Part shown: positions 1 through 35,705 of the stretch, piece by piece
How the letters are laid out: every line of letters begins with the position of its first letter
Numbering within the stretch: the first letter of the stretch is position 1
Source of the DNA: Chloroflexota bacterium
GTDB lineage: Bacteria > Chloroflexota > Dehalococcoidia > Dehalococcoidales > UBA2162
NCBI GenBank assembly: GCA_016190895.1
Contig: JACPPR010000002.1
Coordinates: 1 to 35,705, forward strand
Length of the DNA stretch: 35,705 bases
Direction of reading: 5' to 3'
The notes under the pieces: model-generated
Seen by the model: the letters and a program-made list of their open reading frames with translations, nothing else
Told to the model about the DNA's origin: nothing
Databases searched by the model: none
Made by a program: the position numbers and the translations under genes

Positions 1-201
1 GCGCAGAAGGTCGACATAAACCGGGCCGAGGCGTGGTTACTCGAGGCTTTACCCGGCATCGGCGAGACCCTGGCCAAACGTATTGTCGACTTTCGCCGGA
101 AGAATGGGCCGTTCCGCAGCACTGAGGAACTGCTCAAGGTGCCCGGCATTGGCACGAGCGCCTATGAGCGAATTAGGGGTCTGATTACCGTTGGCGAATA
201 A
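1..201 (+). CDS. comEA: ComEA-type helix-hairpin-helix protein (5' truncated by window)
   Basis: Frame 1 translates AQKVDINRAEAWLLEALPGIGETLAKRIVDFRRKNGPFRSTEELLKVPGIGTSAYERIRGLITVGE*, two HhH motifs; directly upstream of comEC. Confidence 0.85.
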   Translation, partial: AQKVDINRAEAWLLEALPGIGETLAKRIVDFRRKNGPFRSTEELLKVPGIGTSAYERIRGLITVGE

Positions 202-499
202 TGACTTTAGTACTTAGTTGCATAATTGAATATACGTATTTCCTCTTCCCTTGAGGGAGAGGATTAAGGTGAGGGGCAATCTCAAAATCACCCTCATCCC
301 TCACGCTTCGCTCAGGGCAGGCTCTAACCTTCTCCCCTCAATGGAGAAGGGATTGCTATGGTACAGGCATTTCCGAACTAATTACTAGTAACATAGCCAT
401 ACCGACGAAGTCGGTATCCAGAGGTACCGTACACTGGATTCCGGCTTTCGCCGGAATGGTCGAGAGGTCATTTCGCAGCAATAGCAAGGACGTGAAGTC

Positions 500-2614
500 G
501 TGTTACTCATCTATCTGAGTGTTGCCTGGGTAGCCGGCATCTGGCTAGGCTCAGAACTATTCGAGCCGGGATTTAGACTGCCCTGGCCTTATCTTCTGGC
601 TGGGCTTATCCCTCTGCTGCTGCTTTTCTTTGCCCGCCAGTACAGGAAACCAATCATTCTCGCCAGCCTGTGCCTTTTAGCTCTTTTGGGTGGCGCAATC
701 TATTATCAATCCAGACTGCCTCTCGCCAGCGAAGGCAGTCTCCCTCCGGAATGGGTCTCACACCTGAGAACGAATCTGGCGCAGGTAATTGTGGAGGTCT
801 TGCCCGAGCCGCAGGCATCGCTGGCTCAAGGCATTGTTTTGGGAATTCGAAGTAATATCCCGAAGTCACTCCTGGCTGATTTCAATCACACCGGTACCAC
901 CCACCTCTTGGCCATCTCGGGCCAGAACCTCAGCATTATAGCGGGCATACTGGTCGGCTTCGGCATCTGGTTGTTCGGCCGCAGGCACTATCTCTACATC
1001 TGGCTGGCGCTGGGGATAATCTGGCTTTACGCCCTGCTGACGGGAATGAACCCGCCGGTAGTCCGTGCGACGATTATGGCGAGCGTTTTTCTGGCTGCCG
1101 ACCTCATGGGGCGGCAACACAGCGCAGCAACGGCACTCTTTTTCACCGCCGCGGTGATGGTGGGCGTCAGCCCCGGGGTGCTCGGAGAGGCCTCGTTCCA
1201 GTTGAGCTTCATGGCTATGGCCGGTCTCATCTTCATCTTCCCGCTTCTCCAGTCTCTGGGACACAAGGCAGTTAAGAATAGATTGGGTGAAGATGGCAGG
1301 CTTGTCTCCGCAGTTAATCTTATTGTCGATAGTTTCAGTGTCAGCCTGGGCACAATCATCGCCGTCTGGCCATTGATTGCCCATTACTTCGGCATTATCT
1401 CCTGGATTGGCCCGGTCGCCACCTTCTTCGCTTTGCCGGCTCTGCCAGCGATTATTGTCACAGGTGTGCTGACAGGCTTCATCGGGCTTATTGCCCTGCC
1501 CGTTGCCCTGGTCGTCGCCTGGCTAACCTGGCTCTTTCTGTCGTATATGCTGCTGGTTGTCAGGGTATTCAGCAGCGTGCCCTTCAGCGAAGGCGTCCGG
1601 ATTGACCCGGCTCTGATTTGGGTTTACTATTCAGTCCTGGCGCTGGTTGTCTGGCTCGGCAACGACAGGGATATGATGACTAAGATATGGGAATGGCTAA
1701 AATCGGGAGCGGAGAAATCTGGCGGTCTATTTTCTAAGTTACCCGTGAAATGGGCAGTCCCTTCGTTATCAGTCGTAGCCATTCTGGTATGGGCTGCCGT
1801 CTTTACTCTGCCTGATGGTAATCTCCACGCCAGCTTTCTCGATGTCGGTCAGGGGGATGCTACCCTGTTTCAAAAAGGCGGCCAGCAGGTTCTCATCGAC
1901 GGCGGCCCCAGCGAGCAGGCGATTGTGCTGGCGCTGGGCAAGGAGATGCCTTTCTGGGACCGGACTATCGACCTCGTGATATTGACTCACCCTGACGCCG
2001 ACCATTATGACGGGTTGGTGGAGGTGCTGAAAAGATATAAGGTGAAGCGCGTGCTTTACGCCAAACCGGACGAGCAGTCATCTGTGTATCGTGACTGGTT
2101 CAAGTCAATCAGTGAATTGCTCACGCTGGTCGAGGAAAAGAATATCGAGTTCACGCTAGCGCAAGCCGGGCAGCAGATTACTTTCGGGTCGGCCAGCATC
2201 GAAGTGCTCAACCCACCGGGCATTTTTTCCGGCAAAGCCGATTCTGATATAGACAATAACGGCGTGGTGGTGCGCGTGGAGGCGGGAGCGGTCAGCTTCT
2301 TGATTCCCGGCGATGTGCAGTGGCAGGCAGAGTCCGAGATGATTATCCGGCGGGCGAACCTGGCCAGCACTGTGCTGAAGGCGGGGCATCACGGCTCACG
2401 GACATCCACCAGCCAGGGATTTCTGGGAGCGGTCGACCCGAGCGTGGCCATCATCTCAGCCGGTAAAAATAACCCCTACGGCCACCCCCACAAAGAGGTG
2501 ATGGACAGGCTGAAAGAGAAAGTAGGCGAGAAAAACATTTACCGCACCGATGAGAATGGTAGAATAGAACTGATTACCAATGGGAAGAGGCTGTGGGTGA
2601 AGGTGGAGAGGTAA
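500..2614 (+). CDS. comEC: ComEC/Rec2-family DNA internalization protein (competence domain + metallo-beta-lactamase domain)
   Basis: 704 aa; polytopic N-terminus with GTTHLLAISGQNLSI, C-terminal MBL fold LDVGQGDATLFQKGGQQVLIDGG, THPDADHYDG, KAGHHGSRTSTS. Confidence 0.95.
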   Translation: MLLIYLSVAWVAGIWLGSELFEPGFRLPWPYLLAGLIPLLLLFFARQYRKPIILASLCLLALLGGAIYYQSRLPLASEGSLPPEWVSHLRTNLAQVIVEVLPEPQASLAQGIVLGIRSNIPKSLLADFNHTGTTHLLAISGQNLSIIAGILVGFGIWLFGRRHYLYIWLALGIIWLYALLTGMNPPVVRATIMASVFLAADLMGRQHSAATALFFTAAVMVGVSPGVLGEASFQLSFMAMAGLIFIFPLLQSLGHKAVKNRLGEDGRLVSAVNLIVDSFSVSLGTIIAVWPLIAHYFGIISWIGPVATFFALPALPAIIVTGVLTGFIGLIALPVALVVAWLTWLFLSYMLLVVRVFSSVPFSEGVRIDPALIWVYYSVLALVVWLGNDRDMMTKIWEWLKSGAEKSGGLFSKLPVKWAVPSLSVVAILVWAAVFTLPDGNLHASFLDVGQGDATLFQKGGQQVLIDGGPSEQAIVLALGKEMPFWDRTIDLVILTHPDADHYDGLVEVLKRYKVKRVLYAKPDEQSSVYRDWFKSISELLTLVEEKNIEFTLAQAGQQITFGSASIEVLNPPGIFSGKADSDIDNNGVVVRVEAGAVSFLIPGDVQWQAESEMIIRRANLASTVLKAGHHGSRTSTSQGFLGAVDPSVAIISAGKNNPYGHPHKEVMDRLKEKVGEKNIYRTDENGRIELITNGKRLWVKVER

Positions 2615-2619
2615 ACCAT

Positions 2620-3843
2620 ATGTCCAACCGCACAATCATGCACGTCGACCTGGATGCCTTCTTCGTCTCCGTGGAGCAGGCGCTGAACCCGGAGCTGCGG
2701 GGCAAGCCGGTCGTGGTCGGAGGCAGTCCGGAAGGGCGGGGAGTGGTGGCCGCCGCTTCTTATGAGGCGCGGAAGTTCGGTCTGCACTCGGCGATGCCTC
2801 TGAAGACGGCCGTCCGTCTCTGCCCGCAGGCTATTTTCCTGCCGGGCAACTTCCACAGGTACCGTGACGCCTCGCACAAATTTATGGCCATCCTGGCTGA
2901 TTTCACCCCCTTTATCGAGCCGATGGGACTCGATGAAGCCTACTTGGATGTCACCGGCTTCGAATCGCTACACGGCTCCATCCGGCAGATGGCGCTGGAG
3001 ATAAAGAGGCGCATCAAAGACGAACTTGGTCTGCCCGCCTCGGTGGGTATCGCCAGTAACAAAGTCGTGGCCAAGGTCGCCTGCGAGCAGTCCAAGCCGG
3101 ACGGCTTAATCGAAGTGCCCAAAGGTGGGGAGCGCGACTTTCTGGCGCCCTTGCCGGTCGGCGAGCTACCTGGAGTCGGCGAAAAGGCAGAACAGATTTT
3201 AGCCCGGTCAGGTATCAAGACCATTGCCCAGCTAGCCAATACGCCGTCCGCGGCACTGAAAAGCCGTTTCGGCGTGTTTGGTGAGGACCTGCAGCGCCGG
3301 GCCAGGGGCATCGGCAGTGACAAAGTGGAGCCTCCGGCGGCGGCCAAATCTATCAGCCGGGAGACCACCTTCGGCAGAGATACCCGAAGCCGCCCCTTTT
3401 TGAAGGCAACTCTGCGCTATCTGGCGGAGAAGGTCGGGGCGGATTTGCGCCGCCAGGAGAAACAGGCGAGGTGCGTCACCGTCAAGTTGAGATATGCTGA
3501 TTTTACCACCATTACCCGCAGCCATACCCTGAAGCTAGTCACCGATAATGACGACATAATCTTCGCTACCGGAGCCAGACTGATGGAGAAGGCTCTCTCC
3601 CTGGAGAAGCAACCGGTGCGCCTGATTGGCATCGGGGTGTCCAATCTGGTCGAGCCGGGCGGGCAGTTGAGTTTTCTCGATTCACCGGTGCAAAGGCTGG
3701 CTCAGTTAGACAGAACCATCGACCGAATCCGGGACAAATATGGCTTTACCGCCATCCAGACCGGCCAGACCCTGCTCCTGAAAGACGTCTTCCCCGAGGA
3801 TGAAAAGGACTACTCCCTGCATACACCGAGCCTTTCGAGGTAA
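2620..3843 (+). CDS. dinB: DNA polymerase IV (Y family)
   Basis: MSNRTIMHVDLDAFFVSVEQALNPELRGKPVVVGG...; ATG at 2620 preferred over the GTG at 2593 that overlaps comEC. Confidence 0.95.
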   Translation: MSNRTIMHVDLDAFFVSVEQALNPELRGKPVVVGGSPEGRGVVAAASYEARKFGLHSAMPLKTAVRLCPQAIFLPGNFHRYRDASHKFMAILADFTPFIEPMGLDEAYLDVTGFESLHGSIRQMALEIKRRIKDELGLPASVGIASNKVVAKVACEQSKPDGLIEVPKGGERDFLAPLPVGELPGVGEKAEQILARSGIKTIAQLANTPSAALKSRFGVFGEDLQRRARGIGSDKVEPPAAAKSISRETTFGRDTRSRPFLKATLRYLAEKVGADLRRQEKQARCVTVKLRYADFTTITRSHTLKLVTDNDDIIFATGARLMEKALSLEKQPVRLIGIGVSNLVEPGGQLSFLDSPVQRLAQLDRTIDRIRDKYGFTAIQTGQTLLLKDVFPEDEKDYSLHTPSLSR

Positions 3844-4162
3844 GAGAACAGAAGTTGTTTAACAACGTTACCTCCATACTGGCGAAAGTCGGTATCCAGA
3901 GTATCTACCCATCCCTCCCACTGGATCCCGTGTCAAGCACGGAATGACAAAGTTCGTTATTAGACAGTCTCATCTTTGTCATTTGACTATTTGGACATTT
4001 GGATTTGTTTCGGATTTAGTATTTAGGGTTTAGTATTTCGCGTTTCGCACGACATCTACTTGTCTTCTATCAGGCTTATTGATTATAATGAGCGTCATTA
4101 GAGCTTGTCTTGAGCTAGCCGAAGGGTTTATCCTGAGCTACGCCGAAGGGAGGATAGTGCCT

Positions 4163-5065
4163 ATGGAGCCGACTTACGCTTTTTTTAAGAACGAGTTTGT
4201 CCCCTTATCTGAAGCCAAACTGGGAGCGATGACTAACTTTATCCATTATGGCACCGGCGTCTTCGAGGGCATCCGAGGCAACTGGAATGACAAAAAGAAG
4301 AAATTGTATCTATTTTGCCTGAAAGAGCACTATGAAAGATTGCACCGGGGCTGCCAGATACTGAAAATCGACCTGCCCTACAGCGTCGAGAAGCTCTGCG
4401 ACATAACAGTGGAACTGGTGAAGAAGTGCGCTTTCGAGGAGGATATTTATGTTCGGCCAGTGGCTTACAAAAGCTCCGAATCGCTGGGTGTCCGCCTGCA
4501 CGACCTGGAGTGTGATTTTATGGCCTTTGCCTTCCCCTGGGGACCTTACCTGGATATCGACCGGGCAAAATGCTGCGTCTCTTCCTGGCGCTTCCCCAAA
4601 GAGGTGCCCCGGGCCAAACTCACAGGACTGTATGTCACCAACGCTCTGGCCAAGACCGAGGCTATCGAAAAAGGCTATCATGAGGCGATTATGCTTACCG
4701 CCGATGGCTATGTCGCCGAGGGCAGTGGGGAGAACATTTTCCTGGTCATCGACGGTCAGTTGGTCACCCCCGCTAGCTATGACGGCATCCTGATGGGCAT
4801 TACCCGCCAGAAGGTAATTCAACTCGCCGAAGAGGAACTGGGCATCAAGACGGTGGAACGGCACGTCGACCGCATCGAGCTTTATAGCGCAAAAGAAATT
4901 TTCCTTACTGGCACGGCCGCCCACATTACGCCGGTGGCTGAAATCGACGGGCGCAAGATAGCCGATGGTGAAATCGGCAAGATAACAGCCAAACTCCAAA
5001 CACTATATTCCGAGGCGATACGTGGCAACTCTCCGAAACATATGGGCTGGTGCACGGCGGTATAA
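4163..5065 (+). CDS. ilvE: Branched-chain amino acid aminotransferase (class IV PLP)
   Basis: MEPTYAFFKNEFVPLSEAKLGAMTNFIHYGTGVFEGIRG...; the track start at 4079 runs through a dispersed repeat, so ATG 4163 is preferred. Confidence 0.93.
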   Translation: MEPTYAFFKNEFVPLSEAKLGAMTNFIHYGTGVFEGIRGNWNDKKKKLYLFCLKEHYERLHRGCQILKIDLPYSVEKLCDITVELVKKCAFEEDIYVRPVAYKSSESLGVRLHDLECDFMAFAFPWGPYLDIDRAKCCVSSWRFPKEVPRAKLTGLYVTNALAKTEAIEKGYHEAIMLTADGYVAEGSGENIFLVIDGQLVTPASYDGILMGITRQKVIQLAEEELGIKTVERHVDRIELYSAKEIFLTGTAAHITPVAEIDGRKIADGEIGKITAKLQTLYSEAIRGNSPKHMGWCTAV

Positions 5066-5206
5066 GCGGAAAGTCAAGTATTGGCAGGTTGACGAAAGGG
5101 GGCAATGCGTTTCTCTCCCTTTCATAAAGGGAGATTAAGAGGGATTTACGTTCAAAAATCCCCCTGAATCCCCCTTTTTCAAAGGGGGAGCAACTGCCCT
5201 ATAGAG

Positions 5207-5890
5207 GTGCCGATGGAAATTAGCGGAATTACGGCCGGAGTCAGCGCCATCGCCATTGCCTATCTGCTCGGCTCTATTCCGGGCGCTTATCTTATTACCC
5301 GTTTGTTGACCGGAAAAGACATCCGCAAGCTGGGCGGCAATGCCGGCGCCAGAAACGTGTACCGTCAGGTCGGCTTAAAGGCAGCTATCCTGACGGCGAT
5401 TATCGATGTGGGCAAGGGCGCTGCGGCGATGGCAATGGCCGATTTGGCTTTGAAAGCCCCCCAGCCCTTCCTGGCATTGGCCGGACTGGCCGCCGTAGCC
5501 GGACATATGTGGTCTATCTACATGAAATTCACCGGAGGCAACGGCCTCTCGGCCGCCATCGGCGTCCTGTCTCTGACATTGACCCGGGAGCTTGTCGTCG
5601 TCCTGGGCATGATGCTCATTCTGACCGTCGTTACCCGCAACCCCATATTGTCATTGAGTATCGGACTTCTCTCCCTGCCGCTAACCGGCTGGTTCTTTGA
5701 AAGACAATGGCTGGCCGTCATCTTTTCAGTATTGTTGATTGTGATGATGGCGGTTCACTTCTTTCCCACGGCGAGAGAGGCTGTGACCAGGGCTGGCAGC
5801 AAACGCAAGCTCATTTCCGAGTTGCTGCGGCTGGACGAAGATGAGAAGAAACAAAGACGAGCCAGGAAAGGCAAGCTGCCAGCCAACTAA
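5207..5890 (+). CDS. plsY: PlsY-family glycerol-3-phosphate acyltransferase
   Basis: AYLLGSIPGAYLITRLLTGKDIRKLGGNAGARNVYRQVG, KFTGGNGLSAAIG motifs. Confidence 0.85.
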   Translation: MPMEISGITAGVSAIAIAYLLGSIPGAYLITRLLTGKDIRKLGGNAGARNVYRQVGLKAAILTAIIDVGKGAAAMAMADLALKAPQPFLALAGLAAVAGHMWSIYMKFTGGNGLSAAIGVLSLTLTRELVVVLGMMLILTVVTRNPILSLSIGLLSLPLTGWFFERQWLAVIFSVLLIVMMAVHFFPTAREAVTRAGSKRKLISELLRLDEDEKKQRRARKGKLPAN

Positions 5891-6029
5891 CGCTAATAAT
5901 CAGTTTCTCTCTCCCCTTGCGGGAGAGATGTAAGTGAGGGGTAATTAAATCTTACGTCACCCTCACCTTAATCCTATCCCCTCAAGGGAGAAGAGATTGG
6001 AGAGTGGCGCGAATTTCTGCAACTTATTA

Positions 6030-6668
6030 CTAGGCTAACTGCCTGATAACGCCGATGACCCTGCCTTGAATCTCGATATTGTCCGGCTCGGCGTATATCG
6101 GTTTCATCTGGCTGTTGGCCGGCTGGAGACGGATGCGCTTCCGGTCGCGGTAGACCTTTTTCAAGGTGACTTCTTTTTCAGCCTTGAGCCAGACGGCGGC
6201 CATTTCGCCGTTTTCCACCGTATTGACATTCTGCATCAGGACGATATCGCCATCGTTAATCAGAGCGTCTATCATCGAGGTGCCCTTTACTTTCAGCGCA
6301 TAAACGGCTTCCCGACCCCGGGTTAAGTCCTCACTCACCTCCAGCATCTCCGAAGAAACCGTGACATCCCAGGCATCGGGTGCCGGCACCGGTATCGGCT
6401 CACCGGCGGCTATCTGGCCGATAATAGGTATCTGCCGAATATGACTGGCAACCACCCTGGAAACCAACTCAATGCCTCTTGAAATCCCGGGGTGGCGACG
6501 GATATACCCCTCGCGTTCCAGAATATCCAGATTGTAATCGACGACTGAAGTCGAGCTTATATCGCAACCGCTGACGATGTCTCTGACGGTAGGCGGATAG
6601 CTCCTCTCCTGAGCGAAGCGGCCGAGAAAATCGATAATGCATTGTTGCCTGGCTGAGAGCGTTTTCAC
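6030..6668 (-). CDS. lexA: LexA repressor
   Basis: N-terminal wHTH LSARQQCIIDFLGRFAQERSYPPTVRDI; peptidase S24 part with AAGEPIP cleavage site and VKGTSMIDALINDGDIVL. Confidence 0.95.
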   Translation of the reverse strand: MKTLSARQQCIIDFLGRFAQERSYPPTVRDIVSGCDISSTSVVDYNLDILEREGYIRRHPGISRGIELVSRVVASHIRQIPIIGQIAAGEPIPVPAPDAWDVTVSSEMLEVSEDLTRGREAVYALKVKGTSMIDALINDGDIVLMQNVNTVENGEMAAVWLKAEKEVTLKKVYRDRKRIRLQPANSQMKPIYAEPDNIEIQGRVIGVIRQLA

Positions 6669-6693
6669 TTTATTAACAACCCCTTGTAGCAGC

Positions 6694-6705
6694 GAACAAC
6701 TGTTC
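6694..6705. promoter_or_regulatory. SOS/LexA box GAACAACTGTTC (Gram-positive-type GAAC-N4-GTTC) upstream of lexA
   Basis: Perfect GAAC-N4-GTTC, 26 bp upstream of the lexA start codon. Confidence 0.8.
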
Positions 6706-6738
6706 TATAGAAGAAACTCTATAACGAAATAGAGATAT

Positions 6739-6744
6739 TGTCAA
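6739..6744 (-). promoter_or_regulatory. Candidate -35 element (TTGACA) of lexA
   Basis: Minus strand reads TTGACAATATCTCTATTTCGTTATAGAG upstream of the SOS box; the -10 assignment is ambiguous. Confidence 0.5.
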
Positions 6745-6753
6745 GTCCCCTAC

Positions 6754-6790
6754 AAAACAATTCCCCTCCTAATTAGAGGGGAATTGTTTT
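6754..6790. terminator. Intrinsic terminator downstream of rpsT
   Basis: Perfect 15-bp stem AAAACAATTCCCCTC / GAGGGGAATTGTTTT with a 7-nt loop. Confidence 0.85.
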
Positions 6791-6814
6791 TCGGCTTGTT
6801 GGAATCGGTTGGCC

Positions 6815-7093
6815 TTAAGCTGTCGGCGGTTTCTTGGCTGCGTTCAGCTTCTTCATCAGACGCGACTTGCGCCGGGCAGCGTTATTAGGATGGATAATCC
6901 CCTTCTCAGCCGCCCTGTCGAGAACGCTGATAGCCGAGGTTACGGCCGTCTGACCTTTCTCAACCTCGCCTGAGAAAAGCAGATTTTCCGCTTTGGTTAC
7001 AGCGCTCTTTGACTTACTGCTGTAAGACTTGTTCGCCCTCTGCCTCTTGACGGAGACTCGCATCTGTTTGATGGCTGATTTAGTAATTGGCAA
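6815..7093 (-). CDS. rpsT: 30S ribosomal protein S20
   Basis: MPITKSAIKQMRVSVKRQRANKSYSSKSKSAV...IIHPNNAARRKSRLMKKLNAA. Confidence 0.95.
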   Translation of the reverse strand: MPITKSAIKQMRVSVKRQRANKSYSSKSKSAVTKAENLLFSGEVEKGQTAVTSAISVLDRAAEKGIIHPNNAARRKSRLMKKLNAAKKPPTA

Positions 7094-7219
7094 TTTTTAC
7101 CTCCTGAATTTCTCGCTTATTATACACTGTTCGGTCGGATTAATAAAGCATCCGTAGTCAATCGCAATCCGCTGATTCTCAGAACTAGTCTGCCCTGTCA
7201 TTGCGAGACCATTCCGCCA

Positions 7220-7282
7220 CAGTCGAAGGGTGGCAATCTGGGCGGGTAAGACTCCTCCACCCAGATTGCCACCCTTCGACTG
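7220..7282. repeat. Long perfect hairpin in a dispersed GTCATTGCGAG-family repeat, downstream of relA
   Basis: CAGTCGAAGGGTGGCAATCTGGG (7220-7242) / CCCAGATTGCCACCCTTCGACTG (7260-7282), 23-bp perfect inverted repeat. Confidence 0.85.
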
Positions 7283-7335
7283 CGCTCAGGGTGAAGTTCT
7301 GGATTCAGACACACGAATTAAGTATGAGTCAGTAG

Positions 7336-9600
7336 TTAGCGGGACACAACTCTCGGTGTGCTATGGGTTGCCTCGGCAGTAGGGCCTGTCGCCGGCTGGG
7401 GCCTCTCCCCCGTCCTCGTGGCGCTGATGACTCCCCGTATACCCTCGATTTTGACCAGCAGTCGGCTCAGCTGGGCGAGCGTCGATGTCTCGAGCGAAAT
7501 GGATACCGACACGCTGCCGCCGTTATTATTGGTCAGGTTCACTGCGACGATATTAATTTTTTCTTCGGCAATCAAAGTGGTGATATCACGCATCAGTCCG
7601 ACCCTGTCATGAGCCTGGACTAGAATCAGAACCGGGTATAGAGCGTTGCTCTCTCCCCACTCCACAGGTATCAGTCTGTCTTTTTCGTCTTCGTTCACTA
7701 CATTGTGGCAATCCTGACGGTGGACGGTCACCCCACGGTTACGGGTGATGTAACCGATAATCTTGTCTCCTGGTACCGGGTTGCAGCAGCGGGCCAACTG
7801 GGTAAGCATGTTGCTCACCCCCCGGACCGTAACCGGGGAGATTGGTTGTTTCGGATGGGCGGTTTCGCTTATCTTGGGTTGTTGCTGCTGGCTGGCCAGT
7901 TTCAAGGCAATTTGATGGGTGCTGATGTCCCCGTCACCGATGGCGGCGTAGAAATCATCGAGGTCGTCATATTTGAAGAGGCGTGCCAGACTGTCCCGCT
8001 CCAGGAAAGAAATACCAAGTTGTCTCATCGATTTTTCCAGAAGCTCGCGGCCCCGCTCGATATTTTCGGTCCGGTGCTGTTTCTTAAACCATTGCCGTAT
8101 CCTCGTTCTGGCCTGGGAAGTCTTGACATAGCCGAGGACCGGATTCAGCCAGTCCCGGCTCGGCGCCCGCTCGCCCTTGGCGGCCATAATCTCGACGACA
8201 TCGCCATTCTTAAGCTGGTAGTTGAGCGGCACCAACCGTCCGTTAACCTTGGACCCGGCGCAACGGTGCCCGAGGTCGGTGTGCACCCGATAGGCAAAAT
8301 CGAGCGGGGTAGCGCCTTTGGGCAGGTCTTTTATCTCTCCCTTGGGGGTATAGACGAATACCTGGTCATTGAAAATATCGGTTTTGACAGATTCGAGGAA
8401 CTCCTCGGCTCCGCTCAACTCCCGGTGCCACTCGACCAGTTGACGCAACCAGCTTACCCTTTCCTCGAAGCGCATATCCTTCTTGTCACCCTCTTTATAG
8501 CGCCAGTGGGAAGCGACACCGAATTCGGCGATGCGGTGCATTTCATGGGTGCGGATTTGCACCTCCAGGGGAGTGACGCCCTGGCAGAGTACGGTGGTGT
8601 GAAGTGATTGGTAGCCATTGGGCTTGGGGTTGGCGATGTAGTCATCGAACTGGTCGGGCAAGGGGTGCCAAAGGTTATGGACGATGCCGAGTGCGGTGTA
8701 ACAATCGGATATGCTATTCACCAGCACCCGGATAGCCAGCAGGTCGTGGATATCATCGAAGTCCTTGCCCAGGGCTGCGTATTTTTCAATCTTCTGGTTG
8801 ATGCTGTAGATGTGTTTCGGCCTGCCCGAAATCTCGGCCTTCAGCCCGGCCTTCTCGAACTCCCCGCGCAAAATCTGAATGACTTCAGCAATAAACTTCT
8901 CCCGCTCGGTACGTCGGCTATCGAGCAACCTGGCAATCTGCTGATATTTGCGCGATTCGAGGTAGCGGAAGGAAAGGTCTTCCAGCTGCCATTTCAACTC
9001 CCATATTCCCAGACGGTGGGCCAGGGGAGCGTAAACTTCTATTGTCTCCTGGGCGATGCTGCGCCTTTTCTCAGGGGACAGGGCGTCCAGGGTTTGCATA
9101 TTATGCAGCCTATCGGCCAGCTTGATAAAGACGACGCGGAGGTCTTCAGCCATAGCAACCAGCATCTTCCTCAGGTTCTCCGCCTGCCTTTCCCGGGCCG
9201 TTTTACCGCCCCGCTGCGTTGTTTCTTCGGGCGTCTGCCAGGCGAGCTTGCCCAGCTTGGTGACGCCATCAACCAGCCTGGCGACCTCCGGGCCGAACCG
9301 GGCGCTGATTTCTTCAAGGGGTACCCCGCAGTCTTCGGGGACATCGTGAAGCAAAGCGGCCGCCAGCGAGCTGGTATCCATTTGAAGTCCGGCCAACGTC
9401 AGGGCAACGTTCAGAGGATGCTCCAGGTAAGGCTCGCCCGATTTGCGCAGCTGGCCCTCATGCGCCTTCATGGCATAGTTATAGGCATCCTTCACTACGG
9501 CTATCTTCTCGGGAGGAAGGTACTTCTGAGCGGTCTCAATCAGTTGCTTATAACTCATCGCCGGGCCATTTACGGAGGTATTAGTTCCAGTATAACGCAA
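7336..9600 (-). CDS. relA: Bifunctional (p)ppGpp synthetase/hydrolase RelA/SpoT (HD, SYNTH, TGS, ACT)
   Basis: HD domain LLHDVPEDCG, synthetase PKPNGYQSLHTTV, TGS VFVYTPKGEIKDLPKGATPLDFAY, C-terminal ACT; true start may be the internal MSYKQLIE (about 9558). Confidence 0.95.
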   Translation of the reverse strand: MRYTGTNTSVNGPAMSYKQLIETAQKYLPPEKIAVVKDAYNYAMKAHEGQLRKSGEPYLEHPLNVALTLAGLQMDTSSLAAALLHDVPEDCGVPLEEISARFGPEVARLVDGVTKLGKLAWQTPEETTQRGGKTARERQAENLRKMLVAMAEDLRVVFIKLADRLHNMQTLDALSPEKRRSIAQETIEVYAPLAHRLGIWELKWQLEDLSFRYLESRKYQQIARLLDSRRTEREKFIAEVIQILRGEFEKAGLKAEISGRPKHIYSINQKIEKYAALGKDFDDIHDLLAIRVLVNSISDCYTALGIVHNLWHPLPDQFDDYIANPKPNGYQSLHTTVLCQGVTPLEVQIRTHEMHRIAEFGVASHWRYKEGDKKDMRFEERVSWLRQLVEWHRELSGAEEFLESVKTDIFNDQVFVYTPKGEIKDLPKGATPLDFAYRVHTDLGHRCAGSKVNGRLVPLNYQLKNGDVVEIMAAKGERAPSRDWLNPVLGYVKTSQARTRIRQWFKKQHRTENIERGRELLEKSMRQLGISFLERDSLARLFKYDDLDDFYAAIGDGDISTHQIALKLASQQQQPKISETAHPKQPISPVTVRGVSNMLTQLARCCNPVPGDKIIGYITRNRGVTVHRQDCHNVVNEDEKDRLIPVEWGESNALYPVLILVQAHDRVGLMRDITTLIAEEKINIVAVNLTNNNGGSVSVSISLETSTLAQLSRLLVKIEGIRGVISATRTGERPQPATGPTAEATHSTPRVVSR

Positions 9601-9626
9601 GGGATTAGTCCTGTAAAACTATTTGG

Positions 9627-9685
9627 TGAAATCCCTCTCTTTCTCCCCCGTATCAAGTACGGGGCAGGCTCTTTACAAAGGGAGA
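9627..9685. repeat. Dispersed repeat copy A (contains CCCCGTATCAAGTACGGGG hairpin)
   Basis: Near-identical to 14131..14190: GAAATCCCTCT..TCTCCCCCGTATCAAGTACGGGGCAGGCTCTTTACAAA.GGGAGA. Confidence 0.85.
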
Positions 9686-9710
9686 TGCTGCTTATTTAAC
9701 CACCCCTGCT

Positions 9711-9816
9711 CTAGCAGGGTGCTGAAAAACCCCGTTTTCGCCTAAAAAGGGCTGTTAGCTAGGCACGAAATCGAGGCCATTTTTACCCATTTTGCCCTTT
9801 TTCAGCACCCTGCTAG
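9711..9816. mobile_element. MITE-like element, 106 bp, with 19-bp perfect terminal inverted repeats
   Basis: CTAGCAGGGTGCTGAAAAA (9711-9729) / TTTTTCAGCACCCTGCTAG (9798-9816), no coding capacity. Confidence 0.75.
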
Positions 9817-9967
9817 GTATCCCTTTTGGTAAAGGGGGAGTAAGGGGGATTTTGATAATACTTTAGCCTAAACATTGCCCTTTGCCCGCCAGCGAATATG
9901 GGTTATACTATAGCAGCGAAACGGCTGAGCAGGAACGATAGGCCGGAACTTGTGAGGTGATGATATA

Positions 9968-10303
9968 ACGCAGCAAAAAGACGATAAGGAACTGATTGGC
10001 AAGGTTATCAACCCGATAGAGCTGGTAAATTACCAGGCCGGCACCGTGGTCAGCCGGACGATAATCGATAAGAAAGCGGGCACCTGTACCCTCTTCGCCT
10101 TCGATGCCGGGCAGGGTTTGAGTGAACATACTGCTCCGTTCGACGCCCTGGTCTATCTGCTCGATGGCGAAGCCGAGATTACTATCTCCGGCAAACCTTT
10201 TCAATTGAAAGCAGGCGATAGCATCATAATGCCCGCCGACAAACCTCACGCCTTAAGGGCTATCAAGCCATTCAAAATGATGCTGGTCATGATAAAGTCT
10301 TGA
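9968..10303 (+). CDS. Cupin-domain protein (start codon uncertain)
   Basis: ORF-track GTG at 10046 gives [45 protein letters not shown]...; protein-like sequence continues upstream in frame ([26 protein letters not shown]) with no ATG/GTG/TTG. Confidence 0.75.
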
Positions 10304-10319
10304 AGGAGAACCAAACACG

Positions 10320-12329
10320 ATGAGCAGTGCGAAAATAGAGGAACTCTGTATCAACACCATCCGCTTCCTGGCCGTTGATATGGTGCAGCAGGCCAACTCG
10401 GGACACCCCGGCGCGCCGATGGGTATGGCGCCGATGGCTTACACACTATGGACCCGCTTTCTCAAGTGTAACCCCGCCGACCCCAAATGGCCCGACCGGG
10501 ACCGCTTCGTTCTCTCGGCAGGCCACGCCTCAGCCCTGCTCTACTCAATGCTTCATCTGACCGGCTACGACCTGCCCCTCGATGAGCTTAAGAGATTCCG
10601 CCAGTGGGGCAGCAAGACGCCGGGACACCCCGAATACGGCCTCACGCCCGGCGTCGAGGCAACGACCGGCCCGCTGGGGCAGGGATTTGCCAACGGAGTG
10701 GGCATGGCAATCACCGAGCGGTGGATGGCGGAGCATTACAACCGCCCGGGACACAAGATTATCGACCATTACACCTATGCCTTCCTTTCCGATGGAGACC
10801 TCCAGGAAGGCGTCAGCGCCGAAGCCGCTTCCTTGGCCGGTACGCTCGGCTTGGGCAAGCTGATTTACCTTTATGATGACAACAGCATTTCCATAGAAGG
10901 CAGCACCGACCTGGCTTTCACCGAAAACGTCGGCCGGAGATTCCAGTCGTACGGCTGGCATGTAGTCGGGCCTATCGACGGGATGAATACCGGCGAGGTA
11001 GAAACGGCTATCAAGAAGGCTCAGGCGGAGAAAAAGCGTCCCAGCCTGATTGTTTGCCGCACCACCATCGGCTACGGCTCACCGCACAAGGCAGGCACAG
11101 CTTCCGCCCACGGCGAACCCCTTGGGCAGGAAGAAGTGCGCCTGACCAAAGATAACCTAGGTTGGCCCTACCAGCAGCCTTTCACAGTACCTGACGAGGC
11201 ACGCGCTCACTTCAGCCGTGTTAAAGAGCGAGGCTTCAGCCAGCAAAAGGAGTGGTCGGTCAAGCTGGAGGAGTACCGCCGGGACTATCCTGATGAAGCA
11301 AACCAGTTGGAACGGGAACTGGCCGGGGAGCTTCCCGAAGGGTGGGATGACGCACTGGCCGACCTGTTTAAGACGGTCGATAAACCCATAGCAACCCGAG
11401 ATGCTTCCGGGAGAGTGATGAACGCCACCGCCCGGAAAATGCACAATCTTATCGGAGGCTCGGCAGACCTGGCGCCTTCGACTAAGACTACTCTGACCGA
11501 TTGTGGTGATTTCGGTGCCGAGAACTGCTCGGGACGCAATTTCCACTTCGGCGTCCGCGAGCATGCTATGGGCGCCATCGCCAACGGCATGGCTCTGCAC
11601 GGCGGCATTATCCCCTATACCGGGACCTTCCTTGCCTTTTATGATTACATGCGCCCCCCGCTGCGGCTGGCGGCGCTATCCGGCATCAGGGTAGTCTTTA
11701 TCTTCAGTCATGATTCTATCGGGTTGGGCGAAGATGGGCCGACCCATCAGCCCATCGAGCAGGTGATGGGACTGCGCGCCGTGCCCAATATGGTCACCCT
11801 CCGCCCCGCCGACGCCACCGAGACTGCCGAAGCCTGGCGGGTCGCTTTGAACCGCCGTCGCGGGCCGACCGCCCTGATAACAACGCGCCAGAACCTGCCC
11901 GTGCTCGACCGGACCGCATTAGCTCCGGCTGATGGGGTGCGCCACGGCGCTTATATCCTGTGGGAGGCTGCCACATTACCGGAAGTTATCCTTATCGGCA
12001 CCGGCTCTGAAGTCCACCTCGCCCTGCAGGCGGGCAAGCTCCTGCAGGAAAAGGGCGTTAAAGCCAGGGTCGTCTCGATGCCATCCTGGGAGCTTTTCGA
12101 TGCCCAGCCCCCCGATTACAGGGAAAAAGTGCTGCCGCGAGGAATCCGGGCGCGCGTCTCCATCGAGGCGGGGACGCCGCTCGGCTGGGAGAGGTATATC
12201 GGACTGGACGGGACCGCCATCGGCATCGCGCGCTTCGGCGCCTCGGCTCCGGGCAACGTCATCTACGAAAGACTGGGGATAACCACTCAGAGAGTTGTGG
12301 ATGAAGCTTTGAGATTGCTGGGCAGGTAA
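10320..12329 (+). CDS. tkt: Transketolase
   Basis: 669 aa; [72 protein letters not shown]. Confidence 0.95.
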
Positions 12330-12396
12330 AATGCTAATATGAGTTACGTCTCCATCTCCTCTCCCCTTGCGGGAGAGGATTAAGGTGAGGGGTAAT

Positions 12397-12576
12397 ATGA
12401 AGAAAAAACAGATGGGTAGGAAAGCCAAAGCAGAAAGGAAGTCAGCCCTCCAGAAGCAAAAAATAGCCATGGAGAAGGGGTTTGGCGCGTGGAAAGACGA
12501 AGACCCCCCTGAATTGGCAACTCCGGAAGACTCTTCGGCTTTTGTCCGGGCTATCAGGGATGCAGGGGAAAGATAA
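12397..12576 (+). CDS. Small Lys-rich hypothetical protein (59 aa)
   Basis: MKKKQMGRKAKAERKSALQKQKIAMEKGFGAWKDEDPPELATPEDSSAFVRAIRDAGER; TAATG stop/start overlap with the downstream mgtC-like gene. Confidence 0.6.
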   Translation: MKKKQMGRKAKAERKSALQKQKIAMEKGFGAWKDEDPPELATPEDSSAFVRAIRDAGER

Positions 12577-12992
12577 TGCCGCAATTCACTTTAATGGCTC
12601 AGTTTGAGATGGCGCTGCGGATTCTACTGGCGGCAGCGCTCGGAGCAATCATCGGCTGGCAGAGGGAGAAAGCCCACAAGCCGGCCGGCTTACGCACCCA
12701 CATGCTGATTGCCATCGGCGCCGCTTTATTCACCGTAGTCTCGACAAACGGATTCCCGGGGGGCGTTCCGTCTCAGGTAGCTGCCGGGGTTGTTACCGGC
12801 ATCGGTTTCCTGGGGGCCGGCGCAATTATGCACCGCGGCCGTTCTGTGGAAGGGCTGACCACGGCGGCCAGCATCTGGTCGGTGGCAGCCATCGGCCTGG
12901 CCGCCGGAGCCGGAATGTACATTCTCGCTGTCCTGACTGCCTTTATTGTTTTTCTGGTCCTGTTTTTCCGCCATCCGGAGACTAAAGCCTGA
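12576..12992 (+). CDS. MgtC/SapB family membrane protein
   Basis: ALGAIIGWQREKAHKPAGLRTHMLIAIGAALFTVVS..GIGFLGAGAIMHRGRSVEGLTTAASIW. Confidence 0.92.
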   Translation: MPQFTLMAQFEMALRILLAAALGAIIGWQREKAHKPAGLRTHMLIAIGAALFTVVSTNGFPGGVPSQVAAGVVTGIGFLGAGAIMHRGRSVEGLTTAASIWSVAAIGLAAGAGMYILAVLTAFIVFLVLFFRHPETKA

Positions 12993-13001
12993 GACCGACA
13001 A

Positions 13002-14093
13002 ATGCCAACTATCAAGACAAAGAAAATAGGTGTTTCGCTGGATATGTTCGGCTGCCCGAACCGGTGCCGGCACTGCTATCTAGGCTCTGGCTCCAACGGC
13101 AGAATGTCCGATGACGACTTGCGCTGGATGGCGGCTCAATTCCGCAATTATTTGAAAACTGCCGACACGGCAATCGAATCCCTCAACGTGTCCTCATTTT
13201 TCCGTGAGCCCGATTACTCCGATGAATACCGCCACCTATACGAGTTAGACCAAGAACTGAGCGATGAGCCTGTCGAACGTCACGAACTCCTGAGCATCCG
13301 GCGATTGGCCCACGACAAAGAATACGCTGCCTGGGCGAAATCGGTCGGGCCGCAGACCTGCCAGATAACTTTCTTCGGAATGGAGGAAACGACCGACTGG
13401 TTCTACCGGCGGAAAGGCGCTTTTAAGGACGCTCTTACCGCTACGGAACGGCTCCTCGATGTCGGTATGAAACCCCGCTGGCAAATATTTCTGACGAAGA
13501 AACTGATTCCTGAAATAGATGAACTGTTAAGCCTGATTAAGAGCCTCAGGCTACATGAAAGGGTGCAGGAGCTTGGCGGAGAGTTCCAACTGTTTATGGG
13601 GGCGCCGGACCCTATTGGCGAGGCAGGAAAGATTGAGTACCTGCGCCCAACGGCGGAGGAAGTGGCCAACTTTCCCGAAGAGATTCTGGACGCGTCGAGA
13701 AAGCACCTCAAGACCGATGTGCTGTGGCAAACGGAAAGCGAACTTTATAAGTCGATAATGGAAAGCGAGAAGCCTCGTCCGGCAGATGAAAGTGTGCTTG
13801 CTGAACCATCTCAATTCTGGTTCTTCGTCACCAACAACTGGGACGTCTTTTCTAACGTGGGCACGCTGGAGCCGTGGTGGAAGCTCGGCAATCTCAAGGT
13901 AGATTCCGTGGAAACGATTATGCGCCGATTTGAGCGTGATGAGATTCTTGGCCTTCAGATTCTCCTGCACTATCCTCAGAGTAAATTAGCCGAAGAATAC
14001 GGCGACCCGCAGGGCAGCAAAATCTACTCCGGCAGAGTCGACCTCATCGACTTATACCACGCCCGCCACTGTGAACGAATCTGGCGAATCTAA
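13002..14093 (+). CDS. Radical-SAM-like protein of unknown function
   Basis: 363 aa; MFGCPNRCRHCYLGSGSNGRMSDDDL with CX3CX2C cluster motif; remainder does not match a family I can name. Confidence 0.75.
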   Translation: MPTIKTKKIGVSLDMFGCPNRCRHCYLGSGSNGRMSDDDLRWMAAQFRNYLKTADTAIESLNVSSFFREPDYSDEYRHLYELDQELSDEPVERHELLSIRRLAHDKEYAAWAKSVGPQTCQITFFGMEETTDWFYRRKGAFKDALTATERLLDVGMKPRWQIFLTKKLIPEIDELLSLIKSLRLHERVQELGGEFQLFMGAPDPIGEAGKIEYLRPTAEEVANFPEEILDASRKHLKTDVLWQTESELYKSIMESEKPRPADESVLAEPSQFWFFVTNNWDVFSNVGTLEPWWKLGNLKVDSVETIMRRFERDEILGLQILLHYPQSKLAEEYGDPQGSKIYSGRVDLIDLYHARHCERIWRI

Positions 14094-14130
14094 TACAAAC
14101 GACTCAAATAATGACGCATTCTGTTCGGGT

Positions 14131-14190
14131 TGAAATCCCTCTGTATCTCCCCCGTATCAAGTACGGGGCAGGCTCTTTACAAAAGGGAGA
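14131..14190. repeat. Dispersed repeat copy B (see 9627..9685)
   Basis: Same about 58-bp sequence including CCCCGTATCAAGTACGGGG. Confidence 0.85.
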
Positions 14191-14332
14191 ATCTCCCCCT
14201 TTGGCAAAGTCCCGATTCACTTCGTTCATACGGGATTCCGTATGAGTTTACGAATCGGAAGGGGATTAAGGGGGATTTTCCAGTATGCGTGTATCATGAC
14301 TCGTGTGTTTGTATGAGTCAAGACTGGCTGAT

Positions 14333-15619
14333 TCAGAAAGGAAGAAGGTCTGTTGTAACCGGAGCTTCGTTGATAGTTCCCCCGCTATCGGGCGGAACCT
14401 CTGGAACGTCTCCGGGGGCTGAAGGGGTCGGCGCCACCAGAACCGGCGCCGCTTCTCCGGCACGTGCAATACCGTAACCATACAGCGCGTCTCGGCCAAC
14501 CGTTCCCACGTCTGCGGCAGTAGTGGTTAGCCTCTCGCGCACCTCATCGTTAATGTTGCCATTGCCGTTGCTATCAGCAATTCCGCCGGCGATTATCAGC
14601 GCGGCGAGGCCGGCGACATGCGGCGCCGCCATCGAAGTGCCGCTCTTCACACCGTAGCCACCACCAGGCAGTGTAGAGTTGATGCGCACGCCGGGGGCCG
14701 CCACCTCGATATCCGGACCGGCACCTGACCAGGATGGACGAATATCATTCGTATCGACGGCGGCTACGGCAACCACGGAATCCAGTGTGGCAGGGTAACT
14801 CACCGTATCGCCAAAGCCGAGCGCATTGCCCCGGTTCCCCGCCGAAGCTATGTTCAATATGCCGGCGGCGTACGCTTTATCGAAGGCGGCCTTATACACT
14901 GGACCGGGGTCGGTATACCGTCCGTAGCTGTTGTTCGTGATTTGAATGCCATTGGCAATGCACCACTCGACGGCAGCGATGACATCACTGGCGCGTCCGC
15001 GGCCCGTGGCGTTCAGCACCTTCAAGGCATATAATCTGACTTCGGGAGCGACGCCGACTACACCGACATCGTCGTCTATAGCGGCGATGACACCGGCCAC
15101 GTGCGTACCATGACCGTTGTCATCCATCGGGTCATCATCGTCATTGACGAAGTCATAGCCCCCGGCATAGTTAGCGGCGAGGTCAGGATGGTTATAATCG
15201 ATGCCGCTATCGATGACGGCTATTTTTACTCCGGTTCCCTTGTTGCCAGCGTCATGCATGACGCCCGCTGCGATGCGGTTCACTCCCCAGCTATTGTCCA
15301 GCTCGATGTCCGCAGAGAATACGTCGCTATCCTCCTCGATGCCGACAACGCCGGGATTTTGCCGGAGTCTCTGCAGGGCTGCCGCTGGGATACGGGCAGC
15401 GACTGTCCGTATCAGACGGAGGCTGTGCTTCACTTCGCCGCCAACTTCCGCAATAAGCGCCTCCTCGGCCGGGCCTGGCTCATGGTCGAAGGCTACTATG
15501 ACTTCGACCATCTCAGGACTCGAAGCCGAAACTCCGGCGCCGATGAGACCCATAAACAAAGCCGTAATCAGAACGGCTAGCAGTGCCTTTCGCGCCACTT
15601 TCCCCACCCCCACTTGCAA
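14333..15619 (-). CDS. Secreted subtilisin-like serine protease (S8) with I9-type propeptide
   Basis: Signal peptide; VKIAVIDSGIDYNHPDLA, DDNGHGTHVAGVIAA, SGTSMAAPHVAGLAALI catalytic triad motifs; Pro-rich C-terminus. Confidence 0.95.
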   Translation of the reverse strand: MQVGVGKVARKALLAVLITALFMGLIGAGVSASSPEMVEVIVAFDHEPGPAEEALIAEVGGEVKHSLRLIRTVAARIPAAALQRLRQNPGVVGIEEDSDVFSADIELDNSWGVNRIAAGVMHDAGNKGTGVKIAVIDSGIDYNHPDLAANYAGGYDFVNDDDDPMDDNGHGTHVAGVIAAIDDDVGVVGVAPEVRLYALKVLNATGRGRASDVIAAVEWCIANGIQITNNSYGRYTDPGPVYKAAFDKAYAAGILNIASAGNRGNALGFGDTVSYPATLDSVVAVAAVDTNDIRPSWSGAGPDIEVAAPGVRINSTLPGGGYGVKSGTSMAAPHVAGLAALIIAGGIADSNGNGNINDEVRERLTTTAADVGTVGRDALYGYGIARAGEAAPVLVAPTPSAPGDVPEVPPDSGGTINEAPVTTDLLPF

Positions 15620-15903
15620 TCCTCAGTCAGAGATTATGTGAGCACTCTGCCGCGTGGAAACGGCAATAAAACTAGACACACCGTGACCGATAGCGAAATT
15701 TAGTAGAAGAAGAGATGTAATACTACTACATAATAATTTTACCCTTACCGGTGATACGTGTCAAAAAAAGAGCGTACATCCCCATTGACAACACTCACCA
15801 AAGGCACTATATTCTGATTTAAACCCTGTTACTCGCCACAGCCGTAAGAGGGGGGATTTGCCCTGGGGTGCGGATTAGCTTGGATATACATACATAGGAC
15901 GAT

Positions 15904-16614
15904 ATGACTACCGCGAGAGATACTATCAAGTTCATGAGGCGCCTGGGCATTGTTTTGATAACCTTGCCAGAGGCCGTTACCACCCCATTCGGCGTAGCGC
16001 TCCTACTTGGCGCGCGCTATCTGTCCAAAAGACTTGAGGCTAACCTGTATGAGCGCCTACGGGGAACGTTCCAGCATTATCTGGCTCACACCACCAGGCG
16101 TCCCGTCCATAATGCCGGCAAATCCGGCGTTCCAGGAAAAGTAGAGCGCTCTGCCCGGAGTGAGCCTCGCCCGATTCCAATTCCGGTGAAAAACAATAAC
16201 GCTAAGGATGAGTCACTTCCTTTGAACTGGCAGAGCCAGCGCAAAGCACCGGCTGACGTGGTACACCACGCCATGGATTGGAAGAAGTTCTCTCCGCATT
16301 ATGGAACGATTGCCGGCGCGAAACTCGTACCCAGCCGCCCCGCCTCCGAAGTTAAAACTGTCAGGTTTGCCAGGTTGATACACCACGAAATCGATATCCG
16401 GAAACTCTCCCGGCGTTTTAGGGTCGATGACAACAGCGCGGCTGATTCCGGTTCGGCTGTTACCGCTGATGAAGTGTTGGTGAACCACTCCCTCAGCACC
16501 AGGTTTATTGCTCGGCATTATGAGACTGCTAACCTCCCGCCAGCCCCACCCAAGTACCATACCATAGACATGGCGTCACTGCAGAGGCGCTTCGGCGCTC
16601 CCGCTCTTCGGTAG
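15904..16614 (+). CDS. Hypothetical protein with four degenerate HxIDxxxLxRRFG-like repeats
   Basis: ATG ORF 236 aa; HAMDWKKFSPHYG, HEIDIRKLSRRFR, HSLSTRFIARHYE, HTIDMASLQRRFG. Confidence 0.65.
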   Translation: MTTARDTIKFMRRLGIVLITLPEAVTTPFGVALLLGARYLSKRLEANLYERLRGTFQHYLAHTTRRPVHNAGKSGVPGKVERSARSEPRPIPIPVKNNNAKDESLPLNWQSQRKAPADVVHHAMDWKKFSPHYGTIAGAKLVPSRPASEVKTVRFARLIHHEIDIRKLSRRFRVDDNSAADSGSAVTADEVLVNHSLSTRFIARHYETANLPPAPPKYHTIDMASLQRRFGAPALR

Positions 16615-17967
16615 CGTCGTCACCAGCGCCGCCCCGACCAGGGTCAGGATAGCGAAGCTCAACCAGGCGCCCTGATAGCTGCCCCAGGTATCATAGGCCC
16701 ACCCCGCCAACGGAGCGCCGGAGACATTCCCCAGCATCATGATGCCCGAGTTAAAGCCGAGCACCTTGCCGATGTTGCCCCGCCCGAAGTATCGGCGCAG
16801 CAAGGTTATCCTGGAAGTGACGCTCGCCCCCCAGCCCAGGCTGAAAATAATGACGAAGGGCGCCAGCAGCCACATCCTCTCCGCACTCGAATAGCCGAAA
16901 AGGAACAACCCGGCCATCATAAAAAAGAAGCTGGCTGTGAAGACCGTCCGGCTGCCGAACCTATCACCGAGCCAGCCGCTGCTGAGGCGCCCCCCGATGC
17001 TGGCTAAAGGCAGCACCAGAGCCACCAGCCCTGACATAGACCGGCTGATACTAACGCTGCTGAGATAGGGCATCATGTGAGTCACCACGGCGCCGACCAC
17101 GAACGAGTGGCAGGCAGAGGATACGGCGATTTGCCAGAAAGCCCGGCCTTTCAACACCTCCTTCATCGGCACATTGACTTCTTCGCTTACTTCCGGCTGA
17201 TTAGTTCCATCACTATTCACCGTAGTTTCACGGGTATCGCCATCGGGCTGGTAGCCGTATTTTTCCGGCTTGTGCCGAATCATCAGTGAAAGCGGCAACA
17301 CTATGGGCAATGTCCCCAGCCCGACGATGACCATTGCCTGCCGCCACTGATAAGTATCGATTAGCGCGGTTACCACCGGCACCAGAAGGCCGCCCAGCCC
17401 GAAGCCACTGGCAACCAGCCCGGTGGCCAGCCCGGCATTCCTGCGGAACCAGTTAGCCACCGCCGCCATCAGCACCACGCCCGTGCAGGTGCTCATACCA
17501 AGGGCTATCACAATAAATGCCAGGTAATACATCCCGAGCGAGGTGACCCGGCTCAAAAGAAGGAAACCCAGGGCAATGATGATACTGCCGAAGAATATCA
17601 GCCGCCTCGGCCCCCAGCGGTCGACCAGAATCCCGACCGCAGGTGATAGCAGGCCAGTCTCAAAGCCACGCAGGGATGCCGCCAGCGAAATCTGGGCGTA
17701 GCTCCAGCCAAATTCGTTGGAGATTGACTCGAAAACAGCCGTAAAGCCGAAATGGGCGATGCCACCGGTATAAAGAATGATAATGACAGAAGCGGCGACC
17801 AGATACCAGCCGTAAAATATCTTAGGCAGCTTGCGTATGGCAGTCATTAACGGGCGGTTGCTCCATTTCGAGTGTTGCGTTAAGGGAACTCCCAATCTTA
17901 TCACCGGAGGGCGTAGATAGCAAGAACGCTCTGAGGCTATCGGAAAATGCAGGCAATGACAACGCAA
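16576..17967 (-). CDS. MFS transporter (monocarboxylate/OFA-like); start likely internal (MTAIRKLPKIFYGWYLV..)
   Basis: 12-TM-like sequence, FYGWYLVAASVIIILYTGGIAHFGFTAVFESI, LVDRWGPRRLIFFG, WLGDRFGSRTVF. Confidence 0.9.
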   Translation of the reverse strand: MRCHCLHFPIASERSCYLRPPVIRLGVPLTQHSKWSNRPLMTAIRKLPKIFYGWYLVAASVIIILYTGGIAHFGFTAVFESISNEFGWSYAQISLAASLRGFETGLLSPAVGILVDRWGPRRLIFFGSIIIALGFLLLSRVTSLGMYYLAFIVIALGMSTCTGVVLMAAVANWFRRNAGLATGLVASGFGLGGLLVPVVTALIDTYQWRQAMVIVGLGTLPIVLPLSLMIRHKPEKYGYQPDGDTRETTVNSDGTNQPEVSEEVNVPMKEVLKGRAFWQIAVSSACHSFVVGAVVTHMMPYLSSVSISRSMSGLVALVLPLASIGGRLSSGWLGDRFGSRTVFTASFFFMMAGLFLFGYSSAERMWLLAPFVIIFSLGWGASVTSRITLLRRYFGRGNIGKVLGFNSGIMMLGNVSGAPLAGWAYDTWGSYQGAWLSFAILTLVGAALVTTLPKSGSAEAPLQ

Positions 17968-18029
17968 TCGGTGACTTTACTACCCCAATTATGGTAATCT
18001 ATAACATCAAGAAAAAGGAGAGACCTGCT

Positions 18030-19214
18030 ATGGCTGAAGCTGCTTACAAACATCTGAACCCGCCCCAGCGAATTTTACTCGGCCCCGGTCCCAGCAACGT
18101 CCACCCCCGAGTCCAGATGGCAATGCTGGCGCCGATGGTAGGGCATCTCGACCCCTACTTCGTCACCATCATGGAAGATACTATGGAATTGCTCCGCCAG
18201 GTTTTCCGGACAAAGAACAAGCTGACCTTCCCTATCTCCGGTACCGGCTCGGCCGGTATGGAGGCCAGCTTCTGCAACTTCCTGGAGCCGGGGGATACCG
18301 CCATTATCGGCGTTAATGGGCTCTTCGGCGAAAGGATGGCCGAGAACGCCCGGCGCTGTGGCGCTAAAGTCATCCAGTTGACTGCCGAGTGGGGAAAGAT
18401 TATCGAACCCGCCGCCATCAAGGAAGCTCTCCACAATGAAAAGAAGGTGAAGCTCCTTGCCCTGGTCCACGCTGAGACCTCGACAGGTGTCCTTCAACCG
18501 CTAGCCGAGGCCTCCAGGCTCGCTAGAGAGCACGAAGCTCTCTTCCTGGTGGATACCGTCACATCCCTGGGCGGGCACGAGGTAGCCGTGGATGACTGGG
18601 GCATCGATATCTGCTATAGCGGCACCCAGAAATGCCTGAGCTGCCCTCCGGGGCTGGCCCCCCTTACCGTCAACGAAAAGGCGCTTGCCACCTTGCCGAA
18701 GCGCACCCACCAGATGGCAAGCTGGTATTTCGACCTCTCCCTGCTTGTCGGCTACTGGTCGAGCAGCCGCTTTTATCACCACACCGCCCCAATCAGCATG
18801 GTCTTTGCCCTGCATGAGGCTTTAGCCTTAATCAGCGACGAGGGTTTGGAAGCCCGTACGGCGCGGCATTTGAAACACGGTGCCGCTCTGCAGGCCGGCC
18901 TCGAGGCGATGGGGCTGACCCTGCATGCCGAAAAGAATTACCGCCTGAGCACCCTGACCACGGTGCGCATTCCATCGGGTGTGGACGACCTCAGGGTAAG
19001 GCAGGCTCTGCTCAATAAATGGAATATTGAAATCGGGGGCGGGCTGGGTCCTCTCAAGGGGCAAATCTGGCGCATCGGACTGATGGGGTATGGCTCGACG
19101 GCAGAGAACGTCCTGCTTGTCTTGACCGCTCTGGAAAAGCAGCTTGCCGAAGAGGGCTACAAGCTGACACCGGGTGCGGGAGTCGCTGCCGCGAGCGAGG
19201 TGCTGAGGAAGTAG
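18030..19214 (+). CDS. Class V aminotransferase (alanine-glyoxylate / serine-pyruvate type)
   Basis: LLGPGPSNVHPRVQMAMLAPMVGHLDP.., DTVTSLGGHEVAVDDWGIDICYSGTQKCLSCPPGLAP. Confidence 0.93.
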   Translation: MAEAAYKHLNPPQRILLGPGPSNVHPRVQMAMLAPMVGHLDPYFVTIMEDTMELLRQVFRTKNKLTFPISGTGSAGMEASFCNFLEPGDTAIIGVNGLFGERMAENARRCGAKVIQLTAEWGKIIEPAAIKEALHNEKKVKLLALVHAETSTGVLQPLAEASRLAREHEALFLVDTVTSLGGHEVAVDDWGIDICYSGTQKCLSCPPGLAPLTVNEKALATLPKRTHQMASWYFDLSLLVGYWSSSRFYHHTAPISMVFALHEALALISDEGLEARTARHLKHGAALQAGLEAMGLTLHAEKNYRLSTLTTVRIPSGVDDLRVRQALLNKWNIEIGGGLGPLKGQIWRIGLMGYGSTAENVLLVLTALEKQLAEEGYKLTPGAGVAAASEVLRK

Positions 19215-19246
19215 GCTTGCCCCATCTCTAGTGCACTTGCCTGAAT

Positions 19247-19301
19247 GTCATTGCGAGACCATTCCGCCCGCATGCGGAAGGCGAAGCAATCTGGGTGGGG
19301 T
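19247..19301. repeat. Dispersed GTCATTGCGAG..GAAGCAATCTGGGTGGGG repeat
   Basis: Shared with 7197.. and, inverted, with about 33515..33576. Confidence 0.75.
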
Positions 19302-19442
19302 TTCCTCCCTTCCCTGAGATGCGCAGTTTACACTGAGCGAAGCGAACGTGTCCCGATGGAATCGGGACTCCAGCATAACAAGTCGTTGATGTCCTTCTAA
19401 TCCGAAGCACACGCTTTTCCAGGGAATACGAGACCTATTCAT

Positions 19443-20309
19443 ATGAACCGACAATATTTCGTTCTGGCAATAGGCGTAATATCCGTTTCCTTCGCCGCTG
19501 TATTCATCCGTCTCGCTGATGCGCCGTCTCTGGTTATCGCCGCCTACCGGATGGGGCTGGCTTCTCTGGTCATCGTCCCTCTGGCGTGGTGGCGGTCGGG
19601 CAATGAGCTACGCCGCCTGTCGGGGCGGGACATCTTGCTGGCGCTGGCTTCAGGAGCCTTCCTGGCCCTCCACTTCGGACTGTGGATAGCCTCGCTCAGC
19701 TACACTTCGGTAGCTACATCGGTGGTCATGGTCACCACCACGCCTATTTTCGTCGCCGTCGTTTCATATTTCCTTTTTCACGAAAAGCTGAGCCGGCGAA
19801 CGGGCGTGGGCATCGCAATATCCATCATCGGCTCGGTTATTATCGGCTACAGCAACTGGAAAGTGGGGCCCGGCTCGCTCTTCGGTGGCATTCTGGCCCT
19901 GCTGGGCGCCCTAGCTGTGGTCGGTTATCTCATCATCGGGCGCAGGTTAATGCGGCTTATGGGACTCTTGAGCTACGCATCTCTATCCTATGGCTCAGCG
20001 GCAGCGCTCCTGCTGTTGGCAGCGCTCGTCTCCGGCAACAGACTTTTCGGCTATTCCAACGACACCTACCTGATGTTGGCGCTGCTGGCAATCGTACCCC
20101 AGCTTATCGGACACTCCTCGGTAAACTGGGCGCTGCGTTTCATCTCAGCCACCCTGGTCACCGTCGCCGTGCTCGGTGAGCCGGTGGGAGCTACTATACT
20201 GGCATCAGTGATACTAAAGGAGCCGCCGACTCTCAGTGAAGTCGGCGGCGGTATTCTCATCCTGGCCGGCATTTTCATTGCCTTCAGAAAGAACGAGACG
20301 TCAAAGTGA
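19443..20309 (+). CDS. EamA/DMT-superfamily transporter
   Basis: Two EamA-like repeats, SFAAVFIRLADAPSLVIAAYRMGLASLVIVPLAWW; LGEPVGATILASVILKEPPTLSEVGGGILILAGIF. Confidence 0.9.
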   Translation: MNRQYFVLAIGVISVSFAAVFIRLADAPSLVIAAYRMGLASLVIVPLAWWRSGNELRRLSGRDILLALASGAFLALHFGLWIASLSYTSVATSVVMVTTTPIFVAVVSYFLFHEKLSRRTGVGIAISIIGSVIIGYSNWKVGPGSLFGGILALLGALAVVGYLIIGRRLMRLMGLLSYASLSYGSAAALLLLAALVSGNRLFGYSNDTYLMLALLAIVPQLIGHSSVNWALRFISATLVTVAVLGEPVGATILASVILKEPPTLSEVGGGILILAGIFIAFRKNETSK

Positions 20310-20317
20310 CCCGGCTT

Positions 20318-21328
20318 TTACCACCATTCCCTTACTTCGGGTGAGGCGACCAGAAGCGACCGGTCTATGGCCGAGAGGTCGGGGCAACCGCAAATCGCCA
20401 TTGTCCTTTTCAGTTCGGCGGTGATAAAACCGATGAACTGTTCGATGCCCTCGGCGCCTCCGGCCGAAGCCGCCATCACGATGGAAGTGGCAAACCCTAC
20501 TCCTTTGGCGCCGAGCGCCAACGCCTTAAACACATCATTGCCGGTTCTGAAGCCGCTATCCGCCAGCACAGTGACCTGACCGCCCACCGCCTTTGCCACC
20601 TTCGGCAGCGCCACTATGGAGGGCACGCCGAAATCAAAGGCTCCCCAGCCGTGATTGCTGACCATCACTGCCGAGGCGCCCATCTCGACAGCTTTCTTCG
20701 CGTCTTCGATGCTGAGAATGCCTTTGATAATAAACGGAAGTTTGGTGGCTGATATCGCCTGGCGAATTTCATCTGTCTTCTTGGGAGCGTAGGTGTCGGT
20801 CTGCCGCCCGCTGCCGTCACGAAACCCGCCATAAAAATGGTCGATATCCATACCGACGGCGACGCAGCCCCGTTTTGCCGCATCATTTACCTTCTCGTAT
20901 ATCAGGTCGGTAGTCCGGTAAGGCTTGACCATCTTCACCACAGGTGCGCCGGTATCTATGGCGGATTGAAGCAGTTCCGAACCGCCGATGCCGAGTATCA
21001 TCATCGACCCGGATTTGCCCATCCCGCGGACGAGGTCGACCATTTCTTCATCGGATAGATGCCCGGGCTTGGAGAGCGCCGTGCAGAAAGTGGGCGTTTT
21101 CATTTTCACCCCGAAAAGAGTCAGCCCTGTATCCGGCGCTACCGGCTCCAGATATCGGGATTCCATAAAGATGGCATCCAGGAGCTTCCGCTGTAGCTGT
21201 GACGAGGCCTGATAGTTGGATGCCGATGGCACCTGCCGTTCCAATCCCTTCGCTTTCAGGTTCTCCTTCGCCAGATTAAAAAGTTCGGATAGAGTCTGGG
21301 GGTTTTTCACGGTTTTCTCGGTTGTCAT
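20318..21328 (-). CDS. FMN-dependent alpha-hydroxy-acid oxidase/dehydrogenase-like protein
   Basis: From MTTEKTVKNPQTLSEL..; PFIIKGILSIEDAKKAVEMGASAVMVSNHGWGAFDF, VLADSGFRTGNDVFKALALGAKGVGFA. Confidence 0.88.
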   Translation of the reverse strand: MTTEKTVKNPQTLSELFNLAKENLKAKGLERQVPSASNYQASSQLQRKLLDAIFMESRYLEPVAPDTGLTLFGVKMKTPTFCTALSKPGHLSDEEMVDLVRGMGKSGSMMILGIGGSELLQSAIDTGAPVVKMVKPYRTTDLIYEKVNDAAKRGCVAVGMDIDHFYGGFRDGSGRQTDTYAPKKTDEIRQAISATKLPFIIKGILSIEDAKKAVEMGASAVMVSNHGWGAFDFGVPSIVALPKVAKAVGGQVTVLADSGFRTGNDVFKALALGAKGVGFATSIVMAASAGGAEGIEQFIGFITAELKRTMAICGCPDLSAIDRSLLVASPEVREWW

Positions 21329-21395
21329 TGGTCTGTTCCTTTCCTTTCTTTTTTCACTCAGCAACCAGTATGATTCGGGTTTTCCTGGTTGGTGC

Positions 21396-21887
21396 TCACC
21401 GCAAATCGCTGGTATAGATGAAATCGTTGGCCCTCTTCTTGCCATGACAACTAATACACTCGTTGACTCTGCCGCTCATGGCTATCGTACCATCGGGGGT
21501 ATACTTCATCCAGAACCAGTCGTTGTTTCTCGGGTAAAAACCCTTCACTTTGTACATGACCGTGACCGCGTCCAGAACCTTATCGGGCGTGTAGTTCTCT
21601 TTTATGATTATGCTACCGTCGGGAATGCTACCCTGCTTACCTTCTATCGCCGAAAAAGCGCTATCAGTCACGTAGGTGGTGAGATAAAAGCCATGAGGTT
21701 CCTGGCCGAGATAGAGCGCCTGCCTACCGGGCCACATCTTCCAGTTGTGGTAGTCGTTCTCCGCTGTAATATATCTGTAGACAGATGTTGCATCGACTTC
21801 TGCCGTGGGTGCCGGCGCACGGGTACAGGCTGTTAGGGCAAGTGACAATCCAATAAACAGAGCCAATAATGACATCGGTCTTTTCAT
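21396..21887 (-). CDS. Cytochrome P460-family lipoprotein (CxxCH heme motif)
   Basis: MKRPMSLLALFIGLSLALTACTRAP lipobox; WPGRQALYLGQEPHGFYLTTYVTDSA; CISCHGKKRANDFIYTSDLR. Start approximate. Confidence 0.8.
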   Translation of the reverse strand: MKRPMSLLALFIGLSLALTACTRAPAPTAEVDATSVYRYITAENDYHNWKMWPGRQALYLGQEPHGFYLTTYVTDSAFSAIEGKQGSIPDGSIIIKENYTPDKVLDAVTVMYKVKGFYPRNNDWFWMKYTPDGTIAMSGRVNECISCHGKKRANDFIYTSDLR

Positions 21888-21954
21888 AGCTACCCCCGGA
21901 ATCATTAAGGATACCCGTGACATCATTCGCCAGGATACATGTGGTCTCCGGGCA

Positions 21955-22251
21955 TTACATCTGAGCGGTCTTGCCGCCGAGACAATAGTACGCCTTATCA
22001 AGGTCATATTGCTTATAGAGCGCACATGTCATGCAAATGCAGCCTTTCTCTTCGGTGATACATATGCTCTTCTCGAACGCGCAAAACATGCCTTCCAGAT
22101 GGTCTAATTTACCAATGTCTCTCATCATGGCGAACATATTACTCGGTATGCTCTTTACCTTACATGTGAATGTGTACGTGGGGCATCTCATACAGAGACA
22201 TTTCATGAGATTCGCTTTGGTCTTGGCTACAGTTTTCACAGCCTGGCTCAT
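21955..22251 (-). CDS. Cys-rich DUF2769-like protein
   Basis: 98 aa; CLCMRCPTYTFTCK...GMFCAFEKSICITEEKGCICMTCALYKQYDLDKAYYCLGG. Confidence 0.75.
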   Translation of the reverse strand: MSQAVKTVAKTKANLMKCLCMRCPTYTFTCKVKSIPSNMFAMMRDIGKLDHLEGMFCAFEKSICITEEKGCICMTCALYKQYDLDKAYYCLGGKTAQM

Positions 22252-22366
22252 ACTTTGCCCTCCCTATAATCCCACAATACGTTAAGTTTAAACCTCTCAG
22301 GGAGGTAAGAGAATACGTATGCCTACCTATTTTATGTCTAGGACTTACCAAATAAGGCGCTGGGCT

Positions 22367-22543
22367 TCAGGAGTTTATGACAGTAAGCACTGCCAGCACG
22401 ATAGCGATTATGCCAAGCAGCGGGTGAACGAAGAAAAGCCGGCGCGTTATGAAGCCCTTAAGCGGATTGTTTTCTACCTTCAGCGTTAGAGCACAAATTC
22501 CGGAAGCAATCACCATAATCATTGTCCAAACAGCCAGGCTCAT
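22367..22543 (-). CDS. Small two-TM-like protein (58 aa), below the ORF-track length cutoff
   Basis: Minus strand GAGGAGGCTAAG-ATG: MSLAVWTMIMVIASGICALTLKVENNPLKGFITRRLFFVHPLLGIIAIVLAVLTVINS*. Confidence 0.65.
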   Translation of the reverse strand: MSLAVWTMIMVIASGICALTLKVENNPLKGFITRRLFFVHPLLGIIAIVLAVLTVINS

Positions 22544-22634
22544 CTTAGCCTCCTCGCTCTCAGATTTTTTACCAAGATTCTAATGTCAAAAAATACCTCG
22601 GCCAATAAACCATACAGCCAGTAGTGCGGTGTCC

Positions 22635-23888
22635 CTATTTTGGCGGTTCTGGTCGCGGCGCCGGTGTCGGCGCAAATCCCCTGGGGACCAGTTGCCCGGC
22701 GGCAACACCTTGCAATGCTTTATCTTGGCTTCTGGCGCAGGCTTCCCTCACCGTCTTTAGCACTTTTCCGGCCACTGTATTTTCCCAAAACCACTTGGCA
22801 AGGAGCTTGCTATCTGAGGTCTCCATACCGGGTTGTGCTGTAACCGCTTCGTTGTAGTAGGCTTTCAGGTCATCTGCGGCATACCTGAGCTCGGACGCCA
22901 AGGGTATGTCCTGCCGCGGATTCTTTAGCGGAGCTTCGGCCAGAAAAGAGCAAATAAAATCGGTCATCTCGTCAAGAGACAGTCTGGATAGCCCCAAGGT
23001 AGTGCGCTTGCGCTTCTGCATGGCCAACTCATACCAGGGCCGTAAAGACGCCATCTCCGTTTTGAAAGCCTGACAGAATTTCTCCGCATCGGTGGTATTG
23101 GACTCCTCTGCTGGTGGCACGTACGGACAGGCCAGCACTGGCGGTTCTTCCGCAGAAACAGGGGCATTTTGCGGGAAATCCGTTAGCACCACGGGGCCTT
23201 CGGGCGCTTCAAGGAGCTTAAGAGCCGCCAGCAGCACCTGCCTCTGAAAGGCCGGATTGTTAGGTGCACCTAACGGACGCCCGAACTCAAAGGGCACCCA
23301 TAACGCCCTCGGGGGCTTGATAGTTTCAGTATGTTGCCGGACCAGGCTTAGCCCTGTAGTCGGCACACCCTCTTCCTCCAGGAAATGGGACAGCACGCCA
23401 ACGGCGCGCGTGCAGAGTGCCGGTCATATCGGGATGAGCAGCACACCATCGACCTTATCCTTCTTCAGCAAGCCAGACAGAAAGCGCCCCTGCTGTTCCC
23501 ACTTTAAGGGGTCATCGGCGCCCATGAAGGAATAGTGATAATCAGCCACGCTGCCGATGATTCCCTCATCTGCTAACTCTCTCAGGCGGTCAATGGGGAA
23601 GACGACATTCCAGTCCTGTTGAAATCCGCTTCTATCAAAGCTGAGCGATACGTGGCTCATTATCAGGTCGCTTGATTTGACGTTGCCCGGGATGATGCGG
23701 TAATAATCGCCAGAATCTCGGGTAAACGGGCGGTCTTCTGGCCGGTGCAAACCGGCCATGGTGATGATAGCGACACGCCGTTCGCTGAGCGGCGGCCCTT
23801 TCACCCAGGGGAAAGTATTGAATGTCGGCATCTGCGGGCCTCCGGGGCCTCTTGGCGCCCCGGCGCCAGGTCTTTCAGGACTTACCAT
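22635..23888 (-). CDS. Candidate selenoprotein, GrdB-like (glycine/sarcosine/betaine/proline reductase selenoprotein B-related), copy 1
   Basis: Track ORFs 23424..23888 and 22635..23396 share one frame across TGA (23424-23426): VDGVLLIPI-U-PALCTRAVGVLSHFLEEEGVPTTG. Confidence 0.82.
23393..23409 (-). promoter_or_regulatory. Candidate bacterial SECIS hairpin, GrdB-like copy 1
   Basis: GCGCGCC-GTT-GGCGTGC, loop 21 nt after TGA, one G-U pair. Confidence 0.65.
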
Positions 23889-24016
23889 GTTCTTAACTTC
23901 CTTTCTCTATTTCTGTCAATGTGCAATAGTACCTGCACTACGAATCCTGTACTCATAGCTTTCCGGTTGTCTTTAGCACCATTGTCCTACTTCTTTTCAC
24001 TCAGCAAGAGCCTAGC

Positions 24017-25246
24017 TCACCTTTTCCTGAGGCGGGCTACCTCCCTCGGCACAAGAAATCCCCGGGCGGCGCCCCGTAAGGCCCTGTCTTCGCTGTTTTC
24101 GTACTTGTTTTTGATTGCCATCATCACTTTACCGGCTACAGTTTCATCCCAGAACCAGTCAGTCAAAGCCTGGCTGGAAGCGTATTCCTGGCCGGGTTGG
24201 GCAGTGATTGCCTCGAAATAATAGGCCTTAAAGTCATCCGAGGCCAGTTTGAGTAGATTGGTCGGTGGTATATCGTTCCGCGGGCTTTCCAGTTTACCGG
24301 TTTGTAGAAAAGAGTAAATCAAATCTCCGATAGCAGCTACATCCAGCCCACTGGAGCCCACTGTAGTACGCCCGCGTCTCTCAACGGCGATGTCATACCA
24401 GGCACGCAAGCAGGCAATTTCGCTTTTGAGGGACTCATGTAGTTGTTCGGCGTCCTCGGAAGCCACTGTGGCCTGCGCAAAATTCACCGGGCACGCCAGA
24501 GTGATGACTTCCTCGGTCGAAGCGGGGACATCCTCCGGGAAATCCTCAATCAAGGGCCCGGCTGGCGCCTCAAGCAGCTTCAGCGCCGCCACCATCACCC
24601 GTTTTTGAAACGCCGGGTCATCCGGCATACCGAGTGGACGCCCCAGCTCAAAAGGCACCCAGAGCGCCCGAGGCGGCTTAATCTTTTCGGTGTGCAACCT
24701 GACCAGGCTTATCCCTGTCGTCGGGACTCCCTCTTCCTCAAAGAAGCGAGACAGCGCGCCAACGGCGCGCGTGCACATCGCTCAGACAGGTAAGAGCAAT
24801 ACGGCATCTACTTTGTCTTTCTTCAAGAGCACGGCCACCTCACGGGCCTGTTTTTCTATATTCTTCGGCTCGTGAGCGCCCATAAAGGAGTAGTGGAAAT
24901 CGGCCACGCTGCCGATAACGCCCTCTTTAGCCAGTTCCCGGAGCCTGTCCACAGGGAAGATGACGTTCAAATCCTGCTGAAAGCCGCTGCGGTCGAAATT
25001 GATTGACAGATGTGTCATCACCAGTTCATCGCCTTTGACATTTCCCGGAATAACCCGGTAGTAGTCTCCGGTATCACGGGTGAAGGGACGGTCGCTACGC
25101 CGGTGCAGGCCGGCCGCCGAAACGAGAGCCACCCGCCTCTGGTTTAATGGTGGCCCCTCGACCCACGGGCGCATGTCATAAGTCGGGCATTCCGCTTCTA
25201 CAAGGTGTTTTCTCTCTTCTTCACTTAACTTCTCAAGACGAACCAT
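24017..25246 (-). CDS. Candidate selenoprotein, GrdB-like, copy 2
   Basis: Track ORFs 24782..25246 and 24017..24778 share one frame across TGA (24782-24784): VDAVLLLPV-U-AMCTRAVGALSRFFEEEGVPTTG. Confidence 0.87.
24754..24770 (-). promoter_or_regulatory. Candidate bacterial SECIS hairpin, GrdB-like copy 2
   Basis: GCGCGCC-GTT-GGCGCGC perfect stem, loop 18 nt after TGA; outer pairing GAGCGA/UCGCUU possible. Confidence 0.7.
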
Positions 25247-25917
25247 TACGGCACCTCCTTTGTTACCATTGTTTTATGTGCGGTCACTTCTTCCCTGAGC
25301 TTTGCGGCGGCTTCTTCGATAGCGGCAAGCGTTTCGCAATTGTTTTCCCATCGCTGAAACAGGTGCGCCGTGCTCTCCAGGGAATGAGCTGTTTCTCCAA
25401 TCATCCGGTAAAGCGCCCCAATGCTGCATTCGCGGTGCCGCCCGCAATAAAGGCAGGGCGGCGAATGGGACAGGTATTTCACTATGCCGAGAAGCTTCGT
25501 GCCCTGGCCACGCAGTTTTTTCTGGATTTGTTCCACGGCGTCATCGACATTTCTATGGCCGCAGATGACGGCAACAAATGGCTTGTCTTTAATCGCCGGG
25601 GTTACGTGACGATATCCGAAGAACCTCTCGAGAAAGCTCAAAGCAATCGCGTTCAGGTTTCCGGAATAGACCGCGCTTCCGAAGACAACGGCATCAGCCT
25701 CCTTTATCTTCTGGTAGTTAGGCATCGCCTCGTCATCGAGACGGCATACCTGGGGTCTGGCGCAGAGGTCGACACAGCCTTTGCAGCCGCTGAACGTCAG
25801 GTCGGTGAGCTTGACAAACTCGGACTCCAGGCCGCTCCTGTCAAGTATCGCCTGAACCATACGGTCGGTATTACCCAAATGCCCGGCACCACCGCTAGAG
25901 AATCCTATAATACTCAT
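25246..25917 (-). CDS. Flavodoxin-fold NADPH-dependent FMN reductase / Fe-S flavoprotein family
   Basis: SIIGFSSGGAGHLGNTDRMVQAIL, SGCKGCVDLCARPQVC, DAVVFGSAVYSGNLNAI; stop overlaps start of GrdB-like copy 2 (TAATG). Confidence 0.85.
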   Translation of the reverse strand: MSIIGFSSGGAGHLGNTDRMVQAILDRSGLESEFVKLTDLTFSGCKGCVDLCARPQVCRLDDEAMPNYQKIKEADAVVFGSAVYSGNLNAIALSFLERFFGYRHVTPAIKDKPFVAVICGHRNVDDAVEQIQKKLRGQGTKLLGIVKYLSHSPPCLYCGRHRECSIGALYRMIGETAHSLESTAHLFQRWENNCETLAAIEEAAAKLREEVTAHKTMVTKEVP

Positions 25918-25957
25918 CGCTCCCTCCTTAAGACCGTTCTACCGACTATTCCGCTAT

Positions 25958-26866
25958 CTAATCGATTTCGTCCTTGCTCCTCGGTATTCTCCCCTCGCAC
26001 GGCACGCCGGTCTGGCAAAGCCCGCAACCACGGTAGGTCCCGACATATCCGTGGTCTCTGCCCATCTCCTGAAGTATGACGGGCATTACCCTGGACTGAT
26101 AGTTGCTACATTTCGCCTTATCATGCCCTGCCTCGCTGATGGCACCGGCCGGGCAGCGCTTGATGCATTTCCCGCAATTCCCTGTGCGGTAGAAGAGGCA
26201 GTTATCAAGATGGCCCGGATAAGCGCGGGGAGTCGGTGGGATATCCAGGTCGCACACTATGCTCCCCAAGCGGATGGCCATCCCCACCGGCGAGATGAAC
26301 CCGTCACTCAGACCGAAGGTACCGAGGCCGGCAGCATAGGCGATATGCCGCTGCGACCACCTCGAAGCCGGACCGCCGGGCACATCCCGCTTCACCTCGA
26401 ACCAGCTTTCCTGTTCCGGAGCGACGGCGTGGCCGCCCATGTCTTCAACCAGGGCCACGAGATGGCGCGCCAGGCGCGCGTTCGCCTCCTGCCCATACCA
26501 GCGCGTGTAATTCCACCTGAGGGAAGAAACCTGAGTTTCCCGGCGCATGCTCTGGCGCGTTTCACGCGTGCTGGGAAGCGCCCAGGAGATAACGCGAACT
26601 TGTTCCGGCTGATAACCGCAGGCAGCCTTCTTGAGGTGCATTTCCAGGGCTTCCCGCGGTGTAACGTGGAAATCCCCGATTATACTTTTGTATTCTTTGA
26701 AGAGAGGGTCATCCCCGTCAGCAAACCCGACCGCCGGCCCATCCCAGATTCGCTCCCCGGGGAATGCAGGCATAACGTTGTTCGGTGTACCGGCGATATA
26801 CGTTTTGATGCTTTCCTCAAAGAACTGAGCCAGATTAGGCTTGGTCTTCGGATGCACTGCAGACAT
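25958..26866 (-). CDS. 4Fe-4S protein related to epoxyqueuosine reductase (QueG) / reductive dehalogenase C-terminal region
   Basis: NCGKCIKRCPAGAISEAGHDKAKC...YRGCGLCQTGVPCEGRIP; AGLGTFGLSDGFISPVGMAIRLGSIVCD. Confidence 0.8.
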   Translation of the reverse strand: MSAVHPKTKPNLAQFFEESIKTYIAGTPNNVMPAFPGERIWDGPAVGFADGDDPLFKEYKSIIGDFHVTPREALEMHLKKAACGYQPEQVRVISWALPSTRETRQSMRRETQVSSLRWNYTRWYGQEANARLARHLVALVEDMGGHAVAPEQESWFEVKRDVPGGPASRWSQRHIAYAAGLGTFGLSDGFISPVGMAIRLGSIVCDLDIPPTPRAYPGHLDNCLFYRTGNCGKCIKRCPAGAISEAGHDKAKCSNYQSRVMPVILQEMGRDHGYVGTYRGCGLCQTGVPCEGRIPRSKDEID

Positions 26867-26926
26867 GACACCTCCCTTCTAGCAGGCTTTGTTTATCGAC
26901 CCTTCGCTCTAGTGATGGCAGAAAAT

Positions 26927-27292
26927 CTAGCCGCACTCCACGGATTCTACCGCAATTTTCACCACGTGCTTTGGCTTCATATTCCTGGCCGCCATGGCGG
27001 TGACTGCTTCATCAAAGAGCGGCCCGGAATCCAGTACCTCGGCCGTGCCCCAGATGCGGCAGTTTTTACGCGTGGATGTATCCAAACAGATTATGCTCAC
27101 CTGCGGATTCTCCATAAGGTTAGCCACCGTGCGTGGCGAGTTCATATCACTGAAGACGACATGCTCGTCATCCAGTACCCGGAAAGACCCCTTTGCCGAT
27201 ACATTTGGCTTTCCCGCCTTGCTTGACGTGGCAATCAATGCCGGGTGGATATCTCCGATGAGTTTCTTCGCTTCTTCACTTAGTTTTGCCAA
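26927..27292 (-). CDS. Pyridoxamine 5'-phosphate oxidase-like FMN-binding split-barrel protein
   Basis: HPALIATSSKAGKPNVSAKGSFRVLDDEHVVFSDMNSPRTVANLMENPQVSIICLD. Confidence 0.85.
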   Translation of the reverse strand: MAKLSEEAKKLIGDIHPALIATSSKAGKPNVSAKGSFRVLDDEHVVFSDMNSPRTVANLMENPQVSIICLDTSTRKNCRIWGTAEVLDSGPLFDEAVTAMAARNMKPKHVVKIAVESVECG

Positions 27293-27319
27293 TTTTCTCC
27301 TCCTTCTTTCTTTGAAAAA

Positions 27320-27970
27320 TTATTTTGCCAGGTACTTTTCAATCGCTTCTCCAAGCTCAGCCGGTTTATATCCGAAAGGTCCCAGCCCTCCGGCGTAGGC
27401 AATCCGGCCATCCGCTCCAACCAGATAGAGACGGTTCGGATGAGCTGCGTAGGCTGTGTTGACCGCATCGTCCATAGCATCGACCAGCGTAGTCATTTCA
27501 TAGCCCAAAGTATTCTCACAGCGCTGGGCAACAGTCTGACGTTCCTCGATTGTTTTTGGGTCATAAATATCTATCGCTGGCTTAATGGCGCTTGCTTCTT
27601 TCATCCGCCCGCTCATGCCCATTCTCAGCAGCCACCCGGTTAACTGCCCGGCGGCGCCTCCCCCAAGCCACCACCCATCTATTGGGTGCGCTTCCCGGAT
27701 GTAAATGGTCAAAAACTCGAACCGGTCACGATATTTTAGATATAAATCACGGAGACTCACAGTCCCCCTTACGAAAGGCGGTCAGGTATAGCTGCCAAAA
27801 TTTAGCGCTATCGGCTTGCCCCGGAGGGAAGACAACCTGACCGGATTACCGCCGTTGGCGCCAGCCAGCTCAAAATCCGGGGCCATATCTCCGGCTTTTG
27901 GCGCCAAGGCGTCATATTTTTTCTGCCAGGTCCGGTTCTGTTCACGATATTTGATTGCGTCCATTGCCAT
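27320..27970 (-). CDS. Candidate selenoprotein: iodothyronine deiodinase-like thioredoxin-fold protein
   Basis: Track ORFs 27782..27970 and 27320..27760 share one frame across TGA (27782-27784): LRGKPIALNFGSYT-U-PPFVRGTVSLRDLYLKYRDRFEFLTIYIREAHPIDGWW..NRLYLVGADGRIAYAGGLGPFGYKPAELGEAIEKYLAK. Confidence 0.9.
27751..27767 (-). promoter_or_regulatory. Candidate bacterial SECIS hairpin, deiodinase-like gene
   Basis: GGGGACT-GTG-AGTCTCC, 7-bp stem (one G-U), loop 21 nt after TGA. Confidence 0.65.
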
Positions 27971-28000
27971 ACCAAGACTCTCCGATTGAATTATTTTGTC

Positions 28001-28399
28001 TTAACGCTTAACCATAGCCGGAGTTATGTCGCAGGGAATTTGCAGCGTGTTCGCTATGCTATTGAAACTTTCGAATAGCTCGATAACCTCCTTTACTTCC
28101 GTAATCTCCGTTTCAGTAGCGCCGACCATAAGCGCCATTGTTTCATGAGCCAGACTGCAATACTGACAGTTATTAGTCAAAGATACCGCCAGAGCAACGA
28201 TTTCTTTGGTCTTCCTGTCCAGCTGCCGCTGCCGGCCCATTATGCTCTTCCACCGCGTCCAATTCAGTTCCAGCCATTCCGGGTCAGCGGCCGCCTGCGC
28301 CCTGAAAAAATTGGGCACCATGCCCATCATCGCATTAATCTCCTGGAAAACTTCCTTGGCTTTTCCCGTAGCTTCGCTGTCCGTCAGCAGATTTGCCAT
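28001..28399 (-). CDS. Carboxymuconolactone decarboxylase/AhpD-like protein
   Basis: TKEIVALAVSLTNNCQYCSLAHETMALMVGAT CxxC..H motif. Confidence 0.88.
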   Translation of the reverse strand: MANLLTDSEATGKAKEVFQEINAMMGMVPNFFRAQAAADPEWLELNWTRWKSIMGRQRQLDRKTKEIVALAVSLTNNCQYCSLAHETMALMVGATETEITEVKEVIELFESFNSIANTLQIPCDITPAMVKR

Positions 28400-28435
28400 G
28401 AATTATCCCTCCTTTTCAACAACGTTTTAAGGGAC

Positions 28436-28464
28436 ATTCTACTATGACGTTACGTCACTGTCAA
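28436..28464 (-). promoter_or_regulatory. Promoter of the minus-strand array with a MerR-type dyad in the spacer
   Basis: Minus strand TTGACA-GTGACGTAACGTCATAG(17)-TAGAAT; dyad TGACGT-N-ACGTCA at 28445..28457. Confidence 0.75.
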
Positions 28465-28481
28465 GCCCCTGTGTTAACCTA

Positions 28482-28510
28482 TTGACATAAGGGTAGACTG
28501 GTGCTACAAT
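28482..28510 (+). promoter_or_regulatory. Promoter of the merR-like gene
   Basis: TTGACA-TAAGGGTAGACTGGTGC(17)-TACAAT, -10 end only 11 nt from ATG 28521. Confidence 0.75.
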
Positions 28511-28520
28511 CACGTTAGCT

Positions 28521-28973
28521 ATGGAAGAAGAGAAGAAAGACACAGCTACCGAAGTTCACCTGCAGATTGGCGAACTAGCTAGGCGGGCCGGCGTCAGCAT
28601 CAGGACTGTTCGTTACTACGAGGAGAAGGGCTTGCTGAACCCCTCCGGACTTACTTCGGGCGGCATTCGCCTCTACAACCAGCAAGACCTGAACCGGCTT
28701 ATCTTTATCCGTCGCCTCAAGACGCTGGGTTTGAATATCGAAGAGATAAAGATGTCTCTGGGCATCTTTGAGACAAGCCCGGAACAGAAAGTGCGTGTGG
28801 AGCGCACTCTGGAATTGCTGCGCCTGCAAAAAGAGAAACTGAAAGAAGAGTTGACCCGACTGACTGAAATGGCGAAGGAAATCGAGAACTCGGAGCGGCT
28901 GGTCACCAGATGTTTAAGCTGCCGCGCCCCGAAATGCCCCGCCCACTGCCCCAGCTTAGCTCATATCCTGTGA
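28521..28973 (+). CDS. MerR-family transcriptional regulator with Cys-rich C-terminus
   Basis: LQIGELARRAGVSIRTVRYYEEKGLLNPSGLTSGGIRLYNQQDLNRLIFIRRLKTLG...CLSCRAPKCPAHCPSL. Confidence 0.93.
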   Translation: MEEEKKDTATEVHLQIGELARRAGVSIRTVRYYEEKGLLNPSGLTSGGIRLYNQQDLNRLIFIRRLKTLGLNIEEIKMSLGIFETSPEQKVRVERTLELLRLQKEKLKEELTRLTEMAKEIENSERLVTRCLSCRAPKCPAHCPSLAHIL

Positions 28974-29264
28974 CGCGGTACTGCCCTCGTATCTGGACAT
29001 ATGGTTGTGAATGTGTTAGCTCAAAATCCCCCTCAATCCCTGTGTTAAACCGGAGGCTGGTTTACTCCCCCTTTCATAAAGGGGGGGCGAATCGTCCTTA
29101 CCTGCAAACAGAGACCGAGGGGGATTTTCTCCATCCAGGCTGGGGAACGGCATTCTTTCGACCACGCATCTAGTGCCGGATGGCGCAAACGCCGATTTGA
29201 CAACCCAGCCCGTTTTCCATTAAATTGATTTTATCTTTATCTTTAGAAGGGGGAAGGAGTAAGA

Positions 29265-30596
29265 ATGGCAACACAGGTCAAGGGTAGTTCACTAAAGGAT
29301 TTTCAGGAGAATCAAAAGAGGCGAAAAGAGGAAATCGAACAAAGAAGCGGCAAGTCGGTAGAGCAGCTTTATGAGGAAAAGGAAGCAAGAGTAAGAGACG
29401 CCATCGCGCTGAGAGAGTCGGACCAGGTACCCGTCTCTCTGCGTATGACCTATTTCCCGGCTAAGTATGCCGGCATACCCACCGCCGCCGCCTATTATGA
29501 CAACATAGCCTGGCGTGATGCCGTCGCCAAGACTGTCACCAATATGGACCCCGATATCTTCCAGTGCTCCTCTGGTACCAGTTCCGGGGCAGTCAACGAA
29601 GCCCTCGACCCGACCCAGACACGCTGGCCTGGCGGCCCCCTGCCCGACAACGTCTCCCATCAGGCTATCGATGTCGAGACTATGAAGGAGAATGAATACG
29701 GCATCTACTTCTCCGACCCGACCGGCTTCGCAATTCGATATTTGCTGCCCAGGTCTTACAATGCCCTGGCGCCCCTGGCAAGCCTGCCTCCACTGGCCGG
29801 CCGCGCCCAGGGCTTCGCCGCAATGACGCCGATGTTCACCCGGCAGGAATTCAGGGATATGGCCAAAGCATTACTCAAAGCCGGGCAGGAACAGGAAAAA
29901 TGGCGTCAGACAGTGGGCAGCCTGGAAGTAGATATGTTTGAACTCGGCTTCCCGCCCAACGGCCATGGCGGCGGCGCCGGCGGGGCGCCCTTCGATCAAA
30001 TCTCTGACTTTTTCCGCGGCATGCGTGGGACGATGACCGATATGTACCGCCAGCCTGAAAACCTCTTGAGGATGCTGGACCAACTCTCACAGGAAGCTGT
30101 GAGAAGAGCGCAACCTGCCAACCCAGACACGCCCGGCAACCCCAAGAGATTATTCATAGCTCTCCATCGCGGCGCCGAGACCTTTATGTCCAGAAAACAG
30201 TTTGAAAAGTTCTACTGGCCTGGTCTGAAGGCGGCCATGCTCAGGTCTATCGAGCTAGGCTTTGTGCCGATGCCGTTCTGTGAAGGCAAGTACGGCGACC
30301 GCCTGGAGTATTTCCTCGAGCTGCCCAAAGGCAAGGTGGTCTGCCACTTCGACCTGACCGATATGCATAGGGCGAAGGATGTTTTGAAGGACCACGTCTG
30401 CATTATGGGCAATGTGCCCTCGCCGTTACTGCAGTTCGGCAAGCCCCACGAGGTAGAAGATTACTGCAAAGACCTCATCAAATACTGCGGCAAGGGCGGC
30501 GGCTTCATCCTGACCAACGGCAGCTCCACCGATACGGCCGACCCCGTCCTTGTCAAGGCGATGTGTGACTCGACCAAGAAATTCAGCGTGGACTAG
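29265..30596 (+). CDS. Uroporphyrinogen decarboxylase-like (UroD/MtaA superfamily) protein
   Basis: 443 aa; KLFIALHRGAETFMSRKQFEKFYWPGLKAAMLRSIELGFVPMPFCEGKYGDRLEYFLELPKGKVVCHFDLTDM..IMGNVPSPLLQFGKPHEVEDYCKDLI. Confidence 0.85.
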   Translation: MATQVKGSSLKDFQENQKRRKEEIEQRSGKSVEQLYEEKEARVRDAIALRESDQVPVSLRMTYFPAKYAGIPTAAAYYDNIAWRDAVAKTVTNMDPDIFQCSSGTSSGAVNEALDPTQTRWPGGPLPDNVSHQAIDVETMKENEYGIYFSDPTGFAIRYLLPRSYNALAPLASLPPLAGRAQGFAAMTPMFTRQEFRDMAKALLKAGQEQEKWRQTVGSLEVDMFELGFPPNGHGGGAGGAPFDQISDFFRGMRGTMTDMYRQPENLLRMLDQLSQEAVRRAQPANPDTPGNPKRLFIALHRGAETFMSRKQFEKFYWPGLKAAMLRSIELGFVPMPFCEGKYGDRLEYFLELPKGKVVCHFDLTDMHRAKDVLKDHVCIMGNVPSPLLQFGKPHEVEDYCKDLIKYCGKGGGFILTNGSSTDTADPVLVKAMCDSTKKFSVD

Positions 30597-30610
30597 CTGG
30601 CTTTTGGTGG

Positions 30611-30629
30611 CACAGGCATCTTGCCTGTG
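30611..30629. repeat. Dispersed GGCACAGGCATCTTGCCTGTG hairpin
   Basis: CACAGGCA-TCT-TGCCTGTG; antisense translation gives the recurrent RQDACAT string. Confidence 0.75.
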
Positions 30630-30642
30630 CAGATGATGAACA

Positions 30643-30668
30643 GAGCGAGGGGGCATGCCCCCTCGCTC
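30643..30668. terminator. Strong hairpin, probable bidirectional terminator between convergent genes
   Basis: Perfect palindrome GAGCGAGGGGGCATGCCCCCTCGCTC. Confidence 0.7.
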
Positions 30669-30690
30669 GTTATCTGACCTTTGCACACCA

Positions 30691-31704
30691 CTAAGCACAT
30701 CGCCGCGCGATAACTACGCTGCTGCCATCGGGGAGACCCGTCCGGCGCACATCCTCGAAGCCGGCATCGGTCAGCCAGCGCCGGTATTCCGACTCAGTGT
30801 AAGACTGCCCACCATCGTAGATATTCAAAAACAGAAGGTTTCCCGTCACGGCTGGCCTCGGCGCCAGACGCGAGTCATCGAGAACCTGTGCTACCAGGTA
30901 AACGACTCCTCCCGGCCGTACACATTGAGCTAGATGCGCCAGCGCCCGGGCGTTTTCTTCTGCCCCTAATACCTGAGTGACGAATCGCATGACCGCCACA
31001 TCGTATGAGCCGACGAGTGGTTCGGCAAGGATGTCCGCTGTCTTGACCCGCACCCGGCTGTCGGCCCCGGCCTCGTCAATAATACTCTGAGTAATTGGGG
31101 TAACGTTAGGCAAGTCGACAACCGTCACAGCAAGCTGGGGACACACTTCCGTAATGGCAAGAGCAAGCCCGCCGGAGCCGCCGCCTACATCCAGCAAGGT
31201 TTGATAAACGGAGAAGTCATAAGCTGCGGCCAGAGCTCGGCCGGCCGTCTTTGCGCCGGGCAGCAAGCCACGTATGACATTGTTGAGCCGCTCCTGCGGC
31301 ATCGCCGCGAAGTCCATTTTGCCCTGCGCCTGTCCCGTCCGCACTGATTCAGCAGTCTTAGACATAGCCTCTAGCATCTCCCCCCAAATCCGTTGAGCAG
31401 CGCCCATATAGCCAGGTTCGCCCTTGACGAGGAAACGCTGCGCCTCCGGTGAGTTAGAGAACTTCCCATCTTTAACCTCAAGCAGTCCGAGAAAGACAAG
31501 AACGTAGAGCAGCAATCCGAGCTTACCCGCATCGACTCTAGCCGCCTTTGCCAGTTGATGGGCGCTCATCGGTCCGTCGCGTAGCGGGGTGAACAGGTCG
31601 AGTTCCATAGCTGCTTTCAGGGCGAATATCTTGCTCATTCCAGCCGAGATATCGGTGATAATCGCAGGGCGGACATTGTCCTCTGGAGTGGTGGTCATAA
31701 GCAC
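30691..31704 (-). CDS. SAM-dependent O-methyltransferase-like protein (dimerization wHTH + methyltransferase)
   Basis: ALKAAMELDLFTPLRDGPMSAHQLAKAARVDAGKLGLLLYVLVFLGLLE; LLDVGGGSGGLALAITEVCP. Confidence 0.88.
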   Translation of the reverse strand: MLMTTTPEDNVRPAIITDISAGMSKIFALKAAMELDLFTPLRDGPMSAHQLAKAARVDAGKLGLLLYVLVFLGLLEVKDGKFSNSPEAQRFLVKGEPGYMGAAQRIWGEMLEAMSKTAESVRTGQAQGKMDFAAMPQERLNNVIRGLLPGAKTAGRALAAAYDFSVYQTLLDVGGGSGGLALAITEVCPQLAVTVVDLPNVTPITQSIIDEAGADSRVRVKTADILAEPLVGSYDVAVMRFVTQVLGAEENARALAHLAQCVRPGGVVYLVAQVLDDSRLAPRPAVTGNLLFLNIYDGGQSYTESEYRRWLTDAGFEDVRRTGLPDGSSVVIARRCA

Positions 31705-31802
31705 TTCTCCTTTATCGCCAACGCAAAATAGTAACCTGGTGATAAGACGGTTAGCAGATGGGCTAGATTCTAGCTGTTGTGTACTTGGTTGTCAATTTGG
31801 CA

Positions 31803-31862
31803 GCAAAACCAGTCCTCGTCAAGGCGATGGTGGACTCGACCAAGAAATTCAGCGTGGACTAG
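31803..31862 (+). pseudogene. 3' relic of a second UroD-like gene
   Basis: AKPVLVKAMVDSTKKFSVD* versus ADPVLVKAMCDSTKKFSVD* at the end of 29265..30596. Confidence 0.8.
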
Positions 31863-31910
31863 CTCTGTTTCATCTCCTCTCCCCCTTGCGGGAGAGGACT
31901 AAGGGGAAAC

Positions 31911-31944
31911 AAAGAGAGAGGGGGCGAAAGCCCCCTCTCTCTTT
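31911..31944. terminator. Hairpin terminator with GAAA tetraloop
   Basis: AAAGAGAGAGGGGGC-GAAA-GCCCCCTCTCTCTTT, 15-bp perfect stem. Confidence 0.75.
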
Positions 31945-31987
31945 GCCAACGTCTGGTAAGCCGGCTTGATGAACAGTTACGTAGTGC

Positions 31988-32311
31988 CTATTTCGCCTCT
32001 GCCTTCGCGGCGAGCGGCTGGGCTTCCGGCTCATAAAAGGCGGGCGGACCCAGTTGCTCGAAACTGATATTGTTGAAAATCCTTTTACCATCTACATCGA
32101 GGACTCTAAATTCGTCGGTCTGCCTATGGTCTTCGAGCACGTGTTCAAAGTGCGGTGTATAGCTGGCTTTCACTGACTCCAGGGGTATTTCATACGCCAT
32201 GAACTTTCCGTAGGCCGCCAGCTTGCACGCTAACTCCGGATGTTTGACCGAATCGAATTTTGACAGGATTAGCACCGGACCTGCGTTAGTATAGATAAGA
32301 AATGATTTCAT
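31988..32311 (-). CDS. Hypothetical protein (107 aa)
   Basis: MKSFLIYTNAGPVLILSKFDSVKHPELACKLAAYGKFMAYEIPLESVKASYTPHFEHVLED..; SD AGGAGGG upstream. Confidence 0.7.
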   Translation of the reverse strand: MKSFLIYTNAGPVLILSKFDSVKHPELACKLAAYGKFMAYEIPLESVKASYTPHFEHVLEDHRQTDEFRVLDVDGKRIFNNISFEQLGPPAFYEPEAQPLAAKAEAK

Positions 32312-32439
32312 AAGCCCTCCTTTCAGATTTTGATGTTGTACCCTTTAACCTATGTTATCTCAGGAGTTCTTACGAACTGAATACGTATGTCTACCTAATT
32401 TGAACACTAGCGACTATTGCATGAGGGCGTTTAACAACG

Positions 32440-32552
32440 GCCGTCATTGCGAGGGCACATTCCCCTTCACTACGTTCAGGGTCAGTGTAAACTCCGTCCG
32501 AAGCATCCGTCTCCAGCTTCACGGATTGCTTCGCTACGCTCGCAATGACGGC
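32440..32552. repeat. MITE-like palindromic repeat, 113 bp, 14-bp perfect TIRs
   Basis: GCCGTCATTGCGAG ... CTCGCAATGACGGC. Confidence 0.75.
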
Positions 32553-32683
32553 ACTCCCTGCTGTTGCCACAGTTTAAACACCTTCTAATATCTGTTACTA
32601 AACACACTCTTCCATTCCCCTTGACACCGCCCCCTCCCCGACTAATATAGTGAAAGCATAAATATACTAAGAATCAGGGAGGC

Positions 32684-33309
32684 ATGAAGATGGCAAGCAC
32701 AACACAGCACAGCCAGGCGGAGATTCTGGAGATGATGGAGGGCGTGCCGGTAGCGGTGGTGGCCACAAAAGCCGGGGATACGCTCCGAAACCGAATGATG
32801 CACTACGCCGCCGATGAGAACCTTAACGTTTATGCGGCAACGATGAAGGGCGACCCAAAGACGATTCAACTGACCAACCAGCCTTCGATTTCCCTGCTCA
32901 TCCACTCGCCGGGGGCAGACATCAATGGCTCGAAAGAGGTGGAAATCACCGGCAAAGCCGTTTTTTCGTGCGCGACCAGCAGGAAAGGGAGCGCGCCCTG
33001 CAGATGACCGCCAAAAGGTCGCCCGTGGTCAAGTATCTCACGGAGAGCGGCAACGGCGGCCTGCTCGATTGCATCAAGGTGGTGCTGCCAGAAGTGGTCA
33101 AATACCGCATTTTTGCCGAGATAGTGCAGGGCAAGCCGCCCACGGTCATCGAGTTCCCCCAGAACCGGCAGGCGGTCAGCGACTGGAAACTGGTCAAAAT
33201 GAAGCTGAGAAACTGGCGGATGGCAATCCGCATCCCCTTCTTCACCGCCAAACGCCCTGACGGTAACCGTTCATCTGGCGACCGGACTGTTGCTCACTCT
33301 TGCCTCTAG
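32684..33309 (+). pseudogene. Frame-disrupted pyridoxamine 5'-phosphate oxidase-like protein
   Basis: MASTTQHSQAEILEMMEGVPVAVVATKAGDTLRNRMMHYAADENLNVYAATMKGD..KEVEITGKAVF, then continues in another frame FVRDQQERERALQMTAKRSPVVKYLTESGNGG..RNWRMAIRIPFFTAKRP after T6 at 32961-32966. Confidence 0.75.
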
Positions 33310-33514
33310 CTGGGAAGCCCTCGGCGCTCAGGGACTGGTCTATGTGGCCATTCTCGGTTTGGTCTTCATCGGCTGCACCATCTGGATGTACCGCTACGTT
33401 GAGCACCAGAAGAATGTCTTCCACGGACTGAAGCAGGCGGTGGGGTAAGACGACTTGTTCGGTCATGTCATTCTGGAGTCCTGATTTTATCGGGACGAAG
33501 AATCTCAGGGTGGG

Positions 33515-33576
33515 GTAATTTTCCCCGCCACCCAGATTGCTTCGCCTTCCGCCGCGGCGGAATGGTCTCGCAATGA
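33515..33576. repeat. Inverted copy of the GTCATTGCGAG-family repeat
   Basis: CCCCGCCACCCAGATTGCTTCGCCTTCCGCCGCGGCGGAATGGTCTCGCAATGAC. Confidence 0.75.
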
Positions 33577-33596
33577 CAGTTGGGTCTGAGTTTGCT

Positions 33597-34772
33597 TCAT
33601 CTACGGCGCATTGCCGAGCCAAAAATAAGGCTGATAATAACGAGGCTAACGCCGACTATACCGAAGGCCGTCCGGTAAGAGTAGACGCCGATTAAGGCTC
33701 CGCTCACCATAGGGCCGCTTGAGTGACCGATATCCATAATGCTGGAAAGGATACCCATAGCTCCTCCTCGACCTTGCGCTCGCGAAAGGTCGGCGACCAG
33801 CGCCGAGGTTGAAGCCGTCACAGTAGCCAAGCCCAGACCGAATATGGCGATAAGCGCCATAATAACCACATAATTGGTCAAAATGAGCATGGTGGCAGTT
33901 GTGACGCCCCCCAGCGCCAGCCCGATAACAATCATCGGTACTCGCCCGTAGCGGTCAGAAAGGCGTCCCATTACCGGCTTGGTTAAGGCAGCCGTCAGTA
34001 TCTGAGCGGTAAAAAGCAAACCAATCTTCCAGGCTGGGTAGCCGAGCTTCTCATTCAAGTAAATTGGTAAGAACGTTTCCAGACATCCAAAAGCGAAGTA
34101 TTGCGCCGCCTCGATTCCGCTCGTAGCTAAAATACCGGGATGGCGCAAGACGAAGGCTATCTCCTGACTGTATTTGCCGCGCTGCTGCCTGAAGACGTCC
34201 CTGATTGGCGCGGTCGTTGCCGTAGTCATAGGCAGCCTGATGGCGGCGGCCAGTGCCAGCGCCCCGGCAAAACCATCAGCCAGATAGACCCAGCGGAAGT
34301 CCTCGCCGAAGATGAGGAGTCCGCCGACAAAAGGAGCCAGGAAACGTCCCACCATAGTTGCCGAAGAGTACCACCCCATCTTCTCCCCGCGCCCCTTCTC
34401 GAAAGTATCAGCGACGGCAGCCATAGCCACCGGACCCAGGATGGCCGTAGCCAACCCGTGATAGATGCGCACCAGAACCAATTGCCAGGGAGCGGTAATC
34501 AAGAGGTACAAAAAGGGCGCCGTGGCAAAGACAATCGCCGCCATCAGTATCACCCGCCGTCGCCCGATAATATCCGAAAGAATGCCCGCGGGCAGACTGA
34601 CCACGATACCGACTACCGTAGAAGCCGCCGCAATAAAGCCGACTGTCGAGACCGGCACTCCTAAGGAACGGATGAATAACGGCAGCGCCGGGTTCTTCGA
34701 CATCGTCGAACTGAAGATAGCCAGGCCACCGGTGATGCACAGGAGCAGGAAAGGAGAAAATCTTTTCTTCAT
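33597..34772 (-). CDS. MFS transporter (drug/sugar efflux-like)
   Basis: From MKKRFSPFLLL..; LPAGILSDIIGRRRVILMAA, GRLSDRYGRVPMIVIGLAL. Confidence 0.9.
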   Translation of the reverse strand: MKKRFSPFLLLCITGGLAIFSSTMSKNPALPLFIRSLGVPVSTVGFIAAASTVVGIVVSLPAGILSDIIGRRRVILMAAIVFATAPFLYLLITAPWQLVLVRIYHGLATAILGPVAMAAVADTFEKGRGEKMGWYSSATMVGRFLAPFVGGLLIFGEDFRWVYLADGFAGALALAAAIRLPMTTATTAPIRDVFRQQRGKYSQEIAFVLRHPGILATSGIEAAQYFAFGCLETFLPIYLNEKLGYPAWKIGLLFTAQILTAALTKPVMGRLSDRYGRVPMIVIGLALGGVTTATMLILTNYVVIMALIAIFGLGLATVTASTSALVADLSRAQGRGGAMGILSSIMDIGHSSGPMVSGALIGVYSYRTAFGIVGVSLVIISLIFGSAMRRR

Positions 34773-34789
34773 CGAGTTGCGCCTACGTA

Positions 34790-34835
34790 TTGACAGGTAT
34801 TCTAGCATAAGCCTATAATTGTAGCAACTGCTACA
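34790..34835 (+). promoter_or_regulatory. Promoter plus operator-like palindrome upstream of AhpD-like gene
   Basis: TTGACA (34790-34795), 18-bp spacer, TATAAT (34814-34819), then TGTAGCA-AC-TGCTACA (34820-34835). Confidence 0.75.
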
Positions 34836-34870
34836 TTCTGCTTGTAATAATTATTACTCAGGAGGTATTT

Positions 34871-35209
34871 ATGGAAAACCAGATAGAATATTACACGGAG
34901 ACCGGGAAGTACCGTGATAGGTTTGACCAGGCGCTGCCGGCAATGTCCGCCTACACTGCTTTCCGTCAAGGCGTCTATAAAGATGGAGCGCTCAGCTTGA
35001 AAACAAAGCGGCTCATCGCCCTGGCCTGCGGCTTGCAGGCAGGCTGCACCCGCTGCGTCCAGGGGCAGATAAGAGACGCCGTCGCCGCCGGCGCCACCAA
35101 AGACGAGGTAATGGAAGCTGTTTCGGTAGCTGTCGTCATGGGCGGGACTGCCGTCAGCGCTGAAACCTGGCGGGTGGTTAAAGTCCTGGAGGAAATTGGT
35201 AAGTGGTAG
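34871..35209 (+). CDS. Carboxymuconolactone decarboxylase/AhpD-like protein
   Basis: KTKRLIALACGLQAGCTRCVQGQIRDAVAAGATKDEVMEAVSVAVVMGG; SD AGGAGG. Confidence 0.88.
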   Translation: MENQIEYYTETGKYRDRFDQALPAMSAYTAFRQGVYKDGALSLKTKRLIALACGLQAGCTRCVQGQIRDAVAAGATKDEVMEAVSVAVVMGGTAVSAETWRVVKVLEEIGKW

Positions 35210-35214
35210 ACAAT

Positions 35215-35315
35215 GTGTCATTACGAGGAATCCCAATGAAATCGGGATGACGTGGTAATCCAGATAAATCTTAGAGATTGCCACGCCCCGATAAAATCGG
35301 GGCTCGCAATGACAC
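35215..35315. repeat. MITE-like repeat, 101 bp, 13-bp TIRs with one mismatch
   Basis: GTGTCATTACGAG ... CTCGCAATGACAC. Confidence 0.7.
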
Positions 35316-35340
35316 TTGAAAATAAGGGGAGGGAAAGACT

Positions 35341-35705
35341 ATGAAATGGGTTACTCGCTCACATGTGCATGTCGACCGCGTTGCCTGCCCCTGGCTGATT
35401 CAGCGCTTTGTGGATAACCAGGCTGAGTTTCTCTTCGCACCAGCCAGCGAAGTGATGAACGTAGCCAAGCGCGAAGGGGCGATTCCTTTTGACATCGGAG
35501 GGCAGGCGGAGCTAGACCACCACGAAGGCAGATGCTCTTTTGAGTCTATTATCAAGAAGTATGACTTAAAGGACAAGGCTCTGCTACGCCTGGCTGAAAT
35601 TGTCCATGCCGCTGATGTGGCACAAGATATCGATAAGGACCCGCTCGGCCGCGGGCTGGATGCGATTGCCGTCGGCTCCGGCCTGTTGCACCCGGACGAT
35701 GAAGA
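35341..35705 (+). CDS. ChrB-like (chromate resistance protein B C-terminal domain) protein, 3' truncated by window
   Basis: MKWVTRSHVHVDRVACPWLIQRFVDNQAEFLFAPASEVMNVAKREGAIPFDIGGQAELDHHEGRCSFESIIKKYDLKDKALLRLAEIVHAAD. Confidence 0.82.
   Translation, partial: MKWVTRSHVHVDRVACPWLIQRFVDNQAEFLFAPASEVMNVAKREGAIPFDIGGQAELDHHEGRCSFESIIKKYDLKDKALLRLAEIVHAADVAQDIDKDPLGRGLDAIAVGSGLLHPDDE

Follow-up and report, generated by a model that had tools for sequence, protein, structure and literature searches.

A MerR-linked gene array with three predicted selenoproteins, two of them of a long PrdB-like family, in a Dehalococcoidia genome

Contig JACPPR010000002.1 of the assembly GCA_016190895.1, from an uncultured bacterium (Chloroflexota, Dehalococcoidia), analyzed here over a window of 35,705 nt, carries a divergent merR gene with seven minus-strand genes behind it, three of which contain an in-frame TGA. 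We propose that this array is a MerR-regulated three-selenoprotein operon that would reductively cleave or detoxify an electrophile by means of a selenol, which thiol, flavin and Fe-S proteins would re-reduce. We give this reading, in which the substrate class, the electron transfer and the co-transcription are all predicted, a probability slightly below one half (about 0.45). The individual protein families are known, but their combination is undescribed.

Gene array and predicted MerR control

In transcription order, the genes encode an AhpD-like protein, a deiodinase-like protein, a PPOX flavoprotein, a QueG-like protein, an FMN reductase and two PrdB-like proteins, copy 2 preceding copy 1. 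The order, strands and frames given in an earlier note on this DNA were borne out when we re-read the coordinates, and the gene families found support the thiol/selenol/flavin/Fe-S composition that it had suggested. The array end that it had placed at 22635 was too short, as same-strand genes run on to about 20318. The features are as follows.

28521..28973, plus strand: MerR-family regulator whose C-terminal end is Cys-rich, CX2CX4CX3C (Pfam MerR_1, E 1.6e-20)
28482..28510, plus strand: candidate merR promoter TTGACA-17-TACAAT, a consensus match only, divergent from the operon promoter
28436..28464, minus strand: candidate operon promoter TTGACA-17-TAGAAT; its spacer holds the palindrome TGACGTAACGTCA (28445-28457), a candidate MerR operator
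28001..28399, minus strand: AhpD/CMD-like protein with CxxC (CQYC) (Pfam CMD, E 4.8e-15)
27320..27970, minus strand: predicted deiodinase-like selenoprotein, TGA at 27782-27784 (Pfam T4_deiodinase, E 2e-27)
27751..27767, minus strand: SECIS-like hairpin GGGGACU-GUG-AGUCUCC after the deiodinase-like UGA
26927..27292, minus strand: PPOX-type flavoprotein (PNPOx_N) with a TTG start (Pfam PNPOx_N, E 8.3e-18)
25958..26866, minus strand: two-cluster [4Fe-4S] QueG-like protein, C-terminal half related to QueG/reductive dehalogenase
25246..25917, minus strand: FMN reductase/flavodoxin-fold protein with CKGCVDLC and PPCLYC (Pfam FMN_red, E 1.4e-11)
24017..25246, minus strand: predicted long PrdB-like selenoprotein copy 2, TGA at 24782-24784, UxxC (TIGR04483, E 1.4e-33)
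24754..24770, minus strand: predicted SECIS hairpin of copy 2, GCGCGCC-GUU-GGCGCGC (synonymous-site constraint and covariation)
22635..23888, minus strand: predicted long PrdB-like selenoprotein copy 1, TGA at 23424-23426, UxxxC, 57% identical to copy 2
23393..23409, minus strand: predicted SECIS hairpin of copy 1, GCGCGCC-GUU-GGCGUGC (synonymous-site constraint and covariation)
22367..22543, minus strand: small hydrophobic protein of 58 residues, an ORF with a ribosome-binding site; probable operon extension
21955..22251, minus strand: DUF2769 Cys-rich small protein (PF10967, E 6.6e-15); probable operon extension
21396..21887 (start inferred), minus strand: cytochrome P460-like lipoprotein with a CISCH heme motif (PF16694, E 2.6e-12); probable operon extension
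20318..21328, minus strand: FMN-dependent alpha-hydroxy-acid-dehydrogenase-like protein (PF01070, E 1.7e-60); probable last operon gene

Intergenic gaps are -1 to 60 bp down to copy 2, 128 bp separate copy 2 from copy 1, and most of the array genes have a good ribosome-binding site. The operon probably extends from 28399 to about 20318, with the cytochrome P460 and FMN-dehydrogenase genes included in the predicted co-transcription. The 58-residue protein, which had no match in Pfam, likely ends at a normal TGA stop. DUF2769 homologues were found near long PrdB-like genes at two other loci (L043 and L061), a cytochrome P460-like homologue lies near Crp and deiodinase-like genes at L043, and in another genome (G004) an FMN-dehydrogenase-like gene directly follows MerR-PPOX-FMN reductase. 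An Rfam scan of the whole window gave no match at the gathering threshold.

The MerR protein has the HTH domain of its family, and the palindrome lies between the -35 and -10 elements of the divergent promoter, as is characteristic of MerR systems. It is 62% identical to the MerR of a syntenic locus (L042), with all four Cys conserved, and it scores under the cut-offs for ZntR, CueR, MerR and SoxR. The operon promoter matches 11 of 12 consensus positions, and TGACGTAACGTCA has its sole occurrence in the window there at up to one mismatch (0.05 expected). The operator-promoter is common to four MerR loci, namely, this one and three others in two other genera, which supports the predicted MerR control that had been claimed for the array. 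Typical MerR-type activators (ZntR, CueR, MerR and SoxR) have a spacer of 19 to 20 bp, whereas it is 17 bp in the four loci. The PPOX gene behind merR is conserved at three loci (L042, L169 and L187).

Selenocysteine codons and the long PrdB-like family

Three of the genes had been named as candidate selenoprotein genes, and we consider them genuine. The in-frame TGAs are best read as selenocysteine codons, not as chance stops, because past the TGA each frame goes on to encode a second half that is homologous to known relatives' second halves, the TGA is conserved in homologues, and the host genome contains the selenocysteine machinery on which the earlier note had made its claim depend (selA, selB, selD and tRNA-Sec, all present). 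In the long PrdB-like family, TGA occupies the same codon in 83/83 genes found and Cys in 0/83, and tRNA-Sec is present in 32 of the 36 genomes that host it. The deiodinase-like TGA is conserved in all seven close homologues, which also retain GGGGACnGUnAGUCUCC of the SECIS-like hairpin (7/7).

As a plain fold-energy test did not discriminate the SECIS hairpins, we turned to synonymous-site and pair counts. Among 70 homologues of the long PrdB-like genes, fourfold sites in the stem stood at 0.21 to 0.52 bits versus 1.80 ± 0.17 elsewhere, and two-sided pair changes in the stem showed covariation.

The two PrdB-like proteins had been labeled GrdB-like. Both pass the PF07355 (GrdB) cut-off of 22 with 33.7 and 39.7 bits, but only over the end of the model, with just the last half of GrdB aligned, and the closest relative is PrdB. 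The PrdB model TIGR04483 matches residues about 33-227, with scores for the two copies of 107.5 and 116.4 bits that fall short of the curated cut-off of 300. A helical C-terminal domain, which had no match among Pfam or NCBIfam models, follows the PrdB-type core in the AlphaFold2 model of copy 2 (pLDDT 91). Long PrdB-like is the better family name for this predicted combination of a PrdB-type core and a new helical C-terminal domain. Neither sequence nor fold searches of the PDB with the long PrdB-like protein returned a convincing homologue; a relation to glutamate racemase, seen in weak, subthreshold matches, was set aside.

Copies 1 and 2 fall in different clades, and one extra codon in copy 1 yields UxxxC, the sole case among 70 aligned homologues. 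The family is widespread and always Sec; its hosts are Chloroflexota, desulfobacterial lineages and Proteobacteria, including marine SAR116, SAR202 and SAR324. PF09338 (PrdA/GrdE) matched in none of the 11 incomplete genomes carrying long PrdB-like genes (0/11), while the same search gave clear matches in 3 of 25 other genomes that served as a control. The GrdA profile (PF04723) was likewise without a match in the 11 genomes, and no positive control matched it. Judged by the PF09338 search, the family appears mostly to be without the pyruvoyl partner PrdA/GrdE.

Partner proteins and conserved neighborhoods

The deiodinase-like protein scores 96.5 bits against PF00837 (cut-off, 27), keeps the GSxTUPPF (here GSYTUPPF) and EAHP motifs, and has a type III deiodinase as its closest solved structure. 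Its score, the Sec in UPPF and EAHP place it in the iodothyronine deiodinase family (PF00837) with a putative activity; against NF038285 (deiodinase-like protein), it reaches 172.6 bits, under the cut-off of 250. Deiodinase-like and long PrdB-like genes co-occur in 6 of 7 genomes (p 2e-7).

The QueG/reductive dehalogenase label first given to the Fe-S protein holds for its C-terminal Fe-S half but not for its N-terminal half. The profiles of QueG and of PCE reductive dehalogenase match residues ~155-280 only, all matches taken together stay within ~155-291, and the cobalamin-binding N-terminal part of the full-length proteins is unmatched. Eight Cys are conserved in 11 homologues; a single-sequence structure model was unusable (pLDDT 32). 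Co-occurrence of QueG-like with long PrdB-like genes was nonsignificant, and, within the order, QueG-like genes are common where long PrdB-like genes are absent.

The conserved neighborhood that had been expected was found in pieces, including in another genus. There, in the same family, genes for MerR, PPOX, AhpD, QueG-like protein, FMN reductase (with a TGA) and PrdB-like protein are clustered together. The syntenic G006 cluster is without deiodinase-like genes, and in its FMN reductase gene a TGA replaces the codon for the first Cys of CLYC (yielding ULYC), making this FMN reductase a candidate further selenoprotein. Full synteny occurs in just one other genome; most long PrdB-like loci have different neighbors, and all-against-all clustering of these loci revealed no neighbor common to most. 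The antisense ORFs that formed cluster 2 in that analysis are shadows of the long PrdB-like gene. AhpD-like genes lie within 1.5 kb of long PrdB-like genes in nine cases versus 1.5 expected, across several phyla, and five of the nine are directly upstream and encode CxxU. An FMN reductase gene directly adjoins the long PrdB-like gene in two loci of desulfobacterial lineages. The cluster is conserved in pieces, and some of its parts recur in distantly related bacteria.

Possible functions and known systems

In the proposed operon, the long PrdB-like protein would use its selenolate to attack an electrophilic small molecule and reductively cleave a C-N, C-S or C-halogen bond, and the Sec would then be joined through Se-S to the Cys in the UxxC motif of the same protein. 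The AhpD-like CxxC protein would re-reduce this form and would itself be fed by the FMN reductase, the PPOX flavoprotein and the two-cluster Fe-S protein. The deiodinase-like protein would perform a parallel reductive step, and MerR may control the operon by sensing, through its Cys-rich end, redox stress, a metal or the substrate. That PrdB/GrdB and deiodinase family members carry out reductive reactions is established (PMC13188914, PMC1088965). Points that weigh against this reading are the single other genome with full synteny, the nonsignificant co-occurrence of the QueG-like protein, the dependence of PrdB on PrdA and the 17-bp promoter spacer.

Defense against oxidative or thiol stress, which we regard as unlikely though worth serious attention, would make the AhpD-like, deiodinase-like (thioredoxin-fold) and long PrdB-like proteins flavoprotein-fed peroxide or disulfide reductases that cleave no carbon bond. 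Thiol oxidoreductase activity is typical of AhpD/CMD and thioredoxin-fold Sec proteins, AhpD-like CxxU genes adjoin long PrdB-like genes in Proteobacteria, and the Cys-rich MerR end would fit. However, the known role of PrdB and GrdB cores is to cleave substrates, as enzyme subunits, and not to act as peroxidases, the deiodinase-specific residues are kept, and such a defense would not need the PPOX, two-cluster Fe-S and FMN-dehydrogenase genes. Dehalogenation of organohalides by the deiodinase-like and QueG/reductive dehalogenase-related proteins, with the PrdB-like proteins assisting, is less probable again: the GSYTUPPF...EAHP signature, the structural match to type III deiodinase, the C-terminal relation to PCE reductive dehalogenase and the co-occurrence of deiodinase-like and long PrdB-like genes speak for it, and the missing cobalamin-side half, the QueG-like genes across the order without long PrdB-like genes and the G006 cluster without deiodinase-like genes speak against it. 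We think it improbable, too, that the selenols act on a metal, metalloid or organometal compound, as proposed earlier for the organometal selenoprotein operons of the SAO system (PMC13188914). The relatives of the MerR protein are ZntR, CueR and MerR and its Cys-rich end is conserved, but the operon proteins scanned included no Sao family member, metal transporter or MerB-like protein.

A Stickland-type reductase of D-proline, glycine, betaine or sarcosine would agree with the UxxC of the PrdB-like core and with the true glycine reductases reported in some Dehalococcoidia (PMC9751293); given the PF09338 and GrdA results and a TIGR04483 score far under the PrdB cut-off, we find it very improbable and set it aside. 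That broken genes, sequencing errors, chance TGAs and loosely placed, unrelated genes merely resemble an operon is scarcely credible: the source is a metagenome assembly (79% complete), but the TGA conservation, the SECIS constraint, the Sec machinery and the conserved operator contradict it.

PrdB is known as one part of a two-subunit enzyme and depends on PrdA to reduce proline; the chemistry of a PrdB-like enzyme that stands alone may therefore be another. Alongside the reductive-cleavage operon, we tentatively suggest that the long PrdB-like proteins could be a separate, Sec-obligate reductase class without a pyruvoyl subunit, with the substrate site in the helical domain, coupling to AhpD-type or flavin reductants, and a non-Stickland substrate; the class would extend from Chloroflexota and desulfobacterial lineages, which are anaerobic, to Proteobacteria of the sea.

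PrdB of D-proline reductase (TIGR04483) has a homologous core with UxxC at the matching position, and the long form differs from it in its score (93-116 bits versus 300), helical C-terminal domain, lack of a PrdA partner and invariable Sec. GrdB, GrdF and GrdH (PF07355; glycine, sarcosine and betaine reductase) match in their second half, including the Sec site, whereas their first half is missing in the long PrdB-like proteins and GrdE was not found in the 11 incomplete genomes. Bacterial deiodinase-like selenoproteins (PF00837, NF038285) likewise have Sec in GSxTUPPF and EAHP; the protein of this array differs in falling below the NF038285 cut-off, and genes of its type stand in a MerR operon or follow a Crp gene, in both settings together with long PrdB-like genes. 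QueG and respiratory reductive dehalogenases have in common with the QueG-like protein a two-cluster domain at the C-terminus and, ahead of it, the GLGTF region; the QueG-like protein differs in its unmatched N-terminal half and its last cluster motif, CxxCx5C.

In open-ocean surveys, PrdB-like selenoproteins are among the most abundant selenoproteins (42 in the Sargasso Sea, 235 in GOS; PMC1088965, PMC2398784). The passages describing these marine "PrdB" proteins give UxxC, a relation to PrdB and marine hosts, as also seen for the long PrdB-like family; they offer only the proline reductase label as a role and mention no C-terminal domain, operon or partners. From this likeness in description, the marine proteins may belong to the same family. 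The long, always-Sec form and its recurrent AhpD and flavoprotein neighbors amount to a defined protein set, which would make the function of the group testable. The SAO/Tso operons (PMC13188914) likewise encode several selenoproteins together, from different protein families (no Sao/Tso NCBIfam model matched among eight proteins scanned), and the present array would be a further example of selenoproteins clustered in a single regulated pathway.

Gene array and in-frame TGA codons

We found in the window the arrangement described in the earlier note: seven minus-strand genes (AhpD, deiodinase-like, PPOX, QueG-like, FMN reductase, copy 2 at 24017-25246 and copy 1 at 22635-23888) and a divergent merR. 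Intergenic spacing was -1 to 60 bp as far as copy 2 and 128 bp ahead of copy 1, and an AGGAGG-like site lay 5' of most array genes.

Promoters and selenocysteine (Sec) codons of the array
28464-28436, minus: array promoter TTGACA-17-TAGAAT, 11/12 consensus positions
28482-28510, plus: merR promoter, 11/12 consensus positions, back to back with the array promoter
27782-27784, minus: Sec-codon TGA, deiodinase-like gene
24782-24784, minus: Sec-codon TGA, copy 2
23424-23426, minus: Sec-codon TGA, copy 1

Past merR, a uroporphyrinogen-decarboxylase/methyltransferase-like gene (29265-30596, plus) has distant relatives near genes related to copies 1 and 2 at three loci (L050, L071, L072).

Both copies had been labeled GrdB-like. 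Only the last half of GrdB was matched; the best match was PrdB, over residues 33-227 (copy 2: E 1.4e-33, 116 bits, cut-off 300), and no Pfam or NCBIfam model matched from about residue 230 onward. We name the family long PrdB-like here. When 150 relatives were profiled with the two copies, ten other genomes yielded homologues of full length, each of which had TGA at the Sec position. A scan of genome contigs, using peptide patterns that leave out the Sec site itself, yielded 80 loci in Chloroflexota, desulfobacterial and other deltaproteobacterial lineages, Alpha-, Beta- and Gammaproteobacteria, and SAR324. Across these loci, the window and L050, the site was TGA in 83/83 and Cys in none. The window's genome (G000; 2.09 Mb, 79% complete) contained the Sec machinery in question, namely selA adjoining selB, and selD, which carries its own TGA, on the same contig (C76) as tRNA-Sec. 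Together, these results indicate that the in-frame TGAs of the array encode selenocysteine, as the earlier note had proposed. tRNA-Sec was present in 32/36 host genomes tested, several of which are incomplete. The two tRNA-Sec matches in G000 (C76:14092-14183 and C84:15909-16000) scored equally and both sit at contig ends; the two contigs probably overlap there and share a single gene.

Long PrdB-like proteins and their coding-region hairpin

Residues invariant among homologues included R64, H79, D85, D92, H118, U155, C158, T159 and E170, as well as most of PPRALW. A confident AlphaFold2 model (70 sequences; pLDDT 91, pTM 0.90) predicts an alpha/beta core, with Sec at the start of a helix that follows a strand, and a helical domain at residues 266 to 408; no solved structure resembled the protein at a useful level by sequence or fold. 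The window copies sit in separate clades of the family tree and so did not arise by recent duplication. Copy 1 has an extra codon after Sec (23414-23426; U-P-A-L-C), giving UxxxC, the sole case among aligned homologues.

In 70 aligned homologues, third-base entropy in the T, R, A and G codons after the UGA was 0.50, 0.32, 0.52 and 0.21 bits, compared with 1.80 ± 0.17 bits at fourfold sites in the rest of the gene; the GUN codon of the loop, which separates these stem codons, was unconstrained (1.73 bits). A stem pair with two-sided changes (C-G, U-A, A-U) formed in 69/70 sequences, and the paired-cell count exceeded all 1000 shuffles, which ignore relatedness. The coding sequence is thus under RNA constraint, forming a short SECIS hairpin whose loop is GUN. 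In the deiodinase-like gene, GGGGACnGUnAGUCUCC was conserved in 7/7 close homologues.

Conserved neighborhood, operator and gene associations

A conserved neighborhood was recovered in G006, a Chloroflexi groundwater MAG, at 57-80% identity to the window genes (L042/L062: divergent MerR, PPOX, acetyl-CoA-synthase-beta-like, AhpD, QueG-like, FMN reductase, long PrdB-like). Its FMN reductase gene (L042:8517-9182, plus) has a TGA exactly at the window's Cys, the first of CLYC (PPULYC versus PPCLYC), and this single example is a candidate further selenoprotein. A second G006 cluster reads MerR-PPOX-ACS-like-QueG. The acetyl-CoA-synthase beta-like proteins (PF19436; L042:5184-7076, plus, and L169:8813-10735, minus), divergent in their N-terminal half, thus occur twice behind MerR and PPOX in G006; the window operon has none.

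Genome G004 carries MerR-PPOX-FMN reductase-FMN dehydrogenase, then EamA, with an aminotransferase gene further along. FMN dehydrogenase, EamA and aminotransferase genes lie beside the window array in the same order, from which we infer that the window operon runs on to the FMN dehydrogenase at 20318. Comparison of the G004, G006 and window clusters suggests an older MerR-PPOX-flavoprotein operon to which the PrdB-like, deiodinase-like, P460 and DUF2769 genes were added.

The four MerR loci have TTGACA-n-TGACGTnACGTYA-nnn-TAnAAT in common, each with a spacer of 17 bp, the palindrome having 2-3 mismatches in two; one locus begins downstream with AhpD and the other three with PPOX. No second palindrome site with ≤1 mismatch occurred in the window (0.05 expected). 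The MerR proteins of the window and L042 keep a CX2CX4CX3C end.

In 9 cases an AhpD-like gene lay no further than 1.5 kb from a long PrdB-like gene, versus 1.5 expected (p < 5e-5 in placement shuffles, which take no account of relatedness). Three Betaproteobacteria and two Alphaproteobacteria have it immediately upstream, and there the AhpD-like gene itself encodes a CxxU selenoprotein, the two forming a two-selenoprotein pair.

AhpD-like CxxU genes upstream of long PrdB-like genes
L091:6169-6807
L101:9343-10281
L111:8606-9955
L108:8567-9994
L109:9317-9997

At two desulfobacterial loci (L086, L088), FMN reductase directly follows the long PrdB-like gene. Of the co-occurrences raised earlier, that of deiodinase-like with long PrdB-like genes held among relatives (6/7 genomes, p 2e-7, relatedness ignored), but QueG-like genes, common across the order, showed no significant link. 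Two of the co-occurrence genomes have the order Crp-deiodinase-like-lipoprotein-long PrdB-like. A lipoprotein with fibronectin/F5-F8-like domains is directly upstream of long PrdB-like at L041:10406-11239, L043:3533-4363 and L061:4524-5354, and the first two loci also hold Crp and deiodinase-like genes. The window deiodinase-like protein retains GSYTUPPF and EAHP, and among solved structures its nearest matches are iodothyronine deiodinases of types III and II.

Proposed function and comparison with known systems

From established knowledge and the literature (PMC13188914, PMC1088965), PrdB and GrdB participate in selenol-based cleavage of C-N bonds, AhpD and CMD proteins use CxxC, and deiodinases remove halogens with Sec. 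Our own observations are that the TGAs code for Sec, that UxxC is present, that cluster and operator are conserved and that AhpD is enriched. On this base we propose, with a probability of roughly 0.45, that the long PrdB-like protein would be a catalytic selenol reductase, that the remaining operon proteins would re-reduce it and that its substrate would be an electrophile sensed by MerR, directly or indirectly. A stress-defense role without carbon-bond cleavage is less likely. A Stickland reductase is unlikely, since the pyruvoyl subunit family (PF09338) was missing in 11 genomes, the window's own and those of ten relatives, by a search that works, as it gave matches above the cut-off in 3/25 other host genomes (one further match was weak), and GrdA was not found in the same 11 genomes, by a search without a positive control.

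A review from 2026 catalogs 119 families of selenoproteins along with several operons that encode them (PMC13188914). Neither its family table nor the passages found in it on operons show this gene combination, a long form of PrdB or an FMN reductase (PMC13188914; open-access literature), and the PPULYC protein of G006 is a candidate outside the families in that table. Passages of ocean surveys count PrdB selenoproteins as abundant (PMC1088965, PMC2398784), and these may in part belong to the long PrdB-like family.
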